Under the pieces are notes generated by a model that was given only the letters and a program-made list of their open reading frames with translations, ran no database searches and was not told where the DNA came from. Source: Pseudoroseomonas cervicalis (lineage in GTDB: Bacteria; Pseudomonadota; Alphaproteobacteria; Acetobacterales; Acetobacteraceae). Taken from it: DNA of 64,000 nucleotides. This document shows positions 1 through 64,000 of this stretch, in pieces. Each line of letters opens with the position of its first letter. Within the stretch, counting starts at the first letter, position 1. Position numbers and translations under genes: made by a program. Location: contig NZ_JAUTAJ010000004.1 in NCBI RefSeq assembly GCF_030818485.1, positions 1,963,001-2,027,000 on the forward strand, written 5' to 3'.

Positions 1-142
1 AGCTGGCGATCATCAGGCAGGCGCGCGCCCAGGGCAGGCCGATGATGGTCAGCGCCATCACCACCGCGGCCAGCAGCCAGAACAGCGCCGGGATGAAGCC
101 GAGGCCGGGGACGTTCCAGAGGATGTTCAGCAGCAGGGCCAA
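1..142 (-). CDS. YccF-family inner membrane protein (N-terminal part only)
   Basis: The gene runs off the left edge, so only the first 47 codons are visible. The reading gives a leucine-rich N-terminus (LALLLNILWNVPG) and the stretch MALTIIGLPWARA, which is the signature of the YccF/DUF307 inner membrane domain. The family is small, with two such hydrophobic repeats, and has no firmly established biochemical role. The start is a TTG (complement of 140-142) preceded by GGAG eight bases upstream. There is no in-frame ATG at the N-terminus, and the family normally begins right at this hydrophobic segment. The identification rests on the motif alone. Confidence 0.7.
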   Translation of the reverse strand, partial: MALLLNILWNVPGLGFIPALFWLLAAVVMALTIIGLPWARACLMIAS

Positions 143-324
143 GCGAGGATCTCCGAAGGGCGGCCGGACCGATCCGGCGCCCCCGCTTCAGATGGGGATG
201 CGGCAGGCGGATTTCTTCCCGCTGCCGCGCGCTTGTCCAGAGGCCGCGCGATCCCGCCGGCCTGGCGCCCGGCGCCGGGGCGGCCGGCCCCGCTCAGCCG
301 CGCCGCGCCCCGCCTTGCCGGCCC

Positions 325-1473
325 TCAGACCTTGTGGATGTCATGCACCTGGATGCCGCTGCCCGGCGGCGGCATGGCCAGCCACTGGCCGTGCTGCAGC
401 GTGGCGCGGGTGTCGGCGAGGCCCGCCTGCCAGTGCTCGCGCATGGTCTGGGCGCTGAACTCGTAATCCTTGGCCTGGCCCTCATAGACCTGGTGGCGGT
501 AGATCAGGTGCAGGATCACCACCTCCGGCAGCCGCTCCAGCCGGTGCTTCAGCGCCTTCTGCCGCTCGTCCAGCCGGTCCGCCGGGATCAGCTCCAGCGC
601 CTGCTTCAGCGCCATCTCCAGGTCGCGGATGCGGCGATGGTAGTCGGTGACGGCGCGGGTGCGGCTGCTGTAGCGGATGTCCTTCTCGCGCGCCATGACG
701 CCGGGCATGGAGCGCGGCACCGGCCCGCGCGCGCTGAACAGGTCGACCTGGAAGGCGAGCGTGTTGCGCCCCTCCAGATTGTCCAGCAACTGGCCGAGCG
801 GGGTGTTGGAGACCAGCCCGCCATCCCAGTAATCGTCGGTGCCGACCCGCACCATGGGCAGGGCCGGCGGCAGCGCGCCGGAGGCCATGATATGCGCCGC
901 GGTCAGGCGCATGGTGGCGGTGTCGAAATAGGCGAAATTGCCGCTGCTGACCTTCACCGCGCCGACCGAGAAGCGGATGCGGCCATCATTCAGCCGGTCG
1001 AAATCGATCAGCGCCTCCAGCGTCGCCTTCAGCGGCGAGGAATCGTAGAAGGCGGTCGCGGTGCGCGCCCCGGGGGCGGAGAGCCAGGGATTCGGCAGGT
1101 TCGGCGTGAAGAAGCCGGGCTGGCCCTGCAGCATGGTCAGCGCCGCCGAGGCCTCGTGCCGCCATTGCCGGAACACATCGCCATCCGGCAGCGGCGCCCA
1201 GATGCGGTTGTCGGTCACCTTCTCCCAGAAGGCGCGCAGCGCGGCGACGCGGCGCTCCGGCGGGTTGCCGGCGATCAGCGCGCCATTCACCGCGCCGATC
1301 GAGACGCCGGCGATCCAGTCCAGCGCCACCCCGGCCTCGTGCAGCGCCTCATACACCCCGGCCTGGTAGGCGCCGAGCGCGCCGCCGCCCTGCAGCACCA
1401 GGGCCACGCGGCGGCAGCCCTCGGGCCGCCAGGATTCCCGGTCGGGGCGCGGGTCTGCGGGGTGGATGTCCAT
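325..1473 (-). CDS. Patatin-like phospholipase with DUF3734-type C-terminus
   Basis: A 382-residue serine lipid hydrolase of the patatin family. The glycine-rich oxyanion loop QGGGALG lies near residues 28-34. The nucleophile elbow is GVSIG with Ser58, and the catalytic aspartate is in the DGG motif around residue 218, so the Ser-Asp dyad is complete. The C-terminal third (LIYRHQVYEGQAKDYEFS and the following HWQAG segment) resembles the DUF3734 extension seen in many alphaproteobacterial patatins. No signal peptide is visible, so it is probably cytoplasmic or membrane-associated. The substrate is likely phospholipid or another acyl lipid, but this cannot be read from sequence. It stands alone, and the ATG at 1473 is the first good start. 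Confidence 0.88.
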   Translation of the reverse strand: MDIHPADPRPDRESWRPEGCRRVALVLQGGGALGAYQAGVYEALHEAGVALDWIAGVSIGAVNGALIAGNPPERRVAALRAFWEKVTDNRIWAPLPDGDVFRQWRHEASAALTMLQGQPGFFTPNLPNPWLSAPGARTATAFYDSSPLKATLEALIDFDRLNDGRIRFSVGAVKVSSGNFAYFDTATMRLTAAHIMASGALPPALPMVRVGTDDYWDGGLVSNTPLGQLLDNLEGRNTLAFQVDLFSARGPVPRSMPGVMAREKDIRYSSRTRAVTDYHRRIRDLEMALKQALELIPADRLDERQKALKHRLERLPEVVILHLIYRHQVYEGQAKDYEFSAQTMREHWQAGLADTRATLQHGQWLAMPPPGSGIQVHDIHKV

Positions 1474-1642
1474 CGCCTCACTCCTGGCCGGTGATACCGG
1501 TCAAGATGAGGCGCCGCCGGCCCCGCGCCAAGGCGGTCGGGCCCGGGGCGGCGGTTTTGCGCGCGCGGGCCGCATGCGGGCGCCCGCATGCGGCAGGCTG
1601 CCGCCGCGCCGGGGGCGCGGCCCGGCGCGGCGGCGGCGCGGC

Positions 1643-2629
1643 CTAGAGCTTCAGGCCGAGCCGCTGGATCATCGCCTTCTCCTCCGCATTGGTGCGGCGG
1701 GCGAAGGCGGCATACTCCTCGGGGCCGAGATACTGCACCGGCATGTCGTAGCGATCGAGCACGGCGACATGCTGCGGGTCGTTCACCGCCTCGCGGAAGG
1801 CGGCATCCAGCGCCCGCACCACCGCCGGGTCCATGCCCTTGGGTCCGGCCACGCCATAGGGCGAGGTGGAGACGATATCGATGCCGAGTTCCTTCAGCGT
1901 CGGCGTGTCCTGGAAGCGCTTGGCGCGCTCCGGCCCCCAGGTGACCAGCAGCTTCATCCGCCCGTCGCGCACCATCTCGGCCCAGCCGGAGCTGTCGGCC
2001 AGCGCGTCGATCTGGCCGCCGAGCAGGGCGGTGGCGTTCTCGGCATAGCCGCGGAAGGGCACATGCACCCATTCGATGCCCTGGCGACCGGCGATCTGCT
2101 CCATGGTGAGGTGCAGCGAGGTGCCGACCCCCGGCGTGCCATAGGTGATCTTGCTGGGCGTCGCCTTGGCCGCCGCCAGGAACTCGGTGAAGCTGTTCCA
2201 GGGCGCGTCGGCCCGCACCACCACGCCGAACAGGTAGCCGGTCAGGTGGCTGATCCAGGTGAAGTCGCGATCCGGGTCGAAGGGCGGGCGCTGCGCCATA
2301 TGCGGGTAGCGGAACACGCTGATCGGCATCTGCGAGACGGTGTAGCCATCCGGCTTCTCGTTCAGCAGCGCCTGCGGGCCCAGGATGCCGCCCGCCCCGG
2401 CGCGGTTCTCCACCACCACCGGCTGGCCCAGCTTGCGCGAGGCGATCTCGGCGAAGGCGCGCATCTGCACATCGGTGGTGCCGCCGGCGCCCCAGGGGAC
2501 CAGCATGCGGATCGGGCGCGAGGGGAAGGCCTGGGCCAGGGCCGGGCGGGCCAGGGGCGGCAGCAGCGGCGCGAGCAGCGCGCCGGCGCTGAGGGCAAGG
2601 GCGCCCCGGCGGGTGGTCTTGGTCGTCAT
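1643..2629 (-). CDS. Tripartite tricarboxylate transporter substrate-binding protein (Bug family)
   Basis: A 328-residue periplasmic binding protein of the Bug/TctC family, which captures small carboxylates or related solutes for TTT transporters or for sensing. The N-terminus carries a twin-arginine-like export signal (RRGALALSAGALLAPLLPP, ending ALA), followed by the family motif PIRMLVPWGAGGTTD and ENRAGAGGILG. The start at 2629 is chosen because GGAGGA lies directly upstream and the signal peptide begins there; the open frame continues 49 codons further upstream without a plausible site. No TctA or TctB membrane genes are adjacent, which is common for orphan Bug receptors in Acetobacteraceae and Burkholderiales. 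The ligand is unknown. Confidence 0.88.
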   Translation of the reverse strand: MTTKTTRRGALALSAGALLAPLLPPLARPALAQAFPSRPIRMLVPWGAGGTTDVQMRAFAEIASRKLGQPVVVENRAGAGGILGPQALLNEKPDGYTVSQMPISVFRYPHMAQRPPFDPDRDFTWISHLTGYLFGVVVRADAPWNSFTEFLAAAKATPSKITYGTPGVGTSLHLTMEQIAGRQGIEWVHVPFRGYAENATALLGGQIDALADSSGWAEMVRDGRMKLLVTWGPERAKRFQDTPTLKELGIDIVSTSPYGVAGPKGMDPAVVRALDAAFREAVNDPQHVAVLDRYDMPVQYLGPEEYAAFARRTNAEEKAMIQRLGLKL

Positions 2630-2858
2630 GATTCCTCCGGCGGCCGGCCTTGGCGGCCGGCTTCGCCGGACAGCATAGCGTGAAAAGCCACGGCCGGCGC
2701 AACCACCCCCGCCACCGCGCCACGCGGCCGCGCCGCCGGCCCCAGGCTGGAACTTGGCCGCTGGCGACAGCGGCAAAGCGGGTTACGACTGCGAAATTAG
2801 AGCCGCCGGCGCGTCGCGGCCCTATCGTCTTTGCAGCCACGACCCTATATTGCGGACA

Positions 2859-3458
2859 ATGACAGTCTCCGCCCGTGCGCCCCGCCCGGATGGCCTTCGC
2901 TGGCATTTGCGGGCGGCGACCGAGGCGCTGCACGCCGACGCCGACAGGCTGGCCGGGCGTTTCACCCTCACCAGGCGCCAGGACTACGCCGCCTTCCTGG
3001 CCTGGCACGCCCGCGCCATGCCCGGGCTGGAGCAGGGCTGCGCCGCCGCGCTGCAGACCGAATGGCCGGACTGGCCGGCGCGCAGCCGCGCCGCCGCCCT
3101 GGCCGCCGACCTGGCCGCGCTGGGCCTGGCCCCGCCGCCGCCCCTGCCCGCCCCCGCGCTGGACCGCGCCGCGGCGCTCGGCGCCGCCTATGTGCTGGAA
3201 GGCTCGCGCCTGGGCAATGCCATGCTGCTGCGCACGGTGCGCGACAGCGGCGACCCGGCGCTGGCGCGGGCCACCGCCTATCTCTCCCACCGCCCCGCCG
3301 GCGAGGAGGCGGGCTGGCCCGGCTTCGTCGCCCGGCTGGAGGCTGCCCTGCCCGATCCGGCCCTCTGGCCGGCGGCGGCGGGCGGCGCGTGCCTTGCCTT
3401 CAACCATGTCCTGGCCGCGCTGCGGCATGGGCAAGCCGCCGAGCCCGCCCATGTCTGA
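2859..3458 (+). CDS. bphO: Biliverdin-producing heme oxygenase
   Basis: A 199-residue all-helical protein of the bacterial heme oxygenase family, which opens heme to biliverdin, CO and iron. The best landmark is YVLEGSRLGNAMLLR near residues 107-121, the conserved distal helix of BphO-type enzymes. A histidine early in the protein (TEALHADAD) fits the proximal heme ligand. The ATG at 2859 is used; upstream codons in this frame lack family similarity. The next gene starts 8 bases before this stop (ATGTCTGA), so the two are translationally coupled. That partner is a bacteriophytochrome whose chromophore is biliverdin, which strongly supports this role. Confidence 0.85.
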   Translation: MTVSARAPRPDGLRWHLRAATEALHADADRLAGRFTLTRRQDYAAFLAWHARAMPGLEQGCAAALQTEWPDWPARSRAAALAADLAALGLAPPPPLPAPALDRAAALGAAYVLEGSRLGNAMLLRTVRDSGDPALARATAYLSHRPAGEEAGWPGFVARLEAALPDPALWPAAAGGACLAFNHVLAALRHGQAAEPAHV

Positions 3459-6052
3459 TGCCTTCCGCCAGATCGCCCTGCCGACCGAGGTCGATCTGAC
3501 CAATTAGCGACCGCGAGCCGATCCACATGCTGGGCAGCATCCAGCCGATCGGCTTCCTGCTGGCGCTCAGCTCGGAATGGACGGTGCGCCGGGCCTCGGC
3601 CAATGTGGCCGAGCATCTCGGCCAGCCGGTGGATGCGCTGCTCGGCGCCGCGCTGCGCGAGCTGTTCACCCGCGAGGCGATGCACCAGATCGGCGGCCGC
3701 ATGCACATGCTGCGCGGCGCGACCGCGGTGGAGCGGCTGTTCGGCGTGGTGCTGCAGGAGGGCGGCCGGCCCTACGACCTGGCGCTGCATCTCTCGGGCG
3801 AGCAGATCGTGCTGGAGGGCGAGCCTTCCGACCTCGAGGATGCGCTGGAGGCCGGCACCACGGTGCGCGGCATGATCGCCCGGCTGCACCAGGCCGAGGG
3901 CTTCGAGGGCCTCTGCCGCGAGGCGGTGCGGCAGATCCGCGCGCTGACCGGCTTCGGCCGCGTCATGCTCTACCGCTTCGACCATGACGGGGCGGGCGAG
4001 GTGATCGCGGAATCGCTGGCCAGCTTCATGCCCTCCTTCATGGGGCTGCATTTCCCGGCCTCCGACATCCCGCGCCAGGCGCGGCTGCTGTACGAGAAGA
4101 ACCTGCTGCGGCTGATCGCCGACACCGAGGTGCAGCCCTGCCCGGTGCTGCCGCTGCTCGACCAGCAGGGCCAGGCGCTGGACCTGTCGCTCAGCGTGCT
4201 GCGCTCGGTCTCGCCGATCCATATCGAGTATCTGCGCAACATGGGGGTGCGCGCCTCCATGTCGGTCTCGGTGCTGCGCAAGGGGCGGCTCTGGGGGCTG
4301 ATCGCCTGCCACCATTCCGAGAGCCTGCGCGTGCCCTTCGAGCGGCGCACCGCGGCCGAGCTGTTCGGCCAGGTCTTCTCCCTGGTGCTGGAAAGCCGCG
4401 AGCGCGAGGCCGAGCTGGGCCGCGAGGCCGAGGCCAACCGCATGCATCACCGGCTGATGGCCTCGATCGGCGCGATGCAGCCGGGCAGCCATTCGCTGGC
4501 CGATTTCCTGGAGACGCTGGGCGAGGTCGTGGCCTGCGACGGCATCGGGCTGTGGAGCCGCGGCGCCACCTCGCTGCGCGGCCACACGCCGACGGCGGAG
4601 GAATTCGCCGGCATCGTGCGCTTCCTGCACCGCGCGGCCTCGGGCACCATCTACGCCACCCACCGGCTGGGCGAGATGCACGAGCCGGCCAATGACTATG
4701 CCGAGCGCGCCGCGGGGCTGCTGGCCATCCCGCTGTCGCGCGGCCCGCGCGACTATCTGGTGTTCTTCCGCCGCGCCATCACCCGCTCCGTCACCTGGGC
4801 GGGCGACCCGGCCAAGCCGGTGGCGGTCGGCCCGAACGGGCTGCGCCTGACCCCGCGCAAGAGCTTCGCCGCCTGGCAGGAGACGGTGGAGGGGCAGAGC
4901 CGCGCCTGGACCGAGGCCGATCTGATGATGGCCGAGCGGCTGCGGGTGACGCTGCTCGAGGTGGTGCTGCAGCTGACCGACATGGCCGAGCGCGAGCGCC
5001 GCGCCGCGGCCGAGCGGCAGGAGATCCTGATCGCCGAGCTGAACCACCGCGTGCGCAACATCCTGGGCCTGATCCGTGGCCTGGTGAACCAGAGCCGCGG
5101 CCAGGCGCAGACGGTCGAGGAATTCGCCGCCATGGTCGGCGGCCGGGTGCAGGCCCTGGCCCGCGCGCATGACCAGATCACCACCGATCGCTGGCAGCCG
5201 GCGCCGCTCGACGAGCTGATCGAGGCCGAGGCGGCCGCCTATGCCGAGGGCAGCGGCGCCGGCCAGGGCTGGCGCGAGCGGGTGCAGCTGTCGGGTCCGC
5301 CGGTGCTGCTGGAGCCCGGCGCCTACACCACCATGGCGCTGGTCATCCACGAGATGATGACCAACGCCGTCAAATATGGCGCGCTGTGCGACCGGCACGG
5401 CCATGTTAGCATCCGCTGGAGCATGACGCCGGAGGAGGCGCTGGAGATCCGCTGGCAGGAGGAGGGCGGCCCGCCGGTGCAGGCGCCGCAGCGCCAGGGC
5501 TTCGGCACCACCATCATCGAGCGCGCCCTGCCGCACGACCTGAAGGGCGAGGCCGAGCTGCATTACGAGCTGGGCGGCATCCGCGCCCGCTTCCTGCTGC
5601 CGGCCAGCTGCGTGAAGCGCGCCACCGCCGCCCGCCCCGGCATCGCCGCGCGGGCCGAGCCGCCGCCGCCGCCGGCGCCGGCGCCCGAGCTGACCCTCTC
5701 CGGCCGGGTGCTGCTGGTCGAGGACAATCTGCTGATCGCCATGGATGCCGAGGACCAGCTGCGCCGGCTGGGGGCGGAGGCGGTCGATGTTGCCTCCAGC
5801 GTGCAGGCGGCGCTGCGGCTGCTGGAGCAGGCGCGGCCCGACATTGCGCTGCTCGACGTCAATCTGGGCCGGGAGAACAGCTTCCCGGTGGCCGATGCGC
5901 TGCTGGCGCGCGGCGTGCCCTTCGTCTTCGCCACCGGCTATGGCGAGGCGAACATGTTCCCCGAGCGCTTCCGCCAGCTGCCGGTGCTGAGCAAGCCCTA
6001 CGCCCCGGCGGAGATGCGCCTGGCCCTGCTGCGCCGGCTGGGCGAGAGCTGA
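3451..6052 (+). pseudogene. bphP: Bacteriophytochrome histidine kinase with receiver domain, interrupted by a 1-base frameshift at the chromophore Cys codon
   Basis: This is a red/far-red photoreceptor kinase. Reading from the ATG at 3451 gives MSDAFRQIALPTEVDLTN and then TAG at 3505. Removing the single A at 3506 restores NCDREPIHMLGSIQP, the classic phytochrome N-terminus, in which Cys binds biliverdin. Everything downstream is intact for 841 codons. It holds PAS, GAF with PASDIPRQA, PHY with CHH and the PRKSF tongue motif, an HWE/HisKA_2 kinase (ELNHRVRNILGL, N-box HEMMTNAVKYGAL), and a C-terminal receiver (VEDN, LLDVNLG, LSKPY). A product from the internal ATG at 3527 would lack the cysteine. 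The lack of other damage suggests a very recent mutation or a consensus error. It overlaps bphO by 8 bases. Confidence 0.85.
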
Positions 6053-6159
6053 GGCGCGGCGCCCCTGCCCCGCGGCGGCGGCGGCGGCCCGGCGACCCCG
6101 GACCGGCGCTGACGGCAAGGCACGCTGGCGGCAAGGCGCTGGCGCTCAGGCCATGACGC

Positions 6160-7704
6160 TCAGGCGACGGCGGCCTGCGGCGCCTGCGGACCCTGCGGGA
6201 ACAGGCGCTGCGCCTGCTCGGCCGGCATGGCGGCGCCGAACAGATAGCCCTGGCCGTGCTGGCAGCCCAGGGCGCGCAGCGCCTCGGCCTGGGCCAGGTG
6301 CTCCACCCCCTCGGCGGTGATGTGGATGCCGAGGCCATGGCCGAGGCCGAGCACCGATTTGACGATCTTCATCTGCCGCTCATCGCCCAGGCAGTCGCGG
6401 ATGAAGCTGCGGTCGATCTTGATGGCGTCGAAGCTGAAGCGGGCGAGCTGCGACAGGCTGGCATAGCCGGTGCCGAAATCATCCAGCGCGACGCGGATGC
6501 CCTGGGCGCGCAGCGTCTCCAGGATGCGCTGGGCCAACGCCGCCTCGCGGATCAGCGCGCTCTCGGTGATCTCGATCTCCAGGCGCTGCGGCGTCAGCCC
6601 GGCCAGCGCCACCGCCTCGGCGATGCGCTGCGGCAGGCGCGGATCGGTCAGCTGCAGGGCGGAGAGGTTGACCGCCAGCCGCACCGGCTCGGGCCAGGCG
6701 GCGGCGTCGCGGCAGGCGCGCTGCAGCAGCTGCTCGGTCAGCCGGTGGATCAGCCCGGTGCGCTCGGCGGCGGCGATGAAGATGTCGGGCGGCACCGAGG
6801 TGCCATCGGCCTGGCGCCAGCGCGCCAGCGCCTCGAAGCCGACGATGCGGCCGGTGGCGAGGTCGACCTGCGGCTGGTAATGCGGGCGGATCGCCCCCGC
6901 CTCCACTGCCTCGCGCAGCGCCTGCTCCAGCTGGGCGCGCGCCGTCTGCCGCTCGCGCATCGCGCTCTCATACAGGCGCAGCGCGTTGCGGCTCTCCTGC
7001 TTGGCCTCCTGCAGCGCGGTGCCGGCGCAGCCCAGCGCCTCGCGCAGCGTCGCGCCATGCTGCGGCAGGGCGGCCAGGCCGATGCTGACGCCGACCTCCA
7101 CCCGCTGGCCCTGCAGCCGGGCCGGGCGGGTCAGCACCCGCATCGCCCGCGTCCCCTGCTGCTGCAGCACCGGCAGGCTGACCCCCTCGCTCAGCAGCAC
7201 GAACTCGTCGGCGCCGGTACGGCCGATCCAGGCCTGCGGAAAGGCCTCGCGCAGCCGCGTCGCCAGCTCGGCCAGCAGCGCGTCGCCCACCTCATGCCCA
7301 TACAGGTCGTTGACGCTGCGGAAGCCGTCCAGATCGACATGCAGCACCCCGGCGGTGATCGGGTCGGGCTGCGCCAGACGCTCCTCCAGCCCGGCGCGGT
7401 TGGGCAGGCGGGTCAGCGGGTCGTGGCGGCTCAGCCAGCTGGCGTCATCCTCGGCGCGCAGCCGCTTCTGCCGCTCGCGCAGCAGGTCCTGCAGCCGGCG
7501 CAGCGCGTAGAGGATGCCACACCAGCCGGTGATCATCAGCGCCACCAGCAGCTCGTCGAGCTGCCATGCCTCATGCTCGTCCATGAAGCGGTGCAGCGCC
7601 TCATGCGCATCCAGCCAGATGGCCAGGATGGTCGCCAGCAGGGCGAGGCCGGCCACCCAGATTGCGTCCCGCACCGCCCGATGGCGCGACCATTCCATCG
7701 GCAT
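6160..7704 (-). CDS. Membrane GGDEF/EAL cyclic-di-GMP enzyme
   Basis: A 514-residue protein with two N-terminal membrane helices (about residues 14-30 and 52-68), then GGDEF and EAL domains. In the GGDEF half the active-site loop reads GADEF instead of GGDEF, so cyclase activity is doubtful and the domain may be regulatory. The EAL half looks competent: EAL in FEALARW, DDFGTGYASL, KIDRSFI and AEGVE are all present, so cyclic-di-GMP phosphodiesterase is the likely activity. The start at 7704 has GGGAGGGAC just upstream. It converges with bphP, 107 bases apart. Phytochromes often signal to such enzymes, but a link here is only an inference from location. Confidence 0.9.
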   Translation of the reverse strand: MPMEWSRHRAVRDAIWVAGLALLATILAIWLDAHEALHRFMDEHEAWQLDELLVALMITGWCGILYALRRLQDLLRERQKRLRAEDDASWLSRHDPLTRLPNRAGLEERLAQPDPITAGVLHVDLDGFRSVNDLYGHEVGDALLAELATRLREAFPQAWIGRTGADEFVLLSEGVSLPVLQQQGTRAMRVLTRPARLQGQRVEVGVSIGLAALPQHGATLREALGCAGTALQEAKQESRNALRLYESAMRERQTARAQLEQALREAVEAGAIRPHYQPQVDLATGRIVGFEALARWRQADGTSVPPDIFIAAAERTGLIHRLTEQLLQRACRDAAAWPEPVRLAVNLSALQLTDPRLPQRIAEAVALAGLTPQRLEIEITESALIREAALAQRILETLRAQGIRVALDDFGTGYASLSQLARFSFDAIKIDRSFIRDCLGDERQMKIVKSVLGLGHGLGIHITAEGVEHLAQAEALRALGCQHGQGYLFGAAMPAEQAQRLFPQGPQAPQAAVA

Positions 7705-7926
7705 TGTCCCTCCCGCCGCTCTCCGCCGATCCAGGACGACCGGGCGGAGAGGCGCGGCCGATCATGTCATCCTGCGCACCGTTGGTGAAAGCATTGTTAA
7801 GGCCGTGCCGGGGATGATAAGGCCGGGCCAGCGGCGGGGCGACAGGAACGGGGTGCTGTCACACCGCCCGGCCCGCCGCGCCGGGGCGCGCCCGGCGGCC
7901 GGAGCGGCACCCGGCCCCGGGGGAGG

Positions 7927-9204
7927 TCAGCCCTGGCCGAGGGCGCGCCAGCCAATGTCGCGGCGGCAGAAGCCGCCTGGCCATTCCACCGCATCCACCG
8001 CCGCATAGGCCGCGTCGCGCGCCGCCTGCAGCGTGGCGCCGGTGGCCGCGACCCCCAGCACCCGGCCGCCGGTGGCGACCAGATGGCCATGCTCGTCCCG
8101 CGCCGTGCCGGCATGGAAGATCTGCGTGCCGGGGACCTGCGCCGCGCGCTCCAGCCCCTCGATCACGCTGCCCTTGGCATAGGCGCCGGGATAGCCCTTC
8201 GCCGCCATCACCACCACCATCGCGGCCTCCTTCGACCAGCGCAGCGTGAAGCGGTCCAGCTCCCCGTCGCAGGCGGCCAGCAGGGCCGCCAGCAGGTCGG
8301 ATTGCAGGCGCAGCATCAGCACCTGGCATTCCGGGTCGCCGAAGCGGACATTGTACTCGATCAGCCGCGGGCCGCTTTCGGTCAGCATCAGCCCGGCGAA
8401 GAGCACGCCGCGGAAGGGCGTTCCTCTCCGTGCCATCTCCTTCAGCGTCGGGCGGATGATGCGGTCCATCACCTCGGCCTCCAGCGCCGGGGTGAAGGCG
8501 GGGGGCGGGGAATAGGCGCCCATGCCGCCGGTGTTGGGGCCGGTATCGCCATCGCCGACCCGCTTGTGGTCCTGGGCGGCGGCCATCGGCAGCGCCGTCT
8601 CCCCGTCGCACAGGGCGAAGAAGGAAATTTCCTGCCCGATCAGGCATTCCTCGATCAGGATGCTGGCGCCGGCAGCGCCATGCACGCGGTCCTCCATGAT
8701 CTCGGTGATGGCCTGCTCGGCCTCCTCGACGGTGGCCGCGACGACCACGCCCTTGCCGGCGGCCAGCCCGTCGGCCTTGACCACGATCGGCGCGCCCTTC
8801 TGGCGCACATAGGCGCGGGCGGCGGCGGCCTCGGTGAACTGCGCCCATTCGGCGCCCGGCACGCCGGCGGCGGTGGTGACCTCGCGGGTGAAGGCCTTGC
8901 TGCCCTCGAGCTGCGCCGCGGCGGCGGAGGGGCCGAAGCAGCGCAGCCCGGCGGCCGCGCAGGCATCGGCCAGGCCCAGCGTCAGCGGCGCCTCGGGCCC
9001 CGCCACCACCAGGTCCACCGCCTGCTCCTTCGCGAAGGCGACGAGCGCAGAAACATCCTCGGCGCCGATGGCGACGCAATCGGCGATGTCGGAAATGCCG
9101 GCATTGCCCGGCGCGACCCAGAGCTTGCTCAGCAGGCCGGAGCCGGACAGCGCCCAGGCCAGGGCATGCTCGCGGCCGCCGCCGCCCACCAGAAGAACCT
9201 TCAT
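7927..9204 (-). CDS. purD: Phosphoribosylamine-glycine ligase
   Basis: A 425-residue ATP-grasp enzyme, the normal length for PurD. It joins glycine to 5-phosphoribosylamine in the second step of purine synthesis. The N-terminal VLLVGGGGREHALAW loop, the GPEAPL motif, VKADGLAAGKGVVVA and DHKRVGDGDTGPNTGGMG are all present. So is the metal and ATP-binding segment EYNVRFGDPE. The start at 9204 is the ATG of MKVLLVGGGG with AGGGG upstream; a longer open frame exists but the family begins here. The neighbours are unrelated. It is cytoplasmic and very likely functional. Confidence 0.97.
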   Translation of the reverse strand: MKVLLVGGGGREHALAWALSGSGLLSKLWVAPGNAGISDIADCVAIGAEDVSALVAFAKEQAVDLVVAGPEAPLTLGLADACAAAGLRCFGPSAAAAQLEGSKAFTREVTTAAGVPGAEWAQFTEAAAARAYVRQKGAPIVVKADGLAAGKGVVVAATVEEAEQAITEIMEDRVHGAAGASILIEECLIGQEISFFALCDGETALPMAAAQDHKRVGDGDTGPNTGGMGAYSPPPAFTPALEAEVMDRIIRPTLKEMARRGTPFRGVLFAGLMLTESGPRLIEYNVRFGDPECQVLMLRLQSDLLAALLAACDGELDRFTLRWSKEAAMVVVMAAKGYPGAYAKGSVIEGLERAAQVPGTQIFHAGTARDEHGHLVATGGRVLGVAATGATLQAARDAAYAAVDAVEWPGGFCRRDIGWRALGQG

Positions 9205-9286
9205 CGCGCGATCCCCTCTCGGCGCCGGGGCAGCGCCCCCGGGGGCGGCCTCCTGGCGAATGCGGGGCGCGCTAGCATGGGAGGGG

Positions 9287-9360
9287 GGATGGCGGAAGGG
9301 CTCGAACCTCCGTCCAGCCGGTCCAAGAGCCGGCCGCTCTACCGCTGAGCTACGCCATCC
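9287..9360 (-). tRNA. tRNA-like gene with an 8-base anticodon loop (identity unclear, Lys-CTT or Gln-TTG)
   Basis: The minus strand folds into a full cloverleaf. It has acceptor GATGGCG/CGCCATC, T8-A9, D-arm GCTC with loop AGCGGTA and GAGC, and anticodon stem GCCGG/CCGGC. The variable loop is TGGAC, and the T-arm is GGAGG/CCTTC with loop TTCGAGC. The anticodon loop is CTCTTGGA, eight bases rather than seven, so the anticodon frame is ambiguous. U33-based reading gives CTT (Lys), and reading from the 3' side gives TTG (Gln). An extra G opposite C73 extends the acceptor stem, and no CCA is encoded. It could be an unusual tRNA, a frameshift-suppressor-like tRNA, a pseudogene, or the result of a 1-base insertion. 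The stop codon of the upstream protein gene lies inside it. Confidence 0.65.
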
Positions 9361-10715
9361 ATGGGAAAAGGCCCCGGGGGAAAAGGCTTTGGCTCCCGCC
9401 CGGAAAAGACGCCGCGCTTGCGCAGCAGCAGGGCCAGGCCCGGCGCGCCGACATCGATGCCATGCACCAGCTCCGGCGTGGGCGTGAAGGGCACCGGGCC
9501 CTGCGGCCGCCGGGCCGCCACCCAGCCCGAGGCCAGCGGGTCCAGCCCGGCCGCGCGGCAGGCCTGCTCCACCGCGGCGCGCGGGCAGGCGCGCTCGCCG
9601 CGCAGCACCGCCCAGGGCGGCGGCAGGGCGCGCCAGACCTCGCCATCGGCATGCAGCCCGCCGCCCTCGGCGCGGTGCCAGGCGGCGACATCGGCGGCCA
9701 TCAGCTTCATCACCTTGCCGGGGCAACATTCCTCCAGCAGCCCCTGCTGGCCGGTCGCCTCCAGCAGCGCCATCCAGGCGGCGCGGGCGGTGTTCCAGGC
9801 CTGGGCCAGCAGGTTCCAGCTCGAGGAATCATCGCCGCGCTGCACCACCATGGCGTCGAGGTCGAAGCGGCTGACGCCCCAGCAGGCGCGCAGATCGGCC
9901 GACAGCCCGGCCAGCGCCGCGGTCCAGGCGCCCAGCAGCTCGCCGAGCTCCGCCGCGCCGAGCCGCGCCAGCACCTCCGGCGCCGGATGGATGCGCGCCA
10001 CCAGCCCCCAATCGGTCGCCGGATGCAGCGAGACCTGCTCCAGCAGCGCCGCCGCCACATCGTCATAGGCGCGCGGCTGGGCGCCGCTGGTGAACAGGCT
10101 CCGCAGGGAGCGCCGCGCCGCGTAATAGGCGATGAAGGCGGCGGCCGGCGGGCTGGCCAGGAAACGCGCCGCCGGCATGTCGGCCACCAGCCCGGCGCGG
10201 CCGAGCAGCCGCCAGCCGGCCATGCGGCGGGCCCGCTCATACTGCGCCAGATGTGCCTCGAACCGGGCCAGGAAGCGGAAGCGCTTGGTGTAGGCATGGG
10301 CGCCGAGATCGAGCCCGCGGGCGCGGCGTGCCCCGCGATCCAGCCGGTCGGCGCGGAAATCCCCCTGCCCCGGCGCCTTGCCGATGCCGGCCGAGAGCCG
10401 CGCGATGAATTCGGCGATGCGCGCCGGGTCGCGCTCCTCCGGCGCCAGGCGCGCCTCCTCCGGCCAGTCGGCGATCCAGGCGGCGAACAGGTCATGGGCC
10501 TTGGCGATCTGCCGGGCGGGCGCCACCGGCTGGTCCCAGCGATCGGGCAGGAAGCTGTGGCGCGGCCGGCTGGCCGCCACCGCCTCCAGCTGCGCGCGGA
10601 GCGCCGGGTCGGCCTGCACGAAGCCGAGGCCGAGCAGCCGCCCCGCCACCGTCTCCGGCATCGGGCGTTCCAGCAATCCCTGGCGCAGGGCTTCGAGCCG
10701 CTCGGCATCCGACAT
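9339..10715 (-). CDS. Unknown protein, 458 residues, 3' end overlapping the tRNA-like gene
   Basis: A long frame with consistent GC-rich codon use and a start with clean context at 10715. The protein is soluble, alanine-, arginine- and tryptophan-rich, and mostly predicted helical by eye. It has no signal peptide, membrane segment or motif that I recognise. A tryptophan-containing central region (SSSWNLLAQAWNTARAAW) and an ECCPGK motif near residue 335 are the most distinctive parts. The last seven codons run into the 5' part of the tRNA-like gene at 9287-9360. It is probably a lineage-restricted conserved hypothetical. A shorter protein using an internal start cannot be excluded. Confidence 0.7.
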   Translation of the reverse strand: MSDAERLEALRQGLLERPMPETVAGRLLGLGFVQADPALRAQLEAVAASRPRHSFLPDRWDQPVAPARQIAKAHDLFAAWIADWPEEARLAPEERDPARIAEFIARLSAGIGKAPGQGDFRADRLDRGARRARGLDLGAHAYTKRFRFLARFEAHLAQYERARRMAGWRLLGRAGLVADMPAARFLASPPAAAFIAYYAARRSLRSLFTSGAQPRAYDDVAAALLEQVSLHPATDWGLVARIHPAPEVLARLGAAELGELLGAWTAALAGLSADLRACWGVSRFDLDAMVVQRGDDSSSWNLLAQAWNTARAAWMALLEATGQQGLLEECCPGKVMKLMAADVAAWHRAEGGGLHADGEVWRALPPPWAVLRGERACPRAAVEQACRAAGLDPLASGWVAARRPQGPVPFTPTPELVHGIDVGAPGLALLLRKRGVFSGREPKPFPPGPFPMDGVAQR

Positions 10716-10873
10716 GAGACAAAGCTAGAGGACAGTGCCCCGCCGCCCAACCCCGCCCGGGCTCACAGCCGCGCCAGACCGGGCCGCTGGCGATCACAGG
10801 AGGCGGCGCGGCGCCGGCGAGGGCCCGTCCCCGGCCTCGCCAGCCCCGCCGGGGCGGCGTAGGATGCGCCGCG

Positions 10874-12406
10874 ATGGAATTCGACGCCGACGCCCCGCCG
10901 CGCAGCAACACGCCGGAATTCACCGTCTCCGAGATCAGCGGCGCCATCAAGCGCACGCTGGAGGGGGAGTTCGGCCGGGTCCGGGTGCGCGGCGAGATCA
11001 CCGAGCTGAAGGCCTACCCCTCCGGCCATATCTACCTGGCGCTGAAGGATGAGGGCGCGAAGATCCGCGGCATCATCTGGCGCTTCGCCGTGCCGCGCCT
11101 GTCGCTGAAGCCCGAGAACGGCATGGAGGTGATCGCCACCGGCAAGGTCTCCTCCTATGGCGAGCGCTCCGACTACCAGCTGATCATCGACCGCATCGAA
11201 TTCGCCGGCGAAGGCGCGCTGCTGGCCCGCATCGAGCAGCTGAGAAAGAAGCTCGGCGCCGAGGGGCTGTTCGACGAGGCGCGCAAGCGCCCGCTGCCGC
11301 TGCTGCCGCGCCTGGTCGGCGTGGTGACCAGCGAGAAGGGCGCGGTGATCCAGGATATCCGCACCACCATCGCCCGCCGCTTCCCGCGCCCCATCCTGCT
11401 CTGGCCGGTGCCGGTGCAGGGCCAGGGCGCGGCGCAGCAGATCGCCGCCGCCATCGAGGGCTTTTCCCGCCTGCCGCCGGGCATCGAACGGCCGGATGTG
11501 CTGATCGTGGCGCGCGGCGGCGGCAGCCTGGAAGACCTGATGGCCTTCAACGATGAGGCGGTGCTGCGCGCGGCGGCTTCCTGCCCGATCCCGCTGATCT
11601 CGGCGGTCGGGCATGAGACGGACACGACGCTGATCGATTTCGTCTCCGACCGCCGCGCGCCCACGCCGACCGCAGCGGCGGAACTCGCGGTGCCGGCGCG
11701 GGCCGAGCTGCTGGCGGGCCTGGCCCACAGCGCGGCGCGGCTGCTGCAATGCGGCCAGGGCGCGCTGGACCGGGCGCGCTTACGCCTGTCGCGGCTGGAG
11801 GCGCGCCTGCCCGATCTGCCCGGCCTGGTCGGCGCCGCCCGCCAGCGGCTGGACGACCGGGCGGAGCGGCTGGCCATGGCGCCGCGCGCCCTGCTGGCCG
11901 CCAAGCGGGCGGCGCTGGATGCCATTGCGCCGCGCCTGCCGCATCCGCGCGAGAGCCTGGCCGGCCACCGCCACAGCCTGGCCCTGCTGCAGCAGCGCGG
12001 GGCGGCGGCGCTGCAGCGCCAGCTGGACCGCAGCCAGACCGCCCTGCATCGCCTGCCCGACCCGCGCGGCCGCCTGGAATCCCGCCTGCGCGAGGCCCGC
12101 GCCCGGCTGGAGGGTCTTTCCGGCCGGCTGGAGGGCGCCTCCTACCAGGGGGTGCTGGCGCGCGGCTTTGCCCTGGTGCGCGCCGAATCGGGCGAGCCCG
12201 TCACCAGCGCCGCCGGCATCGCGGCCGGGGCGCGCCTTTCCCTCACCTTCCAGGATGGCGCCCGCATGGTCACCGCCGACGACACCGCGCCCGGCCCCGC
12301 CGCGCCCCCCGCTGCCCCCGCGGCGCCACGCCGTCCGCGCCGCGCGGCGAAGCCCGCCGCGCCGGAGGCCACGCCGCCCGCGCCCGAGCAGGGCTCGCTG
12401 CTGTGA
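10874..12406 (+). CDS. xseA: Exodeoxyribonuclease VII large subunit
   Basis: A 510-residue protein that forms, with XseB, the nuclease that degrades single-stranded DNA into oligonucleotides. The N-terminal OB-fold (about residues 15-110) contains FTVSEISGAIKRTLEGEFGRVRVRGEI and ends in the YQLIIDRIEF strand. The catalytic domain has GVVTSEKGAVIQDI, VARGGGSLEDL, and SAVGHETDTTLIDFVSDRRAPTPTAAAEL, all typical of the family. Long helical segments follow, and the C-terminal 50 residues are a proline/alanine/arginine-rich tail not needed for the fold. The next gene starts within the stop codon (GTGA), indicating coupled translation. No xseB gene lies in the window. Confidence 0.96.
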   Translation: MEFDADAPPRSNTPEFTVSEISGAIKRTLEGEFGRVRVRGEITELKAYPSGHIYLALKDEGAKIRGIIWRFAVPRLSLKPENGMEVIATGKVSSYGERSDYQLIIDRIEFAGEGALLARIEQLRKKLGAEGLFDEARKRPLPLLPRLVGVVTSEKGAVIQDIRTTIARRFPRPILLWPVPVQGQGAAQQIAAAIEGFSRLPPGIERPDVLIVARGGGSLEDLMAFNDEAVLRAAASCPIPLISAVGHETDTTLIDFVSDRRAPTPTAAAELAVPARAELLAGLAHSAARLLQCGQGALDRARLRLSRLEARLPDLPGLVGAARQRLDDRAERLAMAPRALLAAKRAALDAIAPRLPHPRESLAGHRHSLALLQQRGAAALQRQLDRSQTALHRLPDPRGRLESRLREARARLEGLSGRLEGASYQGVLARGFALVRAESGEPVTSAAGIAAGARLSLTFQDGARMVTADDTAPGPAAPPAAPAAPRRPRRAAKPAAPEATPPAPEQGSLL

Positions 12407-13257
12407 GCGCCGCCCTCACCCGCCGGATCGCGCTGCTCGGCCTGGCCGGGCTGCTGCCGGCCTGCGCCAGCGCCGAGGCGCAGCGCGGCCCCGCCACCGC
12501 CGCCGGCGCGCCGCTGCTGGAGCTGCCGCCCACCCCGCCCGCCCAGGGCGGGCTGGTGCTGGGCCGCACCGCGCCGGGGGCGCGCGTCACGCTCGACGGA
12601 CGCGCCGTCTCGGTGGCGCCCGATGGCCGCTTCGCCATCGGCTTCGGGCGCGAGGCGGGGCCGGGCGCCACCCTGAGCGCCACCGCCCCGGATGGGCGGC
12701 GGGAGAGCCGCGCGCTCAGCGTGACGAAGCGCGAATGGGACATCCAGCGCATCAACGGCCTGCCGCCGGCGATGGTCAGCCCGGACCAGCGGCAGCTCGC
12801 CCGCATCCAGGCCGAGCGCGCCCGCATCGCCGAGATCCGCAAGCTGGACAGCGACCTGACCTATTTCGCCGAGGGCTTCGACTGGCCGGCGCGCGGCCGC
12901 ATCAGCGGCGTCTTCGGCAGCCAGCGCATCCTGAATGGCGAGGCGCGGGCGCCGCATCTCGGCCTCGACATCGCCGCCCCCACCGGCACGCCCTGCCACG
13001 CCATGGGCGGCGGGCGGGTGGTGCTGGCCGATGATCTCTATTTCACCGGCAACACCGTGCTGCTCGATCACGGGCATGGGGTGGTCAGCCTCTACGCGCA
13101 TCTCTCGGCGATCGATGTGCGGCCGGGCGAGATGCTGGCAAAGGGCCAGCGCCTGGGGGCGATCGGCGCTACCGGGCGGGTGACGGGGCCGCATCTGCAT
13201 CTGGGGCTGAACTGGCTGGCCACGGCGCTGGACCCGCAGCCCTTGCTGCCGGGTTGA
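12403..13257 (+). CDS. M23 family peptidoglycan endopeptidase, putative lipoprotein
   Basis: A 284-residue LytM/M23 metallopeptidase. The GTG start overlaps the xseA stop as GTGA, and the resulting N-terminus is a short signal sequence ending in a lipobox (LLPAC), so it should be an outer membrane or periplasmic lipoprotein. The C-terminal half is the catalytic domain. HLGLDIAAPTGTP supplies the first His and Asp, YAHLS the next ligand, and GPHLHLGLNW the HxH ligand. The zinc site therefore looks complete, unlike the EnvC-like protein at 46168. The middle region has a short beta domain (GRTAPGARVTLDGRAV). Likely role: cleavage of peptide cross-links during wall growth. Confidence 0.9.
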   Translation: MSAALTRRIALLGLAGLLPACASAEAQRGPATAAGAPLLELPPTPPAQGGLVLGRTAPGARVTLDGRAVSVAPDGRFAIGFGREAGPGATLSATAPDGRRESRALSVTKREWDIQRINGLPPAMVSPDQRQLARIQAERARIAEIRKLDSDLTYFAEGFDWPARGRISGVFGSQRILNGEARAPHLGLDIAAPTGTPCHAMGGGRVVLADDLYFTGNTVLLDHGHGVVSLYAHLSAIDVRPGEMLAKGQRLGAIGATGRVTGPHLHLGLNWLATALDPQPLLPG

Positions 13258-13343
13258 GCGCGGCAAGTTTTCTTTCAACCTGACATCAAAAAAACGCGGC
13301 TCCTTCATCGTCGCGTAAGCATCGGGGCGGCATTGGGGCGCGC

Positions 13344-13589
13344 ATGACGATGCTCCTTGCCCCCCGCCGCCGCCCCGCCCTGTCGCCCGAGACGCTGCGC
13401 GATGCGGGGGCCATCGAATCGCCGCTGGTCGCGCTGTTCGAAACCGCGCCCTCGGCCGAGGCGGCGCTGCGCAGCGCCGGCGCCGTGGCGCTGCGGCATG
13501 AGGGCGACGGGGTGGTGCTGCTGGCGCCGCTGCCCGGGCTGCGGGAGCGGCTCTACGCCGCCGGCGCCATGCTGGTGGTGGGCGGCTGA
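13344..13589 (+). CDS. Small protein of unknown function (81 residues)
   Basis: A short frame beginning at an ATG after an AT-richer stretch (13261-13300), which is unusual for this DNA and could hold its promoter. The protein has no signal peptide and no clear membrane helix. It ends in a hydrophobic segment, AGAMLVVGG. I do not recognise a family. It converges with the secretion operon on the other strand, separated by a palindrome at 13595-13616. The composition of codon positions looks like coding DNA, but proof is weak at this size. Confidence 0.45.
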   Translation: MTMLLAPRRRPALSPETLRDAGAIESPLVALFETAPSAEAALRSAGAVALRHEGDGVVLLAPLPGLRERLYAAGAMLVVGG

Positions 13590-13594
13590 GGCCG

Positions 13595-13616
13595 GCCGCC
13601 GCCCGCGGGCGGCGGC
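13595..13616. terminator. Perfect 22-base palindrome between convergent genes
   Basis: The sequence is an exact inverted repeat of 11 + 11 bases built from GCC and GGC units, centred at 13605/13606. It lies between the end of the small plus-strand gene and the end of the secretion operon on the minus strand. It has no T-tract, so intrinsic termination is not certain; it may act as a bidirectional stop or mRNA 3' stabiliser. Confidence 0.35.
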
Positions 13617-13638
13617 ATGCCGACGCGCCGCGCCGCGC

Positions 13639-14955
13639 TCAGCCGCCGCGCTGCGCCGCCGGGCCGCGCAGCAGCTCGCGCAGCGCCGGGATCACCAGGC
13701 CGAGCACCGAGACATGCTCGGTCTGCAGCTTCGCCTCCAGCAGCGTGCCGGCGGTGATCTGCGCATTGGGCCCGGCCGAGGTGGTCCAGCGGAAGCCCGA
13801 GGCGGTGGCCGCATCGCGCTCCAGCTCCACCATCATCAGGAAGGGCGGGCCCTCGGCGGTCAGCTTCCGCACCAGCTCGTCATTGCGCAGCATGTGGCGC
13901 AGCTGCTCCGGGCTCGCCGCCACGTCGGAGGTGCGCACCACCCGGCCGCGAATGGCGCCGAACACGTCGCGCCGTACCGAGCTGGGCTCGACCAGCGCCG
14001 TCATGCCGGGCTGGATCTTCTTGCCGTCGCGGGCGGGGACAAACACCGCCGCCACCAGCCGGGTGCCGCCGGGGCGGAACTCGGAAAAGCTCTCATCCAC
14101 CGGCAGCAGGCTGACCAGCGGCGTGTCGAAGCGGATCAAATCGCCGGGGAAGACCTTCAGCTCGGAGACGATGCCGTGCTCGGTGCTGCGCACCCAGGTC
14201 TCGTTGGTGATGCGGTCGCGCAGCCGGTCGATCTGCCGCTCCGCCTGGGCCCTGCGGGTCTGCAGCGCCTGCAGCTCGCGCTCATGCTGGGCCTGCTTCT
14301 CATGGCTGTCGAAGGTGAAGCCGAGCAGCCGGCCCTGCTCGGTGGCGATGCGCTCCAGCACCTGGGCCAGCTCGGCGCGCACCTGCAGGTAGCGCTCGAA
14401 GGTGGTGTGGCCGCTGCGGCGCAGGCTCTCCATGCCGTCGGAGAGCTGGTTCAGCAGCGCGCGCCGGTCCTCCAGCAGGCGCAGGGTCTCGCGCGTCGTC
14501 GCCTCCTGCTGGCGGCGCAGGCTGTCGGACATCTCCAGCGTCTCGGCCTGCAGGGCGCGCACCCGCTCCTCCTCGCGGCGGATCAGCTCCAGCTCGCTCT
14601 CGGCCAGCTTCAGCTCGCTCTGCAGCGCCGGCTGCACCACGCGGGCCACCGGCTGGCCGGGCGCCACGCGCTGCCCGACATCGACCATCATCTCGACGAT
14701 GCGGCCGTCATGATCGGCGGTGACGGTGAATTCCAGCACGCCCTTGGAGCTGAGCACGACGCCGGTGCCGCCCACCTGCAGCGGCACCTGCACGGCGATG
14801 GCGGCGACCACCGTCGCGGCCAGCGCCGCCAGCAGCAGCAGCAGCGCCGCCAGATGGCCGGGCCCCACCAGGCGCAGCCCGCTGGCCAGCTCCTCGGGCC
14901 GGCGCAGCCGGGCCTCGGCCTCGGGGCGGAACAGGGTCGGGCTGCTGCTGCTCAT
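13639..14955 (-). CDS. HlyD-type membrane fusion protein of an NHLP-like export system
   Basis: A 438-residue periplasmic adaptor. A single membrane helix near residues 31-52 (HLAALLLLLAALAATVVAAIAV) is followed by a half-lipoyl segment with VDVGQRVAPGQPVARVV. Next comes a long coiled coil (about residues 115-240, rich in Glu, Arg and Leu), then the second lipoyl and beta-barrel parts (VFPGDLIRFDTPLVSLLPVDES). The architecture and its partners match the NHLM/NHLP bacteriocin-system secretion protein family. Its ATG overlaps the stop of the upstream ABC gene (ATGA). It should link the inner membrane transporter to an outer membrane TolC-like channel, which is not in this window. Confidence 0.88.
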   Translation of the reverse strand: MSSSSPTLFRPEAEARLRRPEELASGLRLVGPGHLAALLLLLAALAATVVAAIAVQVPLQVGGTGVVLSSKGVLEFTVTADHDGRIVEMMVDVGQRVAPGQPVARVVQPALQSELKLAESELELIRREEERVRALQAETLEMSDSLRRQQEATTRETLRLLEDRRALLNQLSDGMESLRRSGHTTFERYLQVRAELAQVLERIATEQGRLLGFTFDSHEKQAQHERELQALQTRRAQAERQIDRLRDRITNETWVRSTEHGIVSELKVFPGDLIRFDTPLVSLLPVDESFSEFRPGGTRLVAAVFVPARDGKKIQPGMTALVEPSSVRRDVFGAIRGRVVRTSDVAASPEQLRHMLRNDELVRKLTAEGPPFLMMVELERDAATASGFRWTTSAGPNAQITAGTLLEAKLQTEHVSVLGLVIPALRELLRGPAAQRGG

Positions 14956-17501
14956 GGCGGGGCTGCCTGCGGCGGGGGGGAAAGGACATCGCGCGGCGGG
15001 CCATTGGCGACCAGCGCGCCGCCCTCCAGCATCAGCACACGATCGGTCTCGGCCCACAGGGCCGGGCGGTGGGCGACGATGATGCGGGTCAGCTTCAGCC
15101 CGTGCAGCGTCGCCATCACCCGCTTCTGCGCCGCGCCGTCCAGCGCGCTCATCGCCTCGTCCAGGATCAGCACGGCGGGCGATTGCGCCAGCGCGCGGGC
15201 GATCAGGATGCGCTGCACCTGGCTCTGCGAGAAGCCGGCCCCGGCCTCGGTCACGGGCGTGCGCAGCCCCATGGGCAGCGCCTTCAGCTCATCGGCGATG
15301 CCGGCCTGCGCGGCGACATGCCAGGCCTCCTCCTCGCCGATGGCGGCGGCGCCGCGGATATTCTCGAAAATGCTGCCCGGGAACAGCCGGCTGTTCTGCA
15401 GCACCAGGCCGAGCCGGCGGGTCAGCTGCCGCCGGCCGATGCCGGCCAGATCATGGCCATCCAGCAGCAGCCGCCCCGATTGCGGCGCCTGCAGCCCGGC
15501 CAGCAGGCTGAGCAGCGTCGACTTGCCGCTGCCCGAGGGGCCGGCCAGCGCCACGAACTCGCCATCGGCGATGGCGAAGCTGACCTGGTCCAGCGCGCGG
15601 CGGGTGCCGTAGAAGAAGCTGACGCCCGCGGCCTCGATGCGGCCCGAGAGCTTCGGCACCGGCGGGCCGGATTGCAGCGGCTCCACCGTGAAGTCGAGCA
15701 GCGGGCGGGCCAGCTTGGCCATGGGCAGCAGGCGGATCAGCCCGGCCGTCGCCTGGGCCAGGCCGCGCCCGGCGCGGATCAGCCGGCCCAGCGCCATGAC
15801 GAAGGCCACCGCCGCGCCGGCGCTGAGGCCGGAGGCGGCGCCGGCATAGGCGAGGGCCGCGAAGCAGGCGGCCAGCAGCAGCGCCTCCCACAGCGGCTCC
15901 GCCACCGGCAGGGCGTTGCCGATGCGCGCCGAGCGCATCAGCCGCGACTGGAAGGCGAGGAAATTCTCGCTCCACTGGGTGAAGGCGCGCCGCTCCAGCC
16001 GGTTGCCGCGCAGCATCGGCATCAGCCGGATCAGGTCGTGCACGAAGGCGAGGACGATGACGTCCATCCGCTCGCCCTCATAGATCGCCTTGAACTGCAG
16101 CCAGCCGACCAAAGCGGTCAGCAGCACCAGCAGCGCCACCATGCCGATGGCGATCAGCCCGGCCTGGGGCGAGATGGCGGCGACCAGCGCGGCGGCGGCC
16201 AGACCCTGGAACAGCGCCAGCAGCCCGGCGCTGGCGCCGCTGATGACGGCGCGGCGCAGCTTCTCCACCGTCTCCATCTCGGTGGCCAGGATCAGGCTGG
16301 TGTTGCCGCGCAGATCGGCCGGCTGCAGCCGCAGCAGCCGGTCCACCATGGCGGCGTGCAGGGTGAGGCCGGCGCGGCCCTGGGCGCGCAGCTCGGCCAG
16401 CTTGCCGATGGCGTGGAAGCCGGTCTCGGCCAGCAGCGCCACCAGCAGCGCCACCAGCAGCTGCGCCAGGAAGGCGGTGTCGGCGGTGTGGACCGCGATA
16501 TTGGTGATCTGCTGCGAGGCGAGCGGCGGCAGCATGGCCAGCAGCGCCGCCGCCAGGCCGCAGGCGGCGACCAGCAGCAGGTCGGCGGTGGCCGCCTGCA
16601 GCCCGAAGCCGAGCAGGTCGCGATAGCGCAGCCTGCCCTGCGGCAGGGTGCGGCAGAAGGCGAACAGCTCCGGCTGCAGCGCGCCCAGCAGGCCCGCATC
16701 CAGCCGGCGCGGGCGCTCCAGCCGGCTGCCCGGCACCACCAGATGCCCGCCGAGCGGGCGCGGCCGCAGCAGCAGCGGCGTGGCCTCCCCCTCCGCCGCG
16801 GCGGTGAAGGCCAGCAGCGGCCCCTCCCCGTCCAGCGTGGCGCCGGGCTCGCGCTGGAAGCGGCGCAGCCGCAGCCCATGCGCCGCGGCGAAGCGTTCCA
16901 GAAATTCGGCCACCGGCTCCTCCGGCAGGCGCGGCACCGGCACCGGCTTGGCGCCGGCCAGCCGGGCCAGCCCCGCCGCCGCCAGGGAGAGCGCATCGCC
17001 GGCCTCGGCGCCCGCGCGGTGGAAGCGCCCGCGCAGCAGCGCGCCATAGCCGGCCAGCGTGGCGCGGAAGCCCTCCTCCTGCGCCACCGGCGACGTGGCG
17101 GGCGGGGCGTCGAGCGCGCCGGCGATGGCGCGCAGCAGCTGGTCGCTGCGCTCGGCCATGCTGTCCTGGGGCGCGGCCGGCGGCAGGCCGAGGCCGGCGG
17201 CCAGCCGCGCCAGCCCCTCCAGCCAGGCCTGCGCCGCCGCGGGATCGAGCCCCGGCAGCAGGGTCAGGGCGCGGCGGGCGCGCAGATGCAGCTCGAGCCC
17301 GGGCGGCGCCGGCAGCAGCTGGCTGCCCGGCTCCAGCACCAGCACCAGGCGCAGCCTGCCATCCTCGCCGCGCAGCAGCAGATCGGCCGGGCCGCCCTGC
17401 AGACGCAGCGGGCCCAGCCCGGCCAGCGCCAGGCCCTGCCGCGCCGCCAGCGCCGGCGGGCCGGCGGGGCTCCCGGGCGGGGGGGCTATGCGCGCGCTCA
17501 T
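14952..17501 (-). CDS. NHLP-type ABC transporter, permease/ATPase subunit with long N-terminal domain
   Basis: An 849-residue subunit. Residues 1-260 are an alanine/leucine/arginine-rich soluble region typical of the NHLP permease/ATPase family. A six-helix ABC transmembrane domain follows (about 300-590), then the nucleotide-binding domain. Walker A is GPSGSGKSTLL, Walker B is VLILDEAMSALD with the catalytic Glu, and the switch His is in IIVAHRP. The ABC signature is abnormal: GFSQSQVQR replaces LSGGQ. This makes it the complement of its partner at 17498-19630. No C39 domain is present. Its start overlaps the partner's stop (ATGA) and its stop overlaps the HlyD start, so the three are tightly coupled. 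Confidence 0.9.
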   Translation of the reverse strand: MSARIAPPPGSPAGPPALAARQGLALAGLGPLRLQGGPADLLLRGEDGRLRLVLVLEPGSQLLPAPPGLELHLRARRALTLLPGLDPAAAQAWLEGLARLAAGLGLPPAAPQDSMAERSDQLLRAIAGALDAPPATSPVAQEEGFRATLAGYGALLRGRFHRAGAEAGDALSLAAAGLARLAGAKPVPVPRLPEEPVAEFLERFAAAHGLRLRRFQREPGATLDGEGPLLAFTAAAEGEATPLLLRPRPLGGHLVVPGSRLERPRRLDAGLLGALQPELFAFCRTLPQGRLRYRDLLGFGLQAATADLLLVAACGLAAALLAMLPPLASQQITNIAVHTADTAFLAQLLVALLVALLAETGFHAIGKLAELRAQGRAGLTLHAAMVDRLLRLQPADLRGNTSLILATEMETVEKLRRAVISGASAGLLALFQGLAAAALVAAISPQAGLIAIGMVALLVLLTALVGWLQFKAIYEGERMDVIVLAFVHDLIRLMPMLRGNRLERRAFTQWSENFLAFQSRLMRSARIGNALPVAEPLWEALLLAACFAALAYAGAASGLSAGAAVAFVMALGRLIRAGRGLAQATAGLIRLLPMAKLARPLLDFTVEPLQSGPPVPKLSGRIEAAGVSFFYGTRRALDQVSFAIADGEFVALAGPSGSGKSTLLSLLAGLQAPQSGRLLLDGHDLAGIGRRQLTRRLGLVLQNSRLFPGSIFENIRGAAAIGEEEAWHVAAQAGIADELKALPMGLRTPVTEAGAGFSQSQVQRILIARALAQSPAVLILDEAMSALDGAAQKRVMATLHGLKLTRIIVAHRPALWAETDRVLMLEGGALVANGPPRDVLSPPPQAAPP

Positions 17502-19630
17502 GCCGGGGCGCGCGGCGGCGCGGCGGCCGCCTCCGCCGCCTGATAGGCGGCCTCGACATCGAAGGGCAGCAGCCCCTGCTTCTGCAGGAAGAACGCCCGG
17601 TCGAGATGGCGGATGGCGCTGGCCCGGTTGGTCAGCAGCACCAGGGTGATGCCGCGGCGGCGCAGATTCTGCAGCAGCCGCGCCTCCACCGCCTCGTCCA
17701 GCTGGCTGGTGGCATCGTCCAGCACCAGCAGGCGCGGCGCCTCGACCAGAGCGCGGGCGATGGCCAGGCGCTGCCGCTCGCCACCGCTGAGGCCGCTGCC
17801 ACCCTCCCCCAGCAGCCCGTCCAGCCCGCCGGGCCGGCCCTCGACCACCGCGGCCAGCTCGGCATCGGCCAGCGCCCGGGCGATGGCGGCGGCGGGGGCG
17901 CCCGGATTCCAGCTGGTCAGCGCGTTGCGCAGCGAGCCGGCGGGGAAGAAGGGGCTCTGCTCGACATAGCCGATGCCATTCGCCCCGGCCTGCCAGGCCG
18001 GGCCGCCGGGGCCCGCCACCTCGAACAGCAGCCGGCCCTCGCGCGGCGGCAGCAGCCCGGCCAGCAGCGCGGCCAGGGTGGTCTTGCCGCTGGCGGCGCC
18101 GCCCATGATGCCGACCGCCTCGCCCGGCGCCAGCCGCAGCTGCAGCCCGGCGAAGAGCGGCGCGGCATTCGGATGCGCATAGCCCACCCCCTGCAGCCAC
18201 AGCCCGCCGGTGGCGGGCGGCGGCTCGGCCTCGGGGGCCGGCGCGGCGGGCGCGTCCAGCACATCGCCCAGCCGGCCCAGCGCGGCATTGGCCTGGCCGA
18301 GCGCCGTGCCGATGCCGGTGAAGGCGCCGAGCGCCGCCGAGAACAGCCCGGCCAGCGCCAGGAACCCCACCAGCGTGCCCACCGTCAGCTCGGTCTCCAT
18401 GACCAGCAGCGCGCCGGCGCCGAGCACCGCCAGCGTCATGACGCGGCTGCTGGCATAGGGCAGCATGGAGAGCAGCTGCAGCGTGCGGCCGCTGCGCTGC
18501 TCGGCATTCATCAGCCGGATCTCGGCCTCGACCATGCGGTTGAACAGCACCGTCTCGCCGCCGCCGGCGCGCGCCTGCTCCAGCAGCGCGGCCCCCTGCA
18601 CCGCGGCCGCATGCGCCTGGCCGGAGATCATCTGCAGCTGCCCCGCCTCCTCCCGCACCCGGCGCGACAGGGCGCGCAGCAGCAGCAGCTCGGCCAGGGC
18701 CAGCGCCACCACCAGCGCGGTCAGCAGCGGCTCGTAGAGCAGCATGATGGCGGCATAGCCCAGCATGGCCAGGCCATTGACCAGCAGCTGCACCACCGGC
18801 CCCGACACCGCCTGGGCCAGCTGGGCTGCGAATTGCGTGCGGGTCGAGATCTCGACGGCGCTGCGGCGGGTGAAGAAATCCTGCGGCAGGGCGAAGAGCC
18901 GCCAGACGAAGCGGGCCGAGACCACGGCATTCACCTTGGTGCGCAGCAGCAGCAGGCTGCGCTGATAGGCGGCGCTCAGCAGCGCGTTGAAGGCGCCGAG
19001 CGCCACCAGCGCGCCGAGCAGCGGCAGCAGCCAATCGGCATGGCCCTGCACCAGGTAATCGTCGACGAAGATCTGGATCAGCCCGGGCAGCAGCGCGCCG
19101 AGGAAGACCAGCATCAGGCTGGTCAGCACGATGGCGGCGAAGGCGGCGGCGGACCCCTCCAGCTGCGGCAGCAGCCGGCGCAGCACCGGACGCGGCGCGG
19201 CGGTGCGGCGGAACCCGGGCCCGGGCGCGAAGCTCAGCGTGATGCCGGTGAAGGCGCTGCCGAATTCCTCCGCCCCCACCCGCCTGCGGCCATGCGCCGG
19301 GTCGTTGATGACGTAGCCGCCGCCGCGCACCGCCTCCAGCACGACGAAATGGTCGAAATTCCAGAACAGGATCTGCGGCAGGGGCAGGCTGGCCAGCGCC
19401 TCAGGGTCGCGGCGATAGGCCTCGGCGGTCAGGCCGCGGGCGCGGGCGGCGGCCAGCAGATCGGCGGCCGAGGTGCCATCGCGCGAGACGCCGCAGCTGT
19501 CGCGCAGGCTGTCCAGGCTCTCCCACCGGCCATGCGCGGCCAGCACCATGGCCAGGCAGGCGGCGCCGCATTCGGCGGCCTCCATCTGCAGGATGGTCGG
19601 CACGCGGCGGCGCCCGGCCAGGCGCCTCAT
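17498..19630 (-). CDS. C39 peptidase-containing ABC transporter (NHLP-type PCAT)
   Basis: A 710-residue protein that removes double-glycine leaders and exports the product. The N-terminal C39 protease is complete: Gln15 and Cys21 in QMEAAECGAA, His94 in FDHFVVL, and Asp110 in VINDPAHG. A six-helix transmembrane domain follows (about 155-440), then the ATPase. Walker A is GGAASGKTTL and the signature LSGGERQRLAIARAL is normal. However, the Walker B glutamate is Asp (LDDATSQLD) and the switch His is Asn (LLTNRAS), so this nucleotide site should be catalytically weak. It pairs with the subunit that has the opposite defect. It lies directly downstream of a large gene encoding a double-glycine leader protein, the probable substrate. 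Confidence 0.92.
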   Translation of the reverse strand: MRRLAGRRRVPTILQMEAAECGAACLAMVLAAHGRWESLDSLRDSCGVSRDGTSAADLLAAARARGLTAEAYRRDPEALASLPLPQILFWNFDHFVVLEAVRGGGYVINDPAHGRRRVGAEEFGSAFTGITLSFAPGPGFRRTAAPRPVLRRLLPQLEGSAAAFAAIVLTSLMLVFLGALLPGLIQIFVDDYLVQGHADWLLPLLGALVALGAFNALLSAAYQRSLLLLRTKVNAVVSARFVWRLFALPQDFFTRRSAVEISTRTQFAAQLAQAVSGPVVQLLVNGLAMLGYAAIMLLYEPLLTALVVALALAELLLLRALSRRVREEAGQLQMISGQAHAAAVQGAALLEQARAGGGETVLFNRMVEAEIRLMNAEQRSGRTLQLLSMLPYASSRVMTLAVLGAGALLVMETELTVGTLVGFLALAGLFSAALGAFTGIGTALGQANAALGRLGDVLDAPAAPAPEAEPPPATGGLWLQGVGYAHPNAAPLFAGLQLRLAPGEAVGIMGGAASGKTTLAALLAGLLPPREGRLLFEVAGPGGPAWQAGANGIGYVEQSPFFPAGSLRNALTSWNPGAPAAAIARALADAELAAVVEGRPGGLDGLLGEGGSGLSGGERQRLAIARALVEAPRLLVLDDATSQLDEAVEARLLQNLRRRGITLVLLTNRASAIRHLDRAFFLQKQGLLPFDVEAAYQAAEAAAAPPRAPA

Positions 19631-19713
19631 CGGCGGGACCGGCCGGCCGGCCGCGCCGCCGCCTCAGCGTCGGTGGCCGCCATGGCCGTGGGCGAGGCCG
19701 GCGGCACGCGCCC

Positions 19714-20235
19714 TCAGTGCCGCGGCCCGGCGGGAGGCTCGGCGCCGCCGATGGCGAGCTGGCTGCGCAGCATGTCGAACCCCGCCGCCACCTGCTCCTC
19801 CGTGGCGCGGCCGGCCATCGCCGCCTGTTCCACCGCGCCGCAGGCGGCCATCAGCACCGTGTCCGGATAGGCGGGCGGCTTGTCGCCGCGGCGCTCGGCC
19901 AGCTGCTTCTCCAGGTCGATCACGGTGAGGAAGGCGGTGATGCGGTTCTTGCCCTCGTTCAGCGCATTCTCGAAATAGCTCACCGTCAGGCGGCGGCGCG
20001 CCTGCAGATAGGCGTCCTGGATGGCCTGCTCGGGCGGGGTGCCGTCCACCACGGCCTGCACCAGGGGCTCCTTGGCCAGCACGTTCAGCCAGCCGGCCTG
20101 GGATTCGGACCAGCCTTCCAGCCGGGCGCGCGCCAGGATCTGCTCGCGCGACAGCGCATCCAGCTTGCGCAGCGCCTCGGCCATGCGCGCTTCCTTCGCC
20201 GTGTCGCCCTGCGGTCCTTCGGTCGGGTCGGTCAT
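19714..20235 (-). CDS. Small helical protein of the secretion operon, function unknown
   Basis: A 173-residue, charged, mostly helical protein without signal peptide or membrane segment. I do not recognise a family. It sits between the putative secreted protein (37 bases upstream) and the transporter genes (83 bases downstream), in the same direction, so it is probably co-transcribed. GAGAG lies upstream of the ATG at 20235. Possible jobs are a cytoplasmic chaperone for the large substrate, a regulator of export, or an immunity protein. The lack of a membrane segment argues against immunity to a pore-former acting from outside. It has no double-glycine motif at its N-terminus, so it is unlikely to be a substrate itself. 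Confidence 0.72.
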   Translation of the reverse strand: MTDPTEGPQGDTAKEARMAEALRKLDALSREQILARARLEGWSESQAGWLNVLAKEPLVQAVVDGTPPEQAIQDAYLQARRRLTVSYFENALNEGKNRITAFLTVIDLEKQLAERRGDKPPAYPDTVLMAACGAVEQAAMAGRATEEQVAAGFDMLRSQLAIGGAEPPAGPRH

Positions 20236-20272
20236 CGCTCAGCTCTCTCGTTCTTGCGGCGGTGCGGGCGGA

Positions 20273-22468
20273 TCAGCTGAAGAAGCCGGTGATGGCCGAC
20301 CAGGCATAGATGCCGACGGCCGCGGGCAGCAGGACCGGGTTCTCCTCGAGAACGTGGTTCGCCTTCTCGATGTTCTGGGCGGCCTTCTCGTAGCTGCCCT
20401 TGATCTCGATGTCGTAGGTGCCGCCGATGCCGAGATAGCCGCCGATGCCGAGCTTGATGTCCACCTCGCCATCCTTGATCGTGACATCGGGCTCGAACTT
20501 CACGCCGATGGCGCCGGCCTTGAAATGCCCGGTGGCGCTGGCGCCGTGCCCGTCATCGGTGAAGCCGCCGGCCGAGACATCGGCGCCGACGCCGAGGCTG
20601 GCCTCCGCCCCGCCGCCGATCTTGGCCTTCACCACCCCCTTGGTCGGGTCGAAGGTGACCTCCGCCTCGGCATGGGCGGAGGCGCGGGCCTCGGCGAAGA
20701 CGGTGGCGCTGACGGTGGTGGTGACATCGCCCACCTTCACATCCACCGCGCCGGTGGCCGAGACGCTGATCTCGGCCTTCGCCTCGACCTTGGCGACCAG
20801 CCCGTCATAGCCGAGATGGAAACCCGCCTCCGCCCCCACCGAGCCCTGCGCGGCGACGGTGACCGAGCCGGTCACCTCGGCATCGCCGATGCCGACCGAG
20901 GCGGAGGCCCCGGCCTCGGCATGCGCCTCCGCCTTGGCCGAGGCCTCGGCATAGATGCCGGCGGCATTGACGCTGAAGCTCGCCTCGCCGCCGGCGCTCG
21001 CCTCGGCATAGGTCTTGGTGGCGGTGCCGGAGATCAGCTTGCCATCGGCGTCGCGCGCCTCGGTGATGACGTGCTCGCCCGCCTCGGCCTTGACCGCGTG
21101 GATGATGCGGCCGCCGCTGCCGAGCTCCGAGCTCCAGCTCTCGCTGCCGCTGGTCTCGGTGGTCTGCGCCAGGCTGTGCTGGGTGCGCACCTTGCCATCC
21201 TCGAGCTTCACCGGGTCGGCATCGGTGACGCCGCCGGAGGTGACGCGCTCATGGATGGTGTTGCTGTAATTGTCATGCGCCTTGGCATCGGCGCGCGCCG
21301 CCTCGTTCAGCCCTTCCGAGACCGCCTTGTTCAGGAAGCTGGTGGTGCCGCGGCGCAGCTCATCCGCGCGTTCCTGGGCGTGCTCGGCCTCGGCCGCCTT
21401 CTGCGCGGCGGATTGCGCGGCGGCGTCGACCCGGTTGGCCAGCTCCGCCTCGGCATGCCCGAGCTTCTCCTGCGCGGCGTCGATGCGCTGCTGGCCCTGC
21501 TGCGCGACGCTGTCCTTGTGCTCGTCGACGCGGTCCTGGATCGCCTCCAGATGGCGGATGCTGGCGGCGTGGTTGGCCACCGCGTCGTCATGCGCCGCCT
21601 GGCGCGCCTTGATGGCGGCCTCGTCGCCCAGCCCCTTGGCCTGCTGCAGCAGCGCATGGGTGGTCGCCGCGGTCTCGGCGGTGGTGTTGTGCAGCGCCTG
21701 CGCCTCGCGCAGCAGATGGTCGGCCGGGGCGTTGGCCTCGGCGCGCTCCTTGATCACCGATTGCTGCACTTGGCCCAGATGCTCATGCGCGCCGCTGACC
21801 TCCTGGCCGGCGGCATGGATCCCCTGCACCGTGGCCGCGTCATGCGAGCCCTCGGGCCGGTATTCGCCGCCCTGGCCGAGCGCGGCGGGGTCGGGGCCGA
21901 TGCGCGTGGCGCTCTCGGCCTTGCGCTCCCACTCCCAGAGATGGCGGCCGGCCTCCAGGCCATCGCCCTTGATGTCGCGGAATTCCTGGATGCGCGGATC
22001 GTCGCCGGGCTCGGGCTCCTTGGCGGCCGCGTCGGCGGCCGGGTGGCCGGCCGCGGCGTCATGCGCCGGCGCCTGCGGGATGGGCGCCTCGATCTTCACC
22101 ACGCCATCGGCGGTGGAGCCGGCGGTGGGCACGGTGATGGCGATCTCGACCCGCGTCTCGGCGCCGGATTTGCCGAAGCCCTCCAGCGCCGGCTCGCGCG
22201 CCACCGGATGCTCGGTCGGCGTCGCGTCGATCTTCACCACGCCGGCGAGCGCCGCCGCGCGCAGCCCGGCGGCGTCGGGATCCTGCGCGGCCGGCAGCTT
22301 GCCCGGGTCCAGGGTGGCGGCGCTGCCCGCCTCGCCGCCCACGGTCAGGGCGATGGCGCGCTCGCCATCCAGCGGCGGCGCCTGCTCGGGGCGGGTGCCG
22401 CCGACGATGCGGCGCAGCACATCCTCGGGCAGCGGGGCATCCGGCTGGTCGTCGGTCCTGCTGGTCAT
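20273..22468 (-). CDS. Large double-glycine-leader protein, putative secreted substrate of the adjacent C39/NHLP exporter
   Basis: A 731-residue protein with no cysteine. Residues 1-24 form a double-glycine leader: Leu at -12, Leu at -7, Ile at -4 and GG at -2/-1 (LPEDVLRRIVGG). Residues 25-170 are Pro/Ala-rich and contain a repeated GVVKI(D/E)A element. Residues about 170-400 are helical and alanine/glutamate-rich, likely a coiled coil. Residues 430-690 alternate small and charged residues (ASAKAEAHAEAGASASVGIG and similar), suggesting a repetitive beta structure. The C-terminus is hydrophobic (PVLLPAAVGIYAWSAITGFF). RTX repeats are absent. The start at 22468 has GGAGG upstream. The role could be a protein bacteriocin, contact toxin, adhesin or surface-layer fibre; sequence does not decide. 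Confidence 0.85.
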   Translation of the reverse strand: MTSRTDDQPDAPLPEDVLRRIVGGTRPEQAPPLDGERAIALTVGGEAGSAATLDPGKLPAAQDPDAAGLRAAALAGVVKIDATPTEHPVAREPALEGFGKSGAETRVEIAITVPTAGSTADGVVKIEAPIPQAPAHDAAAGHPAADAAAKEPEPGDDPRIQEFRDIKGDGLEAGRHLWEWERKAESATRIGPDPAALGQGGEYRPEGSHDAATVQGIHAAGQEVSGAHEHLGQVQQSVIKERAEANAPADHLLREAQALHNTTAETAATTHALLQQAKGLGDEAAIKARQAAHDDAVANHAASIRHLEAIQDRVDEHKDSVAQQGQQRIDAAQEKLGHAEAELANRVDAAAQSAAQKAAEAEHAQERADELRRGTTSFLNKAVSEGLNEAARADAKAHDNYSNTIHERVTSGGVTDADPVKLEDGKVRTQHSLAQTTETSGSESWSSELGSGGRIIHAVKAEAGEHVITEARDADGKLISGTATKTYAEASAGGEASFSVNAAGIYAEASAKAEAHAEAGASASVGIGDAEVTGSVTVAAQGSVGAEAGFHLGYDGLVAKVEAKAEISVSATGAVDVKVGDVTTTVSATVFAEARASAHAEAEVTFDPTKGVVKAKIGGGAEASLGVGADVSAGGFTDDGHGASATGHFKAGAIGVKFEPDVTIKDGEVDIKLGIGGYLGIGGTYDIEIKGSYEKAAQNIEKANHVLEENPVLLPAAVGIYAWSAITGFFS
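22397..22468 (-). other. Double-glycine leader coding segment (codons 1-24)
   Basis: These codons encode the N-terminal leader ending in Gly23-Gly24. The hydrophobic spacing (L at -12, L at -7, I at -4) agrees with peptides cut by C39 proteases such as that encoded at 17498-19630. Predicted cleavage leaves a mature protein starting Thr-Arg-Pro-Glu. The usual Glu at -8 is Val here. Confidence 0.7.
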
Positions 22469-22839
22469 CTGTCCGCCTCCCCCGCGGCCACCGAGCGCGG
22501 CCGGTCCCTTGCGAAGGGTCCGAATGTCACAGGCTTCTGGACAAATGGTTAACGCTACGGCGGGGGGCGGCGCTGCCCGGCCCGCTGCCCTGATCCGGCG
22601 CCCTGCCCGGCAGCCTGGGCGCCCTCCCCGCCTGGCGTCAAGGCGGGGTTGCAGGGCCGTGCCATGCCGCAGGGCCGCCGCACCGCCTGCCGCCCGTCTT
22701 GCGGGGCGCCATCTTCCTCCCGGAAATGCCGCGGCGCTTGCGGCCCGGTCCTGTGCCGCGCCTGCGGCAAGGCGGCGAAGGAGGACGCGTCGGACCTTCG
22801 AACCGAACAGGGGCGGCGCGCCGCGGCGATGGGCCAGGG
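22469..22839. other. Upstream region of the secretion operon (no gene)
   Basis: A 371-base stretch without a convincing gene. On the minus strand, about 80 bases before the large leader-protein gene, TTAACCAT occurs (22552 to 22545) in a locally AT-richer patch. It resembles the half site bound by the alphaproteobacterial cell-cycle regulator CtrA. No clear -35/-10 pair can be assigned. The rest (22560-22839) is extremely GC-rich with short inverted repeats and shows nothing recognisable. Confidence 0.4.
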
Positions 22840-23838
22840 TCACGCGGCCGGGCCGGGCAGCGCCGGCAGCACCTCCTGCGCGAACAGCGTCATGCCGGCC
22901 ATCGTCTCGGCCGGGCCCAGCATCCCGTTGCCGTTGAAGACGCAGCGAAGCGCGCCGATGCCGCTGCGCGCCTCAAGCGCGAGAAGCGCGGCGTGGCATT
23001 GCTCCGGCGTGCCCGCGATGGCCTGTTCCGCCAGGAAACGGGCGCGGTCGGGCGGCGGCAGGCTGTCCGGATCGGCGCCGCGCCTTGCGGCGAAGTCGCA
23101 CCGCCGCCGCTGCAGCGCTGCCAGCAGCCGCGTCACCTGCCGCTCCACATCCTCCGTGTCGCGGCCGATGCAGACATAGCGCGAGAGCGAGGAATGCCGC
23201 AGCCGGCAGGCGCCCCCTGTCGCCGCCAGGGCCTCGGCATAGGTGGCGAGCTGCCGGCCCTCCGGCGGCTCCAGGCTGAACAGCAGCGGCAGCCCCTCGC
23301 GCGCGGCGAAGCGCAGCGTCGCCGCGGAGGAGCCGGCGACATAGACCGGCGGATGCGGGCGCTGCGCGGGGGCGGGGTGGCAGGCGACGTCGTCGAACCG
23401 CCAGAGCGCGCTGCGCCAGGACAGGCGCGGCCCGGTCCAGAAGCCGCGCAGGATGGCGAAACCCTCCTCCAGCCGCGCCTGGCTCTCGGCCGGATCGATG
23501 CCGAGGGCGGCCAGGCTCTCCGGCTCCGTGCCGCGGCCGATGCCGAGATCGAGCCGCCCGCCGCTCTGCTGGTCCAGCTGCGCCACCTGCTCGGCCAGCA
23601 GCAGCGGATGGTGGAGCGGCAGCGGCAGGATCGAGGTGCCGATGCGCAGCCGCCCGGTGCGCGCGAACAGCCCCGCCGCCAGCAGCAGGATGGACGGGTA
23701 GGGCCAGGGCGCGAAATGGAACTCGTTGAACCAGACGCCGGCATAGCCCAGCCGGTCCGCCGCCTCGAAGAGGCGGCAGAATTCCTCATGCGGCCCGAGG
23801 GTCGCCTCGCGGCTCCAGCCCGCCAGGTCGATGCGCAT
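22840..23838 (-). CDS. LLM-class flavin-dependent oxidoreductase
   Basis: A 332-residue luciferase-like monooxygenase. The TIM-barrel signatures are visible: GYAGVWFNEFHFAPWPYPS early, RIGTSILPLPLHHPLLLAEQVAQLDQQSGGRLDLGIGRG in the middle (flavin and phosphate contacts), and PVYVAGSSAATLRFAAREGLPLLFS later. It probably uses FMN or F420-like chemistry to oxidise a small organic substrate; the substrate cannot be inferred. The ATG at 23838 has AAGGAGAAG immediately upstream, although the frame stays open further. The upstream region to the cobalamin riboswitch is divergent and AT-richer around 23895-23930, suggesting a promoter. Confidence 0.88.
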   Translation of the reverse strand: MRIDLAGWSREATLGPHEEFCRLFEAADRLGYAGVWFNEFHFAPWPYPSILLLAAGLFARTGRLRIGTSILPLPLHHPLLLAEQVAQLDQQSGGRLDLGIGRGTEPESLAALGIDPAESQARLEEGFAILRGFWTGPRLSWRSALWRFDDVACHPAPAQRPHPPVYVAGSSAATLRFAAREGLPLLFSLEPPEGRQLATYAEALAATGGACRLRHSSLSRYVCIGRDTEDVERQVTRLLAALQRRRCDFAARRGADPDSLPPPDRARFLAEQAIAGTPEQCHAALLALEARSGIGALRCVFNGNGMLGPAETMAGMTLFAQEVLPALPGPAA

Positions 23839-24008
23839 CGCTTCTCCTTCTCCGCTGCGCGGGATCTGCGCCGCGGCGGGACAGGCGGCAAGCCGGCAGT
23901 TGACGTAACAGTATAACATCACATAGACCGGGCCCCATGGCCGGGACAAGCCCGGCCGCAGCAGCGTGCCGGGCTTGCCGGCGGCAGGAGGCGGCGGCAT
24001 TGTGCGCG

Positions 24009-24217
24009 CGTATCGGTCCCGCGCGAGCGGGTGAGAAAGGGAACGCCGTGCGCCACGGCCATCGCTCGATGGCCCGGCAAGTCGGCGGCTGCCCCCGCAA
24101 CTGTCAGCGGCGAGCCGAAACCCCAGGCCCTCGGCAGAGGGCGGCCACTGGATCGCGAGATCCGGGAAGGCGGGGCGGAGGCGGTGACCCGCGAGCCAGG
24201 AGACCTGCCGATGCGTC
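24009..24217 (+). ncRNA. Cobalamin (adenosylcobalamin) riboswitch
   Basis: The conserved elements occur in order. GAGAAAGGGAACGCCGTG starts near 24033, GCTGCCCCCGCAACTGTCAG near 24088, and GCCACTGG near 24144. CCGGGAAGGC follows near 24162, and the B12 box AGCCAGGAGACCTGCC ends near 24210. ATCGG at 24012 and CCGAT at 24209 can close the P1 stem. It precedes btuB-btuF-btuC-btuD, so binding of cobalamin should lower their expression. A 9-base-pair hairpin at 24360-24382 just before btuB may belong to the expression platform. Confidence 0.92.
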
Positions 24218-24260
24218 CGCAACGCAACGGGGCGGGATGGCCCCGAAGGAGTTCCGCCGC

Positions 24261-24326
24261 ATGACCGCCGATCGCCTCCTCTGGCCCGCCGCGCCGCCCG
24301 TGATGGCCCGTCGCCGCACCGCCTAG
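24261..24326 (+). CDS. Possible leader peptide between riboswitch and btuB (21 codons)
   Basis: A tiny ORF starting MTADRLLW with a strong AAGGAG at 24246-24251, nine bases before its ATG. It ends at TAG 24324. It lies between the riboswitch and btuB. It may be a regulatory leader ORF or a chance frame; there is no homology evidence. Confidence 0.3.
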   Translation: MTADRLLWPAAPPVMARRRTA

Positions 24327-24417
24327 CCCCGCGCCGTTCCGAGAGCGCCGCCGCCGCCCCGCCAGGCCCGACCGGCCTGGCGCCGGCCGCGCTGCGGCCC
24401 AGCCAGAGAGTTTGCCG

Positions 24418-26604
24418 ATGTCCCGCCCCACGCCGCGCCCGCCGCGGCCCGCGCTGCTGCCTGCCCTGTTGCTGGCCGGCCTGGCCGCGCCCCTGCTCCC
24501 CGCCCCGCCCGCCCGGGCGCAACCCGCCGCCGGCGCCGATCCGGCGGCGGTCGCCCTGCCCGATCTGGTGGTCACCGCCACCGGCCGCGCCGAGCCGCGC
24601 AGCCGGCTCTCCGGCACCGTGCAGGTGATCGACGAGGCGACGATCGCCAACTCCACCGCGCGCAGCGTCACCGACCTGCTGGCCGAGAACGCTGTCGGCT
24701 TCTTCAGCGAATGGACGCCGGGGCAGACCAGCCTCAACCTGCGCGGCGGCGCCACCGACGGCCAGGGGCGCGATTTCCGCAGCCAGGTGCTGGTGCTGGT
24801 CAATGGGCGCCGCGCCGGCACCGCCAACCTCTCCAAGCTCTCGCCCGCCGATGTGGCGCGGATCGAGATCGTCCGCGGGCCGGCCAGCGTCATCTATGGC
24901 AGCCAGGCGATGGGCGGCGTGATCAACCTGATCCTGCGCGATGGCCGCAACTCGCCGGGCGGCTTCGCCGAGCTGGCCGGCGGCACCTGGGGGCTGGCGC
25001 GCGGCCATGCCCGCTACGGCGTCGATCTCGAAGGCTACAGCGCCTATCTCGGCCTCTCCGGCACGCGGCGCGACGATTACCGCGTCGGCGGCGGCGCGCG
25101 GGAGGCGAACACGGAGTACCGGCGCGGCGGCGTGACGGCGGCCTTCGGCCTGCCGGTCGGCGCGCTGGGCCGCGTCGACATCACCGCGCGCAGCGACGGC
25201 ATCTATGATGCGGGCTTCCGCGGCTCGGCGGCGAACACCATCAGCGAGGATGACCGGGTCAATGAATCCCTCGACATCGCCCTGACCGGCGCGCGCGAGG
25301 ATGGCCGCCTGTCCTGGAATCTGCAGGCCTATGCGGTGCGCGATGTCGACACCTTCCGCTGGGCCTCGCCGGTGATCCGCTCGGGCAACAGCCCGGCGCC
25401 GGGCACCGCGCTCGACTGGAACAAGCGGCGGCTGGAGATCATCGGCACGCGGCTGCAGCCGACGCTGCGGCTCTGGGCCGGCAATGACCTGCTGCTGGGC
25501 TTCGATGCCGAGCAATCGACGCTGCGCTCCGACCGCTTCCGGCTGGCCCTGCCCGGCGGCCCCGCGGGCCAGGTCGCGCCCTATGACAACAACGAGACCA
25601 ACCACGCCTATGGCCTCTATGCCGAGGATGCGCAGCGCCTGTTCGACGACCGGCTGACGCTGCGCGCCGGGATCCGGCAGAGCTGGGGCACCACCCGCTT
25701 CGACCCGACGCCGAACCTTGCCGGCTATCGCGGGCGCGAGGCCGATTTCGACAGCACCACCTATTCGCTCGGCGCCAGCTTCCAGGCGCTGGAGCATGTG
25801 ACGCTGCGCACCGGCTGGGCCACCGGCTTCCGCGCGCCGACCGCCACCGAGCTGGCGGCGGATTTCACCGCGGTGGGCGGCGGCCGCACCTTCGGCAACG
25901 CCAATCTGAAGCCGGAGAGCAATGACCAGGTGGAGATCGGCGCGACCTTCTCCGCCGGCGCCGCGCAGCTCGACCTGGCGCTGTTCCAGAACGCCATCCG
26001 CGACCGCATCACCACCCGCGCCCGCCCTGGCGTCCCCAACACCTCGGACTACGTCAACAATCCGGGCGAGATCATGCTGCGCGGGCTGGAGGCGCAGTTC
26101 AGCACCGATCTGGCGAATCTGCTGGCGCTGGCCCCGGGCTGGCGTTGGCGCGCCTTCGCCAACGGGTCGTGGAATTTCGACATGATCGACCGGGCGAAGA
26201 CCGGCACCAACAGCCGCAATGCCGAGCGCGTCTATCGCTACCAGGCCAGCCTCGGCACGGTCTTCGGCGGGCGGGACTGGGATCTCGGCGCCACCGGCAT
26301 CCTGCGCGGGCCGATGTATTACAACACCGAGGAGAATCTGCTGATCCCGCAGGCCGAACCGGGCCGCGAATACGTCCACCGCAAGGCGCCCTTCTGGGTG
26401 GTGAATCTGCGCGGCAATTACCGCATCCGCGACAACGTCACCCTGTTCGGCGCGGTCAACAACCTGTTCGACGTCAACCGCAGCCCGATCTTCATCGGCA
26501 CCGATGCCGAGCCCTACCGGCTGGATCCGCGCTTCTCCAATGGCGGGCTCGGCACCTCCATGCCGGGGCGGGAGCTGGTCGCCGGGCTGCAGGTGACCTT
26601 CTGA
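24418..26604 (+). CDS. btuB: TonB-dependent outer membrane receptor for cobalamin
   Basis: A 728-residue outer membrane receptor. The N-terminal signal (about residues 1-36, ending ARAQ) is followed by a candidate TonB box (DLVVTATG). The plug domain contains LNLRGG and IEIVRGPASVIYGSQAMGGVINL, then comes a 22-strand barrel. It ends in ...VAGLQVTF with the terminal Phe typical of outer membrane proteins. The riboswitch upstream and the BtuF, BtuC and BtuD genes downstream identify cobalamin or cobinamide as the cargo. ATG 24418 is preferred over TTG 24412 because AGAGAG then has normal spacing. The next gene starts inside its stop (TGATG). Confidence 0.9.
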   Translation: MSRPTPRPPRPALLPALLLAGLAAPLLPAPPARAQPAAGADPAAVALPDLVVTATGRAEPRSRLSGTVQVIDEATIANSTARSVTDLLAENAVGFFSEWTPGQTSLNLRGGATDGQGRDFRSQVLVLVNGRRAGTANLSKLSPADVARIEIVRGPASVIYGSQAMGGVINLILRDGRNSPGGFAELAGGTWGLARGHARYGVDLEGYSAYLGLSGTRRDDYRVGGGAREANTEYRRGGVTAAFGLPVGALGRVDITARSDGIYDAGFRGSAANTISEDDRVNESLDIALTGAREDGRLSWNLQAYAVRDVDTFRWASPVIRSGNSPAPGTALDWNKRRLEIIGTRLQPTLRLWAGNDLLLGFDAEQSTLRSDRFRLALPGGPAGQVAPYDNNETNHAYGLYAEDAQRLFDDRLTLRAGIRQSWGTTRFDPTPNLAGYRGREADFDSTTYSLGASFQALEHVTLRTGWATGFRAPTATELAADFTAVGGGRTFGNANLKPESNDQVEIGATFSAGAAQLDLALFQNAIRDRITTRARPGVPNTSDYVNNPGEIMLRGLEAQFSTDLANLLALAPGWRWRAFANGSWNFDMIDRAKTGTNSRNAERVYRYQASLGTVFGGRDWDLGATGILRGPMYYNTEENLLIPQAEPGREYVHRKAPFWVVNLRGNYRIRDNVTLFGAVNNLFDVNRSPIFIGTDAEPYRLDPRFSNGGLGTSMPGRELVAGLQVTF

Positions 26605-27500
26605 TGCGGCTTGCCCGCCGCGCTTTGCTGGCGCTGTCGCTGGCCGCCGCGGCGCGCCCCGCCGCGGCCGCTGGCTGGCCGCGCCGGCTGCGCGACGGGC
26701 TGGGGCGGGAGGTTCACCTCGCCGCGCCGCCGCAGCGCATCGTCGCCATCTTCGCCTCCAATGTGGAGCTGCTGGCGGCGCTCGGCCTGGTCTCCCGCAT
26801 CGTCGGCATCGAGGCCTACACGCGCCACCCGCCCGAGGTGCTGGACCGGCCGCTGGTGGGCGGCCGGCTCGGCTTCTCGGCCGAGGCGATCGCGCGGCTC
26901 GGGGCCGACCTCGTGGTGATGACGCCGGCCCGGCAGGCCGCCGGCACGCTGATCGGCCCGCTGTCGCGCGCCGGCATCCCCTGCCTGGTGGTGGAGCATC
27001 GCGACATCGCCCAGCTCTTCGCCAATGTCGCGCTGCTCGGCGCGGCGACGGGGCGGGAGGATGCGGCGGCGTCCCTGCTCGGCGGGTTGCAGGGCCGGCT
27101 CGACGCGGTCACGGCGCGGCTGGCGGGCCGGCCCCGGCCGCGTGTCTATCTGGAGGTGTCCTCGACCGGGCGCGGCAGCTTCGGCACCGCCCGGCCGGAG
27201 AGCTACACGGCGGATGCCCTCCGCCAGGCCGGGGGCGCGCTGGCCTTCCCGCATCTGCCCGGCCCCGCGCAGATCTCGGGCGAGGCGGTGCTGCGCGCCG
27301 ATCCCGACATCATCCTGCTGGCCGGCACGCCGGCCCAGGCCGCCGCCCTGCCCGCCCGGCCCGGCTGGGAGGGGCTGCGCGCCGTGCGCGCCGGCCGCGT
27401 CCATGCCGTGCCGCGCGCGCTGCTGCTGATCCCCGGGCCGCGCGTGGTGGACGGGGTGGAGCATCTCGCCCCCCTGCTGCATCCGGGCGCCTTCGCATGA
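26604..27500 (+). CDS. btuF: Periplasmic cobalamin-binding protein
   Basis: A 298-residue class III binding protein of the BtuF/FhuD type. A signal peptide ending AAA (about residues 1-22) precedes the fold. PQRIVAIFASNVELLAALGLVSRIVGIEAY is the typical first strand-helix unit, with a long linking helix in the middle and GPRVVDGVEHLAPLL at the C-terminus. It should pass cobalamin from the periplasm to the BtuC permease. The ATG overlaps the btuB stop, and its own stop overlaps the btuC start, giving one translationally coupled transport operon. Confidence 0.87.
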   Translation: MRLARRALLALSLAAAARPAAAAGWPRRLRDGLGREVHLAAPPQRIVAIFASNVELLAALGLVSRIVGIEAYTRHPPEVLDRPLVGGRLGFSAEAIARLGADLVVMTPARQAAGTLIGPLSRAGIPCLVVEHRDIAQLFANVALLGAATGREDAAASLLGGLQGRLDAVTARLAGRPRPRVYLEVSSTGRGSFGTARPESYTADALRQAGGALAFPHLPGPAQISGEAVLRADPDIILLAGTPAQAAALPARPGWEGLRAVRAGRVHAVPRALLLIPGPRVVDGVEHLAPLLHPGAFA

Positions 27501-28477
27501 GGGCCGCGCTGCTCACCGCCCTCGCCTTGCTGCTCTGCCTCGCCACCGGCCTGCTGCTGGGCGGCGAGATCCTGCGCCCGGCCGAGCTCTGGGCGCTGCT
27601 CACCGAGCCGGCGGCGCCGATGTCGCGCCTGATCCTCGGCTGGCGGCTGCCGCGGGTGCTGGCGGCGGGCTGCGTCGGCGCGCTGCTCGGCCTGGGCGGC
27701 GCGATCTTCCAGGGCGTGTTCCGCAACCCGCTGGCCGAGCCCTATCTGCTGGGCAGCGCCGGCGGTGCCGCGGTCGGCGCCACCATCGGGCTGCTGGCGC
27801 CGCTGCCGCTGCCCGCCCCCCTGGCCCTGCCGCTGCTGGCCTTCTGCGGCGCCTGGGGCGCCACCGCCCTGGTGCTGGGCGTGGCGCGCGCCGCCGGCCT
27901 GCTGGCCGTGCCCGGCCTGCTGCTGGCCGGCGTGGCGGTGGCCGCCATGCTGGGCGCGCTGCGCTCCTTCCTGATGCTGGCGCTGTCGGAGGAGACGGTC
28001 AGCCTGCAGGCGGTGCTGGCCTGGACGCTGGGCGGCATCCAGACCCCCTCCTGGCCCGAGCTGCTGCTGCTGGCCGGCCTGCTCGGCGCCGGGCTGGCGC
28101 TGGCCCTGCCGCTGGCGCGCGGGCTGGACCGGCTGGGGCTGGGCGAGGCCATGGCGGAGAGCCTCGGCCTGGCCGTGCAGCCCTTCATCCGCCGCGCCGT
28201 GCTGGTGGGCGCGCTGGTGGTGGCGGTGTCGGTGGTCTGGGGCGGGCTGGTGGGCTTTGTCGGGCTGATGGCGCCGCATCTGGCGCGCTGGTGGCAGGGC
28301 ACGGCGCATCGCCGCCTGCTGCCGCTCTCCGCCGCCATCGGCGCCGGCATCGCCATGCTGGCGGACGGGCTGGCCCGCGCCGCCCTGCCGCCGGCGGAGA
28401 TCCCGCTCGGCCTGGTGACCGCCCTGGTGGGCGGCCCCTTCTTCCTGCTGGTGCTGCTGCGCGAGGCACGGCGGTGA
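27497..28477 (+). CDS. btuC: Cobalamin ABC transporter permease (FecCD family)
   Basis: A 326-residue inner membrane permease with about ten hydrophobic helices, as in BtuC and FecC/FecD. Landmarks are WRLPRVLAAGCVGALLGLGGAIFQGVFRNPLAEPYLLG near residues 49-86 and the coupling region GLVGFVGLMAPHLAR near 251-265, which contacts the ATPase. Length and motifs are normal. It overlaps btuF by ATGA and btuD by GTGA. A single permease gene implies a homodimer. Confidence 0.92.
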   Translation: MRAALLTALALLLCLATGLLLGGEILRPAELWALLTEPAAPMSRLILGWRLPRVLAAGCVGALLGLGGAIFQGVFRNPLAEPYLLGSAGGAAVGATIGLLAPLPLPAPLALPLLAFCGAWGATALVLGVARAAGLLAVPGLLLAGVAVAAMLGALRSFLMLALSEETVSLQAVLAWTLGGIQTPSWPELLLLAGLLGAGLALALPLARGLDRLGLGEAMAESLGLAVQPFIRRAVLVGALVVAVSVVWGGLVGFVGLMAPHLARWWQGTAHRRLLPLSAAIGAGIAMLADGLARAALPPAEIPLGLVTALVGGPFFLLVLLREARR

Positions 28478-29232
28478 GCCCGCTGCTGCAGGCCCAGGGG
28501 CTGGGCTGGCACTGCCGCCGGCGGAGGCTGGTGCGGGATGTGTCCCTGGCGCTGCATCCGGGCGAGCTGGTGGGGCTGATCGGCCCGAACGGCGCCGGCA
28601 AGAGCAGCCTGGTGCGGCTGCTGGCCGGGCTGCAGGCGCCGAGCGAGGGCCGCGTGATGCTGCAGGGCCGGCCACTGGCGGCATGGCCGGCGGCGGCGCG
28701 GGCCCAGCGCATCGGCTACCTGCCGCAGAGCTTCGCGCCGCATTGGGACGTGACCCTGGCCGAGCTGCTGCGCCTGGGCGCCGGGCGCGGCGACGCCACG
28801 CCGCCGGCCGATCTGGAGGCGCTGGCGGCCGCTTTCGGCCTGGCGGGGCGGCTTGCGCAGCGCTGGTCCAGCCTGTCGGGCGGCGAGCGCGGCCGCGCCC
28901 TGCTGGCCGGCGTGCTGGCGGCCGAGCCGCCGGTCCTGCTGGCCGATGAGCCCGGCGCGGCGCTGGATGTGGCGCAGCAATGGCGGATGATGGCCCGGCT
29001 GCGCGCCCGCCCGCCCGGCTGCGCGGCGCTGGTGGTGCTGCACGACCTGAACCTGGCGGCGCGCTGGTGCGACCGGCTGCTGGTGATGCAGGAGGGCCGG
29101 CTGGCGCTGCAAGGCCAGGCCCTGGCGGTGCTGGCAGACCCCGCGCTGGACGCGCTCTATGGCATGGCGTTCGAGCGGCAGGCGGTGCCGGGCGGGCTGC
29201 GGCTGTGGCCGAGCGGAGCGTCAGGGGCGTAG
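28474..29232 (+). CDS. btuD: Cobalamin ABC transporter ATP-binding protein
   Basis: A 252-residue ATPase of the FecE/BtuD/HmuV group. Walker A is GPNGAGKSSL, the Q-loop is LPQSF, the signature is LSGGERGRALLA, Walker B is VLLADEPGAALD, and the switch His is in VLHDLNLA. The GTG start overlaps the btuC stop. It completes the btuB-F-C-D system under the riboswitch at 24009. The same family also serves heme and siderophores, but the riboswitch decides for cobalamin. Confidence 0.92.
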   Translation: MSPLLQAQGLGWHCRRRRLVRDVSLALHPGELVGLIGPNGAGKSSLVRLLAGLQAPSEGRVMLQGRPLAAWPAAARAQRIGYLPQSFAPHWDVTLAELLRLGAGRGDATPPADLEALAAAFGLAGRLAQRWSSLSGGERGRALLAGVLAAEPPVLLADEPGAALDVAQQWRMMARLRARPPGCAALVVLHDLNLAARWCDRLLVMQEGRLALQGQALAVLADPALDALYGMAFERQAVPGGLRLWPSGASGA

Positions 29233-29345
29233 CAGGCCAGGCACCGGCCCTTATCGCCCATGGCTGCGGGGGGATCGGCGTCACCGTAATGCGAGAACGC
29301 CCGCCGCGCCGGATCGGTCCGGAACCCGCAGAAAGGAAGGTGCGA

Positions 29346-29435
<90 letters not shown>

Positions 29436-29579
29436 GCGGTGCGCTGGTCGTCAGGCGGGGCGGGGTATAAAGCGGCCGGGGCGGCAGCGCAACGGCGGGT
29501 TTCGCGGATTTTGCGCGCCGCCTGCGCCGCCGCAGCCCCGCCCGGCGCGGGGCGCAAGGGGCGAATCCGCCCTCCGACG

Positions 29580-29608
29580 TTGACTCTCCGGCCCCAGGGG
29601 GTCTATAC
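29580..29608 (+). promoter_or_regulatory. Sigma-70-like promoter upstream of rplU
   Basis: TTGACT (29580-29585) and CTATAC (29603-29608) are separated by 17 bases, in a region that is otherwise very GC-rich. The site is about 100 bases before the rplU start, leaving room for a 5' leader. It is the clearest promoter match in the window. Confidence 0.6.
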
Positions 29609-29704
29609 GGCCGACCTCCCGGCGGGGTCTCGGTCCCGCCGATGGCCGTTCTCGGCCACATCCTTATCAGTCAGGCCAGTACGGCAGAGCTTTCAGGGCG
29701 TCCC

Positions 29705-30022
29705 ATGACCTACGCAGTGATCCGCACGGGCGGCAAGCAGTACCGCGTCACCCCGAACGCCGTGCTCGTCGTCGAGAAGCTGGAGGCCGAACCCGGCCAG
29801 ACCGTGACCTTCCAGGACGTCCTGGCCGTGGCCGGTGAGGCCGGGCTGACGATCGGCGCGCCCATCGTGGCCGGCGCCTCCGTCACCGCCACCGTGCTCG
29901 AGCACAAGAAGGGCGAGAAGGTCATCATCTTCAAGAAGCGCCGCCGGCAGAACAGCCGCCGCAAGAACGGCCATCGCCAGCCCCAGACGGTGCTGCGCAT
30001 CTCCGGCATCGCCGCGGCCTGA
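29705..30022 (+). CDS. rplU: 50S ribosomal protein L21
   Basis: A 105-residue protein of the usual L21 length. The start [15 protein letters not shown] and the basic segment [25 protein letters not shown] are diagnostic. L21 binds 23S rRNA in the large subunit. The ATG at 29705 is the family start; the frame extends 21 codons upstream only by chance. rpmA follows 26 bases later, as in nearly all bacteria. Confidence 0.98.
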
Positions 30023-30048
30023 TCAGACAGTCTTAGGAGACACCAACC

Positions 30049-32578
<2,530 letters not shown>

Positions 32579-32615
32579 GCAAGGCCGGGGGAAGGAATTC
32601 CCCCGGACCCCCATC

Positions 32616-32669
32616 TTTTTTCTGTCAGTTGGCGCAGCCTGGACGGGCGCCCCGAACTGACAGAAAAAA
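32616..32669. repeat. Inverted repeat between proB and proA
   Basis: TTTTTTCTGTCAGTT (32616-32630) and AACTGACAGAAAAAA (32655-32669) form a perfect 15-base-pair stem. Inside it GGCGC/GCGCC pair as well. Flanking GGGGGAAGGAATTCCCCC and GGGGGAGAATTCATTCTCCCCC add shorter dyads. T- and A-tracts on the two arms could make it a bidirectional terminator. It lies between genes of one pathway read in the same direction, so attenuation or mRNA processing is possible. Confidence 0.75.
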
Positions 32670-32733
32670 GAAGAGGGGGCGCGGGGGAGAATTCATTCTC
32701 CCCCGCTGTCCAACGCCAAAGGAAAAGCGCGCC

Positions 32734-33987
32734 ATGGACGCCATGACGAACCCGATCCTCCCTGTTGCCCAGGCGGCCCGCGCGGCCTCTGCCCTGCTGG
32801 CGCGGGCGGACCGACCGTCGAAGGACGCGGCGCTGCGCGCGGCCGCCGCGGCGCTGCGCGCGCGCGAGGCCGAGATCCTGGCTGCCAATGCCGCCGATCT
32901 CGCCGCCGCCCCTGACCTGTCCGCCTCCTTCCGCGACCGGCTGACGCTGAATCCGGCCCGCATCGAGGCGATGGCGCGGGGCCTCGAGGAGATGGCCGAA
33001 CTGCCCGACCCGGTCGGCCGGGTGCTGACCGAATGGACCCGGCCCAACGGGCTGCTGATCCGCCGCGTGGCGCAGCCGCTCGGCGTCATCGGCATGATCT
33101 TCGAGAGCCGGCCGAATGTCGCGGCCGATGCCGGCGGGCTCTGCCTGAAGGCGGGCTCGGCCGTCATCCTGCGCGGCGGCAGCGAGAGCGCGCGCTCGGT
33201 CGCCGCCATCCATGCCGCGCTGCTGGACGGGCTGCGCGCGGCCGGCCTGCCGGAGGCCGCGATCCAGATCGCCCCCACCCAGGACCGCGCCTTTGTCGGC
33301 GCCATGCTGGGGGCGGCGGGGCTGATCGACCTGATCATTCCGCGCGGCGGCAAGGGTCTGGTGAATCGGGTGATGCAGGAGGCGCGGGTGCCGGTGCTGG
33401 CCCATGCCGAGGGGCTCTGCCACACCTATATCCACGAAGCCGCCGAGCCGGAGATGGCGCGCGCCATCCTGGCCAATGCCAAGATGCGCCGCACCGGCAT
33501 CTGCGGCGCGACCGAGACGCTGCTGATCGACGCGTCCATCGCCCCTTCCCTGCTGCCGCTGCTGGTGGAGGATCTGCGCGCGCTGGGCTGCGATTTCCGC
33601 GCCGATGCCCGCGCCCGGGCCCTGCTGCCCGAGTTGCCGGCGGCGAGCCCGGAGGATTTCTCCACCGAATGGCTGGATGCGGTGCTGTCCGTCGCGGTGG
33701 TGGATGGGGTGGCCTCGGCCCTCGAGCATATCCGCCGCCATGGCAGCGAGCACACCGAGGCGATCGTGACCCGGGATGAGGGCGCGGCGGCGGAATTCCT
33801 GGCCGGGCTGGATTCGGCGGTCGGGCTGTGGAACGCCTCCACCCAGTTCTGCGATGGCGGGGAGTTCGGCTTCGGCGCCGAGATCGGCATCGCCACGGGG
33901 CGGCTGCATGCGCGCGGCCCGGTCGGGCTGGAGCAGCTCTGCACCTATCGCTACCACATCCTCGGCAATGGGCAGACGCGGCCCTGA
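32734..33987 (+). CDS. proA: Glutamate-5-semialdehyde dehydrogenase (gamma-glutamyl phosphate reductase)
   Basis: A 417-residue NADPH-dependent enzyme that reduces glutamyl phosphate in proline synthesis. Motifs include [33 protein letters not shown] and the catalytic cysteine region [16 protein letters not shown]. The C-terminal [20 protein letters not shown] is the family signature. The ATG at 32734 is preferred; a second in-frame Met at 32743 is possible. The next gene (nadD) seems to begin inside its stop codon. Confidence 0.97.
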
Positions 33988-34649
33988 CACGGACATCCGG
34001 ATCGGGCCTGGCCGCGCCCAGATCAGGCCTGGCGGCGCCGGGGCCCTGGGGCGATGGCCGCAGGCGGCGCATCGGGCTGCTCGGCGGCAGCTTCAACCCG
34101 GCGCATGACGGGCATCTGCATGTCGCCCGCCAGGCGCGGCGGGCGCTGCGGCTGGACCAGGTCTGGCTGCTGGTCTCGCCCGGCAACCCGCTGAAGCCGG
34201 CCGCCGGCATGGCGCCGTTCCGGCAGCGCCTGGATTCGGCGCGCGGCATCGCCGATGGGGTGCACGTGCTGGCCAGCGGGCTGGAAGCGGCGATCGGCCA
34301 GCGCTACAGCGCGCGAACCCTGGCGCGGCTGCAGGCGTTGTTCCCGCGAATCCGCTTCGTGTGGATCATCGGGGCGGACAATCTGTGGCAGCTGCCACGC
34401 TGGCGCGACTGGCGCCGCCTGGCGGCCCGCACGCCGGTCGCCGTGCTGCCGCGGCCGGGCTGGACCCGCAGGGCGCTGCGCGGCGCCGCCGCCAGCCGGC
34501 TGCGCCACATGCGCCGCGCTCCGGCGGCGCTGCTGGCGGCACCGGGCCCGGGCTGGGCCCTGGTGCCGGCGCGAGAACACCCGGCCAGCGCCACGGCGCT
34601 GCGCCAGCGCGGCCAGGCCTGGCCGCACCCCCCTTCGCGGCGGCGCTGA
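33984..34649 (+). CDS. nadD: Nicotinate-nucleotide adenylyltransferase, apparent CTG start
   Basis: An NAD biosynthesis enzyme that adenylates nicotinate mononucleotide. The nucleotidyltransferase motif is [37 protein letters not shown] follows, and SATALR lies near the end. No ATG, GTG or TTG is in frame between the proA stop and the conserved core. The only in-frame ATG (33828) lies 160 bases inside proA. CTG at 33984 overlaps the proA stop (CTGA) in the way other genes here overlap, and gives 221 residues, a usual length with a short N-terminal tail. The start is therefore inferred. A base error in the start codon is the main alternative. Confidence 0.85.
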
Positions 34650-34715
34650 GCCGTCGCGCGGTTTCGGCGCTGGTCCGCATCGCGCGGACCCGCCATGAGA
34701 GCACGAGAAGACCAC

Positions 34716-34721
34716 AGGAGG
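34716..34721 (+). promoter_or_regulatory. Shine-Dalgarno sequence that fixes the rsfS start
   Basis: AGGAGG sits five bases before ATA 34727. It is the best ribosome binding site near this gene, and no ATG, GTG or TTG follows it in frame. Confidence 0.65.
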
Positions 34722-34726
34722 CCGCC

Positions 34727-36052
34727 ATAGCCCGCACCCCGAAGAGCCCGGACGAGACGCCCCGCCGCAAGCCTGCGGCCGCGCCCCGCGCCGGCAAGAC
34801 CACCGCCCGCCCCGCCACCGGCCGGGCGACCGCCAAGCCCGCCGCCAAGGCGAGCCCTGCCAAGGCCCCCGCCGGCAAGGCTGCGTCCGGCAAGGCTGCG
34901 GCCAGCCGCGCGCCGGCCAGCAAGGCCGTGACCGGCAAGCCGGCGGCCAAGGCCAGCACGGCCCGCACCGGTACGACCAAGACCGGCACCACCAAGAGCG
35001 GCACGGCGAAGTCCGCCACCGGCCGCGCCACCGCCGCGAAGCCCGCCGTGCGGGCCAGCACGGCGCGCAGCGCCACGCCGAAGCCGGCCGCGCCGCGCGC
35101 CAGCGCCAAGCCGGCCACCGGCACCGCCCGCCCGGCCCGCGCCAGCGCCGGCACGGCGAAGCCGGCCACGCGCAGCAGCGCCGCCAAGCCGGCGGCGGCC
35201 AAGGCTCCGCGCGCCAGCGCCGCCCCGGCCGCGCGCAGCAGCGCCAAGGCCCCGGCCAAGACGGCCACGGCGCCGCGCGCCGCCAAGCCCGCCGCGCGCA
35301 AGCCGGCCGCCGCCAAGGCTGCCCCGCGCGCGGCGGCGAAGGCCGCGCCCGCCAAGCCGCGCGCCGTGCGCGGCGCCGCGGTGCCCAAGGCCGCCAGCCG
35401 CGTCGCCGCCGCCAAGAACAAGGCCAGCGTGACGCCGAAGCCCGCCGCGAAGCCCGCCGCGGCGCCGAAGCCCAAGAAGGAGGCGGCGCCGAAGCCGGCG
35501 GAGACCAGGAAGCTGAAGGCGCCGAAGCGCCAGAAGCTGACCCCGCCGCAGATCGACCAGATCGTCCAGGCCGCCGTGCGCAGCCTGGAGGATGACAAGG
35601 CCGAGGATGTGGTGGTGCTGGACGTCGCCAGCCGCGCCGCCTTCGCCGACCGCATGATCGTCGCCACGGGCCTGGCCGACCGGCAGATCCAGGCGATGGC
35701 CGGGCATCTGGAGAAGACGCTGGCCGAGCACGGCATCCGCCGCATCCGCACCGAGACCTCGCCCGACTGGGTGCTGCTCGATGCCGGCGACCTGATCGTG
35801 CATCTGTTCAAGCCGGAGGCGCGCGCCAATTACCGGCTGGAGAAGATGTGGGGCCCGGACAGCCCGCCCGCCGGCGACGAGGCGGCGCTGCCCCCCGGCC
35901 TCGACCGCGCCGAGGAGGAGCAGGACGAGGAGGAGGAGGATCTGGACGACGACCTGATCCTGTCCCCGGACGACATGGTCAATGGCGGCAGCCATGATTT
36001 CGACGAGGAGGACGAGGAGGAAGAGGACGAGGATACGGAGCGGCAGGGCTGA
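34727..36052 (+). CDS. rsfS: Ribosomal silencing factor RsfS with histone-like N-terminal and acidic C-terminal extensions; apparent ATA start
   Basis: The RsfS domain occupies about residues 268-385. [48 protein letters not shown], and [32 protein letters not shown] are all conserved. RsfS binds L14 and blocks subunit joining. Ordinary RsfS is about 105-150 residues. Here about 267 residues of Ala/Lys/Pro/Arg-rich, low-complexity sequence precede it (AKPA repeats; [15 protein letters not shown]), resembling histone H1 tails. About 55 mostly acidic residues follow. The best start is ATA at 34727 behind AGGAGG. The frame is open further upstream, but only from an ATG inside nadD. The neighbours nadD and rlmH are the usual ones. 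Confidence 0.88.
36037..36040 (+). promoter_or_regulatory. Shine-Dalgarno sequence for rlmH
   Basis: GGAG lies eight bases before CTG 36049, inside the end of rsfS. It supports initiation at that CTG rather than at GTG 36190, which has no comparable site and would remove the first third of the enzyme. Confidence 0.5.
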
Positions 36053-36516
36053 GCCGCGCGCCGCTCCTGGTCGCCATCGGCCGGCTGAAATCCGGGCCGG
36101 AGGCGGACCTCTTCGCCCAGCACAATGCCCGGCTGCGGCCGCCGCTCGCCCTGCGGGAACTCCCCGAGGCGCGCGGCTCCGCCGCCGAGGTGCGGCGGCG
36201 GGAGGGCGAGGCCATCCTCGCCGCCCTGCCGCCGGGCGCGCTGGTCATCGCCCTCGATCTCGGCGGCCATATGCCGGACAGCGAGGCGCTGGCCGGGCTG
36301 CTGGCGCGCTGGGAGGCGAGCGGCAAGACGCTGGCCTATGTCATCGGCGGCGCCGAGGGGCTGGACCCCGCGGTGCAGGCGCGCGCCGACCAGCGCCTGT
36401 CGCTGGGGCCGATGACCTGGCCGCATTTCCTGGTGCGCGGGCTGCTGGCGGAGCAGCTCTACCGCGCCCAGGCGATCCGCACCGGGCATCCCTATCACCG
36501 CGCCTGGCGGCCCTGA
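36049..36516 (+). CDS. rlmH: 23S rRNA (pseudouridine(1915)-N(3))-methyltransferase, apparent CTG start
   Basis: A SPOUT methyltransferase acting on helix 69 of 23S rRNA. From CTG 36049 the protein has 155 residues, exactly the standard RlmH length. The N-terminal strand [17 protein letters not shown], central [22 protein letters not shown], and knot residues YVIGGAEGL and [24 protein letters not shown] are all in place. The C-terminal HPYHRAWRP is typical. No ATG, GTG or TTG is available before 36190. CTG overlaps the rsfS stop (CTGA). RlmH next to RsfS is a widely conserved pair. Confidence 0.88.
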
Positions 36517-36596
36517 GGGGTGGGCCGGCAGGCGCCGCATTTCCGCTCCCGCCCCAGCCGTGCTAGGGCGCCTGCCGTGACCGTACCGATCGTTCC

Positions 36597-37304
36597 ATGT
36601 TCCGCTCGCTGATCCGCCATCCCCGGACCCAGGCCGCGCTGGCCCGGCTGCTCAGCGCGTATCTGGGCTTCTGCTACCGGACCTCGCGCTGGTCGATGGT
36701 CGGCGCCGAGCACATCGAGACCCATGCCATGGCAGGCAGGCCGGTGATCATCACCTTCTGGCATGAGCGCCTGCCGATGATGCCGATGCTGTGGACCGCG
36801 ACCCACAAGCTGTTCCCCGGCGCCGCGCATTGGCAGCCGCATGTGCTGGTCTCGCAGCATCGCGATGGCCGCTTCATCGGCGAGGTGGTCTCGCGCTTCC
36901 GGCTGGTGATGGTGCATGGCTCGACCTCGCGCGGCGGGGCGGCCGGCATGCGCAGCCTGCTCAAGGTGCTGAAGGGCGGCAGCCCGGTGGCCATCACCCC
37001 CGACGGGCCGCGCGGCCCGCGCCGCCAGGCGGCGGAGGGGGTCGCGGTGATCTCGGCGCTGGGCGACGCGCCGGTGCTGCCGACCGCGGCGGCGACCACC
37101 CGCCACAGGCTGCTGCCGAGCTGGGACCGCATGATGCTGCCGCTGCCCTTCGGCCGCGCCGTGCTGGTCTGCGGCCCCGCCATCACCGTGCCGCGCGACG
37201 ACCCGGCCAGCGCCATCCCGGCCATCGAGGCCGCGCTGAACGCCGCCTGCGACACCGCCGATGCCTGGGCCGCCGGCCAGGAGATGGAGAGCCGCCGCCT
37301 GTGA
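36597..37304 (+). CDS. DUF374-type lysophospholipid acyltransferase-like protein
   Basis: A 235-residue member of the DUF374 family, related to LpxL/PlsC acyltransferases. The H-x4-E/D-like motif appears as TFWHERLPMMP near residues 52-62, and the second signature is AITPDGPRGPRRQ near 134-146. It is followed within 10 bases by waaA and then lpxK, so a role in lipid A or outer membrane lipid acylation is likely, though the substrate is unproved. It has no clear signal peptide; the N-terminal region may associate with the membrane. Confidence 0.85.
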   Translation: MFRSLIRHPRTQAALARLLSAYLGFCYRTSRWSMVGAEHIETHAMAGRPVIITFWHERLPMMPMLWTATHKLFPGAAHWQPHVLVSQHRDGRFIGEVVSRFRLVMVHGSTSRGGAAGMRSLLKVLKGGSPVAITPDGPRGPRRQAAEGVAVISALGDAPVLPTAAATTRHRLLPSWDRMMLPLPFGRAVLVCGPAITVPRDDPASAIPAIEAALNAACDTADAWAAGQEMESRRL

Positions 37305-37314
37305 GGGGGGCGCG

Positions 37315-38622
37315 ATGAGCTTCGCCGCCGGCGCCGGGCGGGTCCTGGGCAGCGCGCTGGCGCCGCTGCTGCCGCTCTGGCTGCGCCGCCGCGCCCGGCG
37401 CGGCAAGGAAGTGCCCGAGCGCCTGGCCGAGCGCAGCGGCCATGGCGCCGAGCGGCCGGAGGGTCCGCTGCTCTGGCTGCATGGCGCCAGCGTGGGCGAG
37501 ACGCTCTCCCTGCTGCCGCTGATGCAGACCCTGCTGGAGCGCTCCCCCCGCCTGACGCTGCTGGTCACCACCGGCACCGTCACCGCCGCCGGCATGCTGG
37601 CGCAGCGCCTGCCGCCCGCACTCGCCGGGCGGGTGATCCACCGCTTCGCCCCGCTCGACGTGCCGCGCTGGCTGGAGCGCTTCCTGCAGGGCTGGCGCCC
37701 GGATGGCGCGGTCTTCGTCGAGAGCGAGCTCTGGCCCAACCTCTCCGCAGCCCTCGCCCGGCACGGCATCCCGGCGGCGCTGGTCAATGCGCGGCTCTCC
37801 GCCCGCTCCGCCCGGATGTGGCGCTGGGCGCCGGGCCTGGCGCGGGAGATGCTCAGCCGCTTCCGCCTGGTGGTGGCGCAGAGCGAGGCGGATGCCGAGC
37901 GGCTGCGCGCCCTCGGCGCCACGGGGGCCGAGCATTGGGGCCACCTCAAGGCCGCGGCCGAGAAGCTGCCGGCCGACCCGGCCGAGCTCGACCGGCTGCG
38001 CCGCGCCATCGGCCGCCGCCCGGTGTTTCTCGCCGCCAGCACCCAGCCGGGCGAGGAGGCCTCGATCCTCGCCGCCCATGCCACGCTGCGCCGCCGCTTC
38101 CCCGAGCTGCTGACCATCCTGGCGCTGCGCCACCCGGTGCGGGCGGAGGAGGTGGCGGCGCTGGCCGCGCCCTTCGGCCGCACCGCCCGGCGCAGCCGGG
38201 GCCAGCTGCCGCAGCCGGGCTGCGACCTCTATCTGGTCGACACGCTGGGCGAGATGGGGCTGTTCTTCCGCCTGGCCGGGGTCTGCTTCATCGGCGCCTC
38301 GCTGGTGCCGAAAGGCGGGCACAACCCGCTGGAGCCGGCGCGCCTCGGCTGCCCGATCCTGTTCGGCCCCTATACCGACAATGTCCAGGCCGTGGCGGAC
38401 CGGCTGGTGGCCACGGGCGGGGCCATCAGGGTGCGGGATTCCGCCACGCTGGCCGAGGCGGTGGCGGACGTGCTATCGGATGCGGGCCGCGCCCGGGCCA
38501 TGGTCCGGGCGGCGGCGCTGATCGCCGATGACGCCGCCCTCCTGCCGGGGAAACTGGCTTCGGCGATCCTCGCCATCATGCCCCTCGGTGCCGGCGACCC
38601 GCCGGCGCAGGACGGGACCTAG
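37315..38622 (+). CDS. waaA: 3-deoxy-D-manno-octulosonic acid transferase
   Basis: A 435-residue GT30 glycosyltransferase that adds Kdo to lipid IVA at the cytoplasmic face of the inner membrane. WLHGASVGETLSLLPLM is the conserved catalytic Glu motif near residues 57-73. ESELWPNL, STQPGEEASIL, VDTLGEMGLFFRLAGVCFIGASLVPKGGHNPLEPA and the FGPYTDN motif are all present. The N-terminal hydrophobic stretch anchors it. The ATG at 37315 follows GAGGGGGG. It is grouped with lpxK. Confidence 0.95.
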   Translation: MSFAAGAGRVLGSALAPLLPLWLRRRARRGKEVPERLAERSGHGAERPEGPLLWLHGASVGETLSLLPLMQTLLERSPRLTLLVTTGTVTAAGMLAQRLPPALAGRVIHRFAPLDVPRWLERFLQGWRPDGAVFVESELWPNLSAALARHGIPAALVNARLSARSARMWRWAPGLAREMLSRFRLVVAQSEADAERLRALGATGAEHWGHLKAAAEKLPADPAELDRLRRAIGRRPVFLAASTQPGEEASILAAHATLRRRFPELLTILALRHPVRAEEVAALAAPFGRTARRSRGQLPQPGCDLYLVDTLGEMGLFFRLAGVCFIGASLVPKGGHNPLEPARLGCPILFGPYTDNVQAVADRLVATGGAIRVRDSATLAEAVADVLSDAGRARAMVRAAALIADDAALLPGKLASAILAIMPLGAGDPPAQDGT

Positions 38623-38745
38623 GGCCGGCTTTGCGGCGACGCCGCGGTGCTGGCCCTGGAATTCGGTTCGGTCGCGTGAGCAGCGCTTTTCGGCGGTCCG
38701 CCACTAGCGAATCCACGCTCTAGGAGAGAGGACAGGTCTGAGCGG

Positions 38746-39735
38746 ATGCGTGCCCCCGGCTTCTGGAGCGGGGGCAGCGGGGGAGTTGCGCCCCTGCTGC
38801 TATCCCCCATCGCCGCGATCTACGCGGCCGCCACCGCGCGCCGTGTGGCCCGACCGGGCTGGCAGGCGCCCGTGCCGGTCATCTGCTGCGGCAATGCCAC
38901 GGCCGGCGGCGCCGGCAAGACCGTGGTCGCCCTCGATCTCGGCCAGCGCCTGTCCCATCGCGGCGTGGCCACGCATTTCCTGACGCGCGGCTATGGCGGC
39001 CGGCTGAAGGGCCCGGTCATGGTCGACCCGGCGCAGCATGACAGCCAGGCGGTGGGCGATGAATCGCTGCTGCTGGCGGCGCTGCGCCCCACCTGGGTGG
39101 CGGCTGACCGTGAGGCCGGTGGCCGCGCCGCCGTCGAATCCGGCGCCCAGGCCATCATCATGGATGACGGGCTGCAGAATCCGGGCCTCGCCAAGGATCT
39201 CTCCCTGCTGGTGGTGGATGGCAATTACGGCTTCGGCAATGGCCGCATCATCCCCTCCGGCCCCTTGCGGGAGCCGGTGGCCGCCGCCGCCGCGCGCTGC
39301 CGCGCCGCGGTGCTGATCGGCGAGGATGAGGCGGGCGCCGCCGCCATGCTGCCCCCCTCCCTGCCGGTGCTGCGCGCCCGCCAGGTGCCGGGGCCGGAGG
39401 CCGAGCTGCTGGCCGGCCAGCCGGTCTTCGCCTTCTGCGGCATCGCCAACCCGCAGAAATTCTTCAATTCGCTGACCCGCTGCGGCGCCGTGCTGGCCGG
39501 CCGCATGGCCTATGCCGACCACTACCCCTTCGATGCCGGCGATCTGCGCGAGCTGCTCGACCAGGCCGAGGCGCTGCGCGCCATCCCGGTGACCACCGCC
39601 AAGGATTATGTGCGCATCCCGCCGGCCTTCCGCAGCCGGGTCACCGTGCTCAGCGTCCGGCTGGAATGGGAGGACCCGACGGCGATCGAGGCGCTGCTGG
39701 ACCCGCTGGCGCAGCGCGTGCCCGTGCCGGCCTGA
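38746..39735 (+). CDS. lpxK: Tetraacyldisaccharide 4'-kinase
   Basis: A 329-residue membrane-associated kinase that phosphorylates the 4' position of the lipid A disaccharide. The N-terminal membrane helix region is followed by the P-loop GNATAGGAGKTVVALDLGQRL near residues 48-68. FLTRGYGG, VGDESLLLA, IIMDDGLQN and VDGNYGFGNGRIIPSGPLREP follow. Length and motifs are normal. It follows waaA by 123 bases and precedes a convergent LpxL-like acyltransferase, forming a lipid A cluster. Confidence 0.95.
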   Translation: MRAPGFWSGGSGGVAPLLLSPIAAIYAAATARRVARPGWQAPVPVICCGNATAGGAGKTVVALDLGQRLSHRGVATHFLTRGYGGRLKGPVMVDPAQHDSQAVGDESLLLAALRPTWVAADREAGGRAAVESGAQAIIMDDGLQNPGLAKDLSLLVVDGNYGFGNGRIIPSGPLREPVAAAAARCRAAVLIGEDEAGAAAMLPPSLPVLRARQVPGPEAELLAGQPVFAFCGIANPQKFFNSLTRCGAVLAGRMAYADHYPFDAGDLRELLDQAEALRAIPVTTAKDYVRIPPAFRSRVTVLSVRLEWEDPTAIEALLDPLAQRVPVPA

Positions 39736-39771
39736 GCCCGGGCCGGGGGGCCAGCCGCCCGGCCCGCCGCC

Positions 39772-40710
39772 TCAGCGGCGATAGACCGCGCGCGGGAAGC
39801 GCCGGTGCAGCCACAGCCATTCGCCGGGGCGGGCGCGGATCCAGGCGCTGATGCGGTCATTGATCGCCTGGGTCAGCGCCACCGCCGCGGCGGCGCGGCC
39901 GCCGGCCGGCTCGGTGCCCTCGGCCGCGGGCAGCGCCAGCGGCGGCTCGACCACGGCGCGGAAGCGGCAGGGCCCGATCCGCTCCACCCGCACCGGCACC
40001 AGCGGGCAGCCGAAGCGCAGCGCCAGCTCCGCCGCGCCGGTCGCGGTCATCGCCGGCTGGCCGAGGAAGGGCAGCTCCACCCCCTCATTCAGCTTCTGGT
40101 CGACCACCAGCCCGGCCGCCTTGCCCTCCGACAGGTGCTTCAGCAGCAGCCGCGCCCCGCGCGACCCCTTGGGGAACAGCGGCTGGTCGGCGCCGCCGCG
40201 CCGCATGCCGCGCAGCACCGCATCGACCAGCGGGTTGTCGGGGGCGCGGTAGAGGCTGGCCATCTGCAGCCCCATGGCCTGGGCCGCCAGCGGCAGCGTC
40301 TCCCAATTCGCCAGATGGGCGGAGACGAAGATCACCCTCCCCTCGCCCGCGGGCAGGTTCTCGGTGCCCTCCAGCTCCCAGCCGGGCCCGGCCTCGCCGG
40401 GCTGGCGGCGCGGCAGGCGCGGCAGATGCGGCAGCTCCATCACGGTGCGGCCCAGATTCTCCCAGGCATCGCGCAGCACCGCCTCGCGCCAGGAGGGATC
40501 GCTGTCCGGGAAGGCCAGTTCCAGATTGCGCCGGCCGATGCGCGAGACCGGCAGCCAGGGCCCCAGCGCGCGCAGCACATGCCCGCCCAGCGCCGAGGCG
40601 CCGAGCGGCCCGAGGCCGCGCGCCAGCGCCAGCGCCAGCCGCGCCCCCTGGGCCTCGACCCACCATCGCAGCCGCCGCCACCGCGACCGCCCCTTGCCCT
40701 CGGATTGCAT
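39772..40710 (-). CDS. Lipid A biosynthesis acyltransferase (LpxL/HtrB family)
   Basis: A 312-residue late acyltransferase that adds a secondary acyl chain to lipid A. The H-x4-E catalytic motif is SAHLANWETLPL. DQKLNEGVELPFLGQPAMTATGAAELALRFGCPLVPV and the C-terminal WIRARPGEWLWLHRRF are family signatures. The ATG at 40710 is chosen with AAGG upstream; an additional 17 codons are open but start poorly. It converges with lpxK. LpxL or LpxM specificity cannot be assigned. Confidence 0.92.
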   Translation of the reverse strand: MQSEGKGRSRWRRLRWWVEAQGARLALALARGLGPLGASALGGHVLRALGPWLPVSRIGRRNLELAFPDSDPSWREAVLRDAWENLGRTVMELPHLPRLPRRQPGEAGPGWELEGTENLPAGEGRVIFVSAHLANWETLPLAAQAMGLQMASLYRAPDNPLVDAVLRGMRRGGADQPLFPKGSRGARLLLKHLSEGKAAGLVVDQKLNEGVELPFLGQPAMTATGAAELALRFGCPLVPVRVERIGPCRFRAVVEPPLALPAAEGTEPAGGRAAAAVALTQAINDRISAWIRARPGEWLWLHRRFPRAVYRR

Positions 40711-40848
40711 GCCGCGCCTTCTGCGGCATCCGGCGGTGTTTGGCCAGGGAAGAAGCGCCACCGAAGAAGCGCCGCCGGAGATGCGCCCCCCTCCGGGAGG
40801 ACGCCCCCGGACGGCGCGCCCCGGAGGAGGTGACGGGACGGGCGCGCC

Positions 40849-42081
40849 TCAGGCCGGCTGGGCGCCGGGCGGCAGGCGCGGGTCGGGCCGGGTCTCCGGC
40901 ATGGCGATGGCGAAGATGGTGGCGCCGATGGCGGCGGCGGCGGCCAGCAGCAGGAAGGCGGCGTCGAAGCCGAAGCGCGCCGCCACCCAGCCGGCCAGCG
41001 CATTGGCCGCCGCCGCCCCCAGCCCCTGCACCACGGCGGTGATGCCGAGCGCCGCGCCGAAATGCCCGGTGCCGCGCGTCAGATCGGCCACCATCAGCGG
41101 CAGCAGCACGCCGAACATGCCGGCGCCGATGCCGTCCAGCAGCTGCACCGCCACCAGCCAGGCCGCGTTGTCGGAGAAGGTGTACAGCACGCCGCGCAGC
41201 GGCAGCACCAGGAAGCCGGCCAGGAACAGCGTCTTGCGCCCCCAGACCCCGGCCTTGCGCCCGGCCAGGATCGAGGTGCCGATCATCACAAGCTGCGCCG
41301 CCACGATGCAGGCGCTGACCAGCGCCGTGCCGCGCGCCGGGTCGGCCATGGCCAGCTTCTGCCCCACCAGCGGCAGCATCGGCGCATTGGCGAAATGGAA
41401 CAGCGCGCAGCCCAGCGCCAGCACGCCCAGCCGCCGGTCGGCCAGCAGCGCGCGCCAATGCGCCGGCACCTGGCCCTCGGCCAGGCCGCGCGCCGCCTGG
41501 GGGTCCACCGCCGCGGCCGGCACCGCCAGGGCCGAGAGGATGGAGCCCAGCGCCATGCCGCCCAGCAGCCAGAACACCACCACGGGCCCGAAATATAGCG
41601 ACAGCCCGCCCGCCGTGGCGGCGGCGAAGGCGTTGCCGGCATGGTTGAAGGCCTCGTTGCGGCCCATCCGCGCATCGAAGCCGGCCTGGCCGACCACGCC
41701 CAGCGTCAGCGCCGCCAGCGCCGGCAGGATCGCCGCCGCCGCCATGCCGGACAGCACCTGGGAGATCGCCACCGGCCAGAAGCCGGGCGCCACCAGGATG
41801 ATCGCGCAGGCCAGGGTGACGGCGATCGCCGTGGCCACCACCAGCAGCCGCTTCTCCGGCAGCGCGTCCACCAGCACCCCGGCCGGGCCCTTGGCCAGCA
41901 GCCCGGCCAGACCGCCCAGCGCCAGCACCGCCCCGGCGCCGCCCTGGTCCCACCCCTGGACGCTGGTCAGCCAGATCGCCAGATAGGGGCCGAGGCCGTC
42001 GCGGACATCGGCCAGGAAGAAGTTCAGCGCGTCCAGCGCGCGGCGGGCGGTGCGGGTCTCGGCGGCCATGCGGCGGGGCAT
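40849..42081 (-). CDS. Major facilitator superfamily transporter
   Basis: A 410-residue inner membrane protein with about twelve hydrophobic helices. It begins with ALNFFLADVRDGLGPYLAIWLTSVQGWDQGG, a start shared by a group of MFS proteins near the YfcJ/NreB type. Conserved loop residues between helices 2 and 3 are weak (VLVDALPEKRLLV). The substrate is unknown; drug or metabolite efflux is plausible. The start at 42081 is a choice among several Met codons (42069 is also reasonable). Confidence 0.85.
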   Translation of the reverse strand: MPRRMAAETRTARRALDALNFFLADVRDGLGPYLAIWLTSVQGWDQGGAGAVLALGGLAGLLAKGPAGVLVDALPEKRLLVVATAIAVTLACAIILVAPGFWPVAISQVLSGMAAAAILPALAALTLGVVGQAGFDARMGRNEAFNHAGNAFAAATAGGLSLYFGPVVVFWLLGGMALGSILSALAVPAAAVDPQAARGLAEGQVPAHWRALLADRRLGVLALGCALFHFANAPMLPLVGQKLAMADPARGTALVSACIVAAQLVMIGTSILAGRKAGVWGRKTLFLAGFLVLPLRGVLYTFSDNAAWLVAVQLLDGIGAGMFGVLLPLMVADLTRGTGHFGAALGITAVVQGLGAAAANALAGWVAARFGFDAAFLLLAAAAAIGATIFAIAMPETRPDPRLPPGAQPA

Positions 42082-42234
42082 CCTGGCGGGGGCGTGTCGG
42101 GAAGCCGCCACGAAGCGGCACCTTGGCAACGCGGACCGGTCCCGGCCAGTTGTTTCACGCGGCTTGGGCATGGATTACAAAGCGTTCATGCCTATATGAT
42201 GGTCCCCATGACGAATCAGCGGAGGAACTCCCCC

Positions 42235-43173
42235 ATGCGCATCAAGGCCCGGCTGCTGGCCGGCTTCGCCGCGCTGGCCCTGGTGCTGGGCCCGGCGCTG
42301 GCGGAAGCCCGCCCGGGTGGCGGCTCCAGCTCCGGCAGCCGCGGCAGCCGCACCTTCTCGGCCCCGCCGGTGACGCGCACCGCGCCCGACGCGCCGCGCG
42401 CCTTCGACCGCACCGCGCCGCAGACCCAGGCGCCGCGCCCCGGCATGGCGACCCCCGCCCCCGCCGCCTCGCGCGGCGGCCTGTTCGGCGGCGGCTTCGG
42501 CGGCGCCCTGATGGGCGGCCTGATCGGCGTCGGCATTGGCGGGCTGCTGTTCGGCAACGGGCTGTTCGGCGGCATCAGCGGCCTGGGCGGGCTGCTCGGC
42601 CTGCTGATCCAGATCGCGCTGGTTGTGCTGCTGGTCCGCTTCGCGCTCCGCTTCTTCCGCAGCCGCCAGCCGGCCATGGCCGGCGGCCCGCGCGAGGGCC
42701 TCGGCATGGCGCGCGAGGCGCAGCCGGGCCCGCGCCCGATGATGGGCGGCGGCGCGGCCGCGACCCAGCCGATCCAGGTGACGCAGGCCGACTACCACGC
42801 CTTCGAGACGCTGCTGCGCGACATCAACGCCGCCTGGTCGCGCCGCGACGAGGCCGGCCTGACCCGCATGGCGACGCCGGAGATGGCCAGCTATTTCGCC
42901 CAGGATCTGCGCGATCTCGACGCCCGCGGCTGGCGCAACGAGACCAGCGATGTCCGGCTGGAGCAGGGCGACCTGTCCGAGGCCTGGCGCGAGGGCGATG
43001 TGGAATATGCGACGGTGGCCATGCGCTTCAGCCTGGTCGACGTCACCTATGACACCCAGGGCCGTGTGGTGGAGGGCGACCCCGCCACCCGCTCCACCGC
43101 CACCGAGCTGTGGACCTTCCGCCGCCGCCGGGGCGGGGCCTGGCAGCTCTCCGCCATCCAGCCGGCGGGCTGA
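42235..43173 (+). CDS. Tim44-like domain membrane protein
   Basis: A 312-residue protein. A signal-like N-terminus (MRIKARLLAGFAALALVLGPALAEA) is followed by a serine/proline-rich linker and a glycine-rich hydrophobic segment (about residues 80-140, GLIGVGIGGLLFGNGLFGG). A C-terminal Tim44-like domain follows (QADYHAFETLLRDINAAWSRRDEAGL to the end). The overall plan matches the bacterial Tim44-domain family. These are envelope proteins of unclear function that share a fold with mitochondrial import motor subunit Tim44. GGAGGAA lies nine bases before the ATG. A strong terminator follows. Confidence 0.85.
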   Translation: MRIKARLLAGFAALALVLGPALAEARPGGGSSSGSRGSRTFSAPPVTRTAPDAPRAFDRTAPQTQAPRPGMATPAPAASRGGLFGGGFGGALMGGLIGVGIGGLLFGNGLFGGISGLGGLLGLLIQIALVVLLVRFALRFFRSRQPAMAGGPREGLGMAREAQPGPRPMMGGGAAATQPIQVTQADYHAFETLLRDINAAWSRRDEAGLTRMATPEMASYFAQDLRDLDARGWRNETSDVRLEQGDLSEAWREGDVEYATVAMRFSLVDVTYDTQGRVVEGDPATRSTATELWTFRRRRGGAWQLSAIQPAG

Positions 43174-43208
43174 CCCCCGGGGCCACCGGCCCCGGCAACC
43201 GGAAGAAA

Positions 43209-43236
43209 GGGCGCGGCGCAGGCTGCGCCCCTTTTT
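43209..43236 (+). terminator. Intrinsic terminator after the Tim44-like gene
   Basis: GGGCGCGGC and GCTGCGCCC form a 9-base-pair stem (one G-T pair) with loop GCAG, followed by CTTTTT. Confidence 0.85.
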
Positions 43237-43360
43237 CATGCCCGCCCTCCGGCGGGGCTGTCCGCGCGCGCCGCCGCGCTTTGCCCCTTCCCCGCCCGGC
43301 ATGGCGGTTGCTACTCCCCGCCCGCCGGGAGGATCCGGCGCTCGACCGGGAGATTCCCCC

Positions 43361-44389
43361 ATGCTCGCCACCCGCCGTGGCCTGATGCTCGGCACCGCCG
43401 GCACGCTGCTCGCCACCCCCCACCTCGCCCGTGGCCAGGCCGCGCTGACGCCGGTGAAATTCTGCCTGGACTGGGCCTTTCAGGGCCCGCAGGCGCCCTT
43501 CGTCCTGGCCGCCGAGCGCGGCTTCTTCCGCGACGAGGGCATCGCCATCACCATGGATCGCGGCTTCGGTTCGGGCGACACGCCGGTGAAGGTGGCCAGC
43601 GGTGCCTATGAGTTCGGCATCGCCGATTTGTCGCCGGCGATCCGGCTGCGCCTTTCCGGCCAGGCGCCGGACCTGGTGGCGCCGATGGTCATCCAGCAGG
43701 GCAGCCCGCTGGCGGTGATGACCCTGAAGAAGAGCGGCATCACCACCGCCAGGCAGCTCGAGGGCCGCAAGGTGGCGGCGCCGGAGACCGATTCGGCCCG
43801 CCAGCTCTTCCCCGCCTATGCCAGGGCCGCCGGCATCGACGCCTCGAAGATCAACTGGATGACCGTCACCCCGCAGCTGCGCGAGCCGATGCTGGTGCGC
43901 GGCGAGGTCGATGCCATCACCGGCTTCGAGGTCTCCGGCCTGTTCAGCCTGCGCAGCCTGAACGTGGCGGAGGGCGATGTGGTCTCGCTGCGCTACTCGG
44001 ATGCCGGCGTCGCCCTGCTCTCCACCGCGCTCCTGGTGAAGCGCCCCTATGCCGAGGCCAATGCGCGCATCGTCACCGGCATGATCCGCGCCATCGCCCG
44101 CGGCCATGACGCCGCCTGGAAGGACCAGGACGCGGCCATCGAGGCGCTGGTGAAGCGCGACCCGACCGCGCCGCGGGCGCTGGAGAAGGCGCGCATGCTG
44201 GCCAATTTCGGCTTCATCCGCACGCCGGAGGCGCTCTCGGGCGGCTATGGCAATCTGCCCATGCCGCGCGTGCAGGCGGCGATCGAGACCATCCGCTCCT
44301 CCTTCGGCATCACCACCGAGCTGAAGGCGGAAGACATGTACCTGCCGCAATTCCTGCCGCCGGCCTCCGACCTCCAGCTGCCTGCGTAA
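43361..44389 (+). CDS. ABC transporter substrate-binding protein, NMT1/THI5-like (SsuA type)
   Basis: A 342-residue periplasmic binding protein. The N-terminal RRGLMLGTAGTLLATPHLARGQ looks like a Tat or Sec signal. The family core starts VKFCLDWAFQGPQAPFVLAAERGFFRDEGIAITMDRGFGSGD, as in NMT1-type proteins that bind pyrimidine precursors of thiamine, sulfonates or nitrate-like ligands. No permease or ATPase gene is adjacent. The start has GGGAG upstream. The ligand is unknown. Confidence 0.9.
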   Translation: MLATRRGLMLGTAGTLLATPHLARGQAALTPVKFCLDWAFQGPQAPFVLAAERGFFRDEGIAITMDRGFGSGDTPVKVASGAYEFGIADLSPAIRLRLSGQAPDLVAPMVIQQGSPLAVMTLKKSGITTARQLEGRKVAAPETDSARQLFPAYARAAGIDASKINWMTVTPQLREPMLVRGEVDAITGFEVSGLFSLRSLNVAEGDVVSLRYSDAGVALLSTALLVKRPYAEANARIVTGMIRAIARGHDAAWKDQDAAIEALVKRDPTAPRALEKARMLANFGFIRTPEALSGGYGNLPMPRVQAAIETIRSSFGITTELKAEDMYLPQFLPPASDLQLPA

Positions 44390-44482
44390 AGCTCTCAGGT
44401 CTTTTTTTCTTTCGGGCTGCCGCCGTCCCGTTCAGAAGCGGGACGCGGCACTCCGGGGGCGCTCCGGTGGCGAGCATGACGC

Positions 44483-44504
44483 ACGGGCCCGGCGACGGGC
44501 CCGT
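44483..44504 (+). terminator. Hairpin between the NMT1-type gene and gpmI
   Basis: ACGGGCCCG and CGGGCCCGT form a perfect 9-base-pair stem with loop GCGA, followed by TTCGCGTTTCG. The T-tract is weak. It may terminate transcription before gpmI. Confidence 0.4.
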
Positions 44505-44647
44505 TTCGCGTTTCGCGGCCAGGCCCGCGCTGGTGCGCAACCCGCACCCCCCGATTCCCTTTGCAACCGGCGCGGTGGCTGACAGGACAGGCCCCAGGGT
44601 CTATCCCTGCCGCCGCGACGCAACCGACCGCCTGGGGGAGAGCCACG

Positions 44648-46165
44648 ATGTCCCGTCCGAAGCCCGTGATGCTGGTGATCCTGGATGGCTGGGGCTGGCG
44701 CGAGGACCGGGCGGACAACGCCGTGCTGCAGGCCCGCACCCCCTGCTTCGACCGGCTCTGGGCCAGCTGCCCGCGCAACTTCCTGCACACCAGCGGCCAT
44801 GATGTCGGCCTGCCGGACGGGCAGATGGGCAATTCCGAGGTCGGTCACCTCAATCTCGGCGCCGGGCGCGTCGTCATGCAGGACCTGCCGCGCATCGATG
44901 CCGCCGTGGCCGATGGCTCCATCGCCGGCCTGCCCGCCGTCACCGACCTCATCGCGAAGCTCAAGGCCAGCGGCGGCACGCTGCACCTGATGGGCCTGCT
45001 CTCCCCGGGCGGGGTGCACAGCCACCAGGACCATGCCCTGGCGCTCGCCCGCATCTTTGCCGGGGCCGGGATCCCGGTCGCCATCCATGCCTGGACCGAC
45101 GGCCGCGACACGCCGCCTGAATCCAGCCCCGGTTTCCTGGCCCGCTTCGAGCCGAAGCTGCCGGCCGGCGCGCGCATCGCGACCGTCACCGGCCGCTATT
45201 TCGCGATGGACCGCGACAAGCGCTGGGAGCGGGTGCGCCAGGCCTATGACGCCATGGTCGAGGGCCAGGGTGCCCATGCTGCCAGCGCCGCCGAGGCCAT
45301 CGCCGCCGCCCACAAGGCCGGCAAGACCGATGAGTTCATCCCCGCCAGCGTCATCGGCGACTATGCCGGCATGAAGGATGGCGACGGGCTGCTCTGCTTC
45401 AATTTCCGCGCCGACCGGGTGCGGCAGATCCTGGGCGCCCTGCTGCTGCCGGGCTTCGACGGCTTCCAGGCGCGCCGCCCCGCGCTTGCCGGCGCCGCCA
45501 TGATGACCGAATACTCGACCGAGCTGGCGGCGCATCTCGCGACCCTCTTCGCCCCGCAATCCATGCAGGACATCCTGGGCGCCGTGGTCTCCAAGGCCGG
45601 GCTGGCCCAGCTGCGCATGGCCGAGACCGAGAAATACCCGCACGTCACCTACTTCCTGAATGGCGGCGAGGAGACCCCCTTCCCGGGCGAGGAGCGGATC
45701 ATGGTTCCCTCCCCCAAGGTCGCGACCTACGACCTGCAGCCCGAGATGTCGGCCCCCGAGCTGGCGGAGAAGGCGGTGCAGGCGATCAACTCGAAGAAAT
45801 TCGACCTGGTGGTGCTGAACTTCGCCAATGCCGACATGGTCGGCCACACCGGCAGCCTGGACGCCGCCATCCGCGCCTGCGAGGCCGTGGATGCGGGCCT
45901 GGCGCGCATCGAGGCGGCGGTCACCGCCCAGGGCGGCGCGCTGCTGGTCACCGCCGACCATGGCAATGCCGAGATGATGAAGGACCCGGTGACCGGCGGC
46001 CCCTACACCGCCCACACCACCAATGTCGTGCCCGTCCTGCTGGTGGGCGGCCCGGCCGGCGCCGCGCTGCATGAAGGCCGGCTGGCCGATGTGGCGCCGA
46101 CCCTGCTGGCCCTGCTCGGCCTGCCTCAGCCGGCGGCGATGACCGGGCGGAGCCTGCTCGGCTGA
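44648..46165 (+). CDS. gpmI: 2,3-bisphosphoglycerate-independent phosphoglycerate mutase
   Basis: A 505-residue manganese enzyme that interconverts 3- and 2-phosphoglycerate in glycolysis and gluconeogenesis. VMLVILDGWGWRED holds the first metal ligand, and GNSEVGHLNLGAGR contains the catalytic serine. WTDGRDTPPESS, TVTGRYFAMDRDKRWER, and the C-terminal TADHGNAEMMKDP and HTTNVVPVLLVGG complete the signature. The ATG at 44648 is the family start. It is followed after two bases by the EnvC-like gene, an arrangement common in alphaproteobacteria together with ctpA and rppH. Confidence 0.97.
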   Translation: MSRPKPVMLVILDGWGWREDRADNAVLQARTPCFDRLWASCPRNFLHTSGHDVGLPDGQMGNSEVGHLNLGAGRVVMQDLPRIDAAVADGSIAGLPAVTDLIAKLKASGGTLHLMGLLSPGGVHSHQDHALALARIFAGAGIPVAIHAWTDGRDTPPESSPGFLARFEPKLPAGARIATVTGRYFAMDRDKRWERVRQAYDAMVEGQGAHAASAAEAIAAAHKAGKTDEFIPASVIGDYAGMKDGDGLLCFNFRADRVRQILGALLLPGFDGFQARRPALAGAAMMTEYSTELAAHLATLFAPQSMQDILGAVVSKAGLAQLRMAETEKYPHVTYFLNGGEETPFPGEERIMVPSPKVATYDLQPEMSAPELAEKAVQAINSKKFDLVVLNFANADMVGHTGSLDAAIRACEAVDAGLARIEAAVTAQGGALLVTADHGNAEMMKDPVTGGPYTAHTTNVVPVLLVGGPAGAALHEGRLADVAPTLLALLGLPQPAAMTGRSLLG

Positions 46166-46167
46166 CC

Positions 46168-47589
46168 ATGGCGCGTCCCGGGCGGCCGCGCCGCCCGCCC
46201 CGCGCCCCGGCGCCCGCCGCCGCCACCGGCGGGCCGGCCGCGCCCGCCCGGCGCCCTGCCCCGCCGGGACGGGCGGCGCTGGCGCTGCTGCTGGCGCTGG
46301 GCCTGGCCGGCGCCGCGGCGGCGCAGACCCGCAGCCCCACGCCCGAGGCGCTGCGCGACGCCGAGCGCACCGCGCAGGAGGCGCGCGACGCCGCCCGCGC
46401 CGCCACCGAGGCGGCACGCGCCGCCGCCGAGGCCGAGCAGGCCCTGGCCCGCCAGCGCGCCGAGGCCGGGCGCCGCGCCGTCGCCGCCGAACAGGCCGCC
46501 GACGCCGCCGAGGCCGAGGCGCGCGAGGCCGCCGCGGTGCGCGACGCCGCTTTGGTCGATCTGCGGCGCCGGGCCGAGGCCATCGCGCCGCTGCTGCCGT
46601 TGATGCGCCGGCTGACCCAATACCCCTCGGAGACGCTGCTGGCCGTGCCGGGCGACCCGGAGACGGCGCTGCGCGGCGCGCTGGTGCTGCGCAGCCTGAC
46701 CCGCCATCTCTCGGCCGAGGCGGCGGCGCTGCGCCAGGCCCAGGCGGTCGCCGAGGAGGCCAGCCGCAAGGCCGAGGCCGAGGCCGCCCAGCTGGCCGAG
46801 GCACGGGCCGAGCGCCAGGCCGCGGCGGCGGCGGTGGAGGCGGCCCTGGCCCAGGCCCGCACCCATCGCAGCGCCCTGGCCGAGGAGGAGAAGCAGGCGG
46901 CGCGCGAGGCCGCGACCGCCGCCGCCCGCGCCGGCGATCTGCGCGAGATGCTGGAGCGGCTGGAGCGCGCCCGCGCCCGCGCCGAGGCCGAGGCCAGGGC
47001 GCGCGCCGAGCGGGAGCGCGAGGCGGCCGAGCGCGCCGCCAGGCTGCGCGCCGAGCGCGAGGCCGAGGCGCTGGCCGCCCGCCAGCGCGCCGCGCGCGAC
47101 GCCGCCCAGCGCGAGGCCCTGGCACGCGAGCAGGCCGCCGCCGCTGAGCGCGAGCAGGAGCGGCGGCAGGAGGCCGCGCGCAGCCCCGCCACCCCGCCGC
47201 CCGCCGCCAGCGGCGGCCGCGCCGTGCCGGTGGCCGGCCGCGTCACCCGCGATTTCGGCGATAGCGGCGCCGGCGGCCCGGCCCGCGGCATGACCTACAC
47301 CGCCCCCGGCCAGGCCCGCGTGGTCAGCCCCTGCGGCGGCAGCATCGCCTTTTCCGGGCCGTTCCGCTCCTATGGCCAGCTGTTGATCGTCGATTGCGGC
47401 GGGGGCTACCATTTTGTCCTGGCCGGGCTGGACCGGCTGGACGCCGACACCGGCGCCCGGGTGCTGGCCGGCGAGCCGGTCGGGCAGCTCGGCGCGGGGG
47501 AGGAGAATGGCCGGGCCACGCTGTATGTCGAGCTGCGCCGCAACGGCCAGCCGGTCGATCCCAAGGGCTGGTTCCGCAGCCGGAGCTAG
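46168..47589 (+). CDS. EnvC-like murein hydrolase activator with degenerate LytM domain
   Basis: A 473-residue protein. An Arg/Pro-rich N-terminus and signal helix (LALLLALGLAGAAAAQ, about residues 37-52) precede a very long alanine/glutamate/arginine coiled coil (about 60-345) and a C-terminal M23/LytM fold. The zinc ligands are missing: where active enzymes have HxGxD this protein has ARGMTYT, and where they have HLH it has TLYVELR. This is the hallmark of EnvC-type proteins, which activate amidases at the septum instead of cutting wall themselves. It lies between gpmI and ctpA, which is a usual place for it. Confidence 0.88.
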   Translation: MARPGRPRRPPRAPAPAAATGGPAAPARRPAPPGRAALALLLALGLAGAAAAQTRSPTPEALRDAERTAQEARDAARAATEAARAAAEAEQALARQRAEAGRRAVAAEQAADAAEAEAREAAAVRDAALVDLRRRAEAIAPLLPLMRRLTQYPSETLLAVPGDPETALRGALVLRSLTRHLSAEAAALRQAQAVAEEASRKAEAEAAQLAEARAERQAAAAAVEAALAQARTHRSALAEEEKQAAREAATAAARAGDLREMLERLERARARAEAEARARAEREREAAERAARLRAEREAEALAARQRAARDAAQREALAREQAAAAEREQERRQEAARSPATPPPAASGGRAVPVAGRVTRDFGDSGAGGPARGMTYTAPGQARVVSPCGGSIAFSGPFRSYGQLLIVDCGGGYHFVLAGLDRLDADTGARVLAGEPVGQLGAGEENGRATLYVELRRNGQPVDPKGWFRSRS

Positions 47590-47640
47590 GTGGCCCTCCC
47601 GCAAATTCCGCCACACGGCATTGTCGAAAAAGGTTTCAAT

Positions 47641-47669
47641 TTGCCCCTTGCACAGGAAGCCGCTCTAAG
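47641..47669 (+). promoter_or_regulatory. Possible promoter of ctpA
   Basis: TTGCCC (47641-47646) and TCTAAG (47664-47669) are spaced by 17 bases in an AT-richer gap before ctpA. Each hexamer matches four of six consensus bases. Confidence 0.35.
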
Positions 47670-47734
47670 GTGTCTCGCTAAGCCGTCGAATGCTCGCGGC
47701 AGAAGGATCGTTGACCGGCATGAGGGGTCACCGC

Positions 47735-49117
47735 ATGAAGCCTAAGATGCGCATGGTCGGCGTGGTGGCGGCGGCCTTCGCCGCCGGTACCGTGCTGGGG
47801 CCGGTGGTGCTGCCGCCGGTCGTCTCCGCCTTCGCGCAGGAGACCGGCAACCGTGCCGAGACCTACCGGCTGCTCAACCTGTTCGGCGACATCTTCGAGC
47901 GCGTCCGGGCCGAGTATGTCGAGCCGGTCAATGACCGCGAGGTCATCGAATCCGCGATCAACGGCATGCTGCAGGGGCTCGACCCGCACAGCAGCTACAT
48001 GAACGCCCGCTCCTTCCGCGACATGCAGGTGCAGACCCGCGGCGAGTTCGGCGGCCTCGGCATCGAGGTCAGCCAGGAGGGCGGCTACGTCAAGGTGATC
48101 TCGCCGATCGACGATACCCCGGCGGCCCGCGCCGGCGTCAAGCCGGGCGACCTGATCACCCATCTGAACGGCGCCTCGGTGCAGGGCCTGACCCTGCAGG
48201 AGGCGGTCGAGCAGATGCGCGGCGAGCGTGGCACGGCCATCAAGCTGACCATCCGCCGCCCGGGCACCGAGACGCCGATCGAGCTGTCGCTGACCCGCGA
48301 CGTGATCCGGCCGCAGGTGGCGCGCTTCCGCATGGAGGGCAACGATGTCGGCTATGTCCGCCTCTCCTCCTTCAACGAGCAGACCGATGCGGCGCTGCGC
48401 CGCGCCGTCACCTCGCTGCGGCAGCAGGCCGGCGGCAACCTGAAGGGCCTGATCCTCGACCTGCGCAACAATCCGGGCGGGCTGCTGGACCAGGCGGTGC
48501 AGGTCTCGGACGATTTCCTGGAGCAGGGCGAGATCGTCTCCACCCGCGCCCGCCGCGCCGATGAGGGGCAGCGCTGGAACGCCAAGCCGGGCGACATCAC
48601 CGACGGGCTGCGCGTGGTCGTGCTGGTCAATGGCGGCTCCGCCTCGGCCTCCGAGATCGTCGCCGGCGCGCTGCAGGACCATCGCCGCGCGATCGTGCTC
48701 GGCACGCGCTCCTTCGGCAAGGGCTCGGTGCAGACCGTCATGCCGATCCCGGGCAATGGCGCCATCCGGCTGACCACGGCGCGCTACTACACGCCGTCGG
48801 GGCGCTCCATCCAGGCCACCGGCATCAACCCGGATATCGAGGTGCTGGCGACGCGGGAGGAAGCGAACGCCCCGCTGCGCGACCGCGAGGCCGATCTGCG
48901 CCGCGCGCTGCGCAACGACAATGGCAGCGCCGAGGCGCCGCCGCTGCCGCCCACCAACCTGCCGGCCGGCGTGGCCGACAAGGTGAGCCGGATGCCGCCC
49001 GAGGGCGCCCCGGCCTTCGACCCGACCAAGCCGGAGACCGATTTCCAGGCCCAGCAGGCCGCTGCCCTGCTGCGCGCCTGGGCGGCCGCCGATCCGCAGC
49101 GCCGCGCCGGGCGCTGA
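47735..49117 (+). CDS. ctpA: S41 family carboxy-terminal processing protease
   Basis: A 460-residue periplasmic serine protease. A signal helix (about residues 5-30) is followed by the family N-terminal helix region (LFGDIFERVRAEYVEPV). Then comes a PDZ domain (GGLGIEVSQEGGYVKVISPIDDTPAARAGVKPGDLI) and the protease core with LDLRNNPGGLL. The catalytic Ser lies in NGGSASASEIVAGAL and the Lys in GTRSFGKGSVQ. It likely trims envelope proteins and regulates peptidoglycan hydrolases, which fits the EnvC-like neighbour. Met 47735 is preferred (GAGGGG upstream); 47720 is possible. Confidence 0.94.
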   Translation: MKPKMRMVGVVAAAFAAGTVLGPVVLPPVVSAFAQETGNRAETYRLLNLFGDIFERVRAEYVEPVNDREVIESAINGMLQGLDPHSSYMNARSFRDMQVQTRGEFGGLGIEVSQEGGYVKVISPIDDTPAARAGVKPGDLITHLNGASVQGLTLQEAVEQMRGERGTAIKLTIRRPGTETPIELSLTRDVIRPQVARFRMEGNDVGYVRLSSFNEQTDAALRRAVTSLRQQAGGNLKGLILDLRNNPGGLLDQAVQVSDDFLEQGEIVSTRARRADEGQRWNAKPGDITDGLRVVVLVNGGSASASEIVAGALQDHRRAIVLGTRSFGKGSVQTVMPIPGNGAIRLTTARYYTPSGRSIQATGINPDIEVLATREEANAPLRDREADLRRALRNDNGSAEAPPLPPTNLPAGVADKVSRMPPEGAPAFDPTKPETDFQAQQAAALLRAWAAADPQRRAGR

Positions 49118-49154
49118 ACCGAGGGGACAGGCGCGCCATCATGAGCCGCTCGCC

Positions 49155-50657
49155 ATGAGGCGTGCCTCCCCGGCCTGGAAGGCGCTCGGCGCCTTCTGGG
49201 TGCTGGTCCTGGCCGGTGCCGCCGGCACTGGCCTGGTGCTGCACCGCCTGGGCCCGCCCGAGGCGCCGGGCGCCGCCGCGCCGGACGGGCCTGGCGTGGC
49301 GCTGAGCTTCGGCGGCGCGACACCCCCCGCCAGCCCGACCGACCCCCGCCCCGAGCCGCCGCGCGCCGAGCCGCCCCGCCAGGCGGCCCGGCCGGCGGAG
49401 CGCGCGCCCGCGCCGCCTTCCGCTGCCCCTTCAGCGACGCTGGCCGGCCGCACGCCTGGGGCTGCGCCGGCACCGAACAGCGACACACCTCCGGCCGCCG
49501 AGGCGCCGCCCGCCGCCAGCGCGGCCCCTCCTCCTGCCCCGGCCACGCCGCCGGCGCCTCGCGCCCCTGCCCTCGCCGAGACGGCGCCGCGCGAGCCCAC
49601 GGCCCCCCGCCCTGCCCCGCCGCTGGCGGAGCGCGCCGCGCCTTCCCCCGCTCTGCCCGCGCCGCCCGCCGCGCCGAAGCCGCCCGCCGGCGACAGCGCC
49701 ACAGCGCCCGAGCCGCCCGAGCCCCCGGCCTCGGCCATCATCGCCGACGCCCTGCCCCCGGCCGCCGCGCCGGAGCCGCTGCTGGCCCCGCCCGAGGCCC
49801 CGGCCCCGCCGCCCCTGCCGCCCTCCGCCACGCCGCCCGCCGCCAGCGAGGTCACCATCCCGGCGCCCGACCCGGCGCTGCTGGAGACCTCCCCCTACGG
49901 CCCGCTGCCGCGCATCACCACCGATGGGCGGGAGGCGCGGCGCCTCTATGCCCGCCCCTTCCCGGCCGAGGAGGCGCGGCCGCGCATCGCCCTGGTGGTG
50001 GGCGGTTTCGGCCTCTCCCCCACCCGCTCGGAGGAGGCGCTGCGCCGCCTGCCCGCCGCCACCACCCTGGCCTTCACCCCGCAGGCGATGCGGCCGGATC
50101 TGCTGCTCTCCCAGGCGCGGGCGCGCGGCATGGAGGTGGCGCTAGGCCTGCCGCTGGAATCCGCTGGCGCCGAGCCGAATGAGCAGACGCTGCGCCCCGG
50201 GCTGATGCATTGGGAGAACCAGGACCGGCTGCACCGCGCGCTCGGCCGCATGGCCGGTTATGCCGGGGTGATCGGCGCCATCGGCGCGCAGCGCGGCGAC
50301 CGCTTCGCCGCCGACCGCGCCCAGCTGGAAGCCGTGCAGGAGGAGGCGCAGGCGCGCGGCCTCTACTATCTGGAGCCGCGCCCCGGCGCGCCCGCCCCGG
50401 CCGAGGCCGCCGGTGCGGTGGCCGATCTGATCCTGGACGAGCCGCTGACCCGCGGCGAGGTGGAACGCCGCCTGGCCCGGCTGGAGGAGATCGCGCGGGA
50501 GCGCGGCTTCGCCCTCGGCCTCGCCGCCGAGCCGGCGCCGCTGCTGGTCGACCGCATCGCCGCCTGGGCCGCCGGGCTGGAGGCGCGCGGCCTGGTGCTG
50601 GCGCCCGCCAGCGCGCTGACACGGCCGCCCGGCCCCGCCCCTTCCGCCTCCCGCTGA
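49155..50657 (+). CDS. Divergent polysaccharide deacetylase family protein (YibQ-like)
   Basis: A 500-residue protein with one N-terminal membrane helix (AFWVLVLAGAAGTGLVLH, about residues 14-31). A long Pro/Ala/Glu-rich linker follows (about 35-255), then a YibQ/DUF610-type domain (PRIALVVGGFGLSPTRSEEALRRLP, VALGLPLES, VIGAIGAQRGDRF). The fold is related to polysaccharide deacetylases, but the usual Asp-His-His metal site is not evident. It is likely periplasmic and may act on envelope glycans. Its place after ctpA and before rppH is conserved in alphaproteobacteria. The linker is much longer than usual. Confidence 0.85.
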   Translation: MRRASPAWKALGAFWVLVLAGAAGTGLVLHRLGPPEAPGAAAPDGPGVALSFGGATPPASPTDPRPEPPRAEPPRQAARPAERAPAPPSAAPSATLAGRTPGAAPAPNSDTPPAAEAPPAASAAPPPAPATPPAPRAPALAETAPREPTAPRPAPPLAERAAPSPALPAPPAAPKPPAGDSATAPEPPEPPASAIIADALPPAAAPEPLLAPPEAPAPPPLPPSATPPAASEVTIPAPDPALLETSPYGPLPRITTDGREARRLYARPFPAEEARPRIALVVGGFGLSPTRSEEALRRLPAATTLAFTPQAMRPDLLLSQARARGMEVALGLPLESAGAEPNEQTLRPGLMHWENQDRLHRALGRMAGYAGVIGAIGAQRGDRFAADRAQLEAVQEEAQARGLYYLEPRPGAPAPAEAAGAVADLILDEPLTRGEVERRLARLEEIARERGFALGLAAEPAPLLVDRIAAWAAGLEARGLVLAPASALTRPPGPAPSASR

Positions 50658-50664
50658 GAGCCCG

Positions 50665-51159
50665 ATGACCGCCGAGCTTCCCTATCGCCGCAATGTCGGC
50701 GCCGTGCTGTTCCACCGCGACGGGCGCGTGCTGATCGCCCGCCGCGCCGATGTGGCCGAGGCCGCCTGGCAATGGCCGCAGGGCGGGCTGGATGAGGGCG
50801 AGGACCCGGCCGAGGCCGTGCTGCGCGAGCTGCGCGAGGAAATCGGCACCGCCAGCGCCCGCATCCTGGGCGAGGTGCCCGAGTGGCTGAATTACGACCT
50901 GCCGCCGGAGCTGGTGGGCAAGGCGCTGCGCGGCCGCTATCGCGGGCAGAGCCAGAAATGGTTCGCCCTCGGCTTCACCGGGGATGAGTCGGAGATCCGG
51001 CTGGACCAGGACCCGCATCCGGAATTCAGCGCCTGGCGCTGGGCGGCGCTGGAAGAGGTGCCGGAGATCGTGGTGAGCTTCCGCCAGCCGATCTACCGGC
51101 GGGTGGCGGCGGCGTTCGCGCCCTTTAAAAATTGGGCAGCAGGGGGCTCCGCCCCCTGA
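50665..51159 (+). CDS. rppH: RNA pyrophosphohydrolase
   Basis: A 164-residue Nudix hydrolase that removes pyrophosphate from mRNA 5' ends and so triggers decay. The Nudix box is GGLDEGEDPAEAVLRELREEIGT near residues 40-62, with WPQGG before it. WLNYDLPPEL and GQSQKWFALGF are typical of RppH. The last residues (AAGGSAP) and the stop codon are encoded by the hairpin repeat that begins near 51139. The natural C-terminus therefore seems to have been shaped by insertion of that element. Confidence 0.95.
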   Translation: MTAELPYRRNVGAVLFHRDGRVLIARRADVAEAAWQWPQGGLDEGEDPAEAVLRELREEIGTASARILGEVPEWLNYDLPPELVGKALRGRYRGQSQKWFALGFTGDESEIRLDQDPHPEFSAWRWAALEEVPEIVVSFRQPIYRRVAAAFAPFKNWAAGGSAP

Positions 51160-51277
51160 ACCCCCGCTGGGGGGACAGGGTCCCCCCAGACCCCGCCATC
51201 CGTTTGGCGCCAAACTGAAGGCGGGGTCCGGGGTGGCCCTGCCACCCCGGCGGGGTGCAGGGGCAGAGCCCCTGCTA
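51139..51277. repeat. Modular element of five consecutive hairpins between convergent genes
   Basis: Five dyads follow one another. They are CAGGGGGC/GCCCCCTG (51140-51158), CTGGGGGGA/TCCCCCCAG (51167-51189), GTTTGGCGCCAAAC (51202-51215), CCGGGGTGGC/GCCACCCCGG (51228-51250) and GCAGGGGC/GCCCCTGC (51257-51275). The segment 51214-51254 is repeated exactly, in inverted orientation, at 57969-58009. The element provides the rppH stop (51157-51159) and the pmbA stop (51275-51277). It looks like a dispersed intergenic repeat that can also end transcription from both sides. Confidence 0.8.
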
Positions 51278-52597
51278 GCTCCCCGCCACCGTCAGATCAT
51301 CGATCCTGAGCGTCGGCGCATCCATGCCCCGGCGGAAGGTGAGATCCCCCGCCGCGCGCAGCCGCAGCAGCATGTCCTTCAGATTGCCGGCGATGGTGAT
51401 GCCGGAGACCGGCTCGGCGATCTCGCCGCCCCGGATCATGAAGCCGGCGGCGCCGCGGCTGTAATCGCCGGTGACGCCATTCACCCCCATGCCGATCATC
51501 TCGGTGACATAGATGCCCTCGGCGATGTCGGCCATCAGCGCCTGGGGCGTGCCCTGGCCGCCCTCCAGCCACAGATTGGTGGTGGCCGGCGAGGGCGGGC
51601 CGGAGACGCCACGGCTGGCATGGCCGGTGGAGCGCAGGCCGAGCTGCCGGGCGCTGCGCGCATCCAGCACCCAGCTGGCCAGCACGCCATCCTCGACCAG
51701 CGCCAGCGGCGCGGTCGGCATGCCCTCCCCGTCGAAGGGGCGGGAGCGCAAGCCGCGACGGCGGCGCGGATCGTCGCGCACGGCCAGGCCCGGGGCCAGC
51801 ACCGCCTGCCCCATGCGGTCGCGCAGGAAGGAGGTGCCGCGCGCCACGCTGGCGCCGTCCAGCGCGCCGACCAGATGGCCGAGCAGCGAGGCCGCCACAC
51901 GCGGGTCATAGACCACGCTGCGCTTCGCGGTCGTGGGCCGGGCCGGGTTCAGCCGGCGCAGCGCGCGGCTGGCAGCGGCATGGCCAAGGCCGGCGGCCTC
52001 CTCCAGATCGGCCAGATGCACCGCGCTGCTGTAATCGTAGTCGCGCTCCATCCCCGTGCCCTGGCCGGCGACGGCGGTGACCGAGATGGAATGGCCGCTG
52101 CGGGCATATTCGCCGCGGAAGCCATGGCTGGTGGCCAGCGCGATCTCGCTGCGGGAGAAGCCGGCCTCGGCCTCCACGCTGGCGATGCCGGCATGGGAAA
52201 GCGCGGCCTCCTCGGCCAGCGCCGCACGGGCCAGCAGGGCGTCGGCATCCGGCTCGGCCAGGTCGTTCAGCTCGAGGTCGACCGGGGCATAGGCATGGTG
52301 CTCACCCAGGCCGCCGAACTCATCCTCCGGCACGGCGCGGGCCATGGCGACGGCGCGCTCGGCCAGCGCCTGGAAGCCGCGCGGATCGGCGTCGGTCGCC
52401 GAGACGATGGCCTGGCGGCGGCCCACGAAGACCCGCAGGCCGAGATCCAGCCCCTCGGAGCGTTCCAGATGCTCGACCTGGCCCAGCCGGCGCTGCACGG
52501 AGAGCGAGGCGCCGGTGGCCAGCAGCGCATCCGCCGCCTCCGCCCCCGCCGCGCGTGCGGCGGCGAGCAGGGCGTCGAGCCGGTCGAGCCGGTTCAT
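51275..52597 (-). CDS. pmbA: TldD/PmbA family protein, PmbA type
   Basis: A 440-residue protein of the PmbA/TldE half of the TldD-TldE protease, which matures some modified peptides and degrades others. Family motifs are LDLGLRVFVGRRQAIVSATD near the N-terminus, YSSAVHLADLEEAAGLGHAAASRAL in the middle, and VNGVTGDYSRGAAGFMIRGGEIAEPVSGITIAGNLKDMLL at the end. PmbA/TldE subunits lack the HExxxH zinc motif, and none is seen here. Its start overlaps the stop of the M16 gene (ATGA). A tldD partner is not in the window. Confidence 0.93.
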   Translation of the reverse strand: MNRLDRLDALLAAARAAGAEAADALLATGASLSVQRRLGQVEHLERSEGLDLGLRVFVGRRQAIVSATDADPRGFQALAERAVAMARAVPEDEFGGLGEHHAYAPVDLELNDLAEPDADALLARAALAEEAALSHAGIASVEAEAGFSRSEIALATSHGFRGEYARSGHSISVTAVAGQGTGMERDYDYSSAVHLADLEEAAGLGHAAASRALRRLNPARPTTAKRSVVYDPRVAASLLGHLVGALDGASVARGTSFLRDRMGQAVLAPGLAVRDDPRRRRGLRSRPFDGEGMPTAPLALVEDGVLASWVLDARSARQLGLRSTGHASRGVSGPPSPATTNLWLEGGQGTPQALMADIAEGIYVTEMIGMGVNGVTGDYSRGAAGFMIRGGEIAEPVSGITIAGNLKDMLLRLRAAGDLTFRRGMDAPTLRIDDLTVAGS

Positions 52598-53859
52598 GCG
52601 GCGAGCTTTTCCGCGATGCTGGGCAGGCCCGGCACCTTGCCGGCGGGGCCGAGCGCCGCCAGCGTCGGGCGGGAGCGGAAGATCTGCGCCGCCACCGCCT
52701 GCACCTGGTCGATCGTCACCGCGGCGATCTTCGCCTTGGTCTCCTCGACCGGGATGATGCGGCCATGCACCTGGATCTGCCGCGCCAGCTGCTCGCAGCG
52801 GCTGCCGGTGGATTCGAGGGACATCAGCACCGAGGCGCGCAGCTGCGCCTTGGCGCGGTCCAGCTCCTCCTGGGTGACGTCGTGCTGCACGCGGCGCAGC
52901 TCCTCCAGCGCCACCGGGACCAGCTCGGCCGCCTGCTCCTCGCCGGTGCCGGCGTAGAGGGCGAAGAGACCGCTGTCGCGGAACATCTGGGTGAAGGAAT
53001 AGATCGAGTAGACGAGGCCGCGCTTCTCCCGGATCTCCTGGAACAGGCGGGAGGACATGCCGCCGCCGAGCAGGGTGGAGAGCAGCATGGCCGGGTAGTG
53101 GCCCGCCGTCGCGACCGCCGGCCCCTCGAAGCCCAGCACGACATGCACCTGGTCGAGGTCGCGCTCCTCGCGGAACTCGCCGCCGCCATAGCGGGCGGTC
53201 TCGGCCGGGCTCGGCGAGACCAGCGGCAGGTCGGCGAAATGCCGGCCGACCAGCTCGACCAGATTCTCATGCTCCAGCGCGCCGGCGGCGGCGACGACCA
53301 TGCGGCTCGGCCCGTAATGCCGCCGCATATAGTCCATCAGCACCTCGCGCCCCATGCCGCCGACGGTGGCCTCGGTGCCCAGCGTCGGCCGGCCCATCGG
53401 CTGCTCGGGGAAGGCGGTGCCCTGGAAATGGTCGAAGACGATGTCGTCCGGCGTGTCGTTCGCCTGGCCGATCTCCTGCAGGATGACGCCGCGCTCGCGC
53501 TCCATCTCCTCGGGGATGAAGGTGGAATGCGTCAGGATGTCGCCGATGATGTCGGCGGCCAGCGGCATGTCCTCCTTCAGCACCTTGGCGTAGTAGGCGG
53601 TGTTCTCCCGCGCCGTGTAGGCGTTCAGGTGGCCGCCGACATTCTCGATCTCGCGGGCGATGGCGGCGGCGTCGCGCCGCGCCGTGCCCTTGAAGGCCAT
53701 GTGCTCGAGGAAATGGGAGGCGCCGTTCTCGGCGGCGGATTCGTCGCGCGTGCCGGCATGGACATAGGCGCCGATCGACACCGTCTCGACCCGGGGCATG
53801 GTCTCGGAAACGATGGTCAGACCGTTCGGAAGGCGCGTCAGCCGCACCGCATCAGACAT
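52594..53859 (-). CDS. M16 family zinc peptidase (processing-peptidase-like)
   Basis: A 421-residue metallopeptidase of the pitrilysin clan, close to mitochondrial processing peptidase beta. The inverted zinc motif HFLEHMAFKGT lies near residues 52-62, with the downstream Glu in the ENTAYYAKV region and the GGGMSSRLFQEIREKRGLVYSIYS motif in the second half. The natural N-terminus is MSDAVRLTRLPNGLTIVSE at 53859; the open frame continues upstream without family similarity. It overlaps pmbA. Many alphaproteobacteria place this gene beside thrC, as here (thrC is at 54628, with an RlpA gene between). Confidence 0.94.
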   Translation of the reverse strand: MSDAVRLTRLPNGLTIVSETMPRVETVSIGAYVHAGTRDESAAENGASHFLEHMAFKGTARRDAAAIAREIENVGGHLNAYTARENTAYYAKVLKEDMPLAADIIGDILTHSTFIPEEMERERGVILQEIGQANDTPDDIVFDHFQGTAFPEQPMGRPTLGTEATVGGMGREVLMDYMRRHYGPSRMVVAAAGALEHENLVELVGRHFADLPLVSPSPAETARYGGGEFREERDLDQVHVVLGFEGPAVATAGHYPAMLLSTLLGGGMSSRLFQEIREKRGLVYSIYSFTQMFRDSGLFALYAGTGEEQAAELVPVALEELRRVQHDVTQEELDRAKAQLRASVLMSLESTGSRCEQLARQIQVHGRIIPVEETKAKIAAVTIDQVQAVAAQIFRSRPTLAALGPAGKVPGLPSIAEKLAA

Positions 53860-54094
53860 GTGTTCACTGTTCCCTGGTGGCCCGCCGGGCTGGCGCGCGG
53901 CGGACTCGCATGTGCCTTGAAGGTCCAATGTAGGCCGGAAACCCCGTCTCTGCGACCCTGCAGCCGGGGCAGGCCTGCTCCCCGAGTGTTGCACGCAAGT
54001 GCTGGTTTCCGATGAACACCAGCCTCCCCATTTAAAGGGGGCGTTTGTGTCATGGCCCGATGGGCCAAGGGGGATCGAAGGGGGGCCGGGGGCC

Positions 54095-54595
54095 ATGCCG
54101 ATGGGACGGGGAAGGCTGCTGCGCGCGGCCGGTCTGGCGCTGTTCTGCCTGGGGCTGGGGGGTGCCGCGCTGGCGCCGCCGGCCGAGGCCCGGCAGCCAC
54201 GGCGCGAGGCGGAGGCGCGCGGCCAGCGTGGCACGGCCGCACCCGCCGCCGGGCCGCGCCGCCAGGCGGAGGCGCCGCGCGCCGGGCAGCGCCGGGTGAT
54301 CCGCGGCCGCGCCTCCTACTACGCCAACCGCTTCCACGGGCGGCGCATGGCCAATGGCAGCCGCTTCAACCGCCACGCCCATACGGCGGCCAGCCGCACC
54401 CTGCCGCTGGGCAGCCGGGCGCGGGTGCGCAATCTGGAGAATGGCCGCAGCGCCACCGTGACCATCACCGATCGCGGGCCGCATCTGCGCAGCCGGGTGA
54501 TCGACCTCAGCCCTGCGACCGCCGCCGAGCTCGGCATGCTGCGCCAGGGGCTGGCGCGGGTCGAGGTGACCCCGCTGCGCGGCGGCGAGGGCTGA
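54095..54595 (+). CDS. RlpA-like septal ring lytic transglycosylase family protein
   Basis: A 166-residue exported protein. The signal peptide (about residues 1-28, LLRAAGLALFCLGLGGAALAPPAEA) and a short basic linker precede the double-psi beta-barrel. RGRASYYANRFHGRRMANGSRFNRHAHTAASRTLPLGSRARVRNLENGRSATVTITDRGPH carries the catalytic-site residues of RlpA (Glu/Asp-His pattern). It lacks a SPOR domain and a lipobox, so it may not localise to the septum like E. coli RlpA. Start 54095 is one of two close Met codons. Confidence 0.88.
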   Translation: MPMGRGRLLRAAGLALFCLGLGGAALAPPAEARQPRREAEARGQRGTAAPAAGPRRQAEAPRAGQRRVIRGRASYYANRFHGRRMANGSRFNRHAHTAASRTLPLGSRARVRNLENGRSATVTITDRGPHLRSRVIDLSPATAAELGMLRQGLARVEVTPLRGGEG

Positions 54596-54627
54596 GGCGG
54601 GGCAGTCCCCTGCCCCGCCCTCCCTGA

Positions 54628-56037
54628 TCAGGCCGTGACGTTGCGCCGCACATGGGCGCGCACCGCCGCCTCGATCTCCTCCAGCCCGCCGGAGAGCACG
54701 CTGTAGCGCTCCTCCCGCTGGTAGAGATCGGCCAGCCGCGCCGGCAGCGGCGGGCGGAAGCCGGTCGCCTGCTCCACCGCATCCGGGAACTTGGCCGGAT
54801 GCGCGGTGGCGGCGACGATCACCGGGATGCCGGCATCCTCCGGCGCATGGGCCCGGGCGGCGGCGGTGCCGATCGCCGTGTGCGGGTCGGCCAGATAGGC
54901 GCTCTCCCGGTACAGGCGGCGGATCTCCTCCAGGATGCCCGCATCCGACAGCGCGAAGCCGTGGAAGGTCTCGGTCGCCTTGCGCCAGGCGGCATCCGGC
55001 ACCGGCATGCGGCCCTCGGCGCGGAAGCGCTGCATGATCTCGGCGGTGGCGCGGGCGTCGCGGCCCAGCAGCTCGAACAGCAGGCGCTCGAAATTGGAAG
55101 AGACCTGGATGTCCATGCTGGGGGAGAGCGAGGGCTCGACCTTCTGCATCGACATGTCGTTGCCGGAGAGGAAGCGGGCCAGGATGTCGTTGCGGTTGGC
55201 GCCGATGATCAGCCGCTCGATCGGCAGGCCCATGCGCCGCGCCACCCAGGCGGCCAGCACATTGCCGAAATTGCCGGTGGGCACGGAGACGGCCACCGGC
55301 CGGTCCGGCGCGCCCAGCGCCAGCGCGGCATAGACGTAATAGGGCACCTGCGCCGCGATGCGCGCCCAGTTGATGGAGTTGACGGCCGACAGCCGCATCT
55401 CCTGCCGGAAGGGCGCGTCGTTGAACATCGCCTTCACCAGGTCCTGGCAATCGTCGAAGCTGCCCTGGACGGCGATGTTGTGGATATTGGGCGACAGCAC
55501 CGTGGTCATCTGCCGGCGCTGCACCTCGGAGGTGCGGCCCTCCGGGTGCAGGATCACCACATCGATGGCGGCGCGGTCGGCGCAGGCCTCGATGGCGGCC
55601 GAGCCGGTATCGCCCGAGGTGGCGCCGACGATCGTCACCCGCTCGCCGCGCCGGGTCAGCACATGGTCGAAGAGCTGGCCGAGCAGCTGCATCGCCATGT
55701 CCTTGAAGGCCAGGGTCGGCCCGTGGAACAGCTCCAGCGAGAAGGTCCGCGGGTCGAGCTGCACCAGCGGCGCCGTCGCCGCATGGCCGAAGCCGGCATA
55801 GGCGCGGGCCGTCAGCTGGCGCATCGTCTCGAGCGGGATGGTCTCTCCCGCGAACAGCGTCATCAGCCGTGCCGAGAGCTCGGCATAGGGCAGGCCGCGC
55901 AGGGCCCGCCATTCGGCGGCCGAGAGCAGCGGCCAGGTTTCGGGCAGGAAGAGGCCGCCATCCTCGGCCAGACCGGCCAGCAGGACGCCCTCGAAATCGC
56001 GTGCGGGGGCCTGGCCCCTGGTCGAGACATAGCGCAT
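54628..56037 (-). CDS. thrC: Threonine synthase
   Basis: A 469-residue PLP enzyme of the long-chain class II type that converts phosphohomoserine to threonine. MRYVSTRGQAPARDFEGVLLAGLAEDGGLFLP is the usual N-terminus. The PLP lysine is in TLAFKDMAMQLLGQL, and GATSGDTGSAAIEA binds the cofactor phosphate. VPTGNFGNVLAAWVARRMGLPI is also conserved. Length and start are standard. It ends about 30 bases from the convergent RlpA-like gene. Confidence 0.97.
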   Translation of the reverse strand: MRYVSTRGQAPARDFEGVLLAGLAEDGGLFLPETWPLLSAAEWRALRGLPYAELSARLMTLFAGETIPLETMRQLTARAYAGFGHAATAPLVQLDPRTFSLELFHGPTLAFKDMAMQLLGQLFDHVLTRRGERVTIVGATSGDTGSAAIEACADRAAIDVVILHPEGRTSEVQRRQMTTVLSPNIHNIAVQGSFDDCQDLVKAMFNDAPFRQEMRLSAVNSINWARIAAQVPYYVYAALALGAPDRPVAVSVPTGNFGNVLAAWVARRMGLPIERLIIGANRNDILARFLSGNDMSMQKVEPSLSPSMDIQVSSNFERLLFELLGRDARATAEIMQRFRAEGRMPVPDAAWRKATETFHGFALSDAGILEEIRRLYRESAYLADPHTAIGTAAARAHAPEDAGIPVIVAATAHPAKFPDAVEQATGFRPPLPARLADLYQREERYSVLSGGLEEIEAAVRAHVRRNVTA

Positions 56038-56144
56038 GGTGGCCGGAGATTAGGCGCAGCCGCGCCGCCGCGCCATGCCATGCGGCGCGGGGCAGCCCCT
56101 TCCTCCCCCTTGGCGGCCGCCGATTCCGGGTCCATCCCTTGCGC

Positions 56145-57932
56145 ATGAGCCAGGACGACGCCGCCGCGCTGCTCGAGCGCCTGCTGACCACCCCCGCAAC
56201 CTCCCTCCCCGCCTTTGCCGGGGATGGCAGGCTGTATGTGCTGCACGATGCCGGCGGCTCCGCCCAGGTCTGGGAGGTGCCGGCGGGCGGCGGGGCGCCG
56301 CGCCAGCGCACCCACCACGCCGATGCGGTGGCCTTCGTCGCCGGCCTGCCCGATGGCGGCGCCATTTTCGGCCGCGACGGCGCCGGCGATGAGCGCATCC
56401 AGCTCTACCACCTGCCGCCCGCGGGCGAGGCGCGGCCGCTGACCGAGGCGCCCCATGTCATCCATGGCTGGGGCGCGCTGTCGCCGGATGGCCGCCGCAT
56501 CGCCTACACCGCCAATGCCCGCCACCCGGCGCACACCGATGCCTGGGTGATGGATCTCGCCACCGGCACTGCAAGCTGCGTGGCCGAGGTGGAAGGCCCG
56601 CATGAACTGCTGGCCTGGGCGCCGGATGGCGCTTCCCTGCTGCTGGCCACCGCGCCGCGCACCTTCGAATCGACCCTGCTGCGCGTGGCGCTCGACGGCG
56701 CCGCCCCGCCCGCCGATGTCACGCCGCATGACGGCGATGCCCGCCACCTGAACCCGCGCTGGAAGCGCGACGGCAGCGCCTTCTGGCTGCTGACCGACCG
56801 CGATGGCGATTTCCTGTCAGTGGCCATCCAGGCGCCGGGCGCGGCGCCGCGCCCGCTCTACGCGCCGCCCTTCGATGTCGAGAAGCTGGAACCCTCCCCC
56901 GACCACTCCCTGCTGGCCGTGGTGGTGAACGAGGGCGGCTATTCCCGCCTGCGCCTGCTGGATGCCGCGACCGGCGCCGTGCTGCAGGAGCCCATCCACC
57001 CCGAGGGTGTCATCACCAAGCTCAGCTGGTCGCCCGATGGCGCGACCCTGGCCTTCGACCTGATGGGCTTCCGCTTCCCCTCCTCCATCTGGCTGGCCCG
57101 GCCGGGTGTCGCCGCCGCCACGCCGCTGGACGCCGCGCCGCCGCCGCCCGGCCTGCACAGCTGGACCAGCATCGCCTTCCCCACCCATGACGGGCGGCAG
57201 ATCCCGGGTTTCCTGGCCCTCCCCTCGGGCGAACAACCAGAGAAAGGCTGGCCCGTGCTGGTCTGGGTGCATGGCGGCCCGGCCATGCAGGCCCTGCCCA
57301 ACTGGCGGCCCGACCTCCAGGCCTTCCTGGCCCTCGGCATCGCGGTCCTGGTGCCGAATGTGCGCGGCTCCACCGGCTATGGCCGCGCCTATGCCGCGCT
57401 GGACGACCGCGAGAAGCGCCTCGACAGCGTCGCCGACCTCGCCGCCGCCCATGCCTTTCTGGCCGCCCATCCATCACTGGATGGCAGCCGCATCGGCATC
57501 ATGGGGCAGAGCTATGGCGGCTGGATGGTGCTGGCCGCCACCACCGAATACCCGGAGCTCTGGGCCTGCGGCGTCGATTTCTACGGCATCGCCAGCTGGA
57601 AGACCTTCTTCGAGAAGACCGGCCCCTGGCGCATCGGCCACCGCGCCGCCGAATATGGCGACCCGGTGCGCGATGCCGCGCTGCTCCAACGCCTCTCGCC
57701 GCTGAACCGGGCCGATCGCATCGCCTGCCCGCTGCTGGTGGCGCAAGGGCTGACCGACCCGCGCGTGCCGCCCTATGAGAGCGAGCAGATCGTCGACGCG
57801 CTCAAACAGCGGAGAATTCCGGTCGAGTACCTGACCTTCCCCGATGAAGGCCACGGCTTCACCAAGCGCGACAACCGGCGGCGCGTCTACAACGCGGTGC
57901 TGGGCTTCTTCAGCCGGCACCTCAAAAACTGA
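56145..57932 (+). CDS. S9 family prolyl oligopeptidase-like peptidase
   Basis: A 595-residue serine hydrolase. Residues 1-330 are a WD40-like beta-propeller (repeated SPDGRRIAY, WSPDGATLAF units), and residues 340-595 are an alpha/beta hydrolase. The catalytic Ser is in GQSYGGW, the Asp in LTDPRVP and the His in DEGHGF. PVLVWVHGGPAMQALPNWRP is the oxyanion region. No signal peptide is present, so it is probably cytoplasmic and cleaves short peptides. Its start is the Met of MSQDDAAALL. It converges with RidA across a hairpin repeat. Confidence 0.92.
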   Translation: MSQDDAAALLERLLTTPATSLPAFAGDGRLYVLHDAGGSAQVWEVPAGGGAPRQRTHHADAVAFVAGLPDGGAIFGRDGAGDERIQLYHLPPAGEARPLTEAPHVIHGWGALSPDGRRIAYTANARHPAHTDAWVMDLATGTASCVAEVEGPHELLAWAPDGASLLLATAPRTFESTLLRVALDGAAPPADVTPHDGDARHLNPRWKRDGSAFWLLTDRDGDFLSVAIQAPGAAPRPLYAPPFDVEKLEPSPDHSLLAVVVNEGGYSRLRLLDAATGAVLQEPIHPEGVITKLSWSPDGATLAFDLMGFRFPSSIWLARPGVAAATPLDAAPPPPGLHSWTSIAFPTHDGRQIPGFLALPSGEQPEKGWPVLVWVHGGPAMQALPNWRPDLQAFLALGIAVLVPNVRGSTGYGRAYAALDDREKRLDSVADLAAAHAFLAAHPSLDGSRIGIMGQSYGGWMVLAATTEYPELWACGVDFYGIASWKTFFEKTGPWRIGHRAAEYGDPVRDAALLQRLSPLNRADRIACPLLVAQGLTDPRVPPYESEQIVDALKQRRIPVEYLTFPDEGHGFTKRDNRRRVYNAVLGFFSRHLKN

Positions 57933-57940
57933 CAAGAAAA

Positions 57941-58009
57941 CCGGGAGGGCGCCGCCCTCCCGGACCCTCCCGCCGGGGTGGCAGGGCCACCCCGGACCCC
58001 GCCTTCAGT
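57941..58009. repeat. Second copy of the modular hairpin repeat
   Basis: Two strong hairpins, CCGGGAGGGC/GCCCTCCCGG (57941-57963) and CCGGGGTGGC/GCCACCCCGG (57973-57995). Bases 57969-58009 (41 bases) are identical to the reverse complement of 51214-51254. As at the other copy, it lies between two convergent genes, and the stop codon of one of them (RidA, 58005-58007) is inside it. Confidence 0.8.
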
Positions 58010-58466
58010 CCAGAATACGAATCACCGCCTCGATCTCGACCGGCACGTCGGACGGCAAGGACCCCATGCCGATGGCCGAGCGCGCATGCCGGCCGCGCTC
58101 GCCCAGCACCGCCACCAGCAGGTCGGAACAGGCATCGATCACCTTGGGCTGCTGGCCGAATTCCGGCACGGCATTGACCATGCCGAACAGCTTCAGGAAC
58201 TCGACCTTCTCCAGCGAGCCCGCCGCCTCCCGCGCAATGGCCAGCAGATGCAGCCCGCACAGCTCGGCCGCCTTGCGGGCGTCCTCGACCGACAACGCGG
58301 CACCGACCTTGCCCACGGTCAGCGAGCCATCCGCATGCCGCGGCACCTGCCCGGACAGATAGGCGACATCGCCCGCGCGGCGGAACGGCACATAGTTGAA
58401 CAGCGGCTTGCCCACCGCCGGCAGGCTCAGCCCCAGCGCCGCCAGGCGGCTCTCGGATTCGCTCAT
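58005..58466 (-). CDS. RidA family protein
   Basis: A 153-residue member of the RidA/YjgF superfamily, of the longer subgroup. These trimers hydrolyse reactive enamines and imines produced by PLP enzymes. Characteristic parts are YLSGQVPRHADG and the C-terminal SAIGMGSLPSDVPVEIEAVIRI, where the usual R-x-A-V-x-V site becomes RSAIGMGSLP. It is just downstream of a PLP enzyme gene (13 bases), consistent with a detoxifying role for that enzyme's intermediates. Its stop codon is in the hairpin repeat. Confidence 0.92.
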   Translation of the reverse strand: MSESESRLAALGLSLPAVGKPLFNYVPFRRAGDVAYLSGQVPRHADGSLTVGKVGAALSVEDARKAAELCGLHLLAIAREAAGSLEKVEFLKLFGMVNAVPEFGQQPKVIDACSDLLVAVLGERGRHARSAIGMGSLPSDVPVEIEAVIRILD

Positions 58467-58479
58467 AGTCTCTCTCCCC

Positions 58480-59538
58480 TTACTGGCTGCGGCCGCGCGC
58501 GGCGACGTCCTGGAACCCCTGGAACCGCCCGCCCTTCACCAGGGCGACCCGGTCATGCAGATTGCTCACCGGGCAGACATGGTTCGGCACCACCCGCAGC
58601 ACCTCGCCGATCTCGGGGCGGCGGGCGCAGGCGGAGAGATCCACCATGCCGTGCTCCTCGCTGAAGCGCTCCAGCTTCGCCTCGGGGTAGTCGGGGAAAT
58701 AGCCATAGCCCTCCCCCATGCCGCCCGGCATGACATCGGCGGCGAAGGTCTTGGACCCGCCATCGATCACGGCGCGATGCGCCTCCGGCCGGCTGATCAC
58801 CGTGACATGCAGATGCAGCGCGCAATCGGCCCAGGTCGCGTGGCCCGCGGCCACCGTCATGCGGTCATTGTAGATGTAGGTGCCGACGCGCAGCTCGGTG
58901 ATCGGCGCCGCCGCATGCGCCTCGAAGGCCTTGGGCGTGCCGCCGCCGGAAATCACGGCGGGCTCCAGCCCCTCCGCCTTCAGCCGCGGCAGCGCCGCCT
59001 CGAGGAAGGCGCGCGCCTTGGGGCCCAGCGGATAGGTCATCACCCCATCGAAGCGCAGCCCGGGCGTGGCGCGGGCGGCGCGGGCCAGCTCCAGCAGCTC
59101 CTCGACGCTCATCACGCCGGTGCGGGCGGTGCCGCTGTCGAACTCCACCAGGATGCCGATCTCGGCGCCCGACAGCCGCGCGGCCTCGGCCACCGTCGCC
59201 AGCGATTGCGCGTTGTCGAGGCCGACGCGGAAGCGGGCGCGCGGCGCCAGCTTCGCCAGCCTTGCCGCCTTGGCCGCGCCCAGCAGCGGGTAGGACATCA
59301 GGATGTCGTCGATCCCGGCCTCGACCATCACCTCGGCCTCGCCCAGCTTCTGGCAGGTGATGCCGCGCGCGCCGAGCTCCACCTGCCGCCGGGCGAGCGC
59401 CGGCAGCTTGTGGGTCTTGATATGCGGCCGCAGCGCGATGCCATGGCTGTCGCAATAGGCCTGCATGCGCGCCAGATTGGCCTCGACCACGTCGAGATCG
59501 ATCACCGGCACGGGGGTTTCGAGGGAGGCGAGGTCCAT
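58480..59538 (-). CDS. D-threonine aldolase / D-serine dehydratase-like PLP enzyme
   Basis: A 352-residue fold III PLP enzyme. The N-terminal TPVPVIDLDVVEANLARMQAYCDSHGIALRPHIKTHKLPALARRQ carries the PLP lysine (HIKTHK). The C-terminal metal-binding HxC-type motif PNHVCPVSN is present, as in D-threonine aldolase and DSD1-like enzymes that need Mn or Zn. It probably cleaves or dehydrates a D-3-hydroxy amino acid. GGAG lies six bases before the ATG at 59538; the long open frame upstream belongs to the xylanase gene. It seems to be in one unit with the RidA gene. Confidence 0.9.
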   Translation of the reverse strand: MDLASLETPVPVIDLDVVEANLARMQAYCDSHGIALRPHIKTHKLPALARRQVELGARGITCQKLGEAEVMVEAGIDDILMSYPLLGAAKAARLAKLAPRARFRVGLDNAQSLATVAEAARLSGAEIGILVEFDSGTARTGVMSVEELLELARAARATPGLRFDGVMTYPLGPKARAFLEAALPRLKAEGLEPAVISGGGTPKAFEAHAAAPITELRVGTYIYNDRMTVAAGHATWADCALHLHVTVISRPEAHRAVIDGGSKTFAADVMPGGMGEGYGYFPDYPEAKLERFSEEHGMVDLSACARRPEIGEVLRVVPNHVCPVSNLHDRVALVKGGRFQGFQDVAARGRSQ

Positions 59539-59636
59539 GGGGTCTCCGGCGCTGGACAGATGGCCGCCGAGCAAACACCCAAAGCCGCCCGGGCAAAAGC
59601 CCGGCCGCCCGAAAAACCTGAACCGAAAAACCCGGC

Positions 59637-60828
59637 TTAGCTGCCGCCGCGGAAGGCCCGGGCGAGGGCGTGCCACATCGGCTTGCGCTGCCAGTTCTCG
59701 TCCAGCGGCAGGCCGCGATGCGAACGGTCCGGCCCCAGCGCCACGGCGGGGTCGGAGACCAGCCAGGAATATTTGTCCGACAGCCCCCAGGTCAGGAAGC
59801 TGCGCACCCCGCCCTCCAGCGCCGTCGAGGTGAAGGCATAGGCGCGCTCGGCCACCAGCGCGTCGCGCGCGGCGGTCTCGGCCGGCGCGTCGCGTGTCTC
59901 GCGGATATCCATCTCGGTCACCAGCACGGCCAGGCCCATCTGCCGCAGCTCGGCCAGGAAGGCGGCGAAGGGGGCGGGGCTGAAGGGCCGGTGCAGCTGC
60001 AGATCGCGCCTGGATGCCCACCGCATCCAGCGGCGTGTTGCGCTCCAGCAGCCCGCGCAGCAAAGCGAGGAAGCGGCGCCGCTTCTCCGCGGCATCCGGC
60101 GTGTCCTCCTCGATGCCGTATTCATTGATGGTGAGCCGCAGCGTGCGGTCGCGCTGCCGCGCCAGGCGCAGCGCCATGTCGATATAGGAGGGGCCGAGGG
60201 CGCGCAGCCAGGGCGTGTCACGCAGCGCGCTGTCGCCGGCATGCGGCACGTCGCTGCCGGGCGGGTTGGCGATCACCTCGTTCACCACGTCCCAATCGCG
60301 GATCTGGCTGCGGGTGTGCGACAGGACGCGGTCGAAATGCGCCTCCATCAGCGCCTGGGCCCGGCCCGGCCCCTCGCCCAGGGCGGCGGTCAGCCAGTCC
60401 GGCATGGCGATGTGCCAGAGCAGCGCATGGCCGCGCACCACCCGGCCGCGCTGCCGCGCCCAGCCCAGGATGGCATCCAGCGGTTTGGTGTCGAACTTGC
60501 CTTCCTGGGGCTGCAGCGCCGCCCATTTGCCTTCCCATTCCGGCACCAGCAGCGCGGCCTCGGCATTGAAGGCGGCGCCATAGGCCGGGTCGGTGGCCAG
60601 CAGGTTGCTCTGCATGGCGGCGCCGAAGCTGATGCCGTGCTGCCGCGCCAGCTCGCCCAGGCCAGGGCCGGAGGGCGCCGCGCCCGCCGCCCCCTGGGCC
60701 ACGCCGCGCTGCGGCCACAGCGCCGGCAGGGCGAGCCCGGCCCCGGCCAGGCCGATGCCCGCCGCGGCGCCGGCCAGCCAATGCCGGCGCGTCAGCGTTC
60801 CATCCCCGGGGAAGACCCGCCTGCCCAT
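59637..60828 (-). pseudogene. GH10 endo-1,4-beta-xylanase, interrupted by a 1-base frameshift
   Basis: The N-terminal half (from 60828) has a Tat-type signal (TRRHWLAGAAAGIGLAGAG) and the GH10 barrel up to the acid/base glutamate (DWDVVNEVIANP) and NTPLDAVGIQA. The second half continues in another frame from HLQLHRPFSPAPF through the nucleophile glutamate (VLVTEMDI) to SWLVSD and the C-terminus. Deleting one C at 60005 (a G on the coding strand) restores GIQAHLQLHRPF. Both catalytic glutamates are encoded but in different frames, so the present sequence cannot make an active xylanase. The pristine state of both halves suggests a recent event or sequencing error. Intact length would be about 396 residues. 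Confidence 0.85.
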
Positions 60829-60944
60829 GCCCTGCCCTCTCTGCCCACCGCCTGGTAACCCGACAGCGTGGCCAGGGACGCGCGGTTGCATCGCAAATGG
60901 TCGATGTTGCGGTGCCGTAGCAGCCCGGGCAGCGGGACGCCACG

Positions 60945-60978
60945 AAAAACGCCGCCCGCGATCTCTCGCGGGCGGCGT
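60945..60978 (-). terminator. Intrinsic terminator of the atp operon
   Basis: A perfect 13-base-pair stem (60949-60961 with 60966-60978) with a 4-base loop. On the minus strand it is followed by TTTTT. It lies 41 bases after the atpC stop. Confidence 0.92.
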
Positions 60979-61018
60979 CGTAACATGTGGCACCGCACCC
61001 GAAGGCGCGGCGGCCTTT

Positions 61019-61432
61019 TCAGGCGGCCTCGGCGGCCTGCGCCATCTCACGCGTGGCGAGCAGCCGGTCCATCGCCGCCTCGCGCTCTTCCGGCGTCGCA
61101 TTGGTGGCCGCGTTGTAGGCGGCCTCGGCCTCCTGCACGCGGCTCGCCGCCTCGGCGCGGGACAGATCGGCGACCGGGGTCGCCTCATCCGCCAGCACGG
61201 TCACGCGGGTCGGCGTGATCTCCGCGAAGCCGCCCATGACGAACAGCTTCTCGGTGATCGCGCCCTTCTCCTGCACGCGGATGACGCCGCCCTTGAGGGC
61301 CACGATCATCGGCGCCATGCCGGGCAGCACGCCCATCTCGCCTTCCGCCGCCGGGATGATCGCCATCTCGACGGGGCGGGAGAGGAGCAGCTTCTCCGGG
61401 CTGACCAGTTCCAGATCGAAGGTCGCGCTCAT
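61019..61432 (-). CDS. atpC: F-type ATP synthase subunit epsilon
   Basis: A 137-residue epsilon subunit of the central stalk. The beta-sandwich (about residues 1-85) includes FDLELVSPEKLLLSRPVEMAIIPAAEGEMGVLPGMAPM, and it is followed by a helical hairpin of alternating Ala and Glu/Arg. It is the last gene of the operon before a strong terminator. Gap to atpD is 28 bases. Confidence 0.96.
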   Translation of the reverse strand: MSATFDLELVSPEKLLLSRPVEMAIIPAAEGEMGVLPGMAPMIVALKGGVIRVQEKGAITEKLFVMGGFAEITPTRVTVLADEATPVADLSRAEAASRVQEAEAAYNAATNATPEEREAAMDRLLATREMAQAAEAA

Positions 61433-61460
61433 GCTCCCCGGACTCCCTCTCTGCTGGTGA

Positions 61461-63802
<2,342 letters not shown>

Positions 63803-63825
63803 GGGTGTCCGCCCCGGTCCCTACC

Positions 63826-64000
63826 TCAGGACGCGAAGGACTTGGCGAAGTTGTCCATGAAGGACACCAGCTTCGCCTCGTTCTCCTTGGTGATCTCCTT
63901 CTTGTCGCGGATGCTGTCCAGGATCTCCGGCGCATTGGCCTTGATCGAGGCGAGCAGCTGCGATTCGAAGGCGCCGACCTTGGAGACCTCGATCCGGTCC
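63826..64000 (-). CDS. atpA: F-type ATP synthase subunit alpha (C-terminal end only)
   Basis: The last 57 codons of atpA enter from the right edge. The peptide contains AFESQLLASIKANAPEILDS and ends with DNFAKSFAS before TGA at 63826-63828, which is the usual alpha-subunit C-terminus in alphaproteobacteria. The rest lies outside the window. Confidence 0.93.
   Translation of the reverse strand, partial: DRIEVSKVGAFESQLLASIKANAPEILDSIRDKKEITKENEAKLVSFMDNFAKSFAS

Follow-up and report, generated by a model that had tools for sequence, protein, structure and literature searches.

A putative NHLM-derived type I system with a large, beta-rich double-glycine substrate in Pseudoroseomonas cervicalis

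RTX type I systems move a large protein through an exporter made of an ABC subunit and an HlyD adaptor, guided by a C-terminal signal. EbfG proteins reportedly depend on PteB as their peptidase transporter, and we know of no companion family for that EbfG/PteB system. The NHLM/NHLP cassette (TIGR03794, TIGR03796, TIGR03797) was introduced by Haft et al. 2010 (PMC2887384). In the Cdz system of Caulobacter (PMC5380434), the substrates are glycine-zipper proteins of 84-86 aa, and three membrane segments are predicted in the immunity protein.

The locus described here lies in a window of 64,000 nucleotides, by which the whole stretch of DNA analysed is meant, and consists of five consecutive minus-strand genes in the order substrate, companion, C39-ABC, ABC and HlyD, just as an earlier note on this DNA had read them. 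The features are as follows:

20273..22468, minus strand: gene for the 731-residue candidate substrate with a GG leader (open reading frame and translation)
22397..22468, minus strand: 24-residue double-glycine leader ending LPEDVLRRIVGG (strict pattern scans)
21371..21844, minus strand: two long helices predicted for residues 209-366, resembling a coiled coil (AlphaFold2 model)
20393..21280, minus strand: predicted amphipathic beta-meander region, residues 397-692 (models and alternation score)
20279..20389, minus strand: hydrophobic C-terminal helices, residues 694-730 (predicted secondary structure at pLDDT <50; hydropathy)
19714..20235, minus strand: gene for the 173-residue companion, cytosolic-looking
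17498..19630, minus strand: C39 peptidase-ABC exporter subunit, 710 aa, NHLM_ABC1-like (PF03412, PF00664, PF00005)
19220..19603, minus strand: C39 peptidase domain, residues 10-137 (PF03412, E 1.3e-34)
14952..17501, minus strand: second ABC subunit without C39, 849 aa, NHLM_ABC2-like
13639..14955, minus strand: HlyD-type adaptor of the NHLM family, 438 aa (TIGR03794)

Three ATGA overlaps had been counted among the export genes, of which only two exist (17498-17501 and 14952-14955); the companion and C39-ABC genes are separated by 83 bp, and the substrate and companion genes by 37 bp. All five genes were retained by gene picking on codon usage, which was trained on these five and two other window genes and is thus not independent. 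Four OEP (TolC-type) genes over cut-off are found elsewhere in the same genome.

The adjacent arrangement of two ABC subunits, one of them with C39, and an HlyD adaptor is the layout of the NHLM cassette. The exporter had been called NHLP-type, a label that holds for HlyD, a clear NHLM member (243.7 vs a cut-off of 156.2 bits for TIGR03794), and has to be softened to NHLM-like for the two ABC genes, which match the corresponding NHLM models best but stay under the NCBIfam cut-offs (C39-ABC 622.3 vs 853.3 bits for TIGR03796, ABC2 459.4 vs 709.4 bits for TIGR03797). In the TIGR03796 class search, the 24 rows above the window C39-ABC score 826.5-1089.9, and 10 of them are also under the cut-off. 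Both ABC genes form with one relative a long-stemmed, NHLM-like branch, in a tree which has eight poorly resolved forks and in which the window is among six rows with deviating amino-acid make-up. G410 and G365, whose TIGR03796 scores rank directly below that of the window, turned out to be distant, with local identities of 28-43% and positions apart in the tree. The C39 domain is intact, with Q15, C21, H94 and D110 present, which we take to be the catalytic residues of the peptidase.

Compared with the NHLM cassette (PMC2887384), the locus shares the layout and an HlyD over cut-off and differs in the ABC subunits below cut-off on their long stem, in the lack of a recognised neighbouring NHLP/Nif11 precursor and in a substrate of about 700 residues. 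With Cdz (PMC5380434) it has in common the type I export, here putative, of leader-bearing proteins in an alphaproteobacterium and possible retention at the surface, whereas the small substrate pair and membrane immunity protein of Cdz contrast with a 731-aa substrate and a soluble-looking partner. The EbfG proteins of Synechococcus biofilms, likewise reported as secreted with a GG motif and located at the cell surface or within the matrix (PMC4997328, PMC9981879), are small, unlike the 731-aa protein of the window. Like RTX systems, the locus pairs a large protein with an ABC and HlyD exporter, but the substrate has an N-terminal leader instead of a C-terminal signal and gives no PF00353 repeat match in a Pfam search.

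The leader MTSRTDDQPDAPLPEDVLRRIVGG precedes TRPEQ and has L-12, L-7, I-4 and GG, so that the canonical short leader claimed before can be read directly in the translation. It is kept in 9/9 substrate relatives found, among which the middle of the protein is variable; the earlier note had named widespread homologues without exporter and leader as evidence against its reading, and none of these nine is without the leader. The pattern L....[LM]..[VI].GG, placed 12-60 residues from a start, was scanned across 19 Acetobacterales NHLM loci and gave 16 strict leaders in the 135,454 bases that lie no more than 4 kb from the exporter, as opposed to 0 in 147,811 farther bases (binomial P 7.5e-6), with 2 further matches inside the exporter genes themselves (102,733 bases). 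At L048 only HlyD was located (two TAG codons), so the exporter span is short in this count. On inspection by eye, three of these 16 seem spurious (window 22283 +, L037 13242 +, L048 14440 +), and without them 13 remain in 10/19 loci, the P value having been computed with all 16. GG leaders thus cluster at NHLM loci beyond chance.

The mature part of the protein was predicted to be of mixed architecture. AlphaFold2 places helices at residues 209-280 and 283-366, with pLDDT 60-80 over residues 231-340 and about 30-53 at both ends, followed by a beta region of nine predicted strands of 21-26 residues and some shorter ones, in which pLDDT reaches 85-94 only in about the first third. The helical middle and beta half described earlier are therefore predicted by the models with modest confidence (pLDDT 49.6 for the whole, 66.1 for the beta part and <50 at the C-terminus). 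The alternation score of the beta region is 1.137 vs 0.567 +- 0.081 in shuffles (z 7.1), and z lies at 4.9-8.4 in 12/12 regions tested, P0014, P0015 and P0018 having been left out of the alternation and hydropathy testing. The protein is cysteine-free as claimed (0 Cys in 731 residues; 0, 1 or 3 in relatives), and its C-terminus is indeed hydrophobic, a Kyte-Doolittle scan with a 19-residue window peaking at 1.67 on residue 712.

Database searches place the substrate in no described family: nothing was over cut-off in Pfam or NCBIfam, the single sub-threshold Pfam match being to a non-RTX family, and no known surface anchor was found. A full-length homology search found at least one relative and a query of residues 500-731 at least nine; these counts and that of the companion are lower bounds, with about 8,000 candidates scored per search. 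In Foldseek the whole model had no PDB match under 1e-3, while the beta part had one (EspP, 6e-4) and six viral models matched under 1e-3 with TM-scores <=0.37, neither of which is relied on. Sequence searches against solved structures gave three weak, unrelated-looking matches for the substrate profile and no match for the companion profile. No plasmid match was found for P0001, P0019 or P0002, and PHROGs returned one weak match, for P0019, which itself matches eight other family members firmly (E 8e-18).

Homology between the predicted beta domain and those of proteins at L036 and L038 was at first suggested by an hhalign probability of 81.7 (E 1.1e-5) and was given up when reversed controls came close: 1.3e-4 forward vs 3.4e-3 reversed for an alignment of three, 1.6e-5 vs 3.3e-5 for P0021 alone, 0.013 vs 0.041 for P0022 and P0023, and 0.024 vs 0.057 for P0102, with all block shuffles at 0.12 or worse. 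BLAST of P0102 without low-complexity masking gave E 1e-6 against P0023 and only 0.06 against P0001. Because the reversed controls lie so near the real match, the resemblance of the substrate's predicted beta domain to those at L036, L038 and G618 is a likeness of kind, and descent is not claimed.

The whole five-gene order recurs in Pseudoroseomonas aerophila (G166), with local identities of 70-79% for the exporter, 61% for the companion and 47% for the best segment of the substrate. Substrate and companion, whose co-occurrence with the exporter it had been proposed to check, each occur in 2/250 order genomes, in both cases that of the window and G166, the absences being weak as few candidates were scored per genome (4 in one search). 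Two full operons were read, and the exporter neighbourhood was read for 2/9 substrate relatives; linkage of substrate and companion in 4/9 relatives is suggested by longest contigs of equal size.

The companion has at least 78 relatives, which occur in Bosea, Methylobacterium and Microvirga among others, and the motifs GWSxSQAxW and AFLTVxDLExQ are invariant in 21 aligned members, none of which matches a Pfam family at E 0.01. No relative was found on viral contigs. A companion-only search matched 2/385 genomes, the window's own included, and reached G618, from another alphaproteobacterial family (E 4.5e-6). With a model built without the G618 sequence, this relative scores 7.2e-9 vs 0.55 for the best reversed decoy; it is weak, keeping 10/24 invariant family positions. 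Another score, obtained with a model into which this sequence had gone, was set aside as circular. It adjoins a 382-aa, beta-alternating protein with a GG leader, an ABC2 gene (TIGR03797, 627 bits) and, at the contig end, an ABC1 fragment (TIGR03796, 359 bits, profile positions 392-709), the C39 domain and HlyD falling outside the visible sequence. Order searches gave 0/17 around G269 and 1/9 around G618, the one being G618 itself. Given the conserved leader, the same gene order in G166, the shared distribution in 2/250 genomes and the similar module with a truncated exporter in G618, the earlier proposal of a dedicated C39 export system with the large protein as its substrate has good support.

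From this, the following mechanism can be proposed. As the motif and catalytic residues suggest, the C39 domain would cut the 731-residue precursor after GG, and the mature chain, which begins with TRPEQ, would leave the cell unfolded through the two ABC subunits, HlyD and a TolC-type channel whose gene lies elsewhere. Outside, the C-terminal half may fold into a long amphipathic beta meander, in line with the partly confident model, and either self-associate or associate with the cell surface, the helical hairpin spacing it from anchor or target. The companion would act as a partner in the cytosol, its likeliest role being that of a chaperone or pilot keeping the chain soluble and export-competent, because it has neither membrane segments nor a leader, its paralogues are paired and it has a place in the module. 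The most likely outcome would be a secreted, surface-associated beta-rich protein. We give an even chance to this reading as a whole, in which a specialised type I system derived from the NHLM family exports a large, beta-rich protein that is probably surface-associated and has a cytosolic partner of its own.

The main rival to a surface-associated protein is a toxin, either bacteriocin-like or contact-dependent, in which the hairpin would contact the target cell, the strands and hydrophobic C-terminus would insert in its membrane and the companion would be the immunity protein. This is rather unlikely, as the companion has no membrane-like stretch (none in 7/7 members tested), unlike CdzI, and no toxin or defence family was matched in Pfam, NCBIfam or PADLOC, the last returning nothing for 7/7 proteins. 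In comparisons of the model with barrels the rmsd runs from 2.8 to about 13 A, and long helices can reach such Z values without kinship. A quite improbable variant sees in the companion neither a chaperone nor an immunity protein and instead a second component, leaderless and either secreted or regulatory, for which the two tandem paralogues in G166, suggested likewise in several database matches by longest contigs of equal size, and the Pro-rich start of the shorter companion type can be cited; against it stand the same lack of membrane-like stretches, the absence of a leader by eye and a strongly conserved core that suggests a fixed binding partner.

Least probable of all is an exporter that works for a small precursor encoded at an unlinked site, the large protein being a bystander with a chance GG motif. 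It was with NHLP and Nif11-type peptides that exporters of the NHLM family were defined (PMC2887384). Two further NHLM systems are also encoded in the same genome, yet the leader is kept in 9/9 relatives despite the variable middle and the operon order recurs. A true NHLP precursor linked elsewhere to this exporter, which the earlier note had named as evidence against its reading, did not appear in the same genome: with the NHLP-leader model, the precursor model run genome-wide, nothing was over cut-off, and the sole weak match (31.5 vs 50.9 bits) was discarded because its sequence looks like a subunit of the nitrile hydratase enzyme and has the Cys motif of that enzyme. Nor was one recognised nearby, as had been said: the two other operon genes match no NHLP/Nif11 model, and the gene map covered ORFs >=40 aa. 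No peptide-modifying gene of the operon was recognised by eye in that map.

If the surface-associated, type I reading is true, cargo of several hundred residues also passes through a cassette that annotation pipelines label a "bacteriocin exporter", and loci of this kind may bear the wrong name while their substrates go unnoticed. The locus would then offer a testable system for a C39 exporter handling a long, sheet-forming chain, along with a family of partner proteins that has no Pfam entry and a directly testable role. More tentatively, and less likely than not, Acetobacteraceae and at least one further alphaproteobacterial family may have made the NHLM family, known for ribosomal peptide natural products, a general route by which unmodified proteins with a GG leader are secreted. 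Among these would be a new class of very large beta-meander proteins, accompanied by a cytosolic partner family of their own, that may form assemblies on the surface and become inserted into neighbouring cells.

The export operon begins with the gene for the putative substrate, a 731-residue protein with a double-glycine (GG) leader, and has the following layout:

22468 to 13639, minus strand: five genes in the order 731-residue protein, 173-residue companion, C39-ABC subunit, second ABC subunit, HlyD-type adaptor.

A re-reading of the window genes confirmed the gene order, coordinates and leader described in the earlier note, while of the three ATGA overlaps claimed there, two are present (ABC/ABC and ABC/HlyD), as the companion and C39-ABC genes lie 83 bp apart; the gap between the first two genes is 37 bp. 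The operon is real, and the core idea of a large GG-leader protein with its own exporter survives testing. From sequence we infer the cleavage and secretion of the substrate, the role of the companion and the biological function.

A search of 250 Acetobacterales genomes found the substrate in two, the window's own included, and the companion in the same two; four substrate candidates were scored per genome, so that distant relatives could be missed. Within the genus, 2 of 17 genomes carry the substrate. The second genome, Pseudoroseomonas aerophila NBRC 108923 (G166), has the same gene order plus one additional companion. Across Alphaproteobacteria, a companion-profile search over 385 genomes reached two, that of the window and, at E 4.5e-6, G618 from another family; the same model run on six-frame ORFs of all fetched loci gave G618 7.2e-9 against 0.55 for the best reversed decoy. 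The G618 neighbourhood reads:

G618, in reading direction: ABC1 fragment at the contig end, ABC2 gene, 382-residue protein, companion relative.

The fragment best matches NHLM_micro_ABC1 (359 bits) over positions 392-709 only, which is why the C39 part is not visible, and the ABC2 gene reaches 627 bits with NHLM_micro_ABC2 (cut-off 709); HlyD was not found on this contig piece. The 382-residue protein has the leader LNEELLQGITGG and a beta alternation z of 5.2, a measure of amphipathic strand pattern against shuffled sequence. That a search with the companion alone still arrived at a locus combining an NHLM-type exporter with a GG-leader protein is the strongest argument that substrate, companion and exporter form one module. 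It is weakened by the companion relative retaining 10 of 24 invariant positions and by profile comparison not establishing homology of the 382-residue protein with the substrate. Against these weak points of G618, to which the lack of a visible C39 or HlyD adds, stand its NHLM model matches and the outcome of the decoy control, and the odds of the overall reading stay as they were. In four of nine database relatives, substrate and companion relatives share the exact longest-contig size (4589, 22861, 3918, 13989; contig names not given), an equality which suggests linkage there as well.

The window exporter resembles the NHLM family to different degrees in its parts. The C39-ABC subunit best matches NHLM_micro_ABC1 in NCBIfam (622 bits, under the cut-off of 853) and the second ABC subunit NHLM_micro_ABC2 (459 bits, under 709), while the adaptor exceeds the cut-off of its best match, NHLM_micro_HlyD (244 bits, cut-off 156). 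The C39 domain is present, with its catalytic residues in place. In a midpoint-rooted tree of 37 C39-ABC proteins from the fetched loci, the window protein and its 71% identical G166 counterpart are a fully supported pair among NHLM proteins, with a stem 1.61 changes per site long. Several of the tree's forks are poorly resolved, and six rows, that of the window protein among them, have an unusual composition. We read the exporter as a probable specialised NHLM offshoot rather than a strict member. Four OEP (TolC-type) genes over the cut-off all lie elsewhere in the genome, and therefore a channel is available, though unlinked.

The companion family has at least 78 relatives by profile search, of which 77 have E values no higher than 2.3e-30, with named sources including Bosea, Methylobacterium, Microvirga and a Xanthobacteraceae bacterium. 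Neither the window companion nor the other 20 aligned members match a Pfam family at E 0.01, DUF6623 being below cut-off for the former (E 0.059). The alignment, read by eye, separates types of about 170 and 155 residues with GWSxSQAxW and AFLTVxDLExQ in common; both occur in tandem in G166, and the window has a single companion. None of the seven members tested has a membrane-like stretch, which suits a soluble partner more than a protein giving immunity to a membrane toxin, a role that the companion may nevertheless have.

NHLP leaders were also looked for in the window's own genome, and none passed the cut-off. The sole weak match (31.5 of 50.9 bits) looks like a nitrile hydratase enzyme subunit, including the Cys motif of such enzymes. 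Besides the operon's own adaptor, two more HlyD genes of the NHLM type in this genome exceed their cut-off. Across the order, 16 of 250 genomes have such a gene, giving 19 loci, and a scan of all 19 found 16 strict GG-leader matches close to the exporter in 11 loci (three look spurious) and none farther away. The mature parts are diverse, beta-alternating at the window, L036, L037 and L038 and helical-looking at L035. Individual loci contain:

L036, 7097-8446: GG-leader protein, beta-like half, then a long Ala/Glu/Lys-rich repeat ending KKIKKKFRF.
L040, 8732-9358: GG-leader protein, RTX repeats (PF00353, E 1.8e-36).
L042, 513-1139, and L044, 8010-9035: GG-leader proteins, RTX-like by reading.
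L046, 11146-11827, and L047, 97-757: pairs of glycine-rich GG-leader peptides of 90-102 residues, each beside an NHLM exporter.
L035, 15788-17030: GG-leader proteins of 145 and 235 residues, leaders LPEDALEQVHGG and LPEDALELVHGG.
L034, 8664-8975: conserved protein of about 100 residues adjoining the third NHLM system in the window's genome; also next to the related systems at L039, L049 and L106.
L041, 8070-9525: 82-residue GG-leader peptide, 361-residue protein, NHLM exporter.
L092, 579-5119: six short precursors next to an NHLM exporter, their leaders near-identical (SKLSESDLQAVAGG-like) and their cores short and varied.
L037, 561-4547, same strand as HlyD and after it: 1328-residue gene of P. 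aerophila.

The proteins of L040, L042 and L044 have about 200-350 residues and adjoin NHLM exporters. The L046 and L047 pairs are reminiscent of Caulobacter CdzC/CdzD. The L035 pair, adjoining the second NHLM exporter of the window's genome, has weak type III translocon matches (SctB 27.3 bits, cut-off 37; SseC E 0.0012). The L034-type leader of about 80 residues ends in IAAG and recalls Nif11-type leaders; this protein matched no NCBIfam model, and in Pfam it gave a weak unrelated match only. L041, where the 361-residue protein faintly matches the ATP-grasp family PF14397 (E 0.029), is possibly a modified-peptide cluster, and L092 looks like a multi-precursor peptide locus. The 1328-residue gene, peptide-synthetase-like at its start by eye only, is not at the matching place in the window.

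For the window system, the precursor would be bound by the companion while still in the cytosol and its leader would dock in the C39 domain. The double ABC exporter, HlyD and a TolC-type protein would then thread the chain outward, the leader would be cut at GG, and the beta half would fold outside the cell. In the predicted long strands of this half, one face consists of small or aliphatic residues and the opposite face of charged or polar ones, which suits a tightly packed or a membrane-facing sheet. Among the papers listed on NHLM/NHLP, Nif11, C39, Methylobacterium, Roseomonas and double-glycine, a set covering few subscription papers, none has a title or abstract opening that mentions substrates of this class. 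According to Haft et al. (PMC2887384), the NHLM export system has a wider distribution than the NHLP family that accompanies it. Legionella systems of the NHLP type have been called putative bacteriocin transporters (PMC6959600), and there is precedent both for a matrix outcome, in GG-motif matrix proteins of Synechococcus (PMC4997328, PMC9981879), and for a toxin, in surface-bound contact killers of Caulobacter (PMC5380434). Given the soluble look of the companion and a substrate in which no toxin domain was seen, a surface or matrix role for the substrate is slightly favoured over that of a toxin.
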